A program made the position numbers and the translations under genes. This document shows positions 1-64,000 of a stretch of 64,000 nucleotides of DNA, piece after piece; position 1 is the stretch's first letter, and every line of letters begins with the position of its first letter. Source of the DNA: Pirellulimonas nuda (lineage in GTDB: Bacteria; Planctomycetota; Planctomycetia; Pirellulales; Lacipirellulaceae); NCBI RefSeq assembly GCF_007750855.1, contig NZ_CP036291.1, positions 3,844,001 to 3,908,000 of the forward strand, written 5' to 3'. The notes under the pieces are model-generated. The model was not told the DNA's origin. It worked only from the letters and a program-made list of their open reading frames with translations, and searched no databases.

Positions 1-257
1 ATGTAGGCCGCGACCACCACCCCCGCTGCTTCTCGCTGTGGATGGCCGGCGGCGGGCTCAAGCGGGGACACGTGCACGGCGCCACCGACGACTACTGCTA
101 CAACGTGGTGGAAAACCCGGTGCACATCCACGACCTGCAGGCCACCATCCTCCGCCTGATGGGGGTCGACCACGAGCGGCTCACCTACCGCTTCATGGGA
201 CGCGACTTCCGCCTGACCGACGTCCACGGCCGCGTGGTGCACGACATCATCGCTTGA
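1..257 (+). CDS. DUF1501 family protein, C-terminal fragment (cut by window edge)
   Basis: The reading frame is open from base 3 and ends at 257, giving the last 84 residues. It begins with the G-R-D-H-H-P motif and continues with a glycine-rich stretch ending H-G-A-T-D, then a [11 protein letters not shown] stretch. These match the C-terminal end of DUF1501 proteins, an alkaline-phosphatase-superfamily group abundant in planctomycetes. The complete DUF1501 gene at 62055-63497 has the same terminal layout, with G-R-D-H-N, then H-E-A-V-D-G-I-V, then L-H-Q-F-G-L-D-H-E. In this phylum DUF1501 genes normally follow a DUF1549/DUF1553 gene, which would lie to the left of the window. The biochemical role of the family is unknown. 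Confidence 0.9.
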
Positions 258-990
258 AGCCGCGCCGCCCTCCGTCGGCCCCGCGCCAACGCGGCCGATG
301 GTTTTGTCCTTTTGTCCGGTGTCTGGCGGCATGTTTTTCGTCGGCTCGCGGGTAACCGAGGGGGGCGGCTGCTGTGGCGTAACGACTTACGTCGACCGAC
401 GCGCCTGCCGGCCGCGTTGGGCGGGACAAAACCCTCCGACCGGCGTACACAATTCCCCCCAATCGGACACCTCGGGGACGAAACCGTGCGCAGCGGGCGC
501 CGCCGGACCGGCCGCGCCGTCCGCGCGCACCGCCCCCGGCTCGGCTTCCTCCGGCGGAGGTCGATTGCTACGCGATTATCCCGCCGGGGGTGGCTATTTG
601 CGAGCGCGTTCTAGAAAGACCGCCGGCATTGACGGCGGCTGGGCGCCCATCGGGTTCGTCGAATGTAAGCAGCGAACGCACGCCGCCGCGACGCCTGCTG
701 AGGTCCTGCGCCGTTGCGAACGCCCGGACGCGACGCTGGAGGGGGGCTCCGGCTGTCCCGGGGGATGGGTCAAGAATGAGTCCACCATCCTAAAACGAAC
801 CACGAAGCACACGAAGAACGTCAACAGGGATGACCCATGACCCAGTGACACTGACCACAGGAGGCGCGCATGCCTAAGGTCGACATCGCCATCGACGATC
901 GTCCGAAGGCGATCCCTTCGTACGTCCTTCGTGCCCCGTCGTGACCTTCGTGGTCAGTCTCGATTTGGTGGCGAAGCTCCTGAGCCGATC
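258..990. other. gene-free stretch with a short inverted word pair
   Basis: No convincing gene lies here. There is one inverted word pair: ACCACGAAGCACACGAAG at 799-816 and a diverged reverse complement ending CTTCGTGGT at 927-954. A 24-codon frame at 870-944 starts with ATG and has a near-ideal AGGAGG Shine-Dalgarno sequence seven bases upstream. It resembles nothing I recognise and may be the 5' remnant of a lost gene. The stretch lies between the end of the DUF1501 gene and the 3' end of the minus-strand FecR gene, so it should hold the terminators of both. Confidence 0.5.
799..954. repeat. inverted word pair (ACCACGAAG ... CTTCGTGGT)
   Basis: The left arm at 799-816 reads ACCACGAAGCACACGAAG. 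The right arm at 927-954 carries CTTCGTG and then CTTCGTGGT, the reverse complement with a short insertion. The arms flank about 110 bases. A better-preserved element of the same design sits at 34624-34787. Such words are common between genes in planctomycetes and verrucomicrobia, from general knowledge; their function is not known. Confidence 0.4.
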
Positions 991-2730
991 CTACGGGACG
1001 TCGAACGTAACCCCCCCGATAGACGCGTACTTTCCTTGCACCCGCAAATCAATCTCGATGACGTCCCCCTGCTGGGGGCGGCCGATGTCGAAGAGGTAGA
1101 GGTCTCCGTCCAGGTCCTTGCTCTCGGTCGCGACACTCGCCTCGACGCCATTGATGCGGATTCGGATCTCAGCAGGCACCGTTTCCGGCAGGTCCGCGTT
1201 GTCCGTAAACACGCCCAGCCGAAACCCGGTTGGGGGGAGGTCGTCGCCGAGGGCGAGACTGCAGATCTCAATCTCAGAACCAGGCGCTGCGTCCTGCGGG
1301 TTCCCTTCATCCGCGGGATAGGTCAGCACGCCCGATTTGACGGCGCCAGAACCCCCGTTGTCGGGCGCCCGCGGGTCGACCATGTCCAAGTACTCTTGGC
1401 GTCCCCCCACGGAAAAAACACCTCGCGACGCGGCAAGCCCGTCGGGGAACTCCGGGCTACCGCGGAGGAAGCCTGGCTTCTCAAACAGCATCTTCTCGTA
1501 GGCCGGAGCGTAACCCTTCCGATCGACGACCTCTCGGACATTGAAAAAATAGTACCCCGCTGATCCGAAAACGTCGTCGCCGTCTACATCGAGCGGTTTC
1601 GATAGAGCCGGTGATCGCAGGTGCATGCCCTCGCCCTCGACGACGCCCACGTACTGAATGGTCGTCGGCAGCCGGCGCATGAAGCGGTCTTGGTCGATCT
1701 GTCCGATCACGGCGGCGCGGTTGCTGGCGACGAAAGCGGCTTGGCCCGCTGATAGGCTAAGGGGCTCACCGGCCTGGTCCGCTCCGCCCGCCTCACTCCG
1801 CGACGCGACCGTGACCCCCCCTTCAAACACGTGCACATGGAGCTCGTCAATCTTTGGCGACGCCTCAACGCCGAACTCGGTGCCAAGGTCGACAATCGTG
1901 GCGAGCGAGGTCTCTACCGTGAAACCGGAGGCCTCGGGTGGAACCCTCCCGACCAGCTTCCCCTGCACCAGCCGAACGCGATTCTTGCCCTGCAAGTCGA
2001 TTTCCAGCGGGGCCTCCAAGATCGCGTGCGCGCCGCTGTCCAACCGGAGCTGCACCAGCCCGGCCGTCAACTTGTAACGCCCCGACTTGATCCGCGCCCC
2101 GGCGCCGGAGGGTTGGGGGTCCTGCCTGCCGGGCCGAAGGGGGGCGTTGGCCCCGCCGGGGGCTGTCGGCTCGTCTGCGTCGCCAACCGCAAACCATTGT
2201 GCGTCGACCGAATCACTGATGGTCGCCACGGGCCGCCTGGCGGCCGCAATAGGCAGGCCCCCTGGCTCTTTGGGGAGAACCACAAACCTCAGCATCAGCA
2301 GCAGCAGGGCCGCGGTGGACCAAGCCGCCACGGAAACCGCCCAGGTCGATCTTGAACGCGGCGCCGAGGGGCTTGATGATTCTGCAAGATGGAGCGACTG
2401 CGCGGCGTTCTGCAACGCCAGCGTACGCGCTTCTCTTTCTTCGCGCGCGCGCTGCTCGATCCGCTCCGCTTCTTCGAGCAACTCAAGCATGACTTCTGGG
2501 TCGACGTCCGACCCGATCGCGCTGCTTCGATTCGCGTTGCTCGCGCCCCATAGGCGCAGGATGTCTGTCTGCGTGACGTAGCGAAGGTAGACCTGTTGAG
2601 CCTTCGGGTTGGACGCGAGCAGGGACTCGAGCTTCGCGATCCCTTCCTCGGGAGAACCCGTCAACAGGGCCTGGGTTAGCGCCTCGTGCACCTGATCGAA
2701 GAGCGCTCTTTCCTCCATTGACTGCGCCAT
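991..2730 (-). CDS. FecR-domain membrane protein, partner of the adjacent sigma factor
   Basis: A 579-residue protein. The N-terminal 110 residues are helical and charged (M-A-Q-S-M-E-E-R onward). A single membrane segment lies at about residues 129-152, and a FecR domain at about 215-315 shows the typical R-I-K-S-G-R-Y-K-L-T-A-G-L-V-Q-L-R and I-V-D-L-G-T-E-F-G-V features. The last 240 residues form a beta-rich extracytoplasmic domain that I cannot name. The start codon lies two bases after the stop of the sigma-factor gene, so the two are co-transcribed and probably translationally coupled. In this arrangement FecR-like proteins act as membrane-bound regulators of the sigma factor, sensing something outside the cytoplasm; that role is inferred here. 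The N-terminal half matches the sigma-contacting region expected for an anti-sigma function. Confidence 0.85.
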   Translation of the reverse strand: MAQSMEERALFDQVHEALTQALLTGSPEEGIAKLESLLASNPKAQQVYLRYVTQTDILRLWGASNANRSSAIGSDVDPEVMLELLEEAERIEQRAREEREARTLALQNAAQSLHLAESSSPSAPRSRSTWAVSVAAWSTAALLLLMLRFVVLPKEPGGLPIAAARRPVATISDSVDAQWFAVGDADEPTAPGGANAPLRPGRQDPQPSGAGARIKSGRYKLTAGLVQLRLDSGAHAILEAPLEIDLQGKNRVRLVQGKLVGRVPPEASGFTVETSLATIVDLGTEFGVEASPKIDELHVHVFEGGVTVASRSEAGGADQAGEPLSLSAGQAAFVASNRAAVIGQIDQDRFMRRLPTTIQYVGVVEGEGMHLRSPALSKPLDVDGDDVFGSAGYYFFNVREVVDRKGYAPAYEKMLFEKPGFLRGSPEFPDGLAASRGVFSVGGRQEYLDMVDPRAPDNGGSGAVKSGVLTYPADEGNPQDAAPGSEIEICSLALGDDLPPTGFRLGVFTDNADLPETVPAEIRIRINGVEASVATESKDLDGDLYLFDIGRPQQGDVIEIDLRVQGKYASIGGVTFDVP

Positions 2731-2732
2731 TG

Positions 2733-3272
2733 CTATGCCTTGCCTTCAGCCTGGATACGTCGGACGATACATTCATGCAGCGCAGCGCGGCTCCGGTACA
2801 GGGCCTTTTGTGCGGCGGCGAGCGTCATGCCACACGACCTTGCAACCTCGTCCATGCGTGTGGGACCCCCGTAGACGCGGGCCAGCAGCGCTTGGCTCTT
2901 CTTGCTCAGGCGCTTCAAGCAAGACTCGAGCGATTGAGAGTAAAGGTCCAGCTCCTTCTCGCAGTTCGAGTAACTCAACTCCAACGCGGCGAGCAGCTCG
3001 GTCGAGAACACGAGCTTCTCTCTCCCTAGCTTCTTTCGATAAGACAACACCTGATAGTAGGCGATGCTCCTTGCCCAGGTATCGAAAGACTTGCTGGGGT
3101 CGTAGTTGTCAAACTGCTGCCACAGGCGGAGCTTGGTCTCTTGCAGCAGCTCGTCGGCGTCGGCGAAATTCGGCACAACCGAGAGCACGAACGCGGCGAG
3201 CCGACGCTCACAGCCCGCCAGCAACGAAACAAAACGGGTCGCGTTGTCGGCTGGCCCGGGTGGTTGCGACAT
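2733..3272 (-). CDS. ECF-type sigma-70 factor, Rhodopirellula/Verrucomicrobium class
   Basis: The 179-residue protein has a sigma-2 region with A-D-E-L-L-Q-E-T, then F-D-T-W-A-R-S-I-A-Y-Y-Q-V. It has a sigma-4 helix-turn-helix with M-D-E-V-A-R-S-C-G-M-T-L-A-A-A-Q-K-A-L-Y-R-S-R. This is the layout of the planctomycete and verrucomicrobial sigma family often paired with FecR proteins. I place the start at the ATG giving M-S-Q-P-P-G-P-A-D-N; an upstream in-frame ATG at 3323 would add 17 residues with a poorly conserved, arginine-rich sequence. The FecR gene follows after two bases. It probably directs RNA polymerase to genes for surface proteins, possibly the neighbouring island, but no target promoter motif was identified. 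Confidence 0.9.
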   Translation of the reverse strand: MSQPPGPADNATRFVSLLAGCERRLAAFVLSVVPNFADADELLQETKLRLWQQFDNYDPSKSFDTWARSIAYYQVLSYRKKLGREKLVFSTELLAALELSYSNCEKELDLYSQSLESCLKRLSKKSQALLARVYGGPTRMDEVARSCGMTLAAAQKALYRSRAALHECIVRRIQAEGKA

Positions 3273-4094
3273 GGCCTCCTCAGGCTGTGGTCGGCGTCGT
3301 TCTTGCAATCGCAAGCAAAGCATAGGGATGAGAGGACCCGGCCGTCGACCCCGAGCAAAGAGGCAACGCCCAGCGGCCGGCGCCGATCAGACCTGCCGGA
3401 CCAAACCGCGTGAGCCCAGCAGCCCTACCAGCCGCCGCGCCGGCCCCACCCACAGCTCAAGGGACCCTGCAAAATAGCCAGTTCGCCCCGCAGGGGTCAA
3501 GTCGCTGCCGGGGACAGAAGTTTCTTTCGACTTCTTCGAAGAATAATGTCCGGGTCTGAATCGAAGCGGCCTAATACTCATGGCCGATGCGGTCCGCTCT
3601 GGCGGATTCGTTGCGGCTGAGGGGCCTCACACTCGAGCCCGTCGTTCGGGGGCTGGTGTCGTGGCTCAAGGTGCTTTTGGCTATTCAGAGCGCTCGTTCA
3701 GGAGTGGGATCGTTGACGCCACCGTGGCGCTTAGATGCCGCGCGCCGAACCGGCTGCTGAGAGGGCGACGGCGGAAGAACCTACGTGGTCGCTCCGGAGC
3801 GGAGGCGCCGGCTTCCCTACGGACGACACCCTACAACAGAACTTGATTGACCTTGCTTGCGAGCGGAAGCTTGGCGAATCGGCCCTCGCGGCGACGCCCG
3901 CACCGCGCAATTCATTTGACCCCAACGGAACTTTGAGTTTTTTGTGGAGCTTGAGTCTTCGACTTGTTGGAGTGCACATCGTGCTGCTCGAGGCCGCCGA
4001 GCCGTTTCGGCGCATCTCGAAGAGTAACCGTGCCTTTTGTGGTCTTTTCCTCTGCAACTTGTTGCTTTTCCTTTTGAAGATGAGGGTGAATCTA
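3273..4094. other. divergent intergenic region between sigma factor and PEP-CTERM gene
   Basis: About 820 bases with no recognisable gene. It separates two divergent transcription units, so promoters for both must lie here. Several open frames cross it, but their translations are arginine-rich and repetitive in the way of random high-GC sequence. A less GC-rich tract at about 4030-4095 (CTTTTGTGGTCTTTTCCTCT and following bases) lies directly upstream of the PEP-CTERM start and is the likeliest leader. I could not identify -35 or -10 boxes with confidence. Confidence 0.45.
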
Positions 4095-4904
4095 ATGAAG
4101 AGATTGGTGTACCGGCTCGGTCTACTGACCGCCACGCTTGGCATGCTGGCGACCGCTTCCCAGGCGTCCGCGGCGATTATCGCTAACGCCGCAGCAGACT
4201 ACGTCGCCGCCGCGGGCAGCCCTACGGCTGCTCTGTTGGCGCCGCCGACCGGCTGGAGCTACCTTGGCTCTGACGCGGTCAACGGCGGAACCGAAACGGC
4301 GCTAACGGCCGGCGCGGTGGGCAACCAGGGCGCGGCCTATCAAGGTTTCGTCGGCGTCTCGACCGCAGGAACGGCGGCCGTCTACGGCACCAACACGGCC
4401 GACCCAGCAGAGTTCGAGATCTTTAGCAATGGCGACGCCAACGGCGGCGTTGTAGGCGCCGACCTGCTGCTGCACCCGGGTCAAGGCGGGAACGCCGATG
4501 AGTACGTGATCGTCCGCTATACGATCTCGGCTGCCGACGCCCTTGGCGCCGCCCCCGGCGCCGGCGTCATCTCGGGCAGCTTCCGAGACCTGATTGTGGG
4601 TGGAGGCGCGGCCGCGCAGTCGATTTCTGCCGCCGTATACCATAACAGCGCCTCTCTCTTCAGTGTCGCTGGCGGAACCGCCGCTCAGAATACACCGGGA
4701 GTTTTGACGCAAGCTGCTGGGTCGTTCAACCTGACAGGCCTCACGTTCGCAGAAAACGATACAATCGACTTTGTGGTCGGCATCAACGGCCATTTCGGCG
4801 CCGATGAAACGGCGCTCCAAGCGACTATTTCAACAGTACCCGAGCCCGCCTCGTTGGCGCTGCTTGCGATCGGCTGCATCGGTTTGGTGGCCCGTCGACG
4901 CTAA
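4095..4904 (+). CDS. PEP-CTERM sorting-domain protein, first member of a local paralogue family
   Basis: A 269-residue exported protein. The start at 4095 gives M-K-R-L-V-Y-R followed by a hydrophobic signal peptide that ends A-S-Q-A-S-A-A. An AGGG ribosome site lies ten bases upstream, and an alternative ATG at 4080 adds five residues. The mature domain begins A-D-Y-V-A-A-A-G and contains [19 protein letters not shown] and [12 protein letters not shown]. This domain recurs in both modules at 6843-9150 and, more diverged, at 17842-18918. The C-terminus is V-P-E-P-A-S-L, a hydrophobic helix and R-R-R, the exosortase recognition signal. No function beyond surface or matrix association can be assigned; the repeated domain is probably a beta-sandwich. 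A DUF1559 gene and a lipoprotein gene follow on the same strand. Confidence 0.85.
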
Positions 4905-4926
4905 TGGCGGATGGACGCTCAATCTT

Positions 4927-4967
4927 GATGGGGCCACGTTCTGCGGCAGCGGGGCGTGGCCCCCATC
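4927..4967 (+). terminator. stem-loop downstream of PEP-CTERM gene
   Basis: GGGGCCACG pairs perfectly with CGTGGCCCC around a 16-base loop, and flanking GAT/ATC extends the stem across a one-base bulge. It starts 23 bases after the stop at 4904. No T-run follows, so it may be a processing or stability hairpin and not a classic intrinsic terminator. Confidence 0.5.
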
Positions 4968-5040
4968 ACTTGGAAGCAGATCACTTGGAAGCAGATCACT
5001 TGGAAGCAGATCACTTGGAAGCAGATCACTTGGAAGCAGA
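4966..5040 (+). repeat. five perfect tandem copies of a 15-bp unit
   Basis: The unit TCACTTGGAAGCAGA is repeated five times without a mismatch. A second, two-copy 15-bp repeat, GCAGAGCCCGTAGAC / GCAGAGCCCGTGGGC, follows immediately. The array lies between the PEP-CTERM gene and the DUF1559 gene. In one frame it would encode L-G-S-R-S repeats, but no start codon or protein family supports translation there. Perfect copies suggest recent slippage. Confidence 0.9.
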
Positions 5041-5160
5041 GCCCGTAGACGCAGAGCCCGTGGGCGGAGCGGAGCGGCGCCTGCCGCTAAGCGGGAGGTT
5101 CTCGCCGGGGGAGTAGTCCCGGAGAAATTTCATGACACTCATTCGAGACCGGAGTCCTTC

Positions 5161-6216
5161 ATGGACGGAACAAACAAAAGGCGTTGTATGAAGTCGATCG
5201 CCCCTGGTTGTGGAGCCTCTGGCCGTGTGCGCGGCCTCGGCTTCACGCTCGTTGAGCTGCTGGTCGTCATCGCGATCATCGGCATCCTGGTCGCCATGCT
5301 GCTTCCCGCGGTCCAGTCGGCGCGGGAGTCGGCGCGGCGGGCGATGTGCACGAACCATCTCAAGCAGATCGGGATCGCGCTGCACAACTGCCACGACGTT
5401 CACCAGAAGTTCCCCCAGGCCGGCGGCTACTTCCCCCGCGTAACCTCCACTCCCTCGGCGGTTGGGCCCGCGGTGTTGAGCTCCGCCCAGTACTTCCTGC
5501 TCCCGTTCATGGAGGAATCGGTCCTGTACGAAACCATCGGCAACGAGACCCCCTCCGCGAGCAAGAGCACGCAGAACACCGCCACGCTCTTCTTGGCGAA
5601 CAACCCGTACGGGGTGCCGCCGGCGGGCTACCTGTGCCCTTCGGACCAGAGCTCGGACACGCCGGGCATCAATTCATGGTCGAACGGCAATCAGTTTGGC
5701 ACCACCAGCTACGTCGCCAACGTTCAGGCGCTTGGCAACTACTACCAATCGAACAAGACGGCGCTGCAGCCGTTTAAGGACTCGTACATGAAGTTCGCGA
5801 AGGCAACCGACGGCTCCAGCAAGACCGTGGTGTTCGCCGAGCGGTACTATGTCTGCCCGACCCCTTCGGAGCAGGCCAACGGCCGCACGGCCTGGCTGGG
5901 AACGCTCCCCACCCCCAACGACCCGGTGTTCTCTTGGTGCATCAAGGAGGGCTCGGTAGTGAGGCCGCTGATCGAGCCGCCGCAGATCTCGCCAGACCCG
6001 ATCGATTGCAACAAGAACACCACTCAAACCGCCCACCCCGGCGCCATGAACATCCTCATGATGGACGGCAGCGTGCAGACCGTGGGGGGCGACGTTGAGG
6101 ATGACGAGTGGTCGTTCATGATCCTGCCCCAGGACGGCGGCGACAACAGTGTGCTGAACCTGTACAGCAACTGCCCAGAGGCAGCGGCCGCCGGCAGCGG
6201 CGGGCCGGTGCTCTAG
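5161..6216 (+). CDS. DUF1559 protein with type IV pilin-like N-terminus
   Basis: A 351-residue protein. About 25 residues after the start comes the prepilin-like motif [19 protein letters not shown], cleaved after the glycine by a prepilin peptidase in related proteins. The DUF1559 signatures follow: [14 protein letters not shown], a Y-L-C-P-S-D motif and, near the end, [17 protein letters not shown] codons at 5161 and 5188 are both possible; 5161 has GGAG eight bases upstream and 5188 has AAAGG. Planctomycetes carry dozens of these proteins, thought to form pseudopilus-like structures, but the function is not established. It lies between a PEP-CTERM gene and a lipoprotein gene, an order found again at 51203-53196. 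Confidence 0.9.
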
Positions 6217-6298
6217 CCCGTCTCGACCCAGAACAGCAGGCCGCACCGGGCGTCTCGCAATCCCGCAGGAACGTCAAGCAGTGGAACAAGAGGTCTAG

Positions 6299-6697
6299 AT
6301 GAAGAGAAACAGAATGGCGCTCGCGCTCGCCGCGGTGTTGCTGGTGTGCGGCGGGTGCTCCGAGAAACCCATCGTTCCTTCCAACCGGACGAGGGTCTCG
6401 GGGGTCGTGCTGCTGGACGGTCAACCGCTCAAGGGGGGGACGGTTGGCTTCACGCTTGCCACGCCCCCGCACTCGAGGGGGTCCACCGGGATCCGCTCCG
6501 ATGGCACGTTCACCATTACCGCGGCGCCCAAGGGAGAGTGCCTGGTTACGGTGGAGACAGAATCGCTCCTGCTCGGATCGGAGTCGAGCTACGTCAAGAT
6601 TCCACGCGAGTACTCCGACCCCAAGAAGTCTGGCCTGAAAGCGACGATCACCCCTGAAGGGGGCGAATTCACGTTTGAGTTGAAGTCGAAGCGCTAG
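6299..6697 (+). CDS. small lipoprotein with carboxypeptidase-regulatory-like beta fold
   Basis: A 132-residue protein with a signal peptide and a lipobox-like L-V-C-G-G-C, whose cysteine would be lipidated at residue 20. The rest has V-S-G-V-V-L-L-D-G-Q-P-L-K-G-G-T-V and then S-D-G-T-F-T-I, typical of the small transthyretin- or carboxypeptidase-regulatory-like lipoproteins that follow DUF1559 genes in planctomycetes. The start ATG at 6299 overlaps the end of GGTCTAG, and the ribosome site is weak (GAGG). The homologue at 52771-53196 occupies the same position in the second cassette. No binding partner is known. Confidence 0.8.
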   Translation: MKRNRMALALAAVLLVCGGCSEKPIVPSNRTRVSGVVLLDGQPLKGGTVGFTLATPPHSRGSTGIRSDGTFTITAAPKGECLVTVETESLLLGSESSYVKIPREYSDPKKSGLKATITPEGGEFTFELKSKR

Positions 6698-6723
6698 CCG
6701 TTGCAGGCGAGTCTGGGCTAGCG
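6692..6723 (+). terminator. stem-loop overlapping the lipoprotein stop codon
   Basis: CGCTAGCC pairs with GGCTAGCG across a 16-base loop, and the left arm contains the TAG stop of the lipoprotein gene. There is no T-run. It marks the likely end of the PEP-CTERM, DUF1559 and lipoprotein cassette, before the independent start at 6843. Confidence 0.45.
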
Positions 6724-6842
6724 GCACGGTACGCCGGAGCGGGAGAGCGCGTCGGTGGCGGCGACAGCCGCAGCGCAGCCTCACGGCGGGCGTCGTCTGC
6801 TCATCTCTTTGATACTTTTCGATTGAGGCAGGAGCGATAGTT

Positions 6843-9800
6843 ATGAATACTTTTGCAGTCCGAGTTGGCCTGCTGGTCGCCATGTTTTGCGTCCAAGGGG
6901 TTGTGTCCCGCACCGACGCAATGGTGATCGCCGACGCCGCGGCGGACTACGTCGCTGCCGCCGGCGGCCCCACCACCGCGTTGACCACGCCGCCTCCTGG
7001 CTGGAGCTACCTGGGCGCCGATGCGGCCAACGGCGGCGCCGAGGTGACGCTTACCGCGGGTCAAGTCGGGAACGTGGACCCTGCCTATCAAGGCTTCGTC
7101 GGCGTTTCTGGCTTCGGAACGGCGGCCGTCTATGGCACGAACACCGCGGACCCAGCGGAGTTCGAGATTTTTAGCAATGGCGACGCCAACGGCGCGGTTG
7201 TCGGTACGGACCTGCTGCTCCACCCAGGCCAAGCTGGTAATGCCGATCAGTTTGTCATCGCTCGCTACACGATTTCCGCCGCCGACGTCGCGAATTCTGC
7301 TGGTTTGACTGGCGTCATCTCTGGCAGCTTCCGGGAACTGGTCGTTGGGGGGGGCGCGGCCGCCCAGTCGGTGAGCGTCGAAATTTTTCAGAACGGGGCC
7401 TCCCTCTTCTCTGCTCTTGGCGGAACAACAGCTCAGGGAACGCCAGGAATATTGGAGCAATCTGCTGGAAGTTTCAACCTGACGGGCCTGACGTTTGCCC
7501 AGAACGATACGATCGACTTTGTGGTAGGGATCAACGGGCACTTTGGCGCCGACGAGGCGGCGCTTCGTGCGACGATCTCACTTGTGCCCGAGAACGAGGT
7601 AGACGTTTCGGCCTCCCTGGAGATCGATCGCGACACGGGCTCGATAGCGATCAAGACGTCCGTGGGCGTGACTCCGTTGAATATCCTTGGCTACAAGATC
7701 TCCTCGCCGTCGCGGTCTTTGGACCGCGGCGCGTGGCGGTCGATCGCAGGAAACTACGATGTCGGCAACCCCGGCCCCAATCAGCTCGACCCCAACGACG
7801 CGTGGACGGAGCTGACCGCGGACCCGGGCGACGGTTCGGAGCTCAGTGAGCTAGAAACCGACGGCGGCGACGGGGCGTTTCTCGCGGCGTCGCTGGACAT
7901 CGACCTCGGCAGCGGAGACGGGTCGACCACGTTCGGACCTTGGCTTCAGAACCCGGTAGAAGACGTTCGGGCGGAACTGCTCCTTAGCGGCGGCGCCGTG
8001 CTGTCGATCCCGGTCAGCTTCGTCGGGAACAACGGCGCAGCGTTCGAGCGATCGGACCTCGACTTCGACGGCGACATCGATACCGACGACTGGATGGTCT
8101 ATCGCGACGGCCTGGACACCGACCTTGCTGGCTTGCTGCCGGCGTTGGCCTATCAGGCGGGCGACCTGGACGGCGACTTCGACAACGACGTCGAGGACTT
8201 CGCGATCTTCAAGGCCGATTTCGAGAACGCGAACCCCGGGATGACGCTCGCGAGCGCGCTCGCCGTGCCGGAGCCGGCCGGGGCGTCTTGCCTGCTGGTG
8301 GGGGCGGCGGCCTTGCTGTTGCTCAGCAGGCGGAAGGGCGATTGCGACCCCTGCAATCAACACGACGAAGTTAACCTAGAGAGGAGTTCAGCCGTGCGAC
8401 AACGAAGAAGGCTTCTGGCGGCCCGGGTGCTGCCCTCCTGCCTGGCGGCAGGCATCGCGATTGGCGCCGCCTCCAGCAGTTCGGCCCAAGTGATCGCCGA
8501 CGCCGCGGCGGACTACGTTACCGCCGCCGGCGGCCCTACCGGCGTGTTAACGACGCCGCCGACAGGCTGGAGTTACCTCGGCGCCACTGCGGCCAATGGC
8601 GGGACGGAGGTGGCGCTTACCGCTGGTCAAGTCGGCAACGTGGGCGCCGCCTACCAAGGTTTCGTAGGCGTTTCTACCGCGGGAACGGCGGCCGTTTATG
8701 GCACGAACACCGCCGGCTCGGCGGAGTTCGAAATCTTCGGCAATGGAGAGGCCAACGGCGCGGTGGTGGGCGCCGACCTGCTCCTCCACCCGGGTCAAGG
8801 AGGCAACGCCGATGCGTTCGTCATCGCCCGCTACACGATTTCCGCGGCCGATGTGCTAAATGCTGCCGCGGGCTCGGGCGCCATCTCAGGCAGCTTCCGA
8901 GACCTGATTGTTGGCGGAGGCGCGGCCGCCCAGTCGATTTCTGCCGCCGTGTATCAGAACAACACCTCTCTCTTCAGTACGGCCGGCGGAACCGTCGCCC
9001 AGGGCACGCCGGGGATACTGACGCAAGCCGCCGGCACGTTCGACCTGACAGGCCTCACGTTTGCGGAGAACGATACGATCGACTTTGAGGTCGGGATCAA
9101 CGGTCACTTCGGCGCCGACGAGACGGCGCTCCGGGCGACGATCACGCTCGGACCGCCGATCAACGTGCTTAAGATCGTCGCGAACCCCCTGACCGGCGCG
9201 CTATCGTTGCAGAACCCCAACGCGAATGTTGACTACGACATCGACTTCTACACGATCAAGAGCGACGCCATGGCGCTGTCGTTCGACGGGTGGAACAGCC
9301 TGCAGGACCAGAACCGGTCCGGGTTTCCTGCCGGCGACGGGTCCGGCAACGGCTGGGAGCAGTCGGGCGGCAGCGACGACGGAACCCTGACCGAGGCCTA
9401 CCTGACCGGCAGCTCCACCGTCGAGGCCGGCGCGTCCATCCCGTTGGGGTTGGCGTTCGACCCGTCGGTGTTCGGCGCCGCGAACGACGGGGATCTTACC
9501 TTCGAGTACCGCCTGGCCGGGACCGGTCAGGTTATCACCGGGACCGTCGAGTACGACAGCTCGGTCCTTCCAGGCGACTTTAACGCAGACGGATTGGTCA
9601 ACGCAGCGGACTACACGGTCTGGCGTGACAACCTCGGCGCAGCGGACGAATCGTCCCTAAACGGCGCCGGCAGCAACTCGGGCGGCGTCGATCAAGCCGA
9701 CTACGCACTGTGGAAGAGCAGCTTTGGGCAGCCGGCGGCCTCGGCCGTCGGATCGGCCGCAACCGCGGCGGTGCCCGAACCCGGCGCGATCGCGCTCGGC

Positions 9801-11297
9801 CTGTTCTGCCTGTTGGCGGCCGCCACGCTGGCGGCGCGTGGTCGTGCGGGCGGCGCCGCGTCTGGGCGATCTCTCGCGGCCCTCGGCGTTGGCGTGCTGG
9901 TGGCCCTGTCGGCCGGCCCGCTGCAGGCGGGGGTGACGAACGACCGCCTCCTGCTGTTCGGCGAAGGCGCGGCCGGCGCCGGCGGGGCGGTTCCCGAGAA
10001 TGGGGCCCCGGGCGTCGTTGTCGGCGCCAACGTCTCCAACCCGGCCGCGGGGGACACGGTCGACAACCAGGGCCCCAGCGGTGCGTACCTGGGACTCAAC
10101 CAGGACGGGTCGCCCCAGTACGTGAACGTCAACTCCGGGCCGCTCGCCAGGGGGGGAACCAGCCCGGGCGACGTCGGCATCCGTTTTGACGGCACGGACG
10201 ACAGGCTTACGGGGCTGCCCCTGAACCGGCCGGACGAGCTCGCCGACCTCGTGTTGCTCGCCAGCGGCTCCACCTACCCGATCAACTACGACGGGATCGC
10301 CGCGCGGGGCCTCCAGCTCTGGGTCTACCCCGACGCTTCGGCACTCGGTTCGGTCGGCGCCCCGACCAGCTTTCAAAGCGTGGTGTTCGATACGCTCCAG
10401 AGCGGCGGGCCGGCGATTACCGCAGAGGGAAAGTGGACGCAGACCAATGCCGGGCGGATCAACGGCTCGAACGCCATTCCAGCCACGGTCGCTGTCCCCG
10501 CGGGTAACACGTGGTACCACGTGATGCAACAAGTCTACGCGCACGGCGCAGCGGGGAGCCCCAAGGTCGTCCCTGGCAGCGGCGCCGCCCAAGCGTTCAC
10601 CAGCGTGCTCTACGTCGATGGCGTCGCGGTATCCGCCAACAACGGCAACATCGCCCTAGGGGGGACCAACAACTACACGACCGAGCTCGTGGTGGGCGCC
10701 TCGCAGGTGGCGAACGACGGCATCAACCCGCTCTACGGAAACTACTTCTCGGGGGCCGTCGACAACCTCAGCATGTATGTCTACGGCGACAACGAGACCG
10801 GAACGCCCGGCGTTCTTTCGGACGGCGAGGACTGGGGAGACTTCGACCTGTTCTCCGACAACGCCTGGATCGCCAACGCGATCGCCCAGATTCCCGGTGG
10901 TGAGCTCAAGCAGGGCGACGTCAACCGCGACGGCGACATCGACCAGCTCGACGTCGATAGCTTCGTGCTCGGCTGGGGCAGCGAGAACCACATTGCCGGC
11001 GCCACGAACACCCTGATCGTTGGCGACTGGAACACGTGGCTCGACGGCGACATGAATCACGACGGCGTCACCGACCTGTTCGACGCCTACATCCTCCATG
11101 AATCCTTGCGCACCACGCCGCTGGGTGGTCTTGACTTCGCGCTCCTGGTGAACCCGGTGCCGGAGCCGGCGTCGCTGGTTCTCATCGGCGTGGCCGTCAG
11201 CGGGGTGCTTGCCGTCTGCCGCACGAACCGAAGTACGGGCCAGGACGCCCGCGAGCAACGCGTCGCACAGCGTGGCTGCTGTGAAACGGGCTGCTGA
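6843..11297 (+). CDS. three PEP-CTERM proteins fused in one uninterrupted frame (1,484 residues)
   Basis: One open frame carries three full protein plans. Module 1 (residues 1-about 500) has a signal peptide, the paralogue domain starting V-I-A-D-A-A-A-D-Y-V, a second beta region, a dockerin-like repeat (D-F-D-G-D-I-D-T-D-D-W) and V-P-E-P at 475, then a hydrophobic helix and S-R-R-K. Module 2 starts at a GTG at 8394 (residue 518) with R-Q-R-R-R-L-L-A-A-R and a second signal peptide, the same paralogue domain, a dockerin repeat and V-P-E-P at 977. Module 3 (from about residue 1005) has another hydrophobic signal-like stretch, a LamG-like domain, dockerin repeats (D-V-N-R-D-G-D-I-D) and V-P-E-P at 1439. 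A normal PEP-CTERM protein stops a few residues after its arginine cluster, and here two such stops are missing. Module 2 has its own strong ribosome site; module 3 has none visible. It could be a real polyprotein, or neighbouring genes fused by stop loss. Confidence 0.8.
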   Translation: MNTFAVRVGLLVAMFCVQGVVSRTDAMVIADAAADYVAAAGGPTTALTTPPPGWSYLGADAANGGAEVTLTAGQVGNVDPAYQGFVGVSGFGTAAVYGTNTADPAEFEIFSNGDANGAVVGTDLLLHPGQAGNADQFVIARYTISAADVANSAGLTGVISGSFRELVVGGGAAAQSVSVEIFQNGASLFSALGGTTAQGTPGILEQSAGSFNLTGLTFAQNDTIDFVVGINGHFGADEAALRATISLVPENEVDVSASLEIDRDTGSIAIKTSVGVTPLNILGYKISSPSRSLDRGAWRSIAGNYDVGNPGPNQLDPNDAWTELTADPGDGSELSELETDGGDGAFLAASLDIDLGSGDGSTTFGPWLQNPVEDVRAELLLSGGAVLSIPVSFVGNNGAAFERSDLDFDGDIDTDDWMVYRDGLDTDLAGLLPALAYQAGDLDGDFDNDVEDFAIFKADFENANPGMTLASALAVPEPAGASCLLVGAAALLLLSRRKGDCDPCNQHDEVNLERSSAVRQRRRLLAARVLPSCLAAGIAIGAASSSSAQVIADAAADYVTAAGGPTGVLTTPPTGWSYLGATAANGGTEVALTAGQVGNVGAAYQGFVGVSTAGTAAVYGTNTAGSAEFEIFGNGEANGAVVGADLLLHPGQGGNADAFVIARYTISAADVLNAAAGSGAISGSFRDLIVGGGAAAQSISAAVYQNNTSLFSTAGGTVAQGTPGILTQAAGTFDLTGLTFAENDTIDFEVGINGHFGADETALRATITLGPPINVLKIVANPLTGALSLQNPNANVDYDIDFYTIKSDAMALSFDGWNSLQDQNRSGFPAGDGSGNGWEQSGGSDDGTLTEAYLTGSSTVEAGASIPLGLAFDPSVFGAANDGDLTFEYRLAGTGQVITGTVEYDSSVLPGDFNADGLVNAADYTVWRDNLGAADESSLNGAGSNSGGVDQADYALWKSSFGQPAASAVGSAATAAVPEPGAIALGLFCLLAAATLAARGRAGGAASGRSLAALGVGVLVALSAGPLQAGVTNDRLLLFGEGAAGAGGAVPENGAPGVVVGANVSNPAAGDTVDNQGPSGAYLGLNQDGSPQYVNVNSGPLARGGTSPGDVGIRFDGTDDRLTGLPLNRPDELADLVLLASGSTYPINYDGIAARGLQLWVYPDASALGSVGAPTSFQSVVFDTLQSGGPAITAEGKWTQTNAGRINGSNAIPATVAVPAGNTWYHVMQQVYAHGAAGSPKVVPGSGAAQAFTSVLYVDGVAVSANNGNIALGGTNNYTTELVVGASQVANDGINPLYGNYFSGAVDNLSMYVYGDNETGTPGVLSDGEDWGDFDLFSDNAWIANAIAQIPGGELKQGDVNRDGDIDQLDVDSFVLGWGSENHIAGATNTLIVGDWNTWLDGDMNHDGVTDLFDAYILHESLRTTPLGGLDFALLVNPVPEPASLVLIGVAVSGVLAVCRTNRSTGQDAREQRVAQRGCCETGC
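8380..8396 (+). promoter_or_regulatory. internal Shine-Dalgarno and GTG start inside the fused frame
   Basis: AGAGGAG at 8380-8386 lies seven bases before GTG at 8394. The codon is in frame with the upstream module and begins a basic, signal-peptide-like sequence. Spacing and strength are those of a genuine initiation site, so the second PEP-CTERM module is probably also made as a separate protein. Confidence 0.65.
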
Positions 11298-11441
11298 AGC
11301 AGCCGCTCGTTTGCGTGTGTGACGACCGGCGACCGCTTGCCGCGCCGGCGGCTCCCCCCGCGTCCGCCGCCCGTCCGAAGCCGGCCACCCAAGCCGGCGC
11401 CATCCATGCAACGCACGACCCTGCCATCGGACCAAACGAGA

Positions 11442-12173
11442 ATGAAGGCCTACCACGCAATCCTGGTGTTTGTCGGCGTCCTTGGCTCAGCAAGCGCGCT
11501 GCGGGCCACGGACCTGATGGAGGCGCCCGGCGTCGATAGTTTCTCCAGCGACTACCAGAACCCAACCCTGTTCGCCCTTGCCCCGGGCAGCAATTTCGTG
11601 TCGGGCCAGGTCGGACGGATCGTCGATGAGTTCACCGACTCGGGCGCCCTGCTGGAGAACGGCGCCGACGCGGGCACCGATGGCGACTACTTCAGGTTGA
11701 TCGTGCCCGGCGGCTACAGGCTCGAGCAGATCTTCGTCAATCGATACAACGACTTCGGCCGTGGCTTCGCGGCCTACGCGCCGGGCGACGCCTTCGCTCC
11801 CCCCGTCGACCTGGGCGGCGGCAACGTGTTCTACCCGTTCGCGGACGCCGCTCTGTTCGACGGCGCCACCGACTTCGAGCCCCTGCCCCCCAACCCGTTG
11901 TTCCGAGGGGGTCACCTCCCGGTCGACCCCGGGGACGGCGGGTTCAACGTCGACTTCCTCCCCGCCGGTTCCTACGCGTTGTTGATTCAAGAGAACCAGA
12001 TCTCGACGGTGGACTACGAGTTGCATTTTGTCGTAACCGCGGTTCCAGAGCCGGCCTCGGCCCCTCTTGCGCTGCTGCTCTTGCTCGGCGCGTGCGCGCG
12101 ACGCAGGCGGAGCGCCCGGCAAACGCGTCAAGCAGCAAGCGCCGAGCCTGCGGCGCGGCACTCACTTTCATAG
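11442..12173 (+). CDS. PEP-CTERM protein with pre-peptidase-like beta domain
   Basis: A 243-residue exported protein. ATG 11442 gives M-K-A-Y-H-A-I-L-V-F and a signal peptide ending S-A-L-R-A-T; an in-frame ATG at 11406 would add a 12-residue polar leader. The mature part has Y-F-R-L-I-V-P-G-G-Y, F-L-P-A-G-S-Y-A-L-L-I-Q-E and Y-E-L-H-F-V-V, a pattern resembling bacterial pre-peptidase C-terminal beta domains. It ends V-P-E-P-A-S-A, a leucine-rich helix and R-R-R-R-S, followed by an unusually long basic, alanine-rich tail of about 25 residues. It starts 144 bases after the fused frame and is followed after 13 bases by the next gene, so the two are probably co-transcribed. Confidence 0.75.
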   Translation: MKAYHAILVFVGVLGSASALRATDLMEAPGVDSFSSDYQNPTLFALAPGSNFVSGQVGRIVDEFTDSGALLENGADAGTDGDYFRLIVPGGYRLEQIFVNRYNDFGRGFAAYAPGDAFAPPVDLGGGNVFYPFADAALFDGATDFEPLPPNPLFRGGHLPVDPGDGGFNVDFLPAGSYALLIQENQISTVDYELHFVVTAVPEPASAPLALLLLLGACARRRRSARQTRQAASAEPAARHSLS

Positions 12174-12186
12174 CAGCAGGTACACG

Positions 12187-14001
12187 ATGGCACTGCCCCT
12201 ACTAGCCCCAGCCGCGATCCCCGACCGCCGGTCCAGGCGCTGCCTGCCGCCGCTGCTCTGCATCGCCGCTGTGTTGTCGCCCGGATACTGCAGCGCCCAG
12301 ACGCTGGTCAACGACTTGAACGGCACGCTCTCGCTGGGGGGCGCCATTTCGAGCGGCGTCTCGGGCATCGTCGGCCAGATCGCGTTCGCGCCGGGGGACG
12401 CCTCCCACGTCTACGTCGGCACGTTCGGAGGCGGCATCACCCGGTTTGACTACAACCCCGCCTCGCCAACGTTCCTGTCCAACCCGCTCACCGCGGCGCC
12501 AACCGCCACGACCTCTTCTGGCGGCGTGATTGGCACCGGGGGGACCAACGGCAACGGTGGGTTCAACGGGACCTTGGGGCTAGCCTTCCACCAGGACCCG
12601 GTGCTGGGGACCGTCATGTACCTGGCCCCGGCCGTGCGGTTCAAGGCTTCCGACATGGAGCCCCTGCTGCAGCCGATCGTCCGTCTGAACGACGCCGACG
12701 GCGATGGCGTCTTCGGCAACGGCGCCGACCTGAACCAGACCATCGTGTCGGACATCGCCGTGACGAGCGTCCACCAGGTCAATCAGCTCCAGGTCCGCGG
12801 CAATACGCTCTACGTAAACATCGGCGTGCGCACGCAGAACGGGGGCCAGACCGCCGCGCAGAACATGGCGATCGGCGGCACCGGCGTCGATCAAAGCAAC
12901 CCTGGAGAGACCGCTTACACGGGAACGCTCAGCTTCATCGAAGACCTCACGGCCCTCTCGTCGGACACAACCACCACCAACATCTCCGGTTTTACTATTG
13001 TGGACGTCACGGGCGACGGCGTCGTCAACGACCTCGACGTGCGGGCCGACGTCCAGCCCTTTACGAGCACCGACCCAAGCAAGCTGCGCGTCTTCTCGAC
13101 CGGGTTTCGCAACAACTACGGCCTGGGGATCGATGACTCGGGCGAGATCTGGGTCAGCTACAACCAGAATGAGAACCCAACCCTGCCGGATGAGCTCCAT
13201 CGCAGCGTAACGTTCCAGTCGGACCACGGCTTCTTCAAGGGGAACAATATCGTGGGGGACTGGAAGGTCTCTGGCGATGAGCACCCTTCGCTGCAGATGG
13301 ACGCGTCGCAACTCGCGATCGACGCGGGATACTTCAACCCCGCGAACAGCGCTACCGCCTTCCAGACGGTGGGGAACCACGTCGCGGCGGGGGGCCTCGA
13401 TTTCTTCCGGGGCGACGTCGCGGACCCCGACCTGGCGGGCGACGTGCTGATGGCCCGCAACTCCGGGAGCGGGCGAGACGTCTTGTACATCGACCGCGAA
13501 ACCGGGGCCACCACCGTGGTGCTCGAGGGCCTGACCGCGGCGTTGGAGGTCGCTCGGGACCCCTTCGGCAACTTCCTCGCCGGCGGCAATGGAGTCATCT
13601 CCTTGCTGCTGGTCGACTCGGGCAGCGTCTTTGGCGACCTCGACGGCGACCAGCAGGTGCTGGCTTCGGACTGGATGATCTTCCGCACCTACCTGGATAC
13701 GGACGTTTCGCTGCTCACCCTGGAGCAGGCCGCGCTGCGTGGCGACCTCGACGCGGACCTCGATATCGATGTTCACGACTTCGCGCTGTTCAAGACGGCC
13801 TTCGAACAAGCCAACGGGCCCGGCAGCTTCGCATCGCTTGGCGTGCCCGAGCCCAACAGCCTTGGCCTAGCGCTGCTGTCGCTGACCGGGATCATGCTTC
13901 GCAAGACGCGTCGCGGCGCCCGCGAGCGCCGTCGCGCGGCCAGCATGCAGCCCCCACCCCCTGCCCCGCGCCGTTCTGCCCCTACGCCGCTTTCGCCTTG
14001 A
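12187..14001 (+). CDS. secreted beta-propeller protein (sorbosone-dehydrogenase-like) with dockerin and PEP-CTERM
   Basis: A 604-residue protein. The signal peptide reads L-L-C-I-A-A-V-L-S-P-G-Y-C-S-A. The body carries propeller-like repeats with G-Q-I-A-F-A-P-G, L-G-L-A-F-H-Q-D-P and the motif F-R-N-N-Y-G-L-G-I-D-D-S-G-E-I-W-V, which recalls the glucose/sorbosone dehydrogenase propeller (R-N-P-x-G-x-x-x-D-x-x-G-x-L-W). I cannot confirm a bound quinone cofactor or catalytic residues, so an enzymatic role is uncertain. Two dockerin-like repeats follow (D-L-D-G-D-Q-Q-V-L and D-L-D-A-D-L-D-I-D), then V-P-E-P-N-S-L, a helix and R-K-T-R-R, plus a proline-rich tail. The start at 12187 lies 13 bases after the previous stop. 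Confidence 0.7.
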   Translation: MALPLLAPAAIPDRRSRRCLPPLLCIAAVLSPGYCSAQTLVNDLNGTLSLGGAISSGVSGIVGQIAFAPGDASHVYVGTFGGGITRFDYNPASPTFLSNPLTAAPTATTSSGGVIGTGGTNGNGGFNGTLGLAFHQDPVLGTVMYLAPAVRFKASDMEPLLQPIVRLNDADGDGVFGNGADLNQTIVSDIAVTSVHQVNQLQVRGNTLYVNIGVRTQNGGQTAAQNMAIGGTGVDQSNPGETAYTGTLSFIEDLTALSSDTTTTNISGFTIVDVTGDGVVNDLDVRADVQPFTSTDPSKLRVFSTGFRNNYGLGIDDSGEIWVSYNQNENPTLPDELHRSVTFQSDHGFFKGNNIVGDWKVSGDEHPSLQMDASQLAIDAGYFNPANSATAFQTVGNHVAAGGLDFFRGDVADPDLAGDVLMARNSGSGRDVLYIDRETGATTVVLEGLTAALEVARDPFGNFLAGGNGVISLLLVDSGSVFGDLDGDQQVLASDWMIFRTYLDTDVSLLTLEQAALRGDLDADLDIDVHDFALFKTAFEQANGPGSFASLGVPEPNSLGLALLSLTGIMLRKTRRGARERRRAASMQPPPPAPRRSAPTPLSP

Positions 14002-14031
14002 GTCTGCTTCCTTTGAATCTGTGGTCTCTCA

Positions 14032-15723
14032 ATGAAATGTGAAAGAACAATGATGCCCCGCGATCGACGCCGCTTCCCGATGGTCCTCACGCTTGCGCTG
14101 CTTGCCCAGGGGTTCGCCCCCGCCGCGATGGCGGCCGAACAGCCCGGCGGAGCCATTACCTTCGGGTCACTGCTGCAAGAAATGGTCAGCCGCGACGAGG
14201 TGGCGCGGTTCCCCCGGCACGATTTTCGGTTGAAGCAAGACAGCAGCTACAACCGCGTCTCGACCAAGCCGGAGCCCCCAAGAAACGAGCCGAAGGGCTG
14301 GTTCGCCAACCACGACTTCAACTCCAGCGACAGGGACAAGAACTTCATTCGGATCGAAGAGAATGGAGGCAGGAAAGAGTGGGTGTTGATGGAGGACACG
14401 GGGCCAGGGGCGATCGTACGGACCTGGATGCCCTGGAAGGGGCAAAGCAAGCCCACCAGCTCGACCATCATCCGCTTCTACCTCGACGGCCAGGACGAGC
14501 CGGCCATCGAAGGAAACGAGTTTGAGCTCTTCCAGGGCGCCGGCATCGCGCCGTTCCCGCTCGCCCACCAATCGCTCCGGTCGGCGGTGTCGTTTCTGCC
14601 CATCCCCTACGCCAAGGGCTGCAAGGTAACCGTTTCGGAGCGCCCGTTCTTCTACCAGTTCACCTACCGCAAGTATCAAGAGGGCGCGCCGGTCACGACC
14701 TTCCGCATGGAAGACCTGGCGGCCAACGCCACTCTGATCCGCGACACCTGCGCCACGCTGCTCGCCCCGACCACCAGCGCTGCGTCCCCGGCCGAGCCGA
14801 AGCTGGCCGGCAAGCTCGAGTCTGGCCAAGAGATGTCCCTCAAACTGACCGAAGGAACGGCCGCGGTGCGCGGGTTGTCGGTCTGGCTCGGCGGCTACGA
14901 CGACCCGAACGTGACGCGGTCGGTCGTCCTGAAGATGGAGTTCGACGGCAAGCAAACGGTGTGGTGCCCGCTGAGCGAGTTCTTCGGCACGGGGGTCGGC
15001 CTGAACCCGTTCCAGGGGTGGTACCGCACCGTCGCCAACGACGGCACGATGTCGAGCCGGTGGGTGATGCCGTACCGCGAATCGGGCGCTATTTCAATCG
15101 TCAACCTGGGCGCAGAACCGGTCGAGTTCGAGCTGAAGGCCTCGATCGGCGATTGGCAATGGGACGACCGGTCCCTGTACTTCCACGCCGCGTGGCGTGG
15201 GCAGTACCCGGTGCCGACCCGCCCCTTCTCGGACTGGAACTACGTGACGCTCAAGGGACGCGGCGTCTTCGTCGGCGACACGCTGACGGTGCTCAATCCG
15301 GTCGAGACTTGGTGGGGGGAGGGTGACGAAAGGATTTTCGTCGACGGCGAGGGCTTCCCGTCCATCTTTGGGACGGGCACCGAAGACTACTACGCCTATT
15401 CCTGGGGGGGGCGCAGCACCGACTTCTACGAGCACCCCTTCCACGCTCAGCCGCGGTGCAACGTGTACAACAAGCTGAACCGAAAATCGACGGACGAGCG
15501 CAATACGCAGGGGTTCAGCACCGAGACCCGCACGCGCGCCCTGGACACGATGCCGTTTGACGAATCGCTGCAACTCGACATGGAAGTCTGGTCGGGGACA
15601 GACTGCAACATGGGGTACGCCGCAGGGACGTATTGGTACGGCGACGCGCAGACCGTCTCCAACCAAGAGCCCGATCCGGACGGCGCCTTGGCGGTCCCGC
15701 CGCTGCCAGAGGAGATGCGCTGA
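14032..15723 (+). CDS. GH172 (DUF2961) glycoside hydrolase
   Basis: A 563-residue exported protein with the signal peptide V-L-T-L-A-L-L-A-Q-G-F-A-P-A-A-M-A-A. It has the whole DUF2961 plan: S-Y-N-R near the start, E-W-V-L-M-E-D-T-G-P-G-A-I-V-R-T-W, I-R-F-Y-L-D-G, I-P-Y-A-K-G-C-K-V-T, then W-W-G-E-G-D-E and F-G-T-G-T-E-D-Y-Y. In the characterised GH172 alpha-fructofuranosidase the catalytic glutamates are, from memory, E270 and E291. Here the corresponding residues are E430 and E451, with the same spacing of 21. Known members act on difructose anhydrides or arabinofuranosides, so a furanoside substrate is likely but unproven. It has no PEP-CTERM. A second GH172 gene follows on the same strand. 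Confidence 0.9.
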   Translation: MKCERTMMPRDRRRFPMVLTLALLAQGFAPAAMAAEQPGGAITFGSLLQEMVSRDEVARFPRHDFRLKQDSSYNRVSTKPEPPRNEPKGWFANHDFNSSDRDKNFIRIEENGGRKEWVLMEDTGPGAIVRTWMPWKGQSKPTSSTIIRFYLDGQDEPAIEGNEFELFQGAGIAPFPLAHQSLRSAVSFLPIPYAKGCKVTVSERPFFYQFTYRKYQEGAPVTTFRMEDLAANATLIRDTCATLLAPTTSAASPAEPKLAGKLESGQEMSLKLTEGTAAVRGLSVWLGGYDDPNVTRSVVLKMEFDGKQTVWCPLSEFFGTGVGLNPFQGWYRTVANDGTMSSRWVMPYRESGAISIVNLGAEPVEFELKASIGDWQWDDRSLYFHAAWRGQYPVPTRPFSDWNYVTLKGRGVFVGDTLTVLNPVETWWGEGDERIFVDGEGFPSIFGTGTEDYYAYSWGGRSTDFYEHPFHAQPRCNVYNKLNRKSTDERNTQGFSTETRTRALDTMPFDESLQLDMEVWSGTDCNMGYAAGTYWYGDAQTVSNQEPDPDGALAVPPLPEEMR

Positions 15724-15788
15724 ACCGATGCGCAGGCGACAAGCGAGTTTACGACCGAGATACGAAACAGGGATAGACGACCGCAACC

Positions 15789-17786
15789 ATGTTCAGATTC
15801 CATGAGACGGCCACGCGCATCCAGCGCGTAGGCAAATGCGTCGTGCTCGCCGCCCTCCTGGCGGCGGCGACGGACAACATGACCCTCGCCCAAACGGTCA
15901 CGTTTGATTCGCTTCTCGACGACATGCTCGACCGCGATGCGTTGGCGGTGCATCCCAATGCGAACGCCAGTTTTACTCTCAAGCAGCGCAGCAGCTACGA
16001 CCGCGGGTCCGTGGCGCCAGACCAGGCAGGGTGGTTCGCGAACAGCGACTGGTCGAACTACATCCGATCGGAGGTCAACCAGGGGAGGACCGAGTGGGTG
16101 CTACTGGATGAAACGGGCCCCGGCGCGGTCACACGGATCTGGGTCGGCGGACGACCCGAGCAAGCCGCCACGCTCCGGTTCTACCTCGACGGCAGCAGCA
16201 CCCCTTTCTGGTCGGGCACGGCAGAAGACTTGGTCGGCAAGAACTCGGCCATGGGCGCCTACCTGTCTTGGCGATCGGTAGACGCGGACCTCACCCCCGC
16301 GGGCAACTCGCCGGGGCAAAACCTTTACGCGCCGATCCCCTACTCCAGCGGCCTGAAGATCACGTTCGACCACACGCCCGGCGGCACCTCGAACGGCCTG
16401 TGGTACAACATCAACTACCGCACCTACGAGCCCGGCGCCGCCGTCACCAGTTTCGACCCCAGCGAACCCACCGAAGCCGCCACCGCGGCCAAGCTGGCGG
16501 CCGTAAACTCACAACTGATGAGCCCGGACACGGCGCCGCGCGGCGCCGGACTCCAGCAGCACAGCACAACGGGCGCCCTGGGCAATGGCCAGGCCCTGAG
16601 CCAGGCCCTGACGGGCGCCAGCGCCGTCAAGCGGCTGAAACTCAACCTGCAAGCGGCCGACATGGCGGCCGCGATCAAAGACACGGAGCTGCAAATCTCG
16701 TTCGACGGCCGGACGACCGTGCGGGTCCCGGTCGGGCAGTTCTTCGGCTCGGGAACCAATCAGATCAACGAGGTTCAGGACTGGTACCGCACCGTCAACC
16801 CAACCTCCGGCGACATGACCTCCTACTGGACGATGCCTTTCCAAAACGCGGCAGACATCCGCGTGGTGAACAATGGCAGCCAGAACGTCACGGTGGGACT
16901 GGAGGTCGAGACCGGCGATTGGAACTGGACGGACGATTCCATGTACTTCCACTCCAACTATCGGAAGACAGACAGCCCCCTCGTTGGCGGCAACCACGAG
17001 GACTGGAACTTTGTATCGATCCTTGGTGAAGGCGTCTATGTGGGAGACACCTTCCAGATCACGACCGGCGAAGACAATAGTCCTGTTTGGTGGGGCGAAG
17101 GCGACGAGAAGATCTACGTCGATGGAGAGGCCTTTCCTTCGCACTTCGGCACCGGCACCGAAGACTACTACGGTTACGCCTGGGGAGGCAGGCACCCCGA
17201 GACCTTCAACCACGCCTTTGTTACTCAACCCGAGAGCGGGGCGAACAGAGCCGTTGGCACAACCGTCAATGGCCGCGTCCGCGCACTGGACACCATCCCC
17301 TTCGACGAGAGCCTGCACTTCGACATGGAGTTTTGGAGCAACGCCGGCGGAGACTACGACCTGTCGGTCGCCACCATGTGGTACGGCAAGCCGGGCGCGT
17401 TTGCTGTCGGCTATGAGAAGTTGGGCGACCTCAACTTCAACGGGACGCTTGACGTGCAAGACTGGGTCCTGTTCCGCAACGGCTTTGACACCGACCTAGC
17501 GGGATTGACCAAGGGCGACGCCTACCTTCGGGGCGACCTCGATCTTGACGGCGACGCCGACGTCGATGACTTCTCTCTGTTCAAACAAGCCTACGAGGCG
17601 GAAAACGGCGCGGGCTCCCTCGCCGCCGTCTGGGTGCCAGAACCGGGAGCGCTCCAATTGGCGGCGTTTGCGTCGCTGTCCCTGGCGATGAAGCACCTGG
17701 GCCGTGGCTCGCACCTCCACTCCAAGGACGTAAACAGTAATGACCGTCCGGCGCGTCTGGCCGTCCCGACTCCTGATCCCTACTAG
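15789..17786 (+). CDS. GH172 (DUF2961) glycoside hydrolase with dockerin and PEP-CTERM
   Basis: A 665-residue paralogue of the preceding gene. The signal peptide is followed by [41 protein letters not shown] (E437) and F-G-T-G-T-E-D-Y-Y (E458). The 21-residue spacing of the candidate catalytic pair matches the first copy. Unlike that copy it continues into two dockerin-like repeats (D-L-N-F-N-G-T-L-D and D-L-D-G-D-A-D-V-D), then V-P-E-P-G-A-L, a weak hydrophobic helix and a long polar tail (residues about 640-665) that is atypical for an exosortase substrate. One enzyme would be free and the other surface-sorted. The start at 15789 lies 65 bases after the previous stop. Confidence 0.88.
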
Positions 17787-17841
17787 CAACGAATCCAAGC
17801 CCAACACGGTTTCTCTGTTCCTTCGTTCAATGGAGCTTACT

Positions 17842-18918
17842 ATGAAGACAAGACTGCTGTTAACGTCGTGCATTCTGGGCGCGATTGTGAGCAACACGCT
17901 GCCCATCGCTTCGGCCATCGTGATCGCTGATGCGGCAGGCGACTACGTGGCGGCTGCCGGTGGGAACACGGCCATCCCAACCGCCCTGCCAACGGGGTGG
18001 AGCTACTGGGGATCGTCGGCAACCAGCGGCGGGACGGAATTGGCGCTTGAGGTAAAGATAGTCGGCAACGCAGGCAACACAGGGTTTGGGGGCGCCGGTC
18101 AGTTCGGCACGCCGGCAGTCCTTGGTACGCATACAGAAGACCCCCTGAATGCGGATTATCAGTTTGAGATTTTTAGCGACGGATTTGATGGCAACCCGCC
18201 GAATGTTCCGGTAGGGAACCAAGGCGTGGTTGGCGTCGATCTGCTCCTTCATCCCGGCCCTACCGTTGACTTAAACGGCGTGGTTATCGCTCGATACACG
18301 ATTCAGGCAGGTGATTTAGCGGCGGGCAATTCTGCTACCATTGCCGGTAGCTTCCGCGATCTCGCTGGAAGGAACACTGTAGTGGGCGGCAATCCCTCGG
18401 AGTCGGTAATGGTCGAAGTACTGCACAACGGAAGCTCGCTTTTTAGCGCCACCGGCGGGGAAACTGCGGGAACCAATGGCTATTTATTGCAAGCTAACGG
18501 TACGTTCAATCTGACTGGAATTTCGCTTACCGTAGGCGACACCATTGATTTTGCCGTCAACAACAACGGTAACTTTACGGGTGACGAAACCGCATTGCAG
18601 GCAACCATCGACGTGGGGGGAGGCGCGGGCGCAATCCCCGGCGACTTCAACGGCGACAGCATGGTCAACGCGGCGGACTACACCGTGTGGCGAGACAACC
18701 TCGGTGCCAATGAGAACGTCCTGCCGCCCGGCACAGGCGACGGGTCTGGGACGGTCGACGTGGGCGACTACACGACTTGGACGAACAGCTTCGGGCAACC
18801 GGCGATTGGGGCCATCGGATCGGCCGCGGTCCCGGAGCCTGGCAGCCTTGCCCTCCTGCTCTTCGGTTCTGTGGCGGCGTGCGGGGCAGCACGCCGACGC
18901 AGGATCGGCGCTGCCTAG
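17842..18918 (+). CDS. PEP-CTERM protein, diverged member of the local paralogue family, with dockerin
   Basis: A 358-residue exported protein. ATG 17842 is preceded by GGAG nine bases upstream; an in-frame ATG at 17830 contains that ribosome site, so I prefer 17842. The signal peptide ends I-A-S-A. The domain begins V-I-A-D-A-A-G-D-Y-V-A-A-A-G-G and keeps G-W-S-Y-W-G, F-E-I-F-S-D-G, L-L-L-H-P-G and I-A-R-Y-T-I, so it belongs with the 4095 gene and the two modules of the fused frame, but it is clearly more diverged. A dockerin-like repeat (N-A-A-D-Y-T-V-W-R-D-N-L) and V-P-E-P-G-S-L, a helix and R-R-R-R complete it. It closes the plus-strand secreted-protein island. Confidence 0.85.
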   Translation: MKTRLLLTSCILGAIVSNTLPIASAIVIADAAGDYVAAAGGNTAIPTALPTGWSYWGSSATSGGTELALEVKIVGNAGNTGFGGAGQFGTPAVLGTHTEDPLNADYQFEIFSDGFDGNPPNVPVGNQGVVGVDLLLHPGPTVDLNGVVIARYTIQAGDLAAGNSATIAGSFRDLAGRNTVVGGNPSESVMVEVLHNGSSLFSATGGETAGTNGYLLQANGTFNLTGISLTVGDTIDFAVNNNGNFTGDETALQATIDVGGGAGAIPGDFNGDSMVNAADYTVWRDNLGANENVLPPGTGDGSGTVDVGDYTTWTNSFGQPAIGAIGSAAVPEPGSLALLLFGSVAACGAARRRRIGAA

Positions 18919-19330
18919 CAGGAAAATCCGTCGCCGGCGTCGGATCGGCGTTCAATGACCGACCAAGGGGACGCCAGCAGTCCGTTTGACGGCGAACCGT
19001 TAGGCCAACGTGGCGAGGGCGGCTTAACTGGCAGACCGCAGCCACGCGGGGGTTCGTCTGCATTTAACGGACCGAAGAAGCGAACCTCGAAGGGGTGCAC
19101 CGACCCCATGTTGGCGACCGTCGACTCCCATTTTTCGTCGGCGACCACGGCCACGTGCGTCAGGTCGCCCAGGTGGGTAAACACGTCGCCGATCTGCTTG
19201 CCGAAAGCGGTGAGATCAACCTCGGCGAGATTGCGGACTACCTTGAGGAACTTAAGCGTTCCGGGCCGCTCTGACGCGGCAACGAACCGCGGGACGACCT
19301 TCTGAACGTCGCTTTGCTTGATCGCCGCAG
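18915..19330 (-). pseudogene. SpoIIAA-like (STAS-superfamily) gene remnant
   Basis: A minus-strand frame reads I-K-Q-S-D-V-Q-K-V-V-P-R-F, then T-L-K-F-L-K-V-V-R-N-L, D-V-F-T-H-L-G-D-L-T-H-V-A-V-V-A-D-E-K-W-E and F-E-V-R-F-F. This is the pattern of small SpoIIAA-like/DUF3478 proteins (helix, strand, then H-V-A-V-V-x-D-x-x-W). The N-terminal strands and a start codon are missing, because the frame runs straight out of the RND fragment, and the end is out of family. I therefore read it as a fragment joined to other debris, not a working gene. Confidence 0.55.
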
Positions 19331-19658
19331 CCAGATGCGCACCTCGCGTCCGCGGTCGCCGGCGAGCTGCACCCCGCCGACCCCGTTGATCCCCTACAGG
19401 CGCGGCTTGAGCACGTCGTCGGCGTAGCGCGTGAGATCGCCGATCGACGCGTCCCCCGCCAGCACGATCCCCAGGATCGGCGCCGCGTCGGGGTCGAACT
19501 TCTCCACCACGGGCGCCTCGGCGTCGGTGGGCAGTTCCGACTGCGTTGCGGCCACCTTGTCGCGGACGTCTGGCGCCGCCACGTCGATGTCGCGGTCTAG
19601 GTCGAACTCCAAGAAGACCTGCGACACCCCTTCACGCGACTCGCTCCGCATCGACTTA
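19328..19658 (-). pseudogene. RND efflux transporter fragment with premature stop, cut by IS
   Basis: The translated fragment contains S-M-R-S-E-S-R-E-G-V-S-Q-V-F-L-E-F, D-V-R-D-K-V-A-A-T-Q-S-E-L-P, V-V-E-K-F-D-P-D-A-A-P-I-L-G-I-V and V-L-K-P-R-L, then a TAG where the family has glutamate, then G-I-N-G-V-G-G-V-Q-L-A-G. This is the porter-domain region of AcrB/HAE1-type inner-membrane pumps, about 110 residues of more than 1,000. The 5' side ends at the insertion sequence at 19659. It is clearly non-functional. Confidence 0.75.
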
Positions 19659-20965
19659 GGAACCGCTCAAAAACAACTCCCTCATTTCACCACACTGCGT
19701 GCGCGGTGTAGTTGAGTGAGGGCAAGAGGGCGTCTCGGATGATTGGTTCGTTGCGGAGGAAGTCGTTGCTCGCCTTGACGCCTGCTTGGTACTTGCGTCG
19801 AGCTACTTCGACAACCACACGCAGGCCGGCCGCGGTCGTCGTGCGGGCCAGCGCCGCGCGGATCGTCTCGACCGAGCGGATCAGCACCGCACGCAGCGAG
19901 CGGGAGAGGTGGCAGAACAAGCGGTGGTCGATCGGGTTGTACTTCGAGCAGTACGGCGGCAAGTGCGCCACGCGGATGTCGCGGTTCAGCAGGCCGGCGA
20001 CCCCGCACAGCCGCTCGCGGAACAGCCCCACCCGGTTGCCGTTGCTGCCGCCCGAGTCGGCCAGCACTAGCACCCCCGAGGCGTGCCAGTACCGCTTCTT
20101 CCCCAGCCGTATCCACCAGCGTCGGACCGCGTCGGCCGCCAGCTCGCCGGTGTCCGCTCCTTGGGCTAGCAGCACCAGCGCCTCGTTCGCCGCCAAGTCG
20201 TACACGCCGTACGGGATCACCTTGCCCGACCCTGCGCTGGGGAAGTCGTGGTCCAACGCTTTGACCTGGCCGTCGGTCCACGCCCGCCCGGGGCGGAAGA
20301 AGTCCCCCAGAAGCTCTTTCTTCTTGGTGTCGATGCTCAGCACGGGCCACCCCTTGGCTAGGTACTCGGCCTTCAGTCCGGCGATCCGCTCGAACTGAGC
20401 GTTGCGGTCGGGAGACTCGCCCAGGCACTTCGTTTTCACGGCCTGCCGGTGCGACAGCCCCAGCTCCTCACGCAGCAGCCGCGCCACCGTGTTGGGCGAC
20501 ATCTCGACACCCGACTCCGCCAGCTCGATGGCCAGCTCACGCGCCGTGCGGTTGGTCCACAGCCGGTCGGGCTCGACCGGCGAGCCGGCCGTGTGGACCT
20601 CGACCACCTGCCGCAATGCGTCGATCGCCTCGCAGCTAGCTGGCTTTCGGCCCCCCTTTTTTTCGGACCCGCCCCGCGGCCTCGTCCTCGGGGAGACGCT
20701 CGACCTCCTCCTCGGCAAAACGAATCGTCCCACGGTCGCACCCGAACAGCTCCGAAATGTAGGTCTTGCCGCCACGCCCCAGCTTCTCGGCCTCCACCGC
20801 CGCGTACCGCCGCCGGTCCTTTTCGGAGAGCGAGCCATAGAAGTTGACCATCCGCCGCTCGACATCCGCGTGATACAAACCCATCGCTACACCCTCCGTG
20901 TCGGGAACCAACAACGGCGGCATTCTACGCGATGGGAATTGAGGGAGTTATTTTTGAGCCGTTCC
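19659..20965 (-). mobile_element. ISAzo13-family insertion sequence, copy 1 (1,307 bp)
   Basis: The ends are imperfect inverted repeats, GGAAC[C/G]GCTCAAAAA[C/T]AACTCCCTCA, at 19659 and reading inward from 20965. The element encodes a two-frame transposase. It has the same length and, by eye, the same sequence as copy 2 at 49896-51202, in the opposite orientation. The flanking triplets are TTA on the left and TAG on the right and do not match each other. They match the outer and inner flanks of copy 2 when the intervening DNA is flipped. Confidence 0.93.
19687..20884 (-). CDS. ISAzo13-family transposase, frameshifted (copy 1)
   Basis: ATG at 20884 has GGAGGG seven bases upstream. The first frame (20884-20636) carries a helix-turn-helix region with Y-I-S-E-L-F-G-C-D-R-G-T-I-R. 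It reaches a run of seven A and six G, where the second frame (+1) takes over with G-G-R-K-P-A-S-C. The second frame carries the DDE domain: S-I-D-T-K-K-K-E-L-L-G, P-Y-G-V-Y-D-L, L-A-D-S-G-G-S-N-G-N-R and Y-C-S-K-Y-N-P-I-D-H-R-L-F. The joined product is 398 residues, the usual family size. An identical slip site in copy 2 of an evidently recent mover suggests programmed frameshifting or transcript slippage. Confidence 0.85.
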
Positions 20966-21857
20966 TAGGGGCGATGGGGGTGACGTCGGCGAGCGTCATG
21001 CCTATGCGGATTTCATCAAAGATCGACGTCATGGGGTCGGCGATGGAGATCAGGCTAAAGCCGGACTGGTCGAGGTCGACGCTCAGGGTTGAAAAAGGCG
21101 TCTCCGGCAGCGCAAGACCGGGGTCCGTGACCTGGTAGAGCGTCATGGTGTCGGTGGTTCCAAGGGCCGCGAAGTCGATCTTGCCCACGATGAAGGAGAT
21201 TGTGTCGCCGACAAGGATCGGATCGCCGATGATGGCGGTGGTCAAGCCGTCGGCAGCGTCGTAGGCCACGCCTTGGATCGACATGGCGTCAAACGCCGAT
21301 GCCGGAGGTCCTCCGAGGAATCCGACCCCAAAGGCGTTCCCGGCGTTGGCGGGAGCGCTGTTGGAGGACGCGTCCGCGAAGGCGGCATCACCGAAGATGA
21401 GCGTTCCGTAGGTGTTCACAGGAAACCCGCCGGCCCCGCCGACAAGCGAAGTGGGGTCCATCAGAACGCTGAACCAGATGGTGGAGTTGTCGGCCGTCAA
21501 TTGCGTCTGAGCCGCCGCGGTTATCGAGCGGTTGATGACGCCCCTGCCGTTCCGGTCCTGTCGGTCGACCGATCCACCGACGACCTGCAGGCTGCCGAAT
21601 CCCAGGCCGACGCCGATGTTGGTGTTCGCGGCGCCGGCGCCGGCGCCCGTGTCGCCGGTCCAAGCCCCATCGAACCCGACGCCGCCGTCCAGACCAACTA
21701 CGTTGGCGCCGAGCGTGTAGTCGAATCCTTCATAGACCACGAGGTCCGCTTCGGCCGAGGCGGCGAAGTAGCCGGTGGTGAAGCACAGGGCTGCGCAGGC
21801 GGCAGCTCGCGACAAGGCAGGTCTGCTTGTCGATTCTCGCAGGTGGACAGGTTTCAC
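20966..21857 (-). pseudogene. PEP-CTERM protein gene, 5' part, cut by ISAzo13 copy 1
   Basis: The minus-strand frame gives about 297 residues of an exported protein homologous to the next gene. Shared features are V-V-Y-E-G-F-D-Y-T, G-G-V-G-F-D-G-A-W-T-G, S-V-D-R-Q, W-F-S-V-L-M-D, F-G-D-A-A-F-A-D-A-S-S-N-S-A-P-A-N and F-D-E-I-R-I-G-M-T-L-A-D-V-T-P-I-A-P. It then runs into the IS and stops inside it, losing its sorting signal. The start is uncertain: GTG at 21857 fits an aligned start region, and TTG further in is possible. Its missing end (S-S-G-I-A-G-D-F, dockerin, V-P-E-P) lies at 51203-51492, and the two join exactly in frame once one CTA triplet is removed. Confidence 0.85.
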
Positions 21858-21924
21858 AAGGCTAGCCTTAAGTCGGGGATGGTTAGAACGAAGGGTTTTC
21901 AGGTCGGGCGTTCGCCGGTGCGGG

Positions 21925-22842
21925 TCAGGCGGCGGAAATGCGTCGGTACGTCCGCAGGCCGACAAGCCCCCCCAGCGCGAGCAGCACGAGACTGCTGGGT
22001 TCGGGGATCGGCCGGGCGGGCGTTACGTCGGCCAAGGTGGCGCCGAAACGGATCTCATCAAAGACCGAGGTCATGGGGTCCGCGATCGAGACCAGGTTGA
22101 AGCCCGACTGATCCAGGTCAACACTCAAGGTTGCAAACGCGGCCGCCGGCAGAGCCAGGCCGGGGTCGGTGACGTTGTAGAGCGTCAAGGTGTCACTGGA
22201 ACCATTGGCTGCAAAGTCGATCTTGCCGACGATGAACGATGTCGTGTCGCCGACCGCAAGCGGGCCGTCGGTTGAGAGGGTTCCCCCCGCGTAGGCAACG
22301 CCTTGGACTTCGATAAGGGAGAAATCGGTCCCCGCACCCGTGCCTACAAACCCAACCCCCAGCGCGTTGCCGGTATTGGCTGGGGCGCTGTTGGAAGAAG
22401 CGTCGGCGAAAGCGGTGTCGCCGAAGACGAGCGTTGCGTAGGTGTTGCCGGCAAATCCGCCATCTCCGCCGATAATGGCGGTTCGGTCCATCAGGAGGCT
22501 AAACCAGACGGTGGAGCCATCGGGAGTAAACTGCGAAAGTGGGCCCGCGGCAATCGTACGGTTGATGACGCCCCTGCCGGCCCGATTCTGTCGGTCGACC
22601 GATCCGCCGGCCACTTCCAGGGCGCCAAAACTCAGGCCCGTTCCGATTTTGGTGTTCGTTGTGCCGGCGCCGGCCGATTCGACGCCGGTCCACGCCCCAT
22701 CGAACCCCACGCCGCCATTCTGACCCACGACATTGGCGCCCTCCGTGTAGTCGAACGACTCGTAAACGACCGCGGCGGCATCGACCGAGCAGGCCATGGC
22801 GAGCGCTGCGCAGAGCGCGCCTAGAGCGAGTGGCGAGTTCAT
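21925..22842 (-). CDS. PEP-CTERM protein with jelly-roll-like domain, intact paralogue of the IS-cut gene
   Basis: A 305-residue exported protein. ATG 22842 is preceded by CGGAGAATCTACTT and gives M-N-S-P-L-A-L-G with a signal peptide ending C-S-V-D-A-A-A. GTG 22872 is an in-frame alternative that would add ten polar residues. The domain starts V-V-Y-E-S-F-D-Y-T-E-G-A-N and contains G-V-G-F-D-G-A-W-T-G, G-G-S-V-D-R-Q-N-R-A-G-R-G-V-I-N-R and W-F-S-L-L-M-D, a layout common in planctomycete LamG-like or jelly-roll surface proteins. It ends I-P-E-P-S-S-L-V-L-L-A-L-G-G-L and R-T-Y-R-R. The stop is 67 bases upstream of the paralogue at 20966-21857, so both were one operon. Confidence 0.8.
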   Translation of the reverse strand: MNSPLALGALCAALAMACSVDAAAVVYESFDYTEGANVVGQNGGVGFDGAWTGVESAGAGTTNTKIGTGLSFGALEVAGGSVDRQNRAGRGVINRTIAAGPLSQFTPDGSTVWFSLLMDRTAIIGGDGGFAGNTYATLVFGDTAFADASSNSAPANTGNALGVGFVGTGAGTDFSLIEVQGVAYAGGTLSTDGPLAVGDTTSFIVGKIDFAANGSSDTLTLYNVTDPGLALPAAAFATLSVDLDQSGFNLVSIADPMTSVFDEIRFGATLADVTPARPIPEPSSLVLLALGGLVGLRTYRRISAA

Positions 22843-23594
22843 AAGTAGATTCTCCGAGGTGCTAACTTTCACGAGACTAGTCCTAGGTCAAAGGTGCGTA
22901 ACGAAGTTTGATGGGCTCGGTTCTTCTTGCCGACGATGGAGCAAACGTTCGATAAAGCCGAAGGCGCGAGCTCCTTGCAGGCCATTGGCTATGTCAAATA
23001 ACGAATGCGATTGGCGTCCCATTGGTCAGGGAGGCGTCCTTGCACTAGCAGCGTAGCGCGGCCTACCCGACCGACGGACCCCTCACACCCGTCTCGGAAT
23101 CGAGGTTGGCCAAGGCATTGCCGCTCTCGCCGGGACGTTCGCTGACTCAGGGCCGTTTCGCGGATGGCAAGCCGTGTTTCGGCAGCCGTGCGACGGGTAT
23201 TACAGGGGGGGCTGCGCCTCTCGCCGTCGTCGTGCCCCCACGTGTTGGGGACCCGGCCGCAGAACCCGAGAGTAACCCCGCCGCGGCGGACGGGCGATTC
23301 GTTGCACCTCCAGCGGTCCGTGACCTTGTTGGCCGGGTTCGCCGGGGCGCTAGCAGCCTTCGCCATCGCTTCGCTCCTTCCTCGCAGCCTATCTTTGCGG
23401 GGATACGGGACCGGGTTGGTCCGCAAAGCTGTCGTGGCCAATCGGACATTCTTCACACAAGGTAGATTCCCATCATCTGAGGATCAAATACAATCAAACT
23501 TGCGGAAACCTATCAGATTGCGTTTTGCTCTCACCGACCCGTGGACGAATGGGTCAGAAAGGCAAAAAAACTCCTAACCGTGCGGCGCTTTAGC
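22843..23594. other. gene-free stretch between divergent PEP-CTERM and XylR-type genes
   Basis: About 750 bases. Only weak frames cross it. One minus-strand frame from 23366 starts M-A-K-A-A-S-A-P-A-N with AAGGAG upstream, but the rest is arginine-rich and unlike any family. The bases GGAGCGAAGCGATGG before and at that start are also found at the start of the IS1182-type transposase at 49279, which may be chance. The AT-rich run at 23456-23580 before the XylR-type gene is its likely promoter region. Confidence 0.4.
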
Positions 23595-24755
23595 ATGCAG
23601 AGCACCACGAAGCGGATCGCCGTGCCGATTGATTTGCAGTACGCCTACCCCTGGCACCATGAGACGTACCAGGGCATCCGCCAGTACGCCGACGAGTCAG
23701 GCTAGTCGAGCAGCGTAGACCCCCATCATTTCTCGCAGATCGAACCGCTCGATTTCTCGAGATGCGACGGGGTAGTTGGCCGGATCGACCTGGAGGTCTT
23801 GCAGGCGGCTCAGAAGGCCGGCATTCCCGTGGTATCGCTGGTATCGCTCCCCGGCTTCGACGATTTGCCGAGCGTGAAGCACGACATCCGCTCCGCGGCC
23901 CGCATGGCGGGGCAGCACCTGATTTCTTGCGGCTATCGTCGGCTGGCGTTTCTTGGGCATGAAGGGGCCGCAATAAACGCCCTGCTCCTGGAGTCGTTCG
24001 CCGAGCCCCTCAGGGCTGATGGCTTGCCTGAACCGGCCGTGTGCCTGCACGACCAGTACCTCGAAGACGAGTTGAAGCCGGCCGCGAGAACCCTCCGGAA
24101 CCTGTTCGAGTGGCTGGAGGCCCTGGAGAAACCAGTGGGCATCCTTGTGCGGTCGCTGTTTGTCGCAAGGTTCATCGCGAAAAGCGCCGAAGACCAGGGG
24201 CTTCGCGTTCCGGAAGACGTGGGAGTCGTCGTCATGGATGGGGATCGAACGATTGTCCGCAGCGTTTCGCCCACGCTCTCTTCGATTGACTTCGACTTCC
24301 TCCGGCACGGGTATCTGGCCGCGGCGTTGCTCGACGAGCTGATGGCGGATCGTTCCGCCGAACCGAGGCATCGGTTCATCGCCCCCAAGCGGCTCATTGT
24401 GCGCGAGTCGACCAGCGTGTTCGTCTGCAATGACCCCAAGGTCCGGGAGGCCATGCAGTTTATTGCCGAGCACGTCCGCCGCAACGTGACGCCCGATGCG
24501 GTGGCAGGGCATCTGTGTGTGTCCCGGAGCACGCTCGAACGGCGGTTCCAAGAGGTCTTGGGAAAGACGGTCTTCAACGAGATCCGCCGGCTACGCGTTG
24601 AGAGCATGCAGCGGATGCTTGCCGAGACCGACAAGCCCATCGCCGCCGAGTGCGGCTTCACCGAAGCGAACAACTTCTCACGCTACTTCCGCAAAGAAAC
24701 CGGCGAGACCCCCACCGCCTACCGCAAGCGGGCGGAATCGCGGGGAGCGGAGTGA
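23595..24755 (+). pseudogene. XylR-type AraC-family regulator with an in-frame amber codon
   Basis: Read through the stop, the frame gives 386 residues, the full size of planctomycete XylR-like regulators. Residues 1-36 (T-T-K-R-I-A-V-P-I-D-L) begin a LacI-like sugar-binding domain, followed by TAG at 23703-23705 at a position where relatives usually have tryptophan. The domain continues with D-G-V-V-G-R-I-D, G-I-P-V-V-S-L and G-V-V-V-M-D-G-D. The C-terminal AraC domain (about residues 285-380) has V-A-G-H-L-C-V-S-R-S-T-L-E-R-R-F and A-A-E-C-G-F-T-E-A-N-N-F-S-R-Y-F-R-K-E-T-G. A single G-to-A change (TGG to TAG) explains the break. A shorter protein could start at TTG 23799, keeping the DNA-binding domain but part of the sensor. 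Recent inactivation is the simplest reading. Confidence 0.8.
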
Positions 24756-24776
24756 TCCACGCGCGACGGCGAGCTT

Positions 24777-24795
24777 GGCAGGGGCGGGGCCTGCC
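24777..24795. terminator. GC-rich hairpin between convergent genes
   Basis: GGCAGG and CCTGCC are separated by seven G/C-rich bases. It lies in the 79-base gap between the convergent ends of the XylR-type gene (24755) and the CotH gene (24835), so it could serve both strands. No T-run is present. Confidence 0.4.
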
Positions 24796-24834
24796 CGGCA
24801 AACGCCGCCAGCGTTAGTCCCGCTTGGCCGGCGC

Positions 24835-27800
24835 TCACTCCACGCGGCGGCCCCGCCGCCAGGCGTGGGCCAGCTCCTCGGCCAGCAGGCCCAGGCTGTC
24901 ATCCAGGGGCTCGGTGGAACGATCAGGATCGTCGGCCGAGAACCGCTCAAAGCCGCCGGTCGGGGACGCGTCGTCGGCGGGCGTGAACGTGGGGAGGTCG
25001 CGATGCCGAGCGGCGGCTAGTCGTCCCGCGAGCAGATCGTAGCGAGAAAAGGCCGCGTCAATGGACCGCGCGGTCGTGGCCGCCGGCCGTGGATGGCCCG
25101 GCAGCGAGCGGCCCGGCAGCGAGCGATAGACGGCAGACGAGGGGACGTCGCCAAACGCAAGGATCTGGGTCGTAGCCGAAGAGGCGGCAACGAGGCCGGC
25201 CTCGGGCGGGTCCAACGCGCCGGGCAATTTCGGGGTGGCGATACTCAACTGGGGCGCCGGCGCCGCGTGCTGGGCGCTTGGCTCGGGCGTCATGGCGGCC
25301 AGCGCGGCTAGCGCGCTGAACTGGTCGCGCCACACGGTGTAGTCGGCCGAGTCAACCACGCCGTCGCCGTTGCCGTCCGCGGCCAGTTGCGTCGTCGACC
25401 CAAAGCTTTGCGACCACACCACGTAGTCGGCCTGGTCCACCTGCCCGCTGGAATCGTAGTCGCCAAGAACCGTGGCGACGAAGTCGGCCGCCGTCAATGC
25501 GGACCAGGTTTGGCTGGCGGGAACGTAGGCGCGCGCCTTCACGGTGGTCGTGGCCGCTATCGCGACCGCGCCCTGATAGGTCTGCGCCGATGGGCTGATC
25601 GCCCCGCCGATTTGTCGCGGGTCGCTGCCGTCGGTGGTGTAGTAGATCGCGAGCCCCGGCGCGGAGATGCTCAATAGTTGCCCCGCCGGGATCTCGCCGC
25701 CGTACGGGCTGAAGGCCGGCGCCCTGATCGTGGGATAGAGGTCGTCGCCGATGAGCTGGTTCAAGACCGTGCCCGTGCGAGTCAGGAAGTAGCCCCGCTG
25801 CGGGTCGAGCAGCGTGCTGAGCTCGCCCAGCCAGTCGTTTCGGTTGAACGCGGGCTCCCGCTTCGAGTCGCCCCACCGGGCCGCCTCGGCCACGATGGCG
25901 GGGTCCACTTCGTCTACGCGGGACTGCATCCGGGCCATACTCGGCCCCGCGGTCATCGGTCCGTCGTCGAAGAAGTAGTTTCGAATGCGGTCACCGAACG
26001 CCACCCGGTACTCTTTGCTCGCCAGCAGGTCCTGGTGAAGGTACTGCGGGTTGAAGTGATCGTAGTTGTCTTGGTTCCCTTGATTGAACGGGCCGGTGCG
26101 ATCGATGCTGTCCGTGTTGTTGGCGCCCAGCGAGTGCTCGGCGTCGTGCATAAAGAACTGGAATCCCTGGTCGGGGTTTTCGCGGCTTCGGATGCCGAAC
26201 CAGTTGTTGGACCTGTTGTCGCCGAAGAACCGAGAGATCCCGTTGTCGTACGCGCCGGTGTAAAAAATAATGGCCATGTAGTCGATCAGGTTGTCCAGAT
26301 CGAGCAGCACGGGCAGGGCGGGGTTGCGGCTGCCGTCGGGGTTGAGCCCCTGCATCGTGAAGTAGTTGTTGGCGTTGGCGACCGGGTTGTCCGCCAGGTC
26401 TTGGGCGTAGTCGAACAACGCCCGCCAGGCTAGATCGTTGCCGTCGGCAACCTCGGTGATGCGGGTCACGCTGGGGTCGGCCTTTACGACGTCGTAGTCG
26501 TCCTCATCGCCGCCCAGGTACGATTCTCCGTAGTACTTCTCGATCCGCTCCTGGGTCATGAAAATGCCCCAGTAGACGCCGTTCACGTACAGGTGGTGAT
26601 AGCGGCTGCGTGTGTAGGGCTGGCCCAGGTCTGCTTGCAGGTCTCGCGAGAACACGTCGCGTACAAACGTGTTCTGGCTGTTCCCCTGGTACGACCACGA
26701 GTAGTTCTGCGCCGTACGGAAATCGAGCACGTCGAACTTGTCGACCCCCTCGTCGCCAAAGAGCGGGTACTCGAGCTTCGACTCGCCGTACTCGCTGCGG
26801 AAATAGAACCGGAACGCGTGCTTCGGGTTGTTGTCCGTTCGGCTGGCGCCGCCGCGGATCCGCAACCCGGCGTCTATCTGGAAACCCGCCTCGCTGCCGT
26901 CGGGGTAGATGATCTCCAACGAGGCGGGCCGCTCCCAGTCGCGGCCGCGGTTGGTCGCGTTGACGATGATCCCGGTCTGGCTGTCGAACAGATTCTCTAG
27001 ATCGGTGGTGATCGACACGGTCGACAGCGACTTGAGCGAGTCGATCACGGCCTGATTGCCGTACAGCGCCAGGATCTCTGGATCCATCCCGTAGTCGATG
27101 TCTTGGCCGTTCACGTTGGACGACGGCCAGCCCGGACCGGGCGCCTGTCCCGAAGGTTGCTGCTGGATGACATCGTTGACGAAGATATACGTCCGCGTCT
27201 GCGTGGCGGACGGCTCGAAGTCGGGGAAGAAGGCCGCGGCGCGTATCACCCGCGTCGATGAGACGCTAATCGGCGACTGGTAGAGCACGCCGTTGGTGAC
27301 GTTGAGATTGCCGTTAACGGCCGGCGTCGAGCCGTCGGTCGTGTAGACGATCGTGGCCCCCGGCGTGCCGCTGACAATCGACAGGAACTGGGTCGACTCG
27401 TAGAAGCCGCTGGCGAGGTCGAACTCCGGCTCCTGGGCGAAGCCCAAGATGCTGTTGTTAGAGTTGCCGTAGCCGGGCGTTGGTTGGGCGAAATACCCCA
27501 CCGCCTCGGGGTTGGTGATGTTCGACCGCCGCGAAACCAGCCGCGGCTCGATGAGCATGTCGCTGCTGTCTTCCTGGTTCAGCGCATGGATGGCCAGCAC
27601 GTTGACCCCGGTCGTCAGGTGCGGGATGGCCGCATCGACGTTGAACGCCGCGAACTGCTCCGCAAGTCCGTCGTTGTGACTCGCGGAGGCGGCCGAGGCG
27701 TAGTTCAGGGTTTCGGGTTCATTGGCCGAGGCGATCTTGACGCCGTTCAGGTACGCCACGAATCCGTCGTCGTACCGCATCTCAAGGCTGAGCGAACCGA

Positions 27801-28524
27801 TGTCGGTCAACGAGTTGAGCGTGAACGGGACCCGCAGGTACAGGCTGGTGGTGCCCGACGGGATGGAGGTGGCGATCTCGTCGGTAAAGTTCGTGTTGTT
27901 GCCCGGGTTGTTCTCGTACCCGTAGCCCGTGGGCCCCGCGAGGGGCCACGCGGCGTCGTTGAAGCCGGGCGACGTCCAGGAGACGCCCAGCGCGCCATTG
28001 GAGGGGACCAACCCCCGCGCGTTCGCTCCGTCCGCCAGCACCACGGAGGTCGGACCGGCAGGCTGCATCTCGCGGCCGTAGGAGACGTCGGTCACCTGCG
28101 GCGGAAACTCCGGCGAGAATTGGTCGATGATCGTAGAGCCGTCCGTATCGACCAGCGCCAGGTACTCGCCATCGGCGCCCAACTTGAAATCGGTGTGCAG
28201 CTCGTCGCCGGCCAAGACCGTGTCTTTGCCGGAAGCAAACACCACAAGGAAGGCGCCCGCGTCCAGTTGATGCCCGGACGGGAAGGACCAGCGGTTCAGG
28301 TCGCTGGGGTCGTCCGTCAGATGGAGGCCCGTGAGGTCAACGGGCTGGGCGCCAGAATTATAGATCTCGATCCAGTCGGAATCGTCGCCGTCGGCGTCGT
28401 TCAGCCCGCCGTCGTTGCTGGCCAGGAACTCGGTGATGCGTAGCATCGACGCATCCAGCGCCAACCGCGGTTCCAAACGTTGGATCGAGCCGCGGAAGCT
28501 GGTGTCGGATCTCTTTCGTCGCAC
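24835..28524 (-). CDS. large secreted CotH-kinase-like protein with lamin-tail, chitobiase-like and dockerin repeats
   Basis: A 1,229-residue protein. The N-terminus R-R-K-R-S-D and L-E-P-R-L-A-L-D-A-S is the planctomycete LEPR-type leader. A lamin-tail domain (I-T-E-F-L-A-S-N-D-G, D-W-I-E-I-Y-N-S-G) spans about residues 27-120. A beta-sandwich with L-E-M-R-Y-D-D-G-F-V-A-Y-L-N-G follows, then a chitobiase-like repeat (V-Y-T-T-D-G-S-T-P) near 390. The CotH core spans about 500-900, with G-L-R-I-R-G-G-A-S, G-I-F-M-T-Q-E-R and F-F-M-H-D-A-E-H-S-L-G. A second chitobiase-like repeat (I-Y-Y-T-T-D-G-S-D-P) and dockerin repeats (D-Y-D-S-S-G-Q-V-D, D-G-N-G-D-G-V-V-D) follow. The last 150 residues are low-complexity. 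In spores, CotH phosphorylates coat proteins; whether this extracellular relative is catalytic is unknown. No PEP-CTERM helix is present. Confidence 0.88.
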   Translation of the reverse strand: MRRKRSDTSFRGSIQRLEPRLALDASMLRITEFLASNDGGLNDADGDDSDWIEIYNSGAQPVDLTGLHLTDDPSDLNRWSFPSGHQLDAGAFLVVFASGKDTVLAGDELHTDFKLGADGEYLALVDTDGSTIIDQFSPEFPPQVTDVSYGREMQPAGPTSVVLADGANARGLVPSNGALGVSWTSPGFNDAAWPLAGPTGYGYENNPGNNTNFTDEIATSIPSGTTSLYLRVPFTLNSLTDIGSLSLEMRYDDGFVAYLNGVKIASANEPETLNYASAASASHNDGLAEQFAAFNVDAAIPHLTTGVNVLAIHALNQEDSSDMLIEPRLVSRRSNITNPEAVGYFAQPTPGYGNSNNSILGFAQEPEFDLASGFYESTQFLSIVSGTPGATIVYTTDGSTPAVNGNLNVTNGVLYQSPISVSSTRVIRAAAFFPDFEPSATQTRTYIFVNDVIQQQPSGQAPGPGWPSSNVNGQDIDYGMDPEILALYGNQAVIDSLKSLSTVSITTDLENLFDSQTGIIVNATNRGRDWERPASLEIIYPDGSEAGFQIDAGLRIRGGASRTDNNPKHAFRFYFRSEYGESKLEYPLFGDEGVDKFDVLDFRTAQNYSWSYQGNSQNTFVRDVFSRDLQADLGQPYTRSRYHHLYVNGVYWGIFMTQERIEKYYGESYLGGDEDDYDVVKADPSVTRITEVADGNDLAWRALFDYAQDLADNPVANANNYFTMQGLNPDGSRNPALPVLLDLDNLIDYMAIIFYTGAYDNGISRFFGDNRSNNWFGIRSRENPDQGFQFFMHDAEHSLGANNTDSIDRTGPFNQGNQDNYDHFNPQYLHQDLLASKEYRVAFGDRIRNYFFDDGPMTAGPSMARMQSRVDEVDPAIVAEAARWGDSKREPAFNRNDWLGELSTLLDPQRGYFLTRTGTVLNQLIGDDLYPTIRAPAFSPYGGEIPAGQLLSISAPGLAIYYTTDGSDPRQIGGAISPSAQTYQGAVAIAATTTVKARAYVPASQTWSALTAADFVATVLGDYDSSGQVDQADYVVWSQSFGSTTQLAADGNGDGVVDSADYTVWRDQFSALAALAAMTPEPSAQHAAPAPQLSIATPKLPGALDPPEAGLVAASSATTQILAFGDVPSSAVYRSLPGRSLPGHPRPAATTARSIDAAFSRYDLLAGRLAAARHRDLPTFTPADDASPTGGFERFSADDPDRSTEPLDDSLGLLAEELAHAWRRGRRVE

Positions 28525-28882
28525 GCGCCACGTCTCCCATCTTGGTGCTTACCGAACGGTGACCGCACGTGTGCGGGAAAAGGTGGGGTCTCCGCCAAAC
28601 TGCTTGGCCGGGGTTTCCCCTGCGGCTAAACCCAGAACAGGCTCAGACTCGCGAATCTACCGATTGTATCAATGCCGCTCCCCTTATGTCTATCGCGAGC
28701 AAGACTTTTTGACGCGGCTTCGGGTGGCCGAATAGGCCGCGGTTCGTGGCCGGCAGGGGAGCCCTCGCTACGCCGCCCCGCGGCCTTGGCTGGGCAGGCC
28801 AGAGCGGTCCCGGCAAAATGCCCGCACTTTTTTCGGGGCCAACCGGCTTCTCGCGGGGTCCGTCCCAACCGCGCCGGCGGTC
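28525..28882. other. intergenic stretch upstream of the CotH gene
   Basis: About 360 bases without a recognisable gene. It carries the promoter of the CotH gene and the 3' region of the methyltransferase gene, both on the minus strand. A C/G-rich tract at 28750-28880 contains several short complementary runs such as GGCC and CCGCGG but no clean terminator. Confidence 0.4.
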
Positions 28883-29590
28883 CTAATCCTTGGGTCGCAC
28901 GAACCGTAGCAGATAGTTCTCCTCAAAGGAGTCCACCTCAATCTCGTCCTTGAACTCAAACCCAGCGTCGACGATCTCACTGCGGAAGACCCCCTTGCCG
29001 GCGCGTACGTGGCCCAGCACGAACTCGCTTGACTTGCCGGGGATGCGTTCGAAATCAATGAGCACCAGGCGTCCCCCCGGCTTGAGCGAACGGTAGATCG
29101 AGGCCAGCGAGCGCTGCGGGCTTTCGAAGTGGTGGTAGGTGTCGCAGATGAACACAAGGTCGACCGATTCGGGGGGCAGGCATACCGAGTCGTCGGCGCC
29201 CAGCACCGTGGTCACGTTGCGAAGCCCCGCGGCCAACGCCCGCTCGTCGATGTGCTCCAAGAACTTCGGGGCGATATCAACGCTGTACACGCGGCCGCTG
29301 GGGCCCGCGGCCTTTGCGAAGAGCTGGCTGTAGAAGCCCGTCCCCGCGCCGACGTCCGCGACCCGCTCTCCGGGCCGGACGTCGCAGGCAGCCAACACCT
29401 CGCGACGCGCCGAGAAGACCTCGCGGCTTTCTACCTCGAACCGTCCGATCCAGTCGTCTACGTTGAGGTCGGGGTCCTTGAAGGTGGCGTTGATCCCTTT
29501 GGGGATCGCAACGGCCGGCTGCTGGGCGCTGACGCCAGCGCCCAGAAGGAGCATCAGGCAGGCCAGCAGCGTCTGGGTCGGTCGGCTCAT
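28883..29590 (-). CDS. exported class I SAM-dependent methyltransferase
   Basis: A 235-residue protein. ATG 29590 gives M-S-R-P-T-Q-T-L-L-A-C-L-M-L-L-L-G-A-G-V-S-A, a signal peptide; the longer upstream frame is polar and unlikely. The SAM-binding Rossmann signature is V-A-D-V-G-A-G-T-G-F-Y, followed by acidic V-D-I-A-P at the end of strand 2, D-L-V-F-I-C-D-T-Y-H-H-F and L-K-P-G-G-R-L-V-L-I-D. Periplasmic methyltransferases of this plan are widespread in planctomycetes, with unknown substrates. How SAM would reach it outside the cytoplasm is unclear, and the leader may act only as a membrane anchor. The histidine-kinase gene ends 150 bases upstream on the same strand. Confidence 0.85.
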   Translation of the reverse strand: MSRPTQTLLACLMLLLGAGVSAQQPAVAIPKGINATFKDPDLNVDDWIGRFEVESREVFSARREVLAACDVRPGERVADVGAGTGFYSQLFAKAAGPSGRVYSVDIAPKFLEHIDERALAAGLRNVTTVLGADDSVCLPPESVDLVFICDTYHHFESPQRSLASIYRSLKPGGRLVLIDFERIPGKSSEFVLGHVRAGKGVFRSEIVDAGFEFKDEIEVDSFEENYLLRFVRPKD

Positions 29591-29740
29591 GGGTGGGTGA
29601 CGCGTGAGGGTGTTGGTTTCAGAACGCGAGGGTCGAGTTCGCTTTGTGTTAAACGAGCTTATAGGGGGCTCGGTTCTGGGAGAAGCCACGCAGAGCGAAG
29701 AAGAGCGATGTCTGCCATCAGGTGTGCATCTGCAGCCGGC

Positions 29741-32203
29741 TTACCGCGGCGTGGCGTGGCGGGCGAACAGGGCCTCCAACGCGTCGACGCTTACCGGCTT
29801 GACTAGATGGTCGTCGAACCCGGCGTCGATGGTCATCTGGCGGTCTTCTTCCAGCCCGCAGCCGGTGACAGCGACGAGCGTCATCGAGGCGCCCCACGTC
29901 TGCGAGCGGATCTGCCTGGCTGCTTCGCAGCCCCCCATCCGCGGCATCAGCAGGTCCATCAGCACGATGTCTGGGCAGAACTCGGCCGCCGACTGCACCG
30001 CTGCTACGCCATCGCCCACCGAGCGGACCTCGTTGCCCATGCGTTCGATTAGCCGCGTGAGCATAAACGCTGCGGCGCGGTTGTCGTCGACCACCAGGAC
30101 GCGGAGCTGAGGCGTCGGCGTCGCGGGCGTCGCTGCGGCTGGCTCGGCCGCGGCCGGCTCGGCCGTGGTGACGGCCGGAATGCGTACGCGAAACTCGGTC
30201 CCCTTGCCCTGGCCCTCGCTGGTGACCTCGATGACGCCGCCGTGAAGCTCTACCAACTGCTTCGAGAGCGTGAGTCCGACGCCGAGCCCCGCGTATTCTT
30301 GCTCGTGGTGCTCGATGCGGGTGAACATCTCGAAGATCCGCTCGAGGTCCTCGGCCGGGATGCCCAGGCCCGTGTCGCGCACGGTGAACAGCACGTCCTG
30401 CGCTTCAACGCGGGCGGAGAGCCAGATGTGCCCTCCCTGTGGCGTGTACTTGGCGGCGTTGTTGAGCAGGTTGGTGAGGACCTGCGACAGACGGTTTGGG
30501 TCGACGTCGAGCACCACCTCTTCGGGCGGCAGATCGACGCCCAGCTCGTGCCCGAAGCCGTCGATGAACGGCCGCGCGGCTTCCACGGCCGCCTGGACGA
30601 GGCCGCTGAGACGGCTGGGGCGCCGCCGCAAGCGAAACAGGCCGCGGGTGACCCGCGACACGTCCAGCAGGTCGTCTACCAGCGACACGAGTTGCTCGGT
30701 CTGCCGCTCGACGACGGGCAGCACCTCGTCGAGGGTCGCCGGTTCGTACTTTCGCGAACGCATCAGCTCGAGCCCCGTCCGGATGGGCGCCAACGGGTTG
30801 CGTAGCTCGTGGGCGAGGGTCGCCAAGAACTCGTTCTTGCGGCGGTCGGCCGCCCGCAACACCTCCAAGGCGCAGCGGCGCTCGGTGTCGTCGCGGAACA
30901 CCAGCACGACGCCCGTAATGGCGCCGTCCTCGCCACGGATGGGCGCCCCCGAGTCGTCGATGGGCGCCTCGCGGCCGTCCGCGCCGATCAGCACGGTGCT
31001 GTTGGCGAGGCCGACCACGGTCCCCTCCCGCAGCACCTTGGCGACCGGGTTCTCGACCGGGTGGCGGGTGTGTTCGTTGACGATGCGGAAGACCTCCTCC
31101 AAGGGCCGCCCCTTCGCGTTGGCGAGGTCCCAGCCGGTGAGCGAGGCCGCGACCGCGTTCATAAACGAGACCGCACCGTCGGCGTCGGTGACGATGACCG
31201 CATCGCCGATGCTGCTCAGGGTGACCTGCCACTGGGCGCGTTGCTGCCGCTCGGCCTCCCGGGCGCGGTGGGCCTCCGCGGTGGCGGCCTCGGCCGCGGC
31301 GCGGGCCGCTTCTTCTTGCAGGAGCTTGCGAGCGTTCTCCTCCGACTGAAGCCGTTCGGTGAGGTCGCGGGTGACCTTGCAGAAGCCGCACAACGCGCCC
31401 GACTCGTCCCGCAGCGCGGTGATAACGACGTTGGCCCAGAACCGCGAGCCGTCTTTTCGGACACGCCAACCCTCGTCCTCGATGCGTCCGGCGGCTTGGG
31501 CGCGGCGGAGTTCTTCGCCGGGCCAATCGCGCTGACGGGCCTCCTCCGGGTAGAAGCGAGAGAAGTGTTCGCCGATGATCTCGTGTGCGGCGTAGCCCTT
31601 GATCCGCGCGGCGCCGCTGTTCCACGTGGTGATCAGGCCGTCCGGATCGAGCATGAAGATGGCGTAGTCCTGCACGCTCTCGATCATCAGGCGGAGCCGT
31701 TCCTCACTGATCCGCAGCTCTTCTTCTGCCTGTCGGCGGTCGGTGAGGTCGCGGGTGATCTTGAGGAACCCGTGCGGGCCCTGCCCGTCCTGCAGGGCGG
31801 TGATGACCACGTTGGCCCAGAAGCGCGTGCCGTCCTTGCGGACGCGCCAGCCCTCGTCCTCAAAGCGGCCCGTTTCGGCCGCCACCGCGAGCTCGTGGGC
31901 GGGCCAATCGGCGGAGATGGATTCCTGAGGATAGAAGCGAGAGAAGTGCTGGCCGATGATCTCGTCGGCGCGGTAGCCCTTGATCCGTTCGGCGCCGGCG
32001 TTCCACGTGACGACCGTTCCCTCTCGGTCGAGCAGGAAGATCGCGTAGTCGCGAACGCCGGCCACAAGCTGGGTGAGCTGGTCCTCGCTGCGGCGCAGTT
32101 GGTTCTCGGCGCGGTCCTGCCCCGCCTGCGCCGCGTGGAGCGACCGCGTCGTCGACGCGGTCGGCCCGCTGCGACCAAGGATCCTTTTCCAAAACGCAGG
32201 CAT
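29741..32203 (-). CDS. hybrid histidine kinase with three PAS domains and a C-terminal receiver
   Basis: An 820-residue soluble protein with no membrane segment. PAS domains lie at about residues 39-160, 165-285 and 325-440. The first two are near copies (Y-A-I-F-L-L-D / Y-A-I-F-M-L-D, then I-I-G-x-H-F-S-R-F-Y-P). The HisKA box is L-A-T-L-A-H-E-L-R-N-P-L with phospho-acceptor H465. The ATPase has L-L-N-N-A-A-K-Y-T-P, V-R-D-T-G-L-G-I-P and G-L-G-V-G-L. An alanine/proline-rich linker leads to a receiver with V-V-D-D-N, D-I-V-L-M-D-L-L-M-P (D750) and L-V-K-P. There is no output domain, so the signal must pass to another regulator. The broken receiver gene immediately upstream may once have been the partner. 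PAS cores show no obvious haem or flavin signature. Confidence 0.92.
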   Translation of the reverse strand: MPAFWKRILGRSGPTASTTRSLHAAQAGQDRAENQLRRSEDQLTQLVAGVRDYAIFLLDREGTVVTWNAGAERIKGYRADEIIGQHFSRFYPQESISADWPAHELAVAAETGRFEDEGWRVRKDGTRFWANVVITALQDGQGPHGFLKITRDLTDRRQAEEELRISEERLRLMIESVQDYAIFMLDPDGLITTWNSGAARIKGYAAHEIIGEHFSRFYPEEARQRDWPGEELRRAQAAGRIEDEGWRVRKDGSRFWANVVITALRDESGALCGFCKVTRDLTERLQSEENARKLLQEEAARAAAEAATAEAHRAREAERQQRAQWQVTLSSIGDAVIVTDADGAVSFMNAVAASLTGWDLANAKGRPLEEVFRIVNEHTRHPVENPVAKVLREGTVVGLANSTVLIGADGREAPIDDSGAPIRGEDGAITGVVLVFRDDTERRCALEVLRAADRRKNEFLATLAHELRNPLAPIRTGLELMRSRKYEPATLDEVLPVVERQTEQLVSLVDDLLDVSRVTRGLFRLRRRPSRLSGLVQAAVEAARPFIDGFGHELGVDLPPEEVVLDVDPNRLSQVLTNLLNNAAKYTPQGGHIWLSARVEAQDVLFTVRDTGLGIPAEDLERIFEMFTRIEHHEQEYAGLGVGLTLSKQLVELHGGVIEVTSEGQGKGTEFRVRIPAVTTAEPAAAEPAAATPATPTPQLRVLVVDDNRAAAFMLTRLIERMGNEVRSVGDGVAAVQSAAEFCPDIVLMDLLMPRMGGCEAARQIRSQTWGASMTLVAVTGCGLEEDRQMTIDAGFDDHLVKPVSVDALEALFARHATPR

Positions 32204-32215
32204 GTCCTCTCCGGC

Positions 32216-32530
32216 TCAAGGCTGTCGACCGCTCCCGTCGTCCATTCGGGCTGAGCCATTATGGCAGATCCAAGCACCGCTGTCCCAGGCAGCGGAGCGG
32301 CTGGTGGGCTCCCGGCTGCCAACTCGGCCGAGCGCCGACCGCAACCGCTCGGCGACCATGCAGCCAATCATGCCGGGCAGGCCGATATCGAGCATGATTA
32401 GCGTGGGGCGGAACTCCGCTGTCAGCCGCAGCGCCTCGGGTCCGCTGTGCGCAACGGCCGCCTCGTGGCCCTGCGCCCAAAACATCTTGCCGAGTGTCTT
32501 CGCGGCGTCGACCCCGCGGATCGGGCCCGC
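32216..32530 (-). pseudogene. response-regulator receiver remnant
   Basis: The frame contains V-D-A-A-K-T-L-G-K-M-F-W-A-Q-G-H-E-A-A-V-A-H-S-G-P-E-A-L and I-M-L-D-I-G-L-P-G-M-I-G, the middle of a receiver domain with the phospho-acceptor aspartate. The first strand with its two acidic residues is missing, and after A-E-R-L-R the sequence leaves the family, so the T and K residues of the active site are gone. It ends 12 bases before the hybrid kinase, suggesting a former two-gene unit. Confidence 0.6.
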
Positions 32531-32817
32531 AGGTGCTGATTCAGGAGCACGGCGTCGGGCGTCTGTTCCGGGAGAGGCACGTTCGATTCTGTACGCAGCG
32601 GTGGGAGTCGCGTAGGGTGGTGCGGATCAGCTTCCTGTCGCCAATCGCCAGGTTGCGTTTTTCGATCCGCACGAGTGGCGACGTTCTCAGAACACGCGCC
32701 GTGCGGAACCCGCCTCCTGAGAGGTGAGCGGTTGCACTACTGATCGCGGTAATGACTCCGGACCACCCTCCCGCCCAACGCCCGTGCAAGCCGCCGCCCA
32801 GCCCGCGATTCTACGCC

Positions 32818-34641
32818 ATGCAGCTACGGACGCTCGTCGTATCGAGACTCGCGCTCTTGTCCGCCTCCCTATCGGCGGCTGCCGCTGTGGCGGCGGCCGA
32901 ACACCGCAGCGTGCTGCTGATCTGCGTCGACGATCTCCGGCCTGAGCTGCGGTGCTACGGCGCCCAGCACATGCTGACGCCGAACATCGACCGCCTCTCG
33001 GATAGCGGGGTGACGTTCGACCGCTGCTACGTGCAGGTCGCCGTGTGCAACCCGTCGCGGGCGAGCACCTGGACCGGGTTGCGCCCCGACCGGTTGAACG
33101 TCTACACGCTGCGGACGCACTTCCGCGAGACCGTGCCAGACGCCGTGACGTTGCCGCAGCACCTGCGGGCGCACGGCTACACGTGCGAGAGCCTCGGGAA
33201 GATCTTTCACAACCCGTGGCCCGACCCCCGTTCGTGGGATAGGCCGCACGCGTGGGGGAAGGGGAGCTACACCAACTACACGCCGGAGCAGGAAGAGTTC
33301 CGCCGCGGCGTGGAGCGGGGCCTCCCCGACGACGCGTGGCAGAAGGGCAACCTGCGCGGCGTCATCACCAATGCCCCCGATATCGCGGACGAAGACCACC
33401 GCGACGGGGCGATGACCCTGCTGGCGATCGATTGTCTGCGGGTCCACAAAGAAGCCGGCGAGCCGTTCCTGCTTGCCGTGGGCTTCACGCTGCCCCACCT
33501 CCCCTGGGCGCCCCCCAAGTCGTGGTGGGATCGGTACGATCGCGACGCGCTCCCGCTGCCGGAGAACCCCACTCCGCCCGAAGGGGCGCCGGAGGTAGCC
33601 GTGGGCACAAGCTACGAGTTGTCGCACTACGCCGACATGGTTGAGATGCCGACTCCCTACTCAGGAACCCTGTCCGAATCGCAGACGCGGCGGCTGCGCC
33701 ACGCGTATTTTGCGTCTGTCTCGTTTATCGACGCGCAGGTCGGCAAGCTGTTGGACACGCTCGACGAACTAGGCATGGCGGACGATACCATTGTGGTCTT
33801 GTGGAGTGACCACGGGTACAAGCTCGGCGAGCACAACGGGTGGAGCAAGATGACCAACTACGAGATCGACACGCGCATCCCCATGATCATCCGCGACCCG
33901 CACGCTGAGGCGAACGGCCAGCGGTGCGGACGCCTGGTCGAGTCTCTCGACCTCTACCCGACTCTCTGCGAGCTCACCGGCGTTCCGACGCCCGCCGACC
34001 TCGACGGTCGCAGCGCCGCGCCGCTGCTCGACGACTGCGGGGCGACGCATCTCGACGCCGCGTTCAGCCAGTTCGTCCGGGGTGCACGGATCGGCAATGC
34101 GATGCGGACCGATCGATGGCGCTACGTAGAGTGGCGGCGGCTGGACGACGCCGGTCTTGAATCCCGCGAGCTCTACGATCAACAGAACGATCCGCAAGAA
34201 AACAAGAACGTCGTCGAAGAGCACCCCGACGTGGCGGACCGATTGGCGATTCGTATGCAACAGACGCTTGTCCCGGGCCCGGTCGACTTGAAAGCGACGA
34301 TGCATTCGGACACGGGGGGCCGCCGCGCCGCGATACGCTGGAGGAACCGGCGCCAAGGCGAGGTCCGAGTCACGTGGGTGAACCCAATGGGGCAGCGTAT
34401 GCAAGCGATCGATCTAGAGGCGGGCGAACAGCGCGACTACAACACGTTCGTTGGGGGCCTCTTCGCGGTCGAAAGCCTAGACGGCCGCTACCACGAGTAT
34501 GTGCGTGTGGGGGAGGACGACGCCGAGATCGAGCTCGGCGGTGATGGCGCGGACACTCCGTCGGCGTCGCATCGGCGACCCGTCGTCGATGGCAGTTCAC
34601 AAGACAAGAGGAAGCAAAAGACAGAGACGGATGGTGATTGA
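32818..34641 (+). CDS. iduronate-2-sulfatase-like sulfatase with C-terminal VHL-beta-like domain
   Basis: A 607-residue exported protein. ATG 32818 is chosen because it starts M-Q-L-R-T-L-V-V-S-R and a signal peptide ending A-V-A-A-A; the upstream frame is proline-rich. The sulfatase core has L-I-C-V-D-D-L-R-P-E-L (metal-binding DD), the formylglycine motif C-N-P-S-R-A-S with C77, G-K-I-F-H-N, and W-S-D-H-G-Y-K-L-G-E-H. From about residue 510 a separate beta domain reads I-R-W-R-N-R, V-R-V-T-W-V-N-P-M-G-Q-R, L-E-A-G-E-Q-R-D-Y-N-T-F-V-G-G-L and F-A-V, matching the pVHL beta-domain pattern (F-x-N-R-S, V-x-V-x-W, L-x-P-G-E, Q-x-T-F-V-G). Maturation requires a formylglycine-generating enzyme not in the window. 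Likely substrate: sulfated glycan. Confidence 0.88.
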   Translation: MQLRTLVVSRLALLSASLSAAAAVAAAEHRSVLLICVDDLRPELRCYGAQHMLTPNIDRLSDSGVTFDRCYVQVAVCNPSRASTWTGLRPDRLNVYTLRTHFRETVPDAVTLPQHLRAHGYTCESLGKIFHNPWPDPRSWDRPHAWGKGSYTNYTPEQEEFRRGVERGLPDDAWQKGNLRGVITNAPDIADEDHRDGAMTLLAIDCLRVHKEAGEPFLLAVGFTLPHLPWAPPKSWWDRYDRDALPLPENPTPPEGAPEVAVGTSYELSHYADMVEMPTPYSGTLSESQTRRLRHAYFASVSFIDAQVGKLLDTLDELGMADDTIVVLWSDHGYKLGEHNGWSKMTNYEIDTRIPMIIRDPHAEANGQRCGRLVESLDLYPTLCELTGVPTPADLDGRSAAPLLDDCGATHLDAAFSQFVRGARIGNAMRTDRWRYVEWRRLDDAGLESRELYDQQNDPQENKNVVEEHPDVADRLAIRMQQTLVPGPVDLKATMHSDTGGRRAAIRWRNRRQGEVRVTWVNPMGQRMQAIDLEAGEQRDYNTFVGGLFAVESLDGRYHEYVRVGEDDAEIELGGDGADTPSASHRRPVVDGSSQDKRKQKTETDGD

Positions 34642-34787
34642 CCACGGAATGCACGGATGACCGCGGACAAGGAACGAACGGAAGTGGGCTGCCCAGCTTG
34701 TAACGCTTGACGGAGCCCACCGCAATCGCGCACTGCATTACCTATCCGTGCTTTCCGTGGTTCTTTTCGTAGGCTTGCGTCCGTCTC
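34624..34787. repeat. inverted-repeat element with 18-bp arms (BIME-like)
   Basis: ACCACGGAATGCACGGAT at 34641-34658 and its reverse complement, with one mismatch, at 34744-34761. An outer pair, GAGACGGA at 34624-34631 and TCCGTCTC at 34780-34787, is also complementary. The arms flank about 85 bases between the sulfatase and GH2 genes. The pair at 799-954 has the same style. It could fold as a long hairpin in RNA or be a miniature mobile element; no target duplication was evident. Confidence 0.7.
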
Positions 34788-34903
34788 CGCGCGTTCGGCG
34801 CCTCTCTGGTTCCCCCGGTGGCTATAATTGTGGGGTAGGTCAGCCGGCCTGCGCGGCGTCGGCTATCGCACGCGTCCCAAGAGCTAACAACCGGAACGAA
34901 AGG

Positions 34904-37900
34904 ATGAGTCAGCGAGCGTTGGTTTTGACGGTGCTCCTCTACTGTATGGCGCTCGGCGTTCCCTGGACGGCATGGGGGGGGACGCGTGTTGAGCAAGATC
35001 TGAACGCAGGCTGGCGGTTCCGCCTAGGCGACTTCCCCGCCGCCAAGGCGCCGGGCTTTGACGATGGACAGTGGCGGACGCTCGACGTGCCGCACGACTG
35101 GGCGTTCGAGGCCGGCTACGCCGAGGACAACCCGCAGGGGGCTTCGGGGGGCTACGGCGCGGGGGGGATCGGTTGGTATCGGCGCGACTTCGACCTGCCC
35201 GTAGCCTGGCGAGGCCGCCGGGTGCGACTCGAGTTTGACGCGGTCTACATGAACAGCGAGGTCTGGATCAACGGCCAGCCGCTCGGCAAGCGGCCGTACG
35301 GCTATATCAGCTTCGGCTACGACCTGACGCCCTACCTCAGGCCGGGCCGCAACGTCGTGGCGGTGCGGGTCGACAACTCACTGGAGCCCAGCGCCCGCTG
35401 GTACCACGGATGCGGCATCTACGCGCCGGTCCGATTGGTCGTGACCGACGAGGTGCGTGTAGCGCCCAGCGGCGTGCATATCACGACCCCCAGCATCAGC
35501 GGCAAGCTGGCCAAGGTGCATGTTGCGACGGAAATCTCCAATGCGTCGGACGCGGCGTCGCGGTGCGAGCTTGTCACCACGCTGCTGGACCCCAACGGCG
35601 AAGTGGTCGCCACGCAGCGGGATCGAGTCGCGCTCGCGCAGGGCACGACCACAATCGAGCAAGCCTTGAATGTCCCGAAGCCGCAGCGTTGGGATGTCGA
35701 TTCCCCTGCGCTCTACACCGCGCGGAGCGAGGTGGTCCTAGAGGGCGATGACGGCGACAGCGTCGAGACACGCTTCGGCATCCGCGAGATCGACTGGAAG
35801 CCCGACACCGGCTTCTGGCTGAACGGCCGGAACGTAAAACTCAAGGGGGTGTGCGAGCACCTGGAAGGGGGCCCGGTCGGCGCCGCCTGGCCGGACGAGC
35901 TGATCCGCTGGAAACTCGAACTGCTCAAGAGTATGGGCTGCAACGCCATCCGCACGTCGCACAACCCGCAGGTGCCGCGGTTCTACGACCTGTGCGACGA
36001 GCTGGGGCTGCTGGTGATGGACGAGGCCTTCGACGGCTGGGGGCGGAAGGCGACGCACGACTACGGCGCCCAGGCGTTCGACGCGTGGTGGGAGCGAGAC
36101 CTGCGCGACTTCTTGAGACGCGACCGAAACCACCCGTCGATCATTATCTGGAGCATGGGCAACGAAACGCGTGGCAGCGTGGCTGCCGACCTGGTGCGGG
36201 TGTGTCATGAGATGGACCCGACGCGCCCGGTCACTTCCGGGCACTCCGGCTCGGAGTTCATGGACGTCTACGGCGTCAACGGCGCCAGCGAGCGGCAAGA
36301 CTTCTTCACGAAGAAGCGGCCCAACAAAGCGTTCATCGCCACCGAATGCCCCCACACCTGGCAGGTCCGCGATTTCTACCGTTCACAGACCTGGTACCGC
36401 GACGGTTACACCACGTCGGGCAAGGGCGCCTTCCCGATCCCCGACCTCACGCCGACCGAAATATTTAGCTACGAAGGCCTCTCGCCCGAGGAGCGAACCA
36501 ACCGCAAGCAGCACTTCAATTCGTCGTACGACAACGCCACGGTTCGGATCACTGCGCGGCAGAGTTGGCAGCTCACACGCGACCTGCGGTGGTTCACCGG
36601 CAGCTTCCGTTGGACCGGCTTCGACTACCCGGGCGAAGCCGGCTACGTGCACGGCGGCTGGCCCTTCCGCGCGTTCATGGGGGGCCCCTTGGACATGGCG
36701 GGTTTCCCCAAGGACCTCTACTACTTCTACCAATCGCAGTGGACCGACACGCCGATGGTGCACCTGTTGCCGCACTGGACGCACCCCAAGATGAAACCGG
36801 GGACCAAGATCCCCGTGTGGGCGTACTCGAACGCCGAAGAAGTAGAGCTGCTGGTCAACGGCGAGTCGCTCGGCCGCCAACGGCCGGGGCGAGAGTGGGA
36901 CAAGATGCAGTGCGAATGGATGGTCCCGTGGCGCCCCGGGACGATCGAAGCGGTTGCGTACCGCAACGGCAAAGAAGTCGCCCGCACCGCGCGCCGCACC
37001 GCCGGCGTGCCGACGCAGCTACGGATCGAATCCGACACGACCGACCTTGCCGCGGACGGCAAAGACGTTGCTGTGCTTACCGTCGCCTTGGCGGACGAAG
37101 CAGGAACGCGGAACCCGTACGGCGAGAACCGCGTGTCGTTCTACGTCGAGGGCCCAGCGCGGCTGCTGTCGATCGAGAGCGGCAGCCCGATTGACGTCGA
37201 TCCGAACTGGAACGCCATCGATCGGCGGGCGTTCTTCGGATTGAACCGGGCCTTCTTGCAATCGACGGGCGAAGGGGAGGGGGACGTTTCGGTGCTCGTG
37301 GCGGCCATCCTGGGCGAACCGGGCCAGCCCACCAGCGATCAAGTCGACATCGATTGCCGCCGCGTCGCGCTACGCGGCAACGCGAAGGCCGACGATTGGC
37401 AGATCCACTACACGCTCGACGGATCGCGGCCGACGCTGCAAAGCCCTGCGTACGCGCGGCCCTTCGCGGTGCAGCTCGGCACGACGGTCAGGGCGGCCGT
37501 ATTTGTCGAGGGCGAGCGGCTGTTCGACATGCAGCAGCGGTTCGCCAAGGACGAGGGCCTGTACTGGGGCGACCCCGAGGCGAAGCCATCGTCCGGCGGC
37601 GACCAGGCAGAAGACGCCACGCTCGTCGGCGCCGAGAAGCGTAGCTCGGGCGCCGGCTTTAACGGCGCGGGGTACGCCGACTTCGCCGGCGGCGAGGGCC
37701 ATGTCGAGTGGTATCAAGAAAACGACGGCGACGGCGGGCCGGTGCAACTCGTCTTCCGCTACGCGGTGCAAGACCCTCAGGGGGGCCGCACGATGGCCCT
37801 GTATGTTAACGGCGAGAAAGTCAAAGACATTCGATTTAAGAACACCGGCGACTGGAACAAACACTGGCAGACGCTGACGGTAGACGCCCGCCTGGCCCGC

Positions 37901-37978
37901 GGCGCCAACCGCATCCGTCTGGCGACCACCGGCGAAGGGGGCGTGAACGTGGACGAGCTGCGGGTGGAGTCGCCGTAG
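34904..37978 (+). CDS. secreted GH2 beta-galactosidase-type glycoside hydrolase
   Basis: A 1,024-residue protein with the signal peptide L-T-V-L-L-Y-C-M-A-L-G-V-P-W-T-A-W-G. The N-terminal sugar-binding domain has G-W-R-F-R-L-G-D and D-V-P-H-D-W, then an immunoglobulin-like domain. The TIM barrel (about residues 270-570) has G-V-C-E-H-L-E-G, N-A-I-R-T-S-H-N-P, I-I-I-W-S-M-G-N-E with acid/base E421, and I-A-T-E-C-P-H with candidate nucleophile E481. A DUF4982-like domain follows (W-A-Y-S-N-A-E-E-V-E-L-L-V-N-G), then a chitobiase-like segment (Y-T-L-D-G-S-R-P-T) and a carbohydrate-binding module (L-V-F-R-Y-A-V, M-A-L-Y-V-N-G-E-K-V, W-Q-T-L-T-V-D). Substrate could be a beta-galactoside or a related exo-linkage in a sulfated glycan, fitting the neighbouring sulfatase. 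AAAGG directly abuts the start. Confidence 0.9.
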   Translation: MSQRALVLTVLLYCMALGVPWTAWGGTRVEQDLNAGWRFRLGDFPAAKAPGFDDGQWRTLDVPHDWAFEAGYAEDNPQGASGGYGAGGIGWYRRDFDLPVAWRGRRVRLEFDAVYMNSEVWINGQPLGKRPYGYISFGYDLTPYLRPGRNVVAVRVDNSLEPSARWYHGCGIYAPVRLVVTDEVRVAPSGVHITTPSISGKLAKVHVATEISNASDAASRCELVTTLLDPNGEVVATQRDRVALAQGTTTIEQALNVPKPQRWDVDSPALYTARSEVVLEGDDGDSVETRFGIREIDWKPDTGFWLNGRNVKLKGVCEHLEGGPVGAAWPDELIRWKLELLKSMGCNAIRTSHNPQVPRFYDLCDELGLLVMDEAFDGWGRKATHDYGAQAFDAWWERDLRDFLRRDRNHPSIIIWSMGNETRGSVAADLVRVCHEMDPTRPVTSGHSGSEFMDVYGVNGASERQDFFTKKRPNKAFIATECPHTWQVRDFYRSQTWYRDGYTTSGKGAFPIPDLTPTEIFSYEGLSPEERTNRKQHFNSSYDNATVRITARQSWQLTRDLRWFTGSFRWTGFDYPGEAGYVHGGWPFRAFMGGPLDMAGFPKDLYYFYQSQWTDTPMVHLLPHWTHPKMKPGTKIPVWAYSNAEEVELLVNGESLGRQRPGREWDKMQCEWMVPWRPGTIEAVAYRNGKEVARTARRTAGVPTQLRIESDTTDLAADGKDVAVLTVALADEAGTRNPYGENRVSFYVEGPARLLSIESGSPIDVDPNWNAIDRRAFFGLNRAFLQSTGEGEGDVSVLVAAILGEPGQPTSDQVDIDCRRVALRGNAKADDWQIHYTLDGSRPTLQSPAYARPFAVQLGTTVRAAVFVEGERLFDMQQRFAKDEGLYWGDPEAKPSSGGDQAEDATLVGAEKRSSGAGFNGAGYADFAGGEGHVEWYQENDGDGGPVQLVFRYAVQDPQGGRTMALYVNGEKVKDIRFKNTGDWNKHWQTLTVDARLARGANRIRLATTGEGGVNVDELRVESP

Positions 37979-38077
37979 GGCGGCGCGTCCGGTTCATCCT
38001 TTACGGCGCTTCCGGGGCACAGCAGCGGCTGCTCGCCCGTGGCTGGGGAGGATCGATGTTTGTTGTACCCGCGGCGG

Positions 38078-38662
38078 CTATCCGGGTCCGGACTGCCCAC
38101 GCTTGATGCGGCAAAGCCGCTGGAACGCGCCGTACGCGCGGTCGAAGTCGTCCAGGGGGAACCGCTCCAAGATGTGCGCCGCGTCGAGGTAGCTGGCGCC
38201 GTAGCGGCGGCAATAATCGGCCACCGCCGCCTCGGTGAATCGCACCCGCCGGCCCGTGAGGTAGCGGGAGATCTTGGCGGCGTCGCGGTCGGTCTGGAAG
38301 AAGCGGCAGCGCCAGGCGAGGCGGAACGGCGTGTACCACGCCAGCGGCAGGTGCGACGCGACCGCCACCGTGTGTCCCAGCCGCAGCAATCGGGCGACCC
38401 CCTTGAGTTCTGCCGGCCGATGCACCTCCTCCACGAGCACGAAGCGGCGCGAGCCGTCCAGCGCCGCGGGGGTAGGGTGGGGACCGAGCACGGTGCTGGG
38501 CATCCCGCGGAACCGCGGGTGCTCGCGCTCGAGGAACCGCATCGCGGTCGACTTTCCGCTGCCGCTCACGCCGGCGAAGACCAGCAGCCGCACGCCGTGC
38601 AGCGTCGAGGCGCGCAGGCCGAGGAAGTCGTCGAACGGCTCGTTGTCGGACAGGGTGCTCAC
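38078..38662 (-). CDS. P-loop NTP-binding protein, uncharacterised
   Basis: A 194-residue protein. The GTG start at 38662 overlaps the TGA of the upstream gene in the sequence GTGA, so translation is coupled. Walker A is G-V-S-G-S-G-K-S-T at residues 31-39; a Walker-B-like strand is R-F-V-L-V-E-E-V-H. The central part reads R-L-L-R-L-G-H-T-V-A-V-A-S-H-L and the end I-L-E-R-F-P-L-D-D-F. Size and layout resemble small kinase- or ABC-ATPase-like P-loop proteins, but there is no ABC signature. I do not recognise the family. The partner is a two-helix membrane protein of unknown function. Confidence 0.7.
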   Translation of the reverse strand: MSTLSDNEPFDDFLGLRASTLHGVRLLVFAGVSGSGKSTAMRFLEREHPRFRGMPSTVLGPHPTPAALDGSRRFVLVEEVHRPAELKGVARLLRLGHTVAVASHLPLAWYTPFRLAWRCRFFQTDRDAAKISRYLTGRRVRFTEAAVADYCRRYGASYLDAAHILERFPLDDFDRAYGAFQRLCRIKRGQSGPG

Positions 38663-39840
38663 GACGCGGCCGTTGCTTCGGCTCCGGCGGTGTAGAACTC
38701 GTCCACGGCCAGCCCCGTGGTTTCGGCCACCAGTTCGTGGTCGACGAACGTGTCGTGCAGCAACTGCACCTCCCAATGCACGTAGAGGCCGTGTGTGTCG
38801 GAGACAGCGTTCGGCGGGTAGAGGACGTCGAACATCGGCGCGAAACAAAACTCGTCGCACAAGTATTGCTCGACCGGAGTCTGCTTGCGAATCAACGCGA
38901 TCCGCTTGTGAAACAGCACCAGAGCGCGGGACGGTTCGCTGAAGGACACGGTCCGCTCGTTCGACCCGCTCCCCCGCTTGTACTCCCCCTTCTCCAGGTT
39001 GCACGCCACCACGCGTACGACGACGTTCCGCAGGTCGACGTGCGCGCGGCCCCGCACCAGCTCGTTCATCCTGACCACCGTCGCTCGCGAGATCCGGCCG
39101 GGGCGACGGGCGAACTCAAACCTCATGTACTTGCGGAGCTGATTCCGCATCGCGAACCACACGGCCGCGCCCGCGCCGCCGCTGAGCATCAGCGAGTTGA
39201 CCAGTGGGGACTGCGCGTCGCCATCGCTGTCGCGGTGGCTGTAGAAGTAGGCCTGGCCATCGGGCGCCATCTGGTCGTGCCAGCCGACCAGTGTGTTCAC
39301 GGCCATGATCACCAGCGCGACCAGACCCAGCCCGAGGGTGTTGATCTTGTTGGGCAGCGGGATCGCCGCAAAGTTGCGCGCCAAGCAGAAGCAGTCCTTG
39401 GGATCGACAATCGACTTGGCGTCGTCGTCTACGGCGGGCCGACGCAGCAGCTCGTGCGCCAACGCGCCCTGCAGCGCGGTGTCCCACAACACGCCGTCGT
39501 CTACCTTCACCCGGCCGTGCAGGCGGACATCGATCATCTTCCCTTGGTACGTAAAGCAGTCGCGGAACGCCTCCGTGGGGATCGCGAGCTCCGTGACGCG
39601 CTGCCGCAGCACGACCTTCTGCCGGTACAGCACCTTCTCATCGTTGACGGCCCGTTTGTCGTGTACGGCTACCTCCGCAAGGATACAGAACTCCGCGGAG
39701 TGACCGGAGTGCTTGCTCAGGTCGGCCTCGATCGTGGCGAGCACCATGCCGGGCCGGGTGCGGGTGTCGAGCGTCAGCCGCACGCCCTTCTTGGCGTCGG
39801 ACCAGACGCCGGTTGCCGGGTTGAAGGGTGTGTCGCTCAC
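38659..39840 (-). CDS. uncharacterised membrane protein coupled to a P-loop protein
   Basis: A 393-residue protein with no family I can name. Residues 1-120 are beta-rich (V-R-L-T-L-D-T-R-T-R-P-G-M-V-L-A-T-I-E-A-D, then V-L-Y-R-Q-K-V-V-L-R-Q) and arrestin-like in pattern. Hydrophobic segments lie at about 168-190 (L-G-L-G-L-V-A-L-V-I-M-A-V) and 218-232 (L-M-L-S-G-G-A-G-A-A-V-W-F-A). A cytoplasmic-looking basic stretch follows (R-R-P-G-R-I-S-R-A-T-V-V), then a second mixed domain. No signal peptide is present. Its stop overlaps the start of the P-loop gene by four bases, so the two proteins probably act together. Context (GH2 before, bacterioferritin after) gives no clue to the role. Confidence 0.7.
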   Translation of the reverse strand: MSDTPFNPATGVWSDAKKGVRLTLDTRTRPGMVLATIEADLSKHSGHSAEFCILAEVAVHDKRAVNDEKVLYRQKVVLRQRVTELAIPTEAFRDCFTYQGKMIDVRLHGRVKVDDGVLWDTALQGALAHELLRRPAVDDDAKSIVDPKDCFCLARNFAAIPLPNKINTLGLGLVALVIMAVNTLVGWHDQMAPDGQAYFYSHRDSDGDAQSPLVNSLMLSGGAGAAVWFAMRNQLRKYMRFEFARRPGRISRATVVRMNELVRGRAHVDLRNVVVRVVACNLEKGEYKRGSGSNERTVSFSEPSRALVLFHKRIALIRKQTPVEQYLCDEFCFAPMFDVLYPPNAVSDTHGLYVHWEVQLLHDTFVDHELVAETTGLAVDEFYTAGAEATAAS

Positions 39841-40123
39841 GTGCGCGCCTAGCAGTGCCGAGTGGCAGTACAGTTCGGGTCTGAGCTTCCCCCGATCCCT
39901 GTCCGGGCCGCGATGAGAGGATCGGGAGGGCTAGATTCTACTCCCCCGAGCGGACGACGCAGAGGGGTCGGCCGAGGCGCCGCCTGACTGGGGCCCGGCA
40001 CGCAGCGCGGCCGGCCCCGGCTGCGCGCGTGCTGCGGCCTTATCCGGCCAAAGGGGTCTCCCTGGCAGAACCCGCCGATACTCAAGGCAGGCTTCATCCG
40101 GCCTCGCCGTGGACGGACCCGTC

Positions 40124-40603
40124 CTACACCCCGCCGGGGGCGGGCATGTGCTTGGCGATGTAGGCGGGCTCCCCCATCCGCTCGAGCAAGTCGAGCTGCA
40201 ATTCCAGCCAGCTCATGTGCTGCTCTTCCTCCAAGGCGACCCGCTCAAAGAGCTGCCGCGTGCCGATGTCTCCGTCGGTCGCAGCCTCTATGGACGCTCT
40301 TGTGTAGAACTCGATGGCGTCCTTCTCGTCGGCAAGATCGGACGCGAACATCTCCTTCAGCGATCGGGCCTGGAGCGGGGTCTTCGCCAGTTTGAGCTGG
40401 GGCTCGCCGTTGAAGAACAAGATGCGAACCATGAACGCCTCAGAGTGGCCAAGCTCTTCTTGGAGCTCGACTCGCATCTGCGTCGCCAACAGACTCAGGC
40501 CCCAGTCGTCAAGAACACCGGCGTGCAACTGGTACTGATGGGTAGCGGTCAACTCCATCGCGAGAGCCGTCTGAAGGTTCTCGATCGTGCGTGCGTTGGT
40601 CAT
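40124..40603 (-). CDS. bfr: bacterioferritin-like ferritin
   Basis: A 159-residue four-helix protein, the usual bacterioferritin size. Ferroxidase ligands are in place: E in A-M-E-L-T-A-T-H-Q-Y, E and H in Q-E-E-L-G-H-S-E, E in D-E-K-D-A-I-E-F-Y, and E and H in A-L-E-E-E-Q-H-M-S-W. The start is set at ATG 40603 (M-T-N-A-R-T-I-E-N-L-Q); an upstream in-frame ATG at 40627 adds eight residues. The haem-ligand methionine (M52 in E. coli, from memory) is near M-R-V-E-L-Q-E-E, with M at the expected turn. It would store and detoxify iron in the cytoplasm. The peroxidase gene lies 45 bases upstream on the same strand, which suggests a shared oxidative-stress role. Confidence 0.9.
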   Translation of the reverse strand: MTNARTIENLQTALAMELTATHQYQLHAGVLDDWGLSLLATQMRVELQEELGHSEAFMVRILFFNGEPQLKLAKTPLQARSLKEMFASDLADEKDAIEFYTRASIEAATDGDIGTRQLFERVALEEEQHMSWLELQLDLLERMGEPAYIAKHMPAPGGV

Positions 40604-40647
40604 CGTGTGTCCCTGAAAGGGTTGCAACGGTTCTAGTGCTTCGTCCG

Positions 40648-42960
40648 CTACGGTCGCGGTGCGGCGCCGGTTTCCGACTCGGGGTCGCCCGCGGGCAGGA
40701 TCGATTCGCCTGCACGCGAAGGGAGGTGGGGGATCGCAATCTCGGGGAACGGACCCTCAAGCGATCCGAGGAAGGCCACCAGGTCGGCAACCTGAGCGTC
40801 GTCCAGGTCCTCGCCCAACTGCACGGCCCCCATCAAACGCACCGTTTCTTCCAGCGTGGCCGCCGAGCCGTTGTGAAGGTAGGGCGCCGTGAGGGTGATG
40901 TTGCGGAGGGTCGGCGTCTTGAACCGGTAGCGGTCCGCTTCGTCGCCGGTCGCCAGCTCGCGGCCGCGGTCTTCGGTAAGGCGGTGCCGCTGGACGAATA
41001 GGTCGTCGGCCATCGTCGGAAACTCATTGAACTCGCCGCCAAACAGCGGGGCGGCGTGGCACGACGCGCAGCCGACCTGTTCGAAGTGCTGCATGCCGCG
41101 GGCCTCTTGTTGGGTGAGCGCCGAGGTCTCGCCGGCGGCGTAGCGGTCGTAGCGGCTGCCGGGCGTGATCAGCGTCCGTTCAAACGCGGCGATGGCTTTG
41201 GTCGTGTTCTCGATCGAGACGGGGTCGTCTCCGCCGAAGGTCTTCCGGAACGCTTCGACGTAGCCGGGGACCAAGCGCAGTCGCGACACGACGAGGTCGT
41301 GGGAGGACATCCCCATCTCGGGCGAAGCCAGCATCGGCCCGCCGGCCTGCTCTTCGAGCGTCACGGCGCGGCCGTCCCAGAACTGCGTAGGCATGAAGGC
41401 GGCGTTCCAGACGGTCGGCGAGTTGCGGGTCCCGGTCCGGCCGAGGACCCCCATCGAGGTCGTTCGCCCGTCGTCTCCTCCCTCCATCACGTTGTGGCAA
41501 GAGTTGCAAGACACCGTCCCGGTAAGGGAAATCCTTGGTTCGAAGAAGAGCTGCTTGCCGAGCTCCGTGAGGTCGTTGGACGCCGGCACTTCTCCGGGTG
41601 GCTCGGCGGATGCCGGCAGCGCCGACCAGCCGTCGGGGAGCTGGCTGGGTGGGGCGTTGGGGGCCGCGGGCGCTCCCGCGGCCGACGAGGCGCGCTTCGT
41701 TAGTCCGGTAAAATCACCGAAGCTCATATACAGCTTGGCAAACGGCGGCTTGATGCCCACCGCGGCGGCCAGCACCTGCGCGGCGTCGCCCCCCCGCAGC
41801 GCTTGATTAAGCCGAGAGATCGCTTCCCGGTTGGCGCGAATCAAGGATTCGAGCTGCTGCAATTGCTCGTCCCGAGGGCCTGCGCCCTCGACGTGGAAGT
41901 TGGTTTGTTCGACACGCGCCCAGACCGACGCCGCAGCAGCCGCTTGTTGGCGGAGGCGTTCGAACGCGGCCGCGTCGAGACGGCTGGCGTCCGCGTCCTT
42001 GGCCGGTTTGACGATCGCCTCCATCACGGCGTGATAGTCGCTGAGCACGTCGAGCGGGTAGTCGACGTCCGATGCTCTGCGGCGGGCGGCAAGCTGTTCC
42101 CGCAGCGGTTCGAGGGTCGCGTGGGCCTTGAGGAGTTCTCCGGCCTGCGCCAGTCGGATAGACTCAGAGACCACCTGTTCGGCGCCGTCGAAGAGACTCG
42201 GGCGATCGCCGCTCGTAGCTTCGACGGGTCCTTCCCTCATCGCCACGAGCCACTCGCGGAGCCGCGTCAGGGCCTCGAGGCTCGGCTTCTGAAGCCCCTG
42301 GTTCGTTAGGGCCAAGGCGGGGATGTAGACCCGATCAAACTCGGCGGACTGCTTGAGCAGCCGCTGCTTCGCCTGCGGCTGGGTTTCGGTCCGTGGCGTT
42401 GGCTTGCTTTCTCGGATAGCGCCGGAGGTCGGATGAGACAATTGGGCCTCCGCAAAGCCTCTCGCGACAAAACCCGACACCACCTTGGCGTGCTCCTGGA
42501 TCAGGGCGATCGTCTCCGGGTCGGTGGAGGTTTCGGTCGCCTCGATCCCTCCTGGGATCTCGGCGATCTCAAGGTCTACCAGGTCCGCTTTCTCGAACAG
42601 CGCCGCCATGAGCGGGTCCCAACGCCTCACCGGCCTCCCCTGTTCCATCCGCCGGTGCATCGCCGCGACATGGGTACGGATCTGGGCGGCGACTTCGGCG
42701 TCGGCCGAGGTAGTCTGCGTCCGAACGCCATCGGGCAACTCGGTGACGCTCCGCTCGATCGAGCCGTGGTTGAGGAGCAAGAAGTGGAAGCCGGCTTGGT
42801 CGGCCGCCATCGAGGCGTCGCGCCCCATCCCGCGCCCCATGACACCCCCTGGCGGCCCACCGCGGGCGGGCCCCTGGGCGGGCGCCGTCATCGGCAGAGC
42901 AAACGCCATTAGCACCGCGGGCCAGACCTTGAGGCGACGTTGATTCTTAGAGACTCGCAT
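40648..42960 (-). CDS. di-haem cytochrome c peroxidase (MauG/CCP family) with long N-terminal extension
   Basis: A 770-residue exported protein, about twice the size of ordinary peroxidases. After the signal peptide, residues about 50-185 hold two copies of a small motif (N-H-G-S-I-E-R-S-V-T-E-L-P-D-G-V then V-D-L-E-I-A-E-I-P-G-G-I), each followed by E/D-rich helices ending in H-V-A-A-M or H-A-K-V-V. Residues about 210-400 form helical bundles without a haem motif, resembling c556-type cytochromes. The catalytic region (about 450-745) has the two haem motifs C-N-S-C-H (485-489) and C-A-S-C-H (631-635), plus W-D-G-R-A and G-P-M. It would reduce hydrogen peroxide in the periplasm using electrons from cytochrome c. 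Start context is normal; the gene precedes bacterioferritin. Confidence 0.88.
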   Translation of the reverse strand: MRVSKNQRRLKVWPAVLMAFALPMTAPAQGPARGGPPGGVMGRGMGRDASMAADQAGFHFLLLNHGSIERSVTELPDGVRTQTTSADAEVAAQIRTHVAAMHRRMEQGRPVRRWDPLMAALFEKADLVDLEIAEIPGGIEATETSTDPETIALIQEHAKVVSGFVARGFAEAQLSHPTSGAIRESKPTPRTETQPQAKQRLLKQSAEFDRVYIPALALTNQGLQKPSLEALTRLREWLVAMREGPVEATSGDRPSLFDGAEQVVSESIRLAQAGELLKAHATLEPLREQLAARRRASDVDYPLDVLSDYHAVMEAIVKPAKDADASRLDAAAFERLRQQAAAAASVWARVEQTNFHVEGAGPRDEQLQQLESLIRANREAISRLNQALRGGDAAQVLAAAVGIKPPFAKLYMSFGDFTGLTKRASSAAGAPAAPNAPPSQLPDGWSALPASAEPPGEVPASNDLTELGKQLFFEPRISLTGTVSCNSCHNVMEGGDDGRTTSMGVLGRTGTRNSPTVWNAAFMPTQFWDGRAVTLEEQAGGPMLASPEMGMSSHDLVVSRLRLVPGYVEAFRKTFGGDDPVSIENTTKAIAAFERTLITPGSRYDRYAAGETSALTQQEARGMQHFEQVGCASCHAAPLFGGEFNEFPTMADDLFVQRHRLTEDRGRELATGDEADRYRFKTPTLRNITLTAPYLHNGSAATLEETVRLMGAVQLGEDLDDAQVADLVAFLGSLEGPFPEIAIPHLPSRAGESILPAGDPESETGAAPRP

Positions 42961-42961
42961 T

Positions 42962-43180
42962 TCAAGCCCGTCCTTTTGGCATGCCGTGCCAGTAGAGCGT
43001 CGGCGGGGCGAATTCTTTCTGCTTCAGCAAGCTGAAACGCTCCTGCGACTGGTCAAAGAGGGAGGTTACTCGGGGTTTGTTGTCGTAGTCGAACTCGGCC
43101 AGCCGGAGGCTGTCGCAGCCCGCGACAACCTGCCCGGCGGCGCGGCCACGGACTTCGGCCGCAACACGCCGGCCGCTCAT
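42962..43180 (-). pseudogene. C-terminal remnant of a sulfide:quinone-reductase-like flavoprotein
   Basis: The frame gives G-C-D-S-L-R-L-A-E-F-D-Y, S-L-F-D-Q-S-Q-E-R-F-S-L-L-K and L-Y-W-H-G-M-P-K-G-R-A. This is the conserved tail of FAD-dependent sulfide:quinone-reductase-type oxidoreductases (D-Y-x-x-x-P, then P-F-D-x-x-x-E-R, then L-Y-W-x-x-M-L-K-G). The preceding residues are out of family and no FAD-binding GxGxxG appears on either strand upstream, so it is a fragment of about 50 residues of a protein of about 400. It ends two bases before the peroxidase start. Confidence 0.5.
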
Positions 43181-43546
43181 TCGCGACCCCGCGGCAGCGG
43201 GGGGAGCTGCTCAAGGGCTGCACAACGATGTGGCTCTCTTCTGCGGTCGTGTCCACATGTCACGATGTTACGACATGTCGGGGCAAAAAAACACGCGTCA
43301 CTTTGACGCACCGGCTTGAGCGCGGTCCCCGCTGCAGTCGAGTGGCGGTGGCGGGCTCGCCGCGCCGGCTCGCTCGCGGCCCGGTGAACCCGGGTCGGAT
43401 GGGTTGGTGGAGCTCTTGCGGGTGTCGCTGAGCTCTTGCCTACTGCCTGTGTCAACGTCTCCGAAGGGCCAGGACGGCGCGGGGCCGGGGCCGCCGCCGC
43501 GGCGAATTGATCGGCTCGCTGCCGCACCCCGGTTGTGGAGGTCGCG
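43181..43546. other. gene-free stretch between SQR remnant and DUF3124 gene
   Basis: About 370 bases. No gene or clean repeat was found. It would once have held the 5' part of the oxidoreductase gene now seen only as a remnant, but no family residues could be read in any frame. Confidence 0.4.
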
Positions 43547-44197
43547 CTACTCGGTTGGCCCGTCCGCATCTGCTGCCGCGGGTCTGGTCGTGGTTTCCGT
43601 GATGACCGTCCCGCGGCGAGCAAAGGAGAGCCCCTGCTGCGCCTTGGTGTCGATCATCACCGATTCGATAATCGGCTGCGACACCGGCAGCTCGGAATAC
43701 CATTCGACAAGAAAGTTGGCCCCGCTGCCGCCGGAGGCGTCGTCGCGGGCGACGACCACCTCGGTCGTCCCCAGGGCCGGCAAGCGGACCGGCGTGTCGA
43801 GATACGACTCGACCTGTTCACCCTTCGTGTTGAAGTAGCGGACCGACTTGACGATGATCTCGCTATTCAAGCTGGTGTTCCGCACACTCAGTGTGATCGT
43901 CAGCAAGTACGGATCGCCGTCGCCGTGGTAGATATGCGAGTAGGCCGGCACGTAGACAACTTGGCCCTGCACCGGATTGGCGGCCAGGTGGTTTGAGTCG
44001 CCTCGCCCCGGCTCGTCCGGCAGCAGTTCGTTGGGCGTGCTGGGCCTCAGCGTCTGCTCAAACGCGTCGAGCCGGCGTTCTAGGTAGTAGGCGTAGACTC
44101 CAAGCACCACCAAGAACGCCAGCAGGCATACGATTGCGGCGCCCCAATTGCTTCGCCGCGCGGCCGCACCCTCGGGTTTATCTTGCCGCTTGGGCAT
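43547..44197 (-). CDS. DUF3124 protein, membrane-anchored
   Basis: A 216-residue protein. ATG 44197 has GGAG seven bases upstream; an in-frame ATG at 44212 is the alternative. A single membrane segment, [18 protein letters not shown], lies at about residues 21-38. The DUF3124 domain (about 80-200) has [36 protein letters not shown] and [12 protein letters not shown]. It is probably a periplasmic beta-sandwich of unknown function. No operon partner is adjacent. Confidence 0.85.
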
Positions 44198-44667
44198 CGG
44201 ACTGCTCCGCATACTTGAGGACGACTCGCCTAAAACAGCACGGCGACCTTGCTGGCACGCCGAGCATCATCGTACCAGCATCATCGTACCAGCATCATCG
44301 ACGCTTGCCGTGGGTGGCCTTGCTGGAGCGTACCGGCCTCAAGGTCAGGTCACTCACTTCGAGGCCGAAATCCAAGAACCGGGTCAGCGGTAGGCGCCGG
44401 CCATAATGTCGTCACTACGTTCTGCGCCAACCTTAGATCGGACCGCTCGGGCGTAGGCGCGCGGGCCCTCTAGTGCCGTTTGACGACACGGAAGGGGTCA
44501 AGCCACGGCGACCGATCTGAGCCGACCGTCGAGCGTGGGTGAGCAACTCCGCTTGATCAAACGCGTCGAGGGCGGGCTCGCCAAGAGCCGGCCCCGCAGC
44601 GCCCACGCCCGGCGCGAAGCGAGCAAGGTGATCGGCAAGACCGTGCGAAAAGAGTAGGGCCCCCCCA
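44198..44667. other. gene-free stretch with a possible decayed frame
   Basis: About 470 bases. At 44263-44300 the 14-bp unit AGCATCATCGTACC is repeated 2.7 times. From about 44470 to 44660 a plus-strand frame reads L-R-L-I-K-R-V-E-G-G-L-A-K-S-R and ends R-K-E, with a +1 break upstream; it has coding-like composition but no family. Nothing else is seen. Confidence 0.4.
44263..44300 (+). repeat. 2.7 tandem copies of a 14-bp unit
   Basis: AGCATCATCGTACC occurs twice in full and once as ten bases. It is within the promoter-side region of the DUF3124 gene on the minus strand. Confidence 0.75.
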
Positions 44668-45714
44668 TCAAAGCGATGCCAGTTCATTGTTCCTCATCTC
44701 GGCGCCGTAGTACGTCTTGTACTTTGCTTTGCGTTCTAGGTCTTTGATGACGACCTCCGAGAAATCGACTCCGGTGTGCTGCTCAGCGCACCCAAGGCCG
44801 CCGGGGCTGAAGACGTTGATCTCCATCAGCTTGTCGTCAACAATGTCGAGCCCCACCAGGAACATGCCGTCGCACACCAGTTTGGGTCGGACCATCTCGA
44901 CCAGTTCGAGCATCTGATCGGTAACTTCCGCAGCCACGCTCTCGCCGCCGGAGTGCATGTTGCTGCGCGCGTCGCCCGACTTATTGACGCGGCGGAAGGC
45001 CGCGTACTTGCCTTCGTGGCAGAGTGCGCGCCCGTTCATTACGAACATCCGCACGTCCCCTTCGGTGGCGCCCGGCAGGTACTCCTGCACAATGCAATAG
45101 CCGTCGCGCGTCACCGCCTCGATCATCTGGTTGAGGTTGGCCTTCTCTAGGTTGTCAACGAGGAAGACGCTCTGGCCGCCGGAGCCCTGCAGCGGTTTGA
45201 TGACCGCCTTTCCGTTCTCGCCCGAGATAAACTCCTTGATCTCTTCGATGTTTCGGCTGATGCAGGTCTTGGGGCGGACCTGTTCCGGGAAGTGCTGGAA
45301 GTACGTCTTGTTGAGGGCGTTGGCGAGGTTCTCGGGGTCGTTGACGACCAGGACGCCGCGCGCCGCGGCCAGTTGCCCGAAGAGGATCCCCGAGGTCTGC
45401 GCCCAGGTCCGCTCGCTCGCGTCTTCTGCCGGATCGTTACGCAGGCACAGCACGTCCAGCTCATCCACGCAGACGCGGTCGATAGGTTCGCCCTCTCCCC
45501 GTAGGTCTGCGAGGTAGTCCTCCAGCGACTCGTGCGAGTCGCCCTTCACGCTGCGGGCGTGCGCATGGATCGATCCGTCGGGAGCGTAGACAAAGTCTCC
45601 CACACCCAGCGTGAAGGACCGATGACCCAGCCTTGTGGCGGTCATCGCCAGACGGGTCGTCGTAAACTCGGCGCGTTCGGTCGCCATGTCGTTGACAACA
45701 AATCCAATCTTCAT
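44668..45714 (-). CDS. glutathione-synthetase-like ATP-grasp ligase
   Basis: A 348-residue protein starting M-K-I-G-F-V-V-N-D-M-A-T-E. The N-terminal domain resembles prokaryotic GshB. The ATP-grasp part has V-V-N-D-P-E-N-L-A-N-A-L-N-K, K-A-V-I-K-P-L-Q-G-S-G-G-Q-S-V-F, I-V-Q-E-Y-L, G-D-V-R-M-F-V-M-N-G and the metal-binding end L-M-E-I-N-V-F-S-P-G-G-L. It would join an amino group to a carboxylate via an acyl phosphate. The ATG overlaps the preceding TGA as ATGA. The neighbours are a QEGLA/DUF1704 peptidase and an N-formylglutamate amidohydrolase, so it is more likely part of that peptide-modifying set than a true glutathione synthetase; there is no gamma-glutamylcysteine ligase here. Confidence 0.85.
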   Translation of the reverse strand: MKIGFVVNDMATERAEFTTTRLAMTATRLGHRSFTLGVGDFVYAPDGSIHAHARSVKGDSHESLEDYLADLRGEGEPIDRVCVDELDVLCLRNDPAEDASERTWAQTSGILFGQLAAARGVLVVNDPENLANALNKTYFQHFPEQVRPKTCISRNIEEIKEFISGENGKAVIKPLQGSGGQSVFLVDNLEKANLNQMIEAVTRDGYCIVQEYLPGATEGDVRMFVMNGRALCHEGKYAAFRRVNKSGDARSNMHSGGESVAAEVTDQMLELVEMVRPKLVCDGMFLVGLDIVDDKLMEINVFSPGGLGCAEQHTGVDFSEVVIKDLERKAKYKTYYGAEMRNNELASL

Positions 45715-47627
45715 CTGTCCATCTCCAGGAGTTCGCGGACCGAGCGGCCACGACACGCGTCGAGCCGTTGGCGCAATTCGGGTAGGTCCCACAGACGCGG
45801 CAGCACCGCCGGGGGGGTCACGATGCCGCGGCGTTGCAGTTCTTCCAGATGGCGTAGGTGGGCAAGGGCGACCTTGCCTACCAACAGAGGCTCTAGGTCT
45901 CCCTCGTTCGCCAAGAACTCAAGGAGGTCTCTTAGGCCCCGCAGGTAGATGGCGTCCTTGGTCATGCCCCCCCCGCGGTAGACTCGCAGCGTCATCAGGA
46001 ACGCGGAACGGGGGGCGAATCCGTGCCGCTTGTGCAGCCGAGTGAACGTTTCGGTGAAGGGGCGGCCGTCGGACATCATCCTCACGGCGACCACTCGGCC
46101 GGCGAGCACCCGCACCCGCGACGAGGTCAGCCCCCCCGAGAGGTGCTCCAGCAGCACCGCGATCCCTTCCTGCAGCTCTTCGTAGCCCGCCAGCCCCACC
46201 GAAAGCAGCCGCAGCGGCTGACGCCGACCGTTGAAGTACGTGAGCAGGTGCGTGCCGACCTCGTGGTGGAGCAACGCGTCGATACGGCGGGGCGTGATGC
46301 GCGCGTTCTCGGAGATGAGCAGCGTTCCGCGGGTGACCATTACCCCCGACGGGATGTCGGCGTCGGTCGACACGGACGCTTCGAACTCGGGGAGGCGTTT
46401 GCGATAGTAGGCGATCTCTTGCTGAGCCCGTTTCACCACCTCGTCTAGGCTGAGGTCGCCGCCACCCGCAGCGGCGCCTTCGGCCGGGTCGACGTGGTCT
46501 AGCAGTTCGTGGGCGAGGGCCGCCAGTGCGTCGTCGACCTCCCCGTACAGTTGCAGGCACGCGTAGCGGAAGGCCGGGGTGTTCAAGTCGCGCAAAGCCG
46601 AGATCTGCCGGTCGAGCTCGACCTGCTTCTCGCGGAACAGGTGGGATAGAGTAGGATCGGCCACGGAATCCGCCTCGACGCTGAACAGCGCCCGCTTGAG
46701 CGTGATAGGGTCGTACGGCAGCGGGCGGTAGGCGAACGCCGGCTCTTGGGCGTACCCGCCTTCGGCGAATTGAGCCCACGCCTTGACCGAGTTGGTGGGG
46801 GTCGCCTGCAGCAGGAAGTCAAACGACTCGCCCACCGCGCAGAGCCTTTGATCGACGCTCCGCAGCGACTTGACCAGCGTCCTCGAGCCGTACGATTGGA
46901 AGTGCGGCGCGGCCTCCGGCGTAGCCGGCCGGGCGAACTGGGCGACCGTCTTGCGGAGCGCCGTCGCCAGCTCGGAGCGCAGACGATGGAGCACGATGGG
47001 GAACACGGTTTGAGTCGCGCTGTCGCGGTAGATCGGGCGAACTTCCAGTCCAAGGACGGTCCGCGCTTCGCCGGGGCCGGCCGAGATCGGCTCGAGGCCC
47101 GCCGGGGCCACCCGCTGCTGGGGGGTCACCTTCACCAAGGACTGACGCCCCGAGATGGTCACTTGCGTCAGCGCCTGGACCAGGGCGGCGACCGGCTCGG
47201 AGTCCTCGTCCCCCGGTGTGCAGACCACGCTGAACACCGGCTGGAGCAAGGGGAGAGGCTCCTCATCAGAAAGACCGGAGCTGTTAACCCTGGCGGCCCA
47301 CAACTCGAGCTGCAGGAAGCGTCCCTGGACGTCTTGCATCGCGGATTCTAGCCGTTTGCACAGCGAGACTATTCCGCGGTGGTACTGCGGGTCCGACGGC
47401 GCAATCAAGTACGAGGCTTCCGAAGCGAGCAACTGCTCGGTGCCCGCATCGCGCCCGCCCGACGGCATGCGGTAGACGAACAGGAACGGCAGCGGCCGGT
47501 CGACCACCAAGCGGCCCCCTTCGGGCAGCGACCTCGAGACCCGTTGGTTCTCGCGCAGCCGCCCGCTAGCGAGGTCGCCGAGCTGCTCCCAGTGCTCGTG
47601 GTCAGACGGCGGGGTTGCTGCGCTCAC
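45711..47627 (-). CDS. QEGLA-motif protein (DUF1704, tyrosine-carboxypeptidase-like metallopeptidase)
   Basis: A 638-residue cytoplasmic protein. The N-terminal 300 residues are mixed alpha/beta. The C-terminal zincin has the histidine motif L-L-H-H-E-V-G-T-H (H455, E456, H460), then Y-E-E-L-Q-E-G-I-A-V-L-L-E, where the family signature is Q-E-G-L-A. It is read as a member of the family annotated as flavohaemoglobin expression-modulating, related to eukaryotic tubulin tyrosine carboxypeptidases. GTG 47627 overlaps the upstream TGA (GTGA), and its own TGA overlaps the next ATG (ATGA), so all three genes are translationally coupled. Removal of a C-terminal amino acid from a protein or peptide is the expected reaction; the substrate is unknown. 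Confidence 0.88.
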   Translation of the reverse strand: MSAATPPSDHEHWEQLGDLASGRLRENQRVSRSLPEGGRLVVDRPLPFLFVYRMPSGGRDAGTEQLLASEASYLIAPSDPQYHRGIVSLCKRLESAMQDVQGRFLQLELWAARVNSSGLSDEEPLPLLQPVFSVVCTPGDEDSEPVAALVQALTQVTISGRQSLVKVTPQQRVAPAGLEPISAGPGEARTVLGLEVRPIYRDSATQTVFPIVLHRLRSELATALRKTVAQFARPATPEAAPHFQSYGSRTLVKSLRSVDQRLCAVGESFDFLLQATPTNSVKAWAQFAEGGYAQEPAFAYRPLPYDPITLKRALFSVEADSVADPTLSHLFREKQVELDRQISALRDLNTPAFRYACLQLYGEVDDALAALAHELLDHVDPAEGAAAGGGDLSLDEVVKRAQQEIAYYRKRLPEFEASVSTDADIPSGVMVTRGTLLISENARITPRRIDALLHHEVGTHLLTYFNGRRQPLRLLSVGLAGYEELQEGIAVLLEHLSGGLTSSRVRVLAGRVVAVRMMSDGRPFTETFTRLHKRHGFAPRSAFLMTLRVYRGGGMTKDAIYLRGLRDLLEFLANEGDLEPLLVGKVALAHLRHLEELQRRGIVTPPAVLPRLWDLPELRQRLDACRGRSVRELLEMDR

Positions 47628-47848
47628 GTTGCCCCCACACGGAGCAGCTCCGACCGCACGCCGGGCAGGGTCGATTTCAGGGCGCCGAAGATGGCGTCAA
47701 CCTCGCGTAGATCCGCTTCGCCCGACCACTCGTCCATGAAGAACTTCTTGAACTCGATGGCGATCGAGCAGACGGAGGTTGGAAAGGTCTCATGGATCCA
47801 AGCGCTGAAGTGACCCCCCTTGAACCGCACGTTCTCTCGGACGTCTAG
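47624..47848 (-). pseudogene. N-formylglutamate amidohydrolase, C-terminal end only, cut by IS1182-type element
   Basis: The fragment reads L-D-V-R-E-N-V-R-F-K-G-G-H-F-S-A-W-I-H-E, then I-A-I-E-F-K-K-F-F-M-D-E-W-S-G-E, diagnostic for the N-formylglutamate amidohydrolase family found next to QEGLA genes. The frame is open into the insertion sequence at 47849. A few codons on the other side (W-P-E-L-D-L at 49370-49390, minus) would continue it, but then a stop appears and the N-terminal catalytic part is absent. The gene is dead, leaving the QEGLA and ATP-grasp genes without their upstream partner and original promoter. Confidence 0.8.
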
Positions 47849-49279
47849 CAGCCCGTTGATCTAAGCGCATACTCCTGTGGCCCGCCAACTGTGAGCAGTT
47901 GGAGGCGTGACTCTGTAGGCCGGGCTCCCAGGCGAGCATGTGTGTCCCACAAGTTCTTCATCGCTGCGATGAGAAGCCAGGCGAGCTGCATAAGCCCGGC
48001 GGAGCCACCTTCGCCCTGCAGGCCCCTCGGCGTGCCGATCCCGAACAGCTTCCGCATTACCAGGCCCAGGTTCCGCACCAGCGCCGACGTCAGTAACCGC
48101 TTCCTCACCTTGTCGATCCCCCGCAGCCATGTGCGGCGTGACCCGCCGGTGTCGCACACGTGGGCGAAGCTGCGCTCGACCCGTTCACTCCTCAGCCGCT
48201 GGAGCCGTTTGTTCTTGGCGGTCTTGGTCCGCCGGCGGTTACCCTTCACCGCGCGCTGCTGCTCGACTGGCTTGGCGCTCAGACGCGACTCGCCGCGGCG
48301 CTTGGGCTCCGGCACATACGTCCGCACCCCGACCGACGTGACCAGTTCCAGCTGCTCGGCAGCGTGGTAGCCCTTGTCGGCAACCGCTTCTTCGATCTGC
48401 GCTTCCAGCCCAGCCTCTGACAGGTGCGTCTGCGCCTCCATCACGCTGTCGCAGAGGGTCTTCGTGTCGCTGTGGTCGCCGTGATAGACCTCTGCCGCCA
48501 AGATCAGCTCCGTATCGATATCGACCACGTGCTCCGCCTTGTACGCCAAATGCGTGCGGCCGTCCTTGAGCTTGGTGATCCGTGCGCTCGGGTCGGTCGT
48601 GCTGACCCACTCGGCGTTCGAGACCTTCTTGTTCTTCCGCTTCTTATCGAAGCGGCGGACCTCTTCGTCGCTCGGCTCGTCTCCTTTTTCGATCACTCCT
48701 TCCTTCTTCATCAAGCCAATGACGTACGCCTTCCAGTCCTCGCCCGCCCCTTCGCAACCCGGGCGCCGCATCCGCCGAAGGCGGACTCTTCATCGCCGCA
48801 TCGGCTTCAAGGGTAGTCGAATCGACCGCTACCGTCTTGCCTTTTAGCAGCCCCTGCTGCGCCGCCAGTTGCAGCACCAGCCGGAACACTTCCTGATGGA
48901 CTTCTAGCGGCAGGCGATCGCGGACCCGGCTGAGCGTCGAGTGATCGGGGGTCGCCTCGGTCAGCGGAACGCCCAGGAACTCCCGCAGGCTGAGGCTGTC
49001 GGCGCACCGCCACGCGATGCCCCGCTGTGAACCGATCCCCTCGAAGTAACCCACCATCAACATCCGGAAGTAGACTCCCGGCGGGACCGACGGCCGCCCA
49101 CGCGTGCCGGTCGGCTGGTAGTACGGCTCGCACAGCTTCTCGACCTCGCGGTCGAAGCCCGCCTCGGAAAGCAGCCTATTGAGCCGCTTGTAGAACGCGT
49201 GCCCCTGACTCTTGGGCAGCTGCTGGGCCGTCACGAACAACACGTCCTGCCGATCCCGCTCTCGCCTTCCCATCCCCAT
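47845..49279 (-). pseudogene. IS1182-family transposase with a +1 frame break
   Basis: ATG 49279 has AGGAG seven bases upstream. Frame 1 has L-L-S-E-A-G-F-D, P-P-G-V-Y-F-R-M-L-M-V-G-Y-F-E-G-I, D-H-S-T-L-S-R-V-R-D-R-L and V-D-S-T-T-L-E-A-D-A-A-M-K-S. The protein resumes in the +1 frame at G-E-D-W-K-A-Y-V and continues with A-Y-K-A-E-H-V-V-D and V-A-D-K-G-Y-H-A-A, and R-S-F-A-H-V-C-D. The region between A-M-K-S and G-E-D-W is about 23 bases longer than the canonical spacing and contains a perfect hairpin, TCCGCC-TTC-GGCGGA, which looks like a small insertion that broke the frame. The stop lies just outside the left inverted repeat. Confidence 0.75.
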
Positions 49280-49369
49280 CGCTTCGCTCCTGCTCAAGTC
49301 ACGCTTTCGTCGGCGACGCAGTTTAGCGCCAAGGGGTTGGTCGGGGGAGTGGTATTTTTCAACGGGCTG
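47849..49369 (-). mobile_element. IS1182-family insertion sequence (1,521 bp)
   Basis: Both ends carry CAGCCCGTTGA as inverted repeats (47849-47859 and 49359-49369). The flanks are CTAG on the left and TTAG on the right, a possible 4-bp target duplication with one mismatch; palindromic CTAG targets are common for this family. It carries one transposase gene in two frames. Confidence 0.8.
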
Positions 49370-49895
49370 TTAGATCCAGCTCCGGCCAAGTGGCCGGAAT
49401 TGGCCCAGATCTGGCGAGTTAGCGACCCGGCTCATCCTCAGAGGTCGCTCCGCGTTGGCGACGCCTCCGCGGGTGATCTGTGAGCCGCCGCCTTGGCAAG
49501 AGTCTATGCTTGAGGGAACCTCCGCCGGCAGCAGGGGCACTCGCCATCAAACCCTTGCGACAGCGCGGCGAACGCCGTCGGCTGTGGTAGCGACATGATC
49601 GCCTATCTGCTCCGCGTCGTTGGAGATTGGCTGGCCATTATTCTCGATCATTGAACCCGCGCTACAGACACCCACGACACTGGATCCTAAGAGTTGATGC
49701 GGACAAGCTTCGCGCCCATCAGCCTTGTAGTGGACCGCCGTAAATTACGTTGGCCATTCGGCACTCCGACGGAGGAGAGCTGCACCGCTGCGGGTTGCGC
49801 CAAAGAGGAATCCGCTGATGTTGGTCCACCCGCTGCGGCAAGAGAGTTGGCCGAACTGCCCGAGGAGTCCCCGCCAAGAAGAGACCGCCGCCTAA
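49370..49895. other. debris between IS1182-type element and ISAzo13 copy 2
   Basis: About 525 bases with no intact gene. The first 20 bases, read on the minus strand, may continue the N-formylglutamate amidohydrolase. The end (CCGCCTAA at 49888-49895) is the flank that, after re-inversion, joins the RND fragment at 19658. No family could be recognised in between, so the 5' parts of both broken genes have been lost. Confidence 0.45.
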
Positions 49896-51202
49896 GGAAC
49901 GGCTCAAAAATAACTCCCTCAATTCCCATCGCGTAGAATGCCGCCGTTGTTGGTTCCCGACACGGAGGGTGTAGCGATGGGTTTGTATCACGCGGATGTC
50001 GAGCGGCGGATGGTCAACTTCTATGGCTCGCTCTCCGAAAAGGACCGGCGGCGGTACGCGGCGGTGGAGGCCGAGAAGCTGGGGCGTGGCGGCAAGACCT
50101 ACATTTCGGAGCTGTTCGGGTGCGACCGTGGGACGATTCGTTTTGCCGAGGAGGAGGTCGAGCGTCTCCCCGAGGACGAGGCCGCGGGGCGGGTCCGAAA
50201 AAAAGGGGGGCCGAAAGCCAGCTAGCTGCGAGGCGATCGACGCATTGCGGCAGGTGGTCGAGGTCCACACGGCCGGCTCGCCGGTCGAGCCCGACCGGCT
50301 GTGGACCAACCGCACGGCGCGTGAGCTGGCCATCGAGCTGGCGGAGTCGGGTGTCGAGATGTCGCCCAACACGGTGGCGCGGCTGCTGCGTGAGGAGCTG
50401 GGGCTGTCGCACCGGCAGGCCGTGAAAACGAAGTGCCTGGGCGAGTCTCCCGACCGCAACGCTCAGTTCGAGCGGATCGCCGGACTGAAGGCCGAGTACC
50501 TAGCCAAGGGGTGGCCCGTGCTGAGCATCGACACCAAGAAGAAAGAGCTTCTGGGGGACTTCTTCCGCCCCGGGCGGGCGTGGACCGACGGCCAGGTCAA
50601 AGCGTTGGACCACGACTTCCCCAGCGCAGGGTCGGGCAAGGTGATCCCGTACGGCGTGTACGACTTGGCGGCGAACGAGGCGCTGGTGCTGCTAGCCCAA
50701 GGAGCGGACACCGGCGAGCTGGCGGCCGACGCGGTCCGACGCTGGTGGATACGGCTGGGGAAGAAGCGGTACTGGCACGCCTCGGGGGTGCTAGTGCTGG
50801 CCGACTCGGGCGGCAGCAACGGCAACCGGGTGGGGCTGTTCCGCGAGCGGCTGTGCGGGGTCGCCGGCCTGCTGAACCGCGACATCCGCGTGGCGCACTT
50901 GCCGCCGTACTGCTCGAAGTACAACCCGATCGACCACCGCTTGTTCTGCCACCTCTCCCGCTCGCTGCGTGCGGTGCTGATCCGCTCGGTCGAGACGATC
51001 CGCGCGGCGCTGGCCCGCACGACGACCGCGGCCGGCCTGCGTGTGGTTGTCGAAGTAGCTCGACGCAAGTACCAAGCAGGCGTCAAGGCGAGCAACGACT
51101 TCCTCCGCAACGAACCAATCATCCGAGACGCCCTCTTGCCCTCACTCAACTACACCGCGCACGCAGTGTGGTGAAATGAGGGAGTTGTTTTTGAGCGGTT
51201 CC
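49896..51202 (+). mobile_element. ISAzo13-family insertion sequence, copy 2 (1,307 bp)
   Basis: Same inverted ends and same length as copy 1 at 19659-20965, opposite orientation; all translations of the two copies are identical. Left flank TAA, right flank CTA. The right flank enters the dockerin region of a PEP-CTERM gene. Confidence 0.93.
49977..51174 (+). CDS. ISAzo13-family transposase, frameshifted (copy 2)
   Basis: Identical in product to copy 1. The start at ATG 49977 has GGAGGG seven bases upstream. Frame 1 ends K-K-G-G-P-K-A-S and a TAG at 50223-50225. Frame 2 (+1) continues G-G-R-K-P-A-S-C-E-A-I-D. The switch must occur at the A7G6 run at about 50198-50210. A +1 shift gives a 398-residue transposase, and the base count from start to stop (1,198) fits exactly one skipped base. 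Catalytic motifs are S-I-D-T-K, L-A-D-S-G-G-S-N-G and N-P-I-D-H-R-L-F. Confidence 0.85.
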
Positions 51203-51492
51203 CTAGCTCCGGCATCGCCGGCGACTTCAACAACGACAGCTTCGTCAACGCGGCCGACTACACCGTGTGGCGTGACAACCTGGGGGCCCCGACCGACGAG
51301 TCACTAAACGGCAATGGAGACCAAATGGACGGGGTAACGGAAGATGACTACGACGTGTGGACGAGCAACTTCGGCCCCCCGATCAACGCTCTAAGCGTGT
51401 CGGCCTCGGCAGCCGTGCCGGAGCCCGGCGCCGTGGTGTTGGCCGGCCTTGTGTTGATTGGCTGCGCGGCTGCGGGTCGTTTCCGCGGCTAG
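51203..51492 (+). pseudogene. PEP-CTERM protein gene, 3' part with dockerin, separated by IS and inversion
   Basis: Starting inside the IS flank, the frame reads S-S-G-I-A-G-D-F, N-A-A-D-Y-T-V-W-R-D-N-L, D-D-Y-D-V-W-T-S-N-F-G, and ends [17 protein letters not shown] and R-F-R-G. It is the sorting end of a protein with no start of its own. It fits the truncated gene at 20966-21857 exactly: D-V-T-P-I-A-P joins S-S-G-I-A-G with no change of frame once one CTA is removed. A DUF1559 gene follows after 70 bases. Confidence 0.88.
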
Positions 51493-51562
51493 GGGCCTGT
51501 TCCGCGTCGTCGTGGCGCCCGCCGTAGTTCAGGACCGTTGCAACTCTAGGACTTGGAAACGT

Positions 51563-52483
51563 ATGCGAGTAATGGATATGAGCCGCCAACAACGGCGCCC
51601 CCTGGGCTTCACGCTTGTGGAACTGTTGGTCGTGATCGCCATCATCGGCATACTGGTGGCGCTCTTGTTGCCGGCCGTTCAGGCGGCGCGCGAGGCGGCT
51701 CGGCGTTCGCAGTGCTCCAACAACCTGCGGCAATTGGGGCTGGCGCTGCTCGGGTACGAGATTGCTCACAAGAGCTTTCCCGCCGGCGCGCTTACCACGC
51801 CGCGAACCTCCTTCGCTTCGTTCTTGTTGCCCAATCTAGAAGAAGGCAACCGGCTCCAGGGGTACGATTCTTCGATAGGTTGGAACAATCAGACGAGGGT
51901 GGTTCAGGAGCAGATGTTCGCCTACATCGCGGTGTATCACTGCCCCAGCGATGAATCGCTGCAAAAACTGTCCGGCGCCGCCATCACCAACGGCACCGTA
52001 CCGCCGCGGTACAAGGGCAACTACGGTCCTAACTACGGGAGCAGCACTTTTGCCGCCGCGGCCGAATGGGCGCCATTCGGCAACAACTACGCGGTGGAGG
52101 CGAGGGAGATCACCGACGGACTCTCCCACACCCTGGCAATGATGGAGATGCTGCAGGCTCCGTCGTCCGCGAACACACCCGTCGACCGGCGTGGCGACCT
52201 ATGGAATCAGGACCCGGGCAACTATTCCATCACGACGTTTCTTACCCCCAATAGCTCCGCGGGGGACAGAACCTTGTGCGTCGACCTGCCCAACGAGGGC
52301 ATGCCTTGCATCACGACCGGCGGCGGCGTCGACTCCTACATCGCATCCCGCAGCCGACACCCAGGAGTGGTGCAGGTCTTGATGATGGATGGCTCGACAC
52401 ACGCCATACCCGACGGTGTTGATATCGACGTATGGCGGGCGTTGTCCACACGCGCCAACGAAGAAGTCGTCGCCGTGCCGTAG
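51563..52483 (+). CDS. DUF1559 protein with type IV pilin-like N-terminus
   Basis: A 306-residue protein. The pilin-like motif [20 protein letters not shown] starts at about residue 15, followed by [25 protein letters not shown] and [13 protein letters not shown]. Three in-frame ATG codons (51563, 51572, 51578) are possible; GGA lies seven to nine bases before the first. Its predicted partner order with the PEP-CTERM end and the lipoprotein matches the cassette at 4095-6697. Function as for DUF1559 relatives: probable pseudopilus-like surface protein, not proven. Confidence 0.9.
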
Positions 52484-52770
52484 AACGCGTCACGATCAGC
52501 CTTGCTGCGTCGCGTGCCCGAGGGGCGCAAGGCTAATCGTGCCCAAGGAGATGGAGGCCACGGCCTAAAGCTTTTGCCGCCATCAGCCCCTGCCGCTCAT
52601 CGATGCTGCACCTGCCGCGAGAGGACCGGCCCGACGAAGGACTGGCCCGACGATCGACCGCTTGGCGCACTGCCGAACGCCTATCGGATCAACATCGGCA
52701 GGTCCGGGCGTAGGGCAAAAAAGTGGAATCATCGGCGAGTAGTGACACGAACTGCCCTGCAGAGAAGCAC

Positions 52771-53196
52771 ATGCTACGTGGAATCTTGATCGCCCTAACG
52801 GCGATTGCTCTTATCGGATGCGGCGGCCCCAAAGATGGTCGACTAAAGATCACCGGGGAAGTCACCTTTGACGGCGAGCCTCTCAAAGACGGCTATCTGA
52901 CCCTCCAGCCGCTGGGCGACGGGCCTTCGGCTGGCGCCAGGATCCAAGACGGTCGGTTCACCATCGACGCCGAGAGAGGCCCGAAGCCCGGCGAGTACCG
53001 GGTCAGCATCGAAGCCATGCGCGAAACCGGCAAGATGATTTCTATCGACTCCGCGTTCCCCGAGGAGAAACAACCGCAGACAGTGCAGTACCTCCCCAAA
53101 CGCTACAACGAGCGAAGCGAGCTGACCCAGGAGCTCTCCCCCGAAAGCAAACACTTCGTGTGGAACCTCACCTCGAAAGATCCCGGCGGAAAGTAG
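52771..53196 (+). CDS. small lipoprotein with transthyretin-like beta fold
   Basis: A 141-residue protein with a lipoprotein signal peptide, I-A-L-T-A-I-A-L-I-G-C with the lipidated cysteine near residue 17. The mature part has I-T-G-E-V-T-F-D-G-E-P-L-K-D-G, G-R-F-T-I-D-A-E-R-G-P-K-P-G-E-Y-R-V and T-V-Q-Y-L-P-K-R-Y, the carboxypeptidase-regulatory-like pattern of planctomycete lipoproteins. It lies 287 bases after the DUF1559 gene; that gap holds no other gene. It is the homologue, in position and fold, of 6299-6697. Confidence 0.82.
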   Translation: MLRGILIALTAIALIGCGGPKDGRLKITGEVTFDGEPLKDGYLTLQPLGDGPSAGARIQDGRFTIDAERGPKPGEYRVSIEAMRETGKMISIDSAFPEEKQPQTVQYLPKRYNERSELTQELSPESKHFVWNLTSKDPGGK

Positions 53197-53412
53197 CTGG
53201 ACGCATTTCTTCGTAGCTACTGGCGGTTGGTTGGTGTGGCTTGCTATGTGACGGTCTACCCACCAATCCACCTCTGCTTCCGCATACCGCCCGGGTTCAA
53301 AGCATGAAAGTCGGCCGCTCTTCGTCTGCCGACAAGCGGCCTACGGAGGACGGAGCGGACTCTTCCCAACTTCTTGTTTCTCCTGCCGGTGCAATCTGAG
53401 TGTGACAGCGCC

Positions 53413-56400
53413 ATGATGAAGCACAGCCGTCGTATCGCGGCGCTCGTACTCTGCCTGGGTGGGTTGACCGGCGGGGCGGCCGCCCAAGGGTCGGCGCCCA
53501 GTATTATTCATATCTTGGCGGACGACTTGGGCTGGGGCAGCGTGGGGTTCAACAACGGCCTCACGTACATCCAGACGCCGAACCTCGACGCGCTGGCGGC
53601 CGGAGGGATGATCCTCAACCGCTCGTACGCCTCGACGGTCTGCTCGCCCAGCCGCGCCAGCCTGTTGACCGGCGCCCACAACGGGCACGCGATCAACGAC
53701 CGCAACATCAACCTCTTCGCGGGCCTGCGTGCGGAGGATGTCACCACCGGCGAGGTCATGAAGTCTGCGGGCTACAGCACCGCGATGATCGGCAAGCTGG
53801 GCTGGGGGGCGACGGGCGAGCGGGACCTCTTCGGCGACGACCCCCAGCCGACGTTCTATGGCAACGACCCGCAAGGCGATCTGCCCAACAACCAAGGCTA
53901 TGACCGCTTTTACGGCCACCTGAATCACGGCTCTGCCCACGACTACTACTACAGTTGGGTGTGGGAGACCAACGCCAACGGCGATATGGTTCTGACGGCG
54001 AACGACGGGGGACCGGGGGGCGAGCCCGAATACCTCACCGACTTGATCCACCGAGAGTCTGAGCGGTACATCCGCGACATAGCGACGGGCGAGGACCCCT
54101 TCTACCTTCAACTGAACTACACCGCGGTCCACTTCGAATTGACCCACGTGGCCACGGCCCCTGAGTTCCGCAACATCGACGGCGACGTCATCGGCCCGGC
54201 GTGCAGGGGCGTCTATGCGAACGACCCAAACCTCGACGGCATCGAGAAGGACTACGCCGCCACGATCACCCGCATGGACACGTCGGTCGGCGCCATCATC
54301 GAACGGCTCAAGGACCCCAACGGCGACGGGCTCGAGGACGACTCGGTGCTCGACAACACCCTGATCATCTTTACCTCGGACAACGGCGCGGGGCCCGCGG
54401 GGGGGATGGGCGAGAACCGGATCAACACCCCGGAGATCCAGGGCGTGCTGCGCGGCGGCAAACGCGACCTGTACGAGGGGGGCATCCGGATGCCCACGTT
54501 CGCGTATTGGAACGGCACGATCGCCCCGGGCGCCGAATCGGACCTGCTGAACGACCTGGCCGACTTCCAGGCCACCGCGGCCGACCTGGGGGGCGTGCTG
54601 CCGCGCGTCGGCATCGATGGGGTGTCGATCCTCCCGACGCTCACCGGCGAGGGGGAGCAGCGCCTACGCAAGGGCTTGCTGTTTGAGAACGACCAACCCA
54701 GTTGGCTGAGCGAGCCGGACACGGACTGGACGATCATCGTCGGCGACATGAAGCTCATCCGCCGACGCGACGGGGTGAACGAGCTGTACAACCTGGCCAC
54801 GGACGTCGGCGAAGCCAACCCGTTGGACCTGGCGGCCAACGCGGCCCTGGTCGCCGAGCTCGAGGCGCTCGCGTTCGCCGAGGGGGCGGCCAAACCGGAC
54901 GCGTACGGCACTAGCTACCGCGACTGGGTAGGTGGCGACGGCGACCGCGTCACCAACGCGGCGAGCTGGGAGGTCACCTCGGCGGGGGGGCCGGGCGGCA
55001 CGCCCAACGACACCTGGTCCGCGCTGCTTGCAGGCGCGGCCTCTGGCGACGCGACGGCGTTCGCCGACGGACCTATCGAGACGCTGGGCGTCGAGGTGGC
55101 CGGGGTCAATGGCAACACCCAGACACTGATCGTCGAGTCTGGCGGCTCGCTAAGCGGACGCAACGAGGTGCGCGTCAACACGGGGGGACGCGTCGTGCTG
55201 CAGAACGCCGCGCTCCACTCGGCACGCTGGATCGACGTGCTGCCCGGCGGGGAGTTGGCCGGACAGGGCGCCATGAGCGGGAACCTCTACAACCGGGGCG
55301 TCGTAGCGCCGGGTCAGCCGGTCGGCGTCAGCGCCCCGCCTCCTCCGCCCCCGCCCCCGCCCGACGACTTCACCGACGCCCCCGCCACGCTGCTGGCCTT
55401 CAACTTTAGCGGGGCGCAGGACAACAACGCCGGGTCGAGCACGCTTGGTTCTCCGCTCACCCGTACCTCGACGCTCGATCCGTCGCTCGCCGTTGTCCAG
55501 GGGTTTCAGAACGGCTCGGGCGTCGGCTTCCGGGAGCCCAACGGCGGCGGGACCAACAAGGGCAACGAGTGGAACACCAACGGTTTCGAGACGTTCGCGC
55601 TCGACGACGCGATCGCCGCCAACGATTACATGGGGTTCGTCGTCGCGCCGGCGCCAGGCCTGGAGATGCTGCTGGACGAGGTGTCCTTTACCTTCTGGCG
55701 AAACGGGCAGAACGCGCCGTCGGAGTACGCCATCCTTACGAGCATCGACGGGTTCGCCAGCAGCGAAGCGCTCGTCACCACCAGCATTCAACACGCCAAC
55801 CAAGGCGGACCGAACCTGGCGAACCCCGCCACACTAACCGCCGACTACACCGGCGGCGACTGGGTCACTTCACTCGATGTGCGTCTCTACGCCTGGCAGG
55901 ATCGCGACCCTGTCTCCACCGGCCACACCCACTTCGTGGCGGCCAACCTCTCCGGCCACTTCCGCCTCGGCGGGGGCCAGGAGCCGGAACCGGTGCTCAA
56001 CCTCACCGGCGCGCTCGCCCTGGACGGCGATTTCTATCAACTCGCGGGGAGCGAGATCCAGATTGATCTCGGCGGCGTCGACAACACCGACCCGCTGGAC
56101 GAGACCTTCGATCAGCTCAACGTCACCCAGAACGTTACGCTCGCCGGCGCCCTGGCCCTGTCCATCGTCGAGGGCTACACGCCGCAACTGAGCGATGAGA
56201 TCGCCATCATCACCAGCAGCGGCCTGACCGGGCATTTTGAATCCGTCAGCGGGGTCGACGCCGCGTGGGCCGGCCTGGCGCTCGCGGTCCTCTACACCCC
56301 GACCGACGTCCTGGTCCGGGTCGCGCTGATGGGCGACGTCGACTTCGACGGCGTCGTGAACAACGCGGACGTGGCCATCTCGTTAGCCGGCTTCACTGGC

Positions 56401-56823
56401 TCGGGCGTTACCGGCCAGACCTATATCGACGGCGATCTGGACGGTGACGGCGATGTGGACGACGTCGACCTCGATATCCTGTACGCCAACTTCACCGGCG
56501 CCCTGCAAGGCGACTTCAACGGCGACGGCACGGTCGACGCCGCCGACTATACCGTGTGGCGCGACAACCTGGGCGCCGTGGTAGGCGTGCTCCCGGGCGT
56601 CTCTTACGCGAGCGACACCAATGGTACGGTCGACGCCGAAGAGTACGCCGCTTGGAAGACAAATTTCGGCGCCAGCAGCGGCGCCCTCGGCGGTCTGAAC
56701 GCCTCGCCCAACGTTCCCGAGCCGGCCTCGGCGGCCCTGCTGATCGCCTGCATAGCTGGCGGTCTGATGGCCGGGCCGATACGGCGCGAAGCAACGCCCG
56801 GCCGGTCTCCTAGCCGTCCCTGA
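53413..56823 (+). CDS. arylsulfatase-type sulfatase with beta-sandwich, dockerin and PEP-CTERM
   Basis: A 1,136-residue exported protein; ATG 53413 gives M-M-K-H-S-R-R and a signal peptide ending G-A-A-A-Q. The sulfatase core (about residues 30-490) has I-I-H-I-L-A-D-D-L-G-W-G, the formylglycine motif C-S-P-S-R-A-S-L-L-T-G with C77, M-I-G-K-L-G-W-G and I-I-F-T-S-D-N-G-A. Beta-rich spacers with autotransporter-like G-G-S-L-S-G-R-N-E-V follow, then a run of nine prolines, a carbohydrate-binding-like domain (F-S-G-A-Q-D-N-N-A-G-S-S-T), a second beta domain, dockerin repeats (D-V-D-F-D-G-V-V-N, D-L-D-G-D-G-D-V-D, N-G-D-G-T-V-D-A-A) and V-P-E-P-A-S-A with a final helix and arginines. It would desulfate a polysaccharide while held at the surface. 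A formylglycine-generating enzyme is needed elsewhere. Confidence 0.9.
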   Translation: MMKHSRRIAALVLCLGGLTGGAAAQGSAPSIIHILADDLGWGSVGFNNGLTYIQTPNLDALAAGGMILNRSYASTVCSPSRASLLTGAHNGHAINDRNINLFAGLRAEDVTTGEVMKSAGYSTAMIGKLGWGATGERDLFGDDPQPTFYGNDPQGDLPNNQGYDRFYGHLNHGSAHDYYYSWVWETNANGDMVLTANDGGPGGEPEYLTDLIHRESERYIRDIATGEDPFYLQLNYTAVHFELTHVATAPEFRNIDGDVIGPACRGVYANDPNLDGIEKDYAATITRMDTSVGAIIERLKDPNGDGLEDDSVLDNTLIIFTSDNGAGPAGGMGENRINTPEIQGVLRGGKRDLYEGGIRMPTFAYWNGTIAPGAESDLLNDLADFQATAADLGGVLPRVGIDGVSILPTLTGEGEQRLRKGLLFENDQPSWLSEPDTDWTIIVGDMKLIRRRDGVNELYNLATDVGEANPLDLAANAALVAELEALAFAEGAAKPDAYGTSYRDWVGGDGDRVTNAASWEVTSAGGPGGTPNDTWSALLAGAASGDATAFADGPIETLGVEVAGVNGNTQTLIVESGGSLSGRNEVRVNTGGRVVLQNAALHSARWIDVLPGGELAGQGAMSGNLYNRGVVAPGQPVGVSAPPPPPPPPPDDFTDAPATLLAFNFSGAQDNNAGSSTLGSPLTRTSTLDPSLAVVQGFQNGSGVGFREPNGGGTNKGNEWNTNGFETFALDDAIAANDYMGFVVAPAPGLEMLLDEVSFTFWRNGQNAPSEYAILTSIDGFASSEALVTTSIQHANQGGPNLANPATLTADYTGGDWVTSLDVRLYAWQDRDPVSTGHTHFVAANLSGHFRLGGGQEPEPVLNLTGALALDGDFYQLAGSEIQIDLGGVDNTDPLDETFDQLNVTQNVTLAGALALSIVEGYTPQLSDEIAIITSSGLTGHFESVSGVDAAWAGLALAVLYTPTDVLVRVALMGDVDFDGVVNNADVAISLAGFTGSGVTGQTYIDGDLDGDGDVDDVDLDILYANFTGALQGDFNGDGTVDAADYTVWRDNLGAVVGVLPGVSYASDTNGTVDAEEYAAWKTNFGASSGALGGLNASPNVPEPASAALLIACIAGGLMAGPIRREATPGRSPSRP

Positions 56824-57070
56824 GCGGAAGGGCAGCTTGCACACAGACCGCTGTCGCGGGTTAGCGCAGGTTCAGCGTGAGTGGGCCCTGCCATCCACTC
56901 ACCGGGGTACGGCGGCCCCGGCAGAGCCGATGTCGGCTTTCCCCATGGCGCCGACGACTGCCTCTAGGGCCCCGCTTGCTGCGCCGGCCCAGCCAAGAAC
57001 AATAGAGCGTGGCCGATCGGCCTACCTCTTCATCTGATTCCAGCCTCTCGCGCAGGACCGGCTACCCGCC

Positions 57071-59092
57071 ATGCCCCACCGCCGCCCAGCTATGTGTGTG
57101 CTTGTTCTTGCCGCGGCCTGGGCGTGGGGCGCGACGCCGCCGGTCTTCGCGGGGGACCTCGATGTCTTGGGGGACGAGCGCGGGGGCCTCTTGCACCGGT
57201 ACCTGATGGCGGAGCTCGACAGCCGCTTTGAGCAGCAGCGTGCGGAGCGCGAGCAAGCGCTGCGTTCGCCGGCCGCGTTGCGGGCCTATCAGGCGAAGCT
57301 GAAAGCAAGCTTCGCGGCGGCCATCGGCGGGCTGCCCGCCAAGACCCCTTTGAACCCGCTCGTCACCGGGCGGATCGACCGAGGCGTGTACGTCATTGAG
57401 CGGGTGGCGTTCGAGAGCCGCCCGCACCACCACGTCACGGCCAACTTCTACCTGCCGAAGCGTGACGGGCCGGTCCCGGGCGTGTTGGTCCCGTGCGGCC
57501 ACACGCAGAACGGCAAGGCGAGCCCCGCGTACCAGCAGTTGTGCATGTTGCTTGCGCAGCACGGCATCGCCGCGCTCATCGTCGACCCGATCTGTCAGGG
57601 GGAACGCCTGCAGGTGGTCGACTCGGGCCGCGAGCTGCTCCCGCTATCGGCCACCACGGGGCACTCGCTGCTGGACAACGGCTTGATGATGCTGGGGTTG
57701 GATGCGGCTGTTTGGGAGCTCTGGGACAACGTCCGCGCCGTCGACTACCTGGTCATTCGCAAAGAGGTCGACCCCGCCCGGATCGGCCTGACCGGCAACT
57801 CCGGGGGCGGCACGCAGTCGCTCTACCTGATGGCGATGGAACCGCGCATCGGCCCCGCGGCGCCGTCCTGCTTTCTGTGCTCGCAGCAATCGATCCTCCA
57901 CAGCCCCATCGGCGAGCAGGACGGCTGTCAGCAGCTATCGGGCGACACGGCGGGGGGGCTTGAGCATGTCAGCTTCGCCGTCATGCGGGCGCCCCGCCCC
58001 ACGCGGCTGCTTGCCGCCGAGCACGACTTCTTTCCGATCCACGCCACGCGCGAGTCGTTCGGCTACTTGGAACGTGTCTACCAAGTGCTCGACGAGCCGG
58101 AACGCGTCGACCTGTTTGTCGCCGCCGATGAACACGGCTTCAGCAAGCCCCGGCGTGAGGCGGCGGTGCAATGGATGAAGCGCTGGTTGCTGGGGGACGA
58201 CGCCCCCGTGGTCGAACCGGAGTCCGAGGTCTTGCCCGACGAAGAGCTCTACGTCACGGCCACCGGGCAGGCGGTCTCTCACTTTGCCGACGAACAGACC
58301 GTCACAGACGTCTTGCTCGGCAGCGCCGAGCGGCTGGCGCCCCAACGGCAAGACCTCTGGCGGGCGCCGCGCCTCGCCGACCAGCAACAGAAGCTGACAA
58401 AGCTCCTCGGGCTGCGCCCCGTCGGATCGGTCTCTCTAGTCGAGCGTGGGGAGGTCGATCACGACGGACGCCGGATCACGAAAGTGCTTATCGAACGCCC
58501 GCACGAGCCCCCCGTCCCGGGGCTGCTTTTTCTGCCCAGCGACCTAGAAGCAGGCGCAAGGCGCCCCGGTGTGGTCTACGTGCACGGCGACGGCAAGCAG
58601 GCAGACGCGGCGCCGGCAGGGGCGATCGACGCGCTCGCAGATCGGGGCCGGGTAGTGCTGGCGATCGACGTGCGCGGCGTCGGCGAAACCGTTGACTTGG
58701 CCCACCAAAACAAGCGTCGTTACGGGGGCAGCTCGAACTACAGCGCCGGGATGCTGTCGCTCCACCTCGGCAGGCCGCTGCTCGGTCAGCGGGTCGAAGA
58801 CGTGCTGGCGGCCGTCGAGGCGCTGCGGGGGGTCGAGCAGGTCGATCGCGGCCCGATCGATCTGGTAGGGATCGGGGTAGGCGGCCCGGTTGCGTTGCAC
58901 GCCGCGCTGCTGAGCGACCGCGTGGGGCGCGTCTCGACACGCGACGCGATCGACAGCTTCGCCCGGGATGTTGTCGCCCGAGCAGACCAGTACGACCTGA
59001 TCGACCACGTCGTGCCGGGCGCGCTGCATTGGTACGACCTGCCCGACATCCGGCGTGCGCTCGGCGAGCGCTATTCGCCCGAGGCGCCGTGA
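57071..59092 (+). CDS. exported tandem alpha/beta-hydrolase (acetyl-xylan-esterase-like)
   Basis: A 673-residue protein with a signal peptide ending V-F-A-G. The first hydrolase domain has V-L-V-P-C-G-H, D-P-I-C-Q-G-E-R, the nucleophile elbow G-L-T-G-N-S-G-G-G-T, A-A-E-H-D-F-F and the candidate histidine in A-D-E-H-G-F-S-K, all expected for an acetyl-esterase/carbohydrate-esterase. The second domain (from about residue 470) has P-G-L-L-F-L-P-S, V-V-Y-V-H-G-D-G-K and D-V-R-G-V-G-E-T, but the elbow reads L-V-G-I-G-V-G-G-P, with glycine at the serine position, so it is probably inactive. Substrate unknown; deacetylation of a polysaccharide fits the neighbouring sulfatase. Confidence 0.85.
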   Translation: MPHRRPAMCVLVLAAAWAWGATPPVFAGDLDVLGDERGGLLHRYLMAELDSRFEQQRAEREQALRSPAALRAYQAKLKASFAAAIGGLPAKTPLNPLVTGRIDRGVYVIERVAFESRPHHHVTANFYLPKRDGPVPGVLVPCGHTQNGKASPAYQQLCMLLAQHGIAALIVDPICQGERLQVVDSGRELLPLSATTGHSLLDNGLMMLGLDAAVWELWDNVRAVDYLVIRKEVDPARIGLTGNSGGGTQSLYLMAMEPRIGPAAPSCFLCSQQSILHSPIGEQDGCQQLSGDTAGGLEHVSFAVMRAPRPTRLLAAEHDFFPIHATRESFGYLERVYQVLDEPERVDLFVAADEHGFSKPRREAAVQWMKRWLLGDDAPVVEPESEVLPDEELYVTATGQAVSHFADEQTVTDVLLGSAERLAPQRQDLWRAPRLADQQQKLTKLLGLRPVGSVSLVERGEVDHDGRRITKVLIERPHEPPVPGLLFLPSDLEAGARRPGVVYVHGDGKQADAAPAGAIDALADRGRVVLAIDVRGVGETVDLAHQNKRRYGGSSNYSAGMLSLHLGRPLLGQRVEDVLAAVEALRGVEQVDRGPIDLVGIGVGGPVALHAALLSDRVGRVSTRDAIDSFARDVVARADQYDLIDHVVPGALHWYDLPDIRRALGERYSPEAP

Positions 59093-59316
59093 CGCGACGG
59101 CCGGAGGCCCCGGCGACTGACGTATCGCCTGCCGCTCCCCGGCGGCACGGTAGCCGAAACGCGTCCGCTTGCGAGATTCGCTGCAAAAACACCGGGGGAT
59201 TTCTGCCGCGATCCGGCGGGCAGCTCGACTCCGCCGCGGGATTTCAGTAGAACAACACGAGGATTGACGCGGTCCGCGGCAATCGCAACCCACTTATCTG
59301 ACGAGGTGCTGGTCCG

Positions 59317-61992
59317 ATGTGGAACGGCGAACCTTTGAGACGAGATCTTGTTCGCGCCGGCAGCGAGAGCCGCGGTCGATGGCGACCCGCGATTGCCTCG
59401 CTGCTGGGGCTCGCGTTGTTCTGCGCTGGCCCGCTGCTGGCGGCTGACCCGGCAGCCCCGAGCGCTACCGCTTCCGACGGCCAGAGCGGGCCGCTCTCGT
59501 ACGAGTCAGACATCCGCCCGATCTTGAAGGCGCACTGCTTCTACTGCCACGGCGAGGACGAGACGATCGAGGGGGGCGTAGACCTCCGACAGGTGCGACG
59601 GATGATCGCGTCGCACGCGATCGACGAGGCCGATCCGCTGGGATCTTCGCTGCTGAGCATGGTGCAGTCCGGGGCGATGCCGCTAGACGGCAAGCCGCTG
59701 GAACCGCACGACGTCGACCTGATCCGTCGCTGGCTCGCCCAGGGGCATCGGACCGCACGGCCGGAGCCAGAGGAGCTGCCCGACTTCTACATCACCGAAG
59801 AAGAGCAGCAGCACTGGGCGTTCCAGCCGGTGGAGGCCCGGCAGCCCCCGGCCGGCCTGGCCGAGCACCCCGTTGACGCCTTCGTGCAGGAGCGGCTGCG
59901 GACCGTCGGGATCGCTCCCGCCCCGCCGGCCGACCGGGTGACGCTGATCCGCCGCGCCACGCTCGACCTGCTCGGCGTGCCGCCGACCCCCGAGGCGGTC
60001 GACCGGTTCCTGAACGACCAACAGCCCGGCGCTTGGGCCCGGGCCATCGACCGCCTGCTGGACGACCCGGCGTACGGCCCGCGGTGGGGGCGGCATTGGC
60101 TGGACGTGGTTGGCTACGCCGACTCCAACGGCGGGCTGCGAGACTCGCCCCGCGAGCACGCCTGGCACTACCGCGACTACGTCATCGACTCCTACAACAG
60201 CGACAAGCCGTTCAACGAGTTCCTGCTGGAGCAGATTGCCGGAGACGAGCTCGTCGGCGTCGACCAAACCGACGCCGGCAAACCGATCGAAGACGCGACG
60301 CGTTGGGACCCCTTGGCCGCCACCGGGTTCTGGGCGATGCCCCCCGACTCCAGCGCCGACAGCGGCGTTGACGCGGCGGTGGTGCGCGAAGAAGCATTGG
60401 CCGACCGGGTGCGGGTAGTCGGCACGGCGCTGTTGGGGATGACGGTCCAGTGCGCCCAGTGCCACGACCACCGCTTCGATCCGATCTCTCACCGCGACTA
60501 CTTCCGGCTGCGGGCGCTAATCGACCCGGTCTACAACGTGCAGGCCTGGCGGAAGCCCGACCAACGCCTGATCGCCGCCTACACCCCCGAGGAGATCGCC
60601 AGCAATGACGTGATCGAACAGCGGGCGATCAAAGTGGACCAAGAGTGCGAGGCGCTCATCGCGCGCGAGTACGCCAAGTACCTCGAAGAACGCATGGCGC
60701 CCATCAAGGACGAGCGGGTCAAAGAGCAGGTCCGAGTCGCCTGGAACAAGAGCCCGGACAAGCGCAGCGAAGACGAGCAGCGCCTGCTCAAGGAGCACGA
60801 CTGTGATTTTCGGCCGTCCACCCACCTGCGCTCGGTGCCGGGCCGCAAGGAACAAGAAGCACAGCGCGTCGCGCTGCTCGAACAGGCAGAGTCGATCCGC
60901 GCGACCAAGCTCTCCCGTGTGTTCATGGCGGCGACCGAGGTCCCCGGCCAGGTTCCCAAGACGCGTCGGCACCACCGCGGCAACCCCGCCGACCCCCGAG
61001 AAGAGGTGCTCCCCGGCGACCTCACGGTGATCCGCGACCGGCCCAAGCTGCCCGCCAATGACCCGGAGCTCCCGACCACGGGCCGGCGGCTCGCCTACGC
61101 CCGCTGGCTGACCAGCGGCAAGCACCCGCTGGTCGCACGGGTTCTGGTCAACCGGTTCTGGCAGCACCACTTCGGCGCGGGCCTGGTCGCCGCCACGGAC
61201 GACTTCGGCATGCGGACGCCGCGGCCGGCCTACGGCGACCTGCTCGACTACTTGGCGGACCGGTTCGTTCGTGACGGCTGGTCGCTCAAAGAGTTCCATC
61301 GCTTGGTGATGACGTCGCACGTGTACCAACAGTCCGCCACAAACCCGGCCGCGGAGGCGATCGACGCGGGCAACCGGCTGCTGGCGCGTGCCTCGCTGCG
61401 CCGGCTGGAGGCAGAAGCGGTCCGTGACTGTGTGCTGGCCGTCAGCGGACAGCTCGACGGCGCCCTCGGCGGCCGACCGGCGACCGTCGCCCGCGACCCG
61501 CGTGGCGGGATCGTGCTGGGCAAGGAGCTCGTCAACGCCAGCAACAAAGTCGTCCACACCGTCCTGCCGATCGACGACGCGCACCGGCGCAGCGTCTATG
61601 TGCAAGCCATCCGCGAGCGCCCGCTCAGCGTGCTGGCCGCCTTTGACATGCCAACGATGACCCCCAACTGCACACAGCGGGCCGTAACCACGGTCGCCCC
61701 GCAGTCTCTGATGATGTTGAACGACCGTTTTGTCGTCGACGAGAGCGACGCGGCGGCCGACCGCTTGATCGCCGAACACGACGGGTCCGTCCCGGAGCAG
61801 GTCCGCCAGCTATGGCGGCTGGCCTACGGCGCCCCTCCCACCGGCCCGGAGCTCGAAGACGCCGTCGTCTTTGTCGAAGCGCTCGGTCGGCAGCAGGCGT
61901 CGGTTGAATCGGAGCGATCGCCGGAGCGGCGCGCGCTGTCGGCCCTCTGCCAGGTAGTCTTCGCCTCGAACCGGTTCCTCTACATCCCCTGA
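59317..61992 (+). CDS. DUF1549/DUF1553 protein with planctomycete cytochrome C motif (PSCyt1)
   Basis: An 891-residue exported protein. After the signal peptide a haem motif, C-F-Y-C-H (C74, C77, H78), lies in a PSCyt1 domain with I-R-P-I-L-K-A-H. The DUF1549 region has [36 protein letters not shown] and [14 protein letters not shown]. The DUF1553 region has [21 protein letters not shown] and Y-Q-Q-S. The C-Q-C-H pair gives a second potential haem. These proteins are nearly always paired with a DUF1501 gene, as here, and their role is unknown; redox coupling to an extracytoplasmic enzyme is often supposed. Confidence 0.92.
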
Positions 61993-61997
61993 ACGCT

Positions 61998-62021
61998 CGC
62001 CCGTCGGCTTGCCGACGGGCG
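61998..62021. terminator. perfect hairpin between DUF1549/1553 and DUF1501 genes
   Basis: CGCCCGTCGGC and GCCGACGGGCG are perfectly complementary around TT, so the real stem is about ten pairs with a four-base loop. It lies in the 62-base gap. No T-run follows; it may attenuate or stabilise the transcript and not end it, because the next gene is its usual partner. Confidence 0.55.
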
Positions 62022-62054
62022 GCGCCGTTCACCCCACCGGCCCCCCCTGCTGCC

Positions 62055-63497
62055 ATGCACCGTCGAACATTCCTCAGCCGGATCTCGGCCGCGTCGATCG
62101 CGCTACCCTGGCTGCTGGAGCGGGACGGGTTGCTGGCCGCCGAGGCGGGCCGCACGCCGGTCAAGCCGGCGTTCGACGCGATCTACGACCTGACGCCCAA
62201 GGCGCCGCCGCACGGCGCCCGTGCGACGGCGATGATCGACTTGTTCCAGTTCGGCGGGCCGAGCCAGATGGACCTGTTTGATCCGAAGCCGCTGCTCACC
62301 AAGCGCCACGCGGAGCGGTTCCCAGGCGAGGTCAGCGTAGGGAACACCGCCGGCAACTCCGGCCTCGTGTTTGGCAGCCCCTGGCGGTTCGGCCGGCACG
62401 GCCAGTGCGGCATGGACGTTTCGGAGTTGCTGCCCGAAACCGCCAAGATCGTCGACGACCTGTGCCACCTGCGGGGGATGCAGTTCGGCACCAACGCGCA
62501 CGACCGCGGCGCCTACCTGGCCAATACCTGTGGCCCGACGCCGGGGCGGCCGGTGCTGGGGAGCTGGCTGACGTTTGCCCTGGGGAGCGAGAACGATTCG
62601 CTGCCGGCCTACGTGTCGTTGACGGCTAAGGGGGGCCTGCCGTACTTGAACGAAGCCAACTGGCACGCGGGCTACCTGCCGAACATCTATCAGGGGACCC
62701 AGGTCCGCAACGCGGAGCCGCGGGTGCTGAACCTCGACCCCCCGCCCCACCTGGCGGGCCAGGCCCAGCAGTCGCAACTGGCCCTGCTGCAGAAGCTCAA
62801 CCAATCCCACTACCAGCAGCACCCCGCCGAGCTCGACCTGCAGGCCCGGATCGCGTCGTACGGGCTCGCGGCCCGCATGCAGCAGAAGGCCAAGGAGGCG
62901 TTCAACCTGGCCGACGAGCCGGAGCACATCCGCAGGCTCTACGGCTTAGACAACCCCGACACCTCCGAGTACGGCGAGCGCTGCTTGATCGCCAGGCGGC
63001 TGGTCGAACGGGGGGTCCGCTTTGTCCAACTGCTGCACGACGGCAACGGCGACATCGACTGGGACAGCCACGGCAGGATCATCAAGGGCCTGCCGCAGGC
63101 CTGCCTGCGGACCGACCGCGGGACCGCCGCGCTGGTGATCGATCTCAAGCAACGCGGGCTGCTCGACACGACCATCGTGCGATGGGGGGGCGAGATGGGG
63201 CGGCTGCCCACCGCCGAAGGGGCGAGCGATCACGCCGCCTGGGGACGCGACCACAACGGCAAGGCGGGGTGCATGTGGATGGCCGGCGGCGGGTTCCGAG
63301 CCGGCCTCATCCACGGCGAAACCGACGAGTGGGGTCACGAGGCGGTCGACGGCATTGTGACCGCCGAAGACTGGCACGCCACGGTCCTCCACCAGTTCGG
63401 CCTCGACCACGAGGCGCTCACCTACAAGGCCGACGGGCAGTCCTACACGCTGACCGACGGCAAGCCGGCCAGGGTGCTGCACGAGTTGTTGGCGTGA
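62055..63497 (+). CDS. DUF1501 family protein
   Basis: A 480-residue protein with a twin-arginine-like start, M-H-R-R-T-F-L-S-R-I-S-A, so it may be exported folded. It has the alkaline-phosphatase-superfamily plan of DUF1501: F-Q-F-G-G-P-S-Q-M-D-L-F-D, L-C-H-L-R-G-M-Q, E-R-C-L-I-A-R-R-L-V-E-R-G-V-R-F-V-Q, D-W-D-S-H-G-R, V-R-W-G-G-E-M-G-R and G-R-D-H-N-G-K. The order with the DUF1549/DUF1553 gene and the hairpin between them is the standard planctomycete arrangement. Function unknown. The left-edge fragment at 1-257 is a paralogue. Confidence 0.92.
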   Translation: MHRRTFLSRISAASIALPWLLERDGLLAAEAGRTPVKPAFDAIYDLTPKAPPHGARATAMIDLFQFGGPSQMDLFDPKPLLTKRHAERFPGEVSVGNTAGNSGLVFGSPWRFGRHGQCGMDVSELLPETAKIVDDLCHLRGMQFGTNAHDRGAYLANTCGPTPGRPVLGSWLTFALGSENDSLPAYVSLTAKGGLPYLNEANWHAGYLPNIYQGTQVRNAEPRVLNLDPPPHLAGQAQQSQLALLQKLNQSHYQQHPAELDLQARIASYGLAARMQQKAKEAFNLADEPEHIRRLYGLDNPDTSEYGERCLIARRLVERGVRFVQLLHDGNGDIDWDSHGRIIKGLPQACLRTDRGTAALVIDLKQRGLLDTTIVRWGGEMGRLPTAEGASDHAAWGRDHNGKAGCMWMAGGGFRAGLIHGETDEWGHEAVDGIVTAEDWHATVLHQFGLDHEALTYKADGQSYTLTDGKPARVLHELLA

Positions 63498-63553
63498 GGG
63501 GCGTTTGTACCGGGAGCGGCAAGCGGCGAACCCGGTCGCGCCGCCCCCCCCGT

Positions 63554-64000
63554 TCACGGCGCGGCAAGGCCAAGGGCGGCCCGTGGGTTAGCCCCCGCCA
63601 TGCGTCGGGCGTCGTTGCGTGGGATCCCCGCTTCCCGCACCAGGTTCTCGAGCGCCGTGGGGAGCGGGCAGGCCGAGCCCATCAGGCGCTGCCCATCGCT
63701 CGACCACGTGGCCAGGTTGTTATCGACGACAACCTCGAGGTCACCCAGCGTAAACCGCCCCGCGCCCTTCCCGGCGGCAGAGATGGCGTCGCTGACGAGG
63801 ATCGCGCGCTCGACACCAACCGTCTTCAGGTAGTTGCGCAGCGCAAACCAGGGAACGTGGATCCCGTCGGCGATGAAGCAGGTCCACAGGCTTGGCGCCA
63901 GGCTTAGCACGCGCTGCACGATGTTGTCGTGGCGAGCCAGCGTCAGCGGGCAGCCGTTCCCCAGGTGGGTGAACATCGAGAGCCCTTGATCGATCGCCCC
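63554..64000 (-). CDS. nagA: N-acetylglucosamine-6-phosphate deacetylase, C-terminal part (cut by window edge)
   Basis: The frame is open to the last base and gives about 148 C-terminal residues. Visible are M-F-T-H-L-G-N-G-C-P, F-I-A-D-G-I-H-V-P-W, the catalytic-region L-V-S-D-A-I-S-A-A-G-K-G with the proposed acid/base aspartate, and R-L-M-G-S-A-C, equivalent to the usual L-A-G-S. The C-terminal R-M-A-G-A-N-P-R-A-A-L-G-L is also typical. The enzyme removes acetate from GlcNAc-6-phosphate in amino-sugar catabolism, and planctomycete members sometimes act on related sugars. It is convergent with the DUF1501 gene, 56 bases away. Confidence 0.85.
   Translation of the reverse strand, partial: GAIDQGLSMFTHLGNGCPLTLARHDNIVQRVLSLAPSLWTCFIADGIHVPWFALRNYLKTVGVERAILVSDAISAAGKGAGRFTLGDLEVVVDNNLATWSSDGQRLMGSACPLPTALENLVREAGIPRNDARRMAGANPRAALGLAAP

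Follow-up and report, generated by a model that had tools for sequence, protein, structure and literature searches.

The window, the whole 64,000-nucleotide stretch of Pirellulimonas nuda DNA analysed here, belongs to a genome of one contig (6.62 Mb; G+C content 66.6% in an 800-kb sample) and contains a single open frame that runs from ATG 6843, preceded by GGCAGGAG, to the stop at 11295-11297, 1,484 codons with no internal stop. The frame passes three times through the same cycle: signal peptide, domain, dockerin-like repeat, VPEP motif, hydrophobic helix and basic (Arg) cluster, the domain being a variable N-domain in modules 1 and 2 and a lectin-like domain in module 3. The VPEP motifs stand at residues 475, 977 and 1439 (window positions 8265, 9771 and 11157); signal peptides and their cut sites were judged by eye and from hydropathy. 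The features are as follows.

6843-11297, + strand: three-module frame of 1,484 aa without internal stop
6843-6920, + strand: signal peptide 1, end approximate (translation judged by eye)
6921-8264, + strand: module 1, with N-domain, beta-sandwich region and dockerin-like repeat (65% identity to module 2 over 259 aa; Pfam gives a weak PEP-CTERM match only)
8265-8336, + strand: internal PEP-CTERM signal 1, with VPEP, helix and RRK (TIGR02595, 18.1 bits, cut-off 16)
8380-8396, + strand: AGAGGAG with GTG, where module 2 may start internally (sequence)
8394-8486, + strand: putative internal signal peptide 2, ending SSA/QVIAD (hydropathy and position; cut site by eye)
8487-9770, + strand: module 2, with N-domain, beta-sandwich region and dockerin-like repeat (model confident for approximately residues 230-410 of 433 and not elsewhere; Dockerin_1 under the cut-off at 14.8 bits)
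9771-9845, + strand: internal PEP-CTERM signal 2, with VPEP, helix and Arg (TIGR02595, 10.4 bits, short of the 16-bit cut-off; position as in relatives)
9846-9929, + strand: loop and putative internal signal peptide 3, ending LQA/GVTND (loop without start codon; second helix in the model, modest confidence)
9930-11156, + strand: module 3, with lectin-like domain and dockerin (pLDDT 85.8; PDB matches to lectin-like folds; Dockerin_1 23.1 bits)
11157-11294, + strand: terminal PEP-CTERM signal and tail (TIGR02595, 21.7 bits)
4771-6216, + strand: frame containing the neighbouring DUF1559 pilin-like gene (PF07596, 1.6e-36; N_methyl)
3735-4904, + strand: single PEP-CTERM gene with the N-domain of modules 1 and 2 (82% identity to module 2, alignment)
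17740-18918, + strand: single PEP-CTERM gene with the N-domain of modules 1 and 2 (58% identity to module 2, alignment)

A reading of the sequence alone had described three exosortase-signal cycles in one unbroken frame, two of the three sorting signals being internal, with a ribosome site and GTG of its own for module 2 and none for module 3. Each of these descriptions stands: the signals at residues 475 and 977 are internal and that at 1439 terminal; the loop of junction 1 (40 residues) contains GTG 8394 (residue 518) with AGAGGAG upstream, which could serve module 2; and the loop of junction 2 (18 residues), before module 3, has no start codon. No Shine-Dalgarno-like site was seen by eye at TTG 9813, in the preceding helix, or at GTGs 9894 and 9900, inside signal peptide 3. 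With the two single genes at 3735-4904 and 17740-18918, the N-domain of modules 1 and 2 is present in four copies in the window.

The first and terminal sorting signals exceed the TIGR02595 cut-off and the second falls below it; the terminal signal has about 20 residues after its helix. Dockerin_1 (PF00404, Pfam cut-off 22.9 bits) is just exceeded by module 3 and not reached by module 2, and the Pfam scan gave no Dockerin_1 match in module 1, where the repeat was recognised by eye only. The host genome encodes two matches above the TIGR02602 exosortase cut-off. One exosortase sits within a 1,769-aa open frame (L152, C1:3441300-3442001), the portion of which after the exosortase appears TPR-like by eye.

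Architecture of the junctions

Aligned at the PEP motif, 113 junctions share one profile: the hydrophobic helix occupies roughly +6 to +17; positions +18 to +26 are populated by Lys/Arg and nearly free of Asp/Glu; a second, weaker hydrophobic stretch lies at about +27 to +50; and the next protein follows. The second stretch, scored as a charge-free 10-mer of mean hydropathy >2, is present in 106 of the 113 junctions versus 168 of 2,200 control segments, and A-x-A follows the junction in 89 of 113 cases versus 392 of 2,180 control 22-mers. In many junctions a single Arg cluster both ends the sorting signal and forms the n-region of the next signal peptide. In the structure model spanning junction 2, two helices flank a short loop; confidence there is modest (block means 57-74). 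At E<=0.02, TIGR02595 is matched by internal PEP segments about as often as by terminal ones (90/108 versus 56/77, p 0.10; the comparison used 108 of 127 internal and 77 of 95 terminal segments available). By hydropathy and A-x-A, one open frame extends over several exported proteins, each with its predicted signal peptide, and this layout is the design that a polyprotein would need.

Recurrence among genomes

Under the strictest rule and with repeats removed, the fetched loci, all chosen by similarity, contain at least 90 distinct frames with internal PEP-CTERM-to-signal-peptide junctions, at least 147 junctions in all, spread over 27 genomes and 14 genera; these counts are lower bounds, as the genome searches scored few candidates per genome and the strict rule drops real cases (for example L079, the sole polyprotein fetched from genome G022). 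Eleven of the 14 genera belong to the Lacipirellulaceae, such frames being rare elsewhere in the phylum, and the host genome contributes 8 of the 90 frames. The loci comprise 72 regions with module-3 or multi-module matches, 13 more, and 20 fetched for two-module frames. The first 72 regions together with the window hold 61 frames with two or more PEP-CTERM signals, 49 with three or more and 47 with exactly three; a whole-protein search added other single frames, about 1,300-1,500 aa long and covering two or three modules, in the host genome and in relatives. The cycles come in this order in further frames of the host genome and of its relatives as well, which excludes chance as the origin; a loss of stop codons confined to the host genome is rejected. 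Tandem repeats of one module give polyproteins with four (L113) and five (L082) PEP-CTERM signals.

Of the 20 regions selected for frames of about 900-1,400 aa, 18 contained one, the exceptions being L217 and L228. Eight of these loci (L209, L212, L218, L222 and L224-L227) form a further polyprotein group, which has two modules and lacks module 3; in several genomes the second modules of this group open with a similar ED(F)xFN sequence. Three two-module frames lie outside the Lacipirellulaceae: L173 comes from another part of the order, L289 and L290 from other parts of the phylum. The junction design is therefore not unique to this family. Among the matches listed from 396 genomes of the order, the only near-full-length module 3 outside the family is that of G038, G263 having a longer part of it; the remaining ones outside the family cover mainly the dockerin-PEP end.

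Within the host genome, an even sample of forty 20-kb stretches plus the window yielded 29 frames, 24 with terminal signals only and five with signals scored as internal; four of these five were judged false by eye, having no following signal peptide, though one of the four, L250, may be a real signal with a long tail. Since the window frame is the only polyprotein among the approximately 25 PEP-CTERM frames of this sample, the three-module arrangement is a minority habit among PEP-CTERM genes.

Start sites at the junctions

One alternative reading has the modules translated mainly separately, through internal starts or reinitiation, which would make the open frame that joins them incidental. 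Start sites, counted where a start codon is accompanied by at least 4 bases of Shine-Dalgarno match, were compared between the 76 of 125 junctions with short loops (up to 16 residues) and the 49 with longer ones. Short loops contain such a site in 10 of 76 cases, which is the level of terminal tails (14/148, p 0.49) and of random coding windows of like length (132/1,440, p 0.23). Longer loops contain one in 29 of 49 cases, versus 203 of 960 random windows (p 2e-8); the random windows are length-matched, whereas the N-terminal windows, in which 46 of 55 have a site, are longer than the junction windows. Both junctions of the window frame belong to the longer class.

The excess in longer loops, with GTG 8394 in the window, speaks for separate translation; because long-loop junctions exceed the controls, separate initiation may contribute there, and because junction 1 keeps a start site of its own, module 2 may be started internally as well. 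Against separate translation as the main mode stand the short loops at control level, the 33 of 113 loops without any usable start codon, the startless loop of junction 2 and the circumstance that a ribosome on the frame encounters no stop anyway. As a general rule internal initiation is unsupported for short loops, and mainly separate translation of the modules is improbable; translation as a single chain is well supported. The longer loops look like younger fusions that retain the old start, perhaps still in use, and the short loops may be read as trimmed junctions that would work only as a polyprotein, a direction that is inferred.

Fused and separate loci

Among 77 module-3 frames fetched, 60 count as fused on their 5' side and 17 as separate under the crude rule that a fused module 3 begins more than 150 aa into its frame; four labels are doubtful, namely L114 (marked separate, cut by a contig end), L175 and L176 (marked separate, module 3 being first in a multi-module frame) and L171 (seemingly mislabelled fused). 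In a quick tree the window frame belongs to an 18-row clade made up entirely of fused frames; a separate clade holds ten fused rows, each from a different genome. Some relatives encode the modules as separate genes. At these partly or wholly split loci the upstream gene stops shortly after its basic cluster, and in 15 of the 17 neighbouring pairs listed the next gene has a start with its own site at -5 to about 180 bases from the upstream gene's end. By the above labels the fused state is commoner among the fetched loci and is kept in frame across genera; since relatives with separate genes exist, stop codons have been lost or gained in evolution. The sequence-only reading had posed a polyprotein against two losses of stop codons, to be judged by stops at the junctions in relatives. 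Each alternative captures part of the outcome: the junctions are polyprotein-like and fusion is commoner, while separate genes do occur in some relatives; the cutting that a polyprotein implies would be that predicted from its signals.

At the junctions, dN/dS is 0.17-0.46 in 9 of 16 pair-junctions from eight pairs, three of which draw on the same three sequences; the other 7 of 16 were saturated and dropped. These values indicate selection against amino-acid change at the junctions. Values in the modules are mostly lower, a difference that signal peptides would be expected to show but that weaker constraint would produce too.

These data bear on the view that the frame is a sequencing error or a decaying gene with lost stop codons. 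In its favour are the split versions in relatives and a polyprotein in the host genome that has itself decayed (L124, C1:2329800-2337300), in which one PEP motif has become VPEGEA and the end of module 3 is lost. Frames with two or more junctions nevertheless recur, at least 54 of them in 19 genomes of 10 genera, and junction dN/dS is below 0.5 wherever computable; recurrence and dN/dS together refute error or decay at the level of the family, and for the frame itself it is a very remote prospect.

Modules 1 and 2 of one polyprotein have a homologous N-half in 24 of 46 cases and, where a close relative is present, module 1 tends to match module 1 and module 2 to match module 2, so that the usual plan would seem to be two variable proteins and one constant protein.

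Predicted maturation

The frame probably encodes a Sec-exported polyprotein that is cut by exosortase and signal peptidase to yield equal amounts of three surface proteins. In this scheme the first signal peptide would initiate Sec export; every internal PEP-CTERM helix would act as a stop-transfer segment, leaving the Arg-rich loop in the cytoplasm; and the next hydrophobic stretch would restart export like an ordinary signal peptide. Exosortase would cleave at each PEP motif, and signal peptidase I after every internal signal peptide. Equal amounts of the three surface proteins would thereby be freed, and each junction would leave a short piece of two helices behind in the membrane. Two of the products would be variable and probably ligand-specific, the third lectin-like. 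We infer the topology, both cuts, the equal amounts and the glycan-related function.

An unlikely alternative is that the chain is made whole and stays uncut, as a multi-pass membrane protein displaying three tethered ectodomains. It would accord with a single frame that lacks stops and with the weak second PEP-CTERM signal of the window (10.4 bits), and cutting by exosortase and signal peptidase is itself a prediction. Yet the internal PEP segments are as canonical as the terminal ones, A-x-A follows in most junctions, exosortases are present in the genome, and split relatives have the same modules as separate proteins. Against the cut polyprotein count the weak second PEP, the start sites in long loops, the split relatives, the higher dN/dS at junctions and the minority status of the arrangement. 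For the arrangement as a standing system, with exosortase and signal peptidase as its maturation machinery, a shared Arg cluster, and glycan-capture surface proteins delivered in fixed ratio, the balance leans in favour.

Relation to known sorting systems

The cytochrome bc1 precursor fbcH of Bradyrhizobium is a bacterial polyprotein that is split by signal peptidase at an internal signal sequence; unlike the frames described here, it is a respiratory enzyme without sorting signal or exosortase. PEP-CTERM signals are by description C-terminal: in Haft 2006 (PMC1569441), 87% of them have fewer than 10 residues after them, and for the very few with long tails a lack of function is suggested. The present frames resemble that system in their PEP motif, helix and basic cluster and in the exosortases of the genome, but differ in carrying at least one internal signal per frame, recurrent and canonical in form. 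A substrate of the archaeosortase ArtA has a tripartite signal away from the C terminus and, by its title, is processed (cited in PMC11980579); it shares the internal sorting signal, but is archaeal and a single case, with no series of modules apparent from title and citation. MXAN_5598 has an internal MYXO-CTERM motif, is a probable two-gene fusion and is proposed by the authors of PMC11980579 to be processed. The likeness lies in the probable gene fusion with an internal sorting signal; the signal and protease are different, and the protein, an adhesin plus an outer-membrane barrel, is called an atypical configuration (PMC11980579).

No report of serial PEP-CTERM polyproteins was found in the titles and abstract openings returned by searches on PEP-CTERM proteins and bacterial polyproteins. 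What appears to be new is the recurrent arrangement of known signals, with single internal archaeosortase and MYXO-CTERM signals as precedents. The recurrent internal signals make cutting by exosortase directly testable, because each substrate has several sites and a built-in read-out of stoichiometry. Such cutting would add a rare case of a bacterial polyprotein and would explain a class of surface proteins of about 900 to 1,500 aa in the Lacipirellulaceae.

Module folds, neighbouring genes and proposed glycan capture

The confident module 3 model (pLDDT 85.8) has 31 PDB matches at E<=0.001, mostly to lectin-like folds and with TM-scores of 0.18-0.27 by query length; the best, of modest similarity, are arabinanase domain 4, sialidase lectin domains, CBM40 and pentraxin. 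Module 3, a candidate concanavalin-A-like lectin, has no Pfam lectin or laminin-G match. For modules 1 and 2 the N-domain is poorly modelled, and none of their PDB matches reached E 0.001.

A DUF1559 pilin-like gene is present in 21 of 21 polyprotein neighbourhoods (the window and L269-L288) versus 5 of 40 random stretches of the host genome, the test set covering five genomes and the control the host genome, with stretches of 30 kb for the window and 20 kb for the others. Within the host genome alone the proportions are 5/5 and 5/40 (p 2e-4); one control stretch (L268) overlaps a neighbourhood (L284) by 8 kb and carries two of the six control DUF1559 matches. Ahead of the likely DUF1559 start in the window (frame 4771-6216), the translation contains repeated SLGSR units, which are probably a non-coding tandem repeat.

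Among 156 neighbouring proteins (65 + 91; 154 of 156 passing the filter plus two of L287 failing it), nine have LacI-like sensor domains, seven are BNR/sialidase-like and eight laminin-G-like, each class accounting for fewer than 2 of 100 random proteins drawn from 441 of the host genome. Sulfatases are not enriched near the polyproteins (5 or 6 of 156 versus 4 of 100 random proteins).

The products are probably glycan-binding surface proteins, and most likely form a glycan-capture apparatus with the neighbouring pilin-like DUF1559 protein. We propose glycan capture with pilin-like fibres because of the lectin-like module 3, the neighbouring genes and the binding of dextran to pili-like fibres of other planctomycetes (PMC5394234). 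The arrangement might connect exosortase with planctomycete glycan capture. The window also encodes, at 14032-15723 and 15789-17786, two adjoining and mutually similar DUF2961 proteins, a family that we take to be glycoside hydrolase family GH172.
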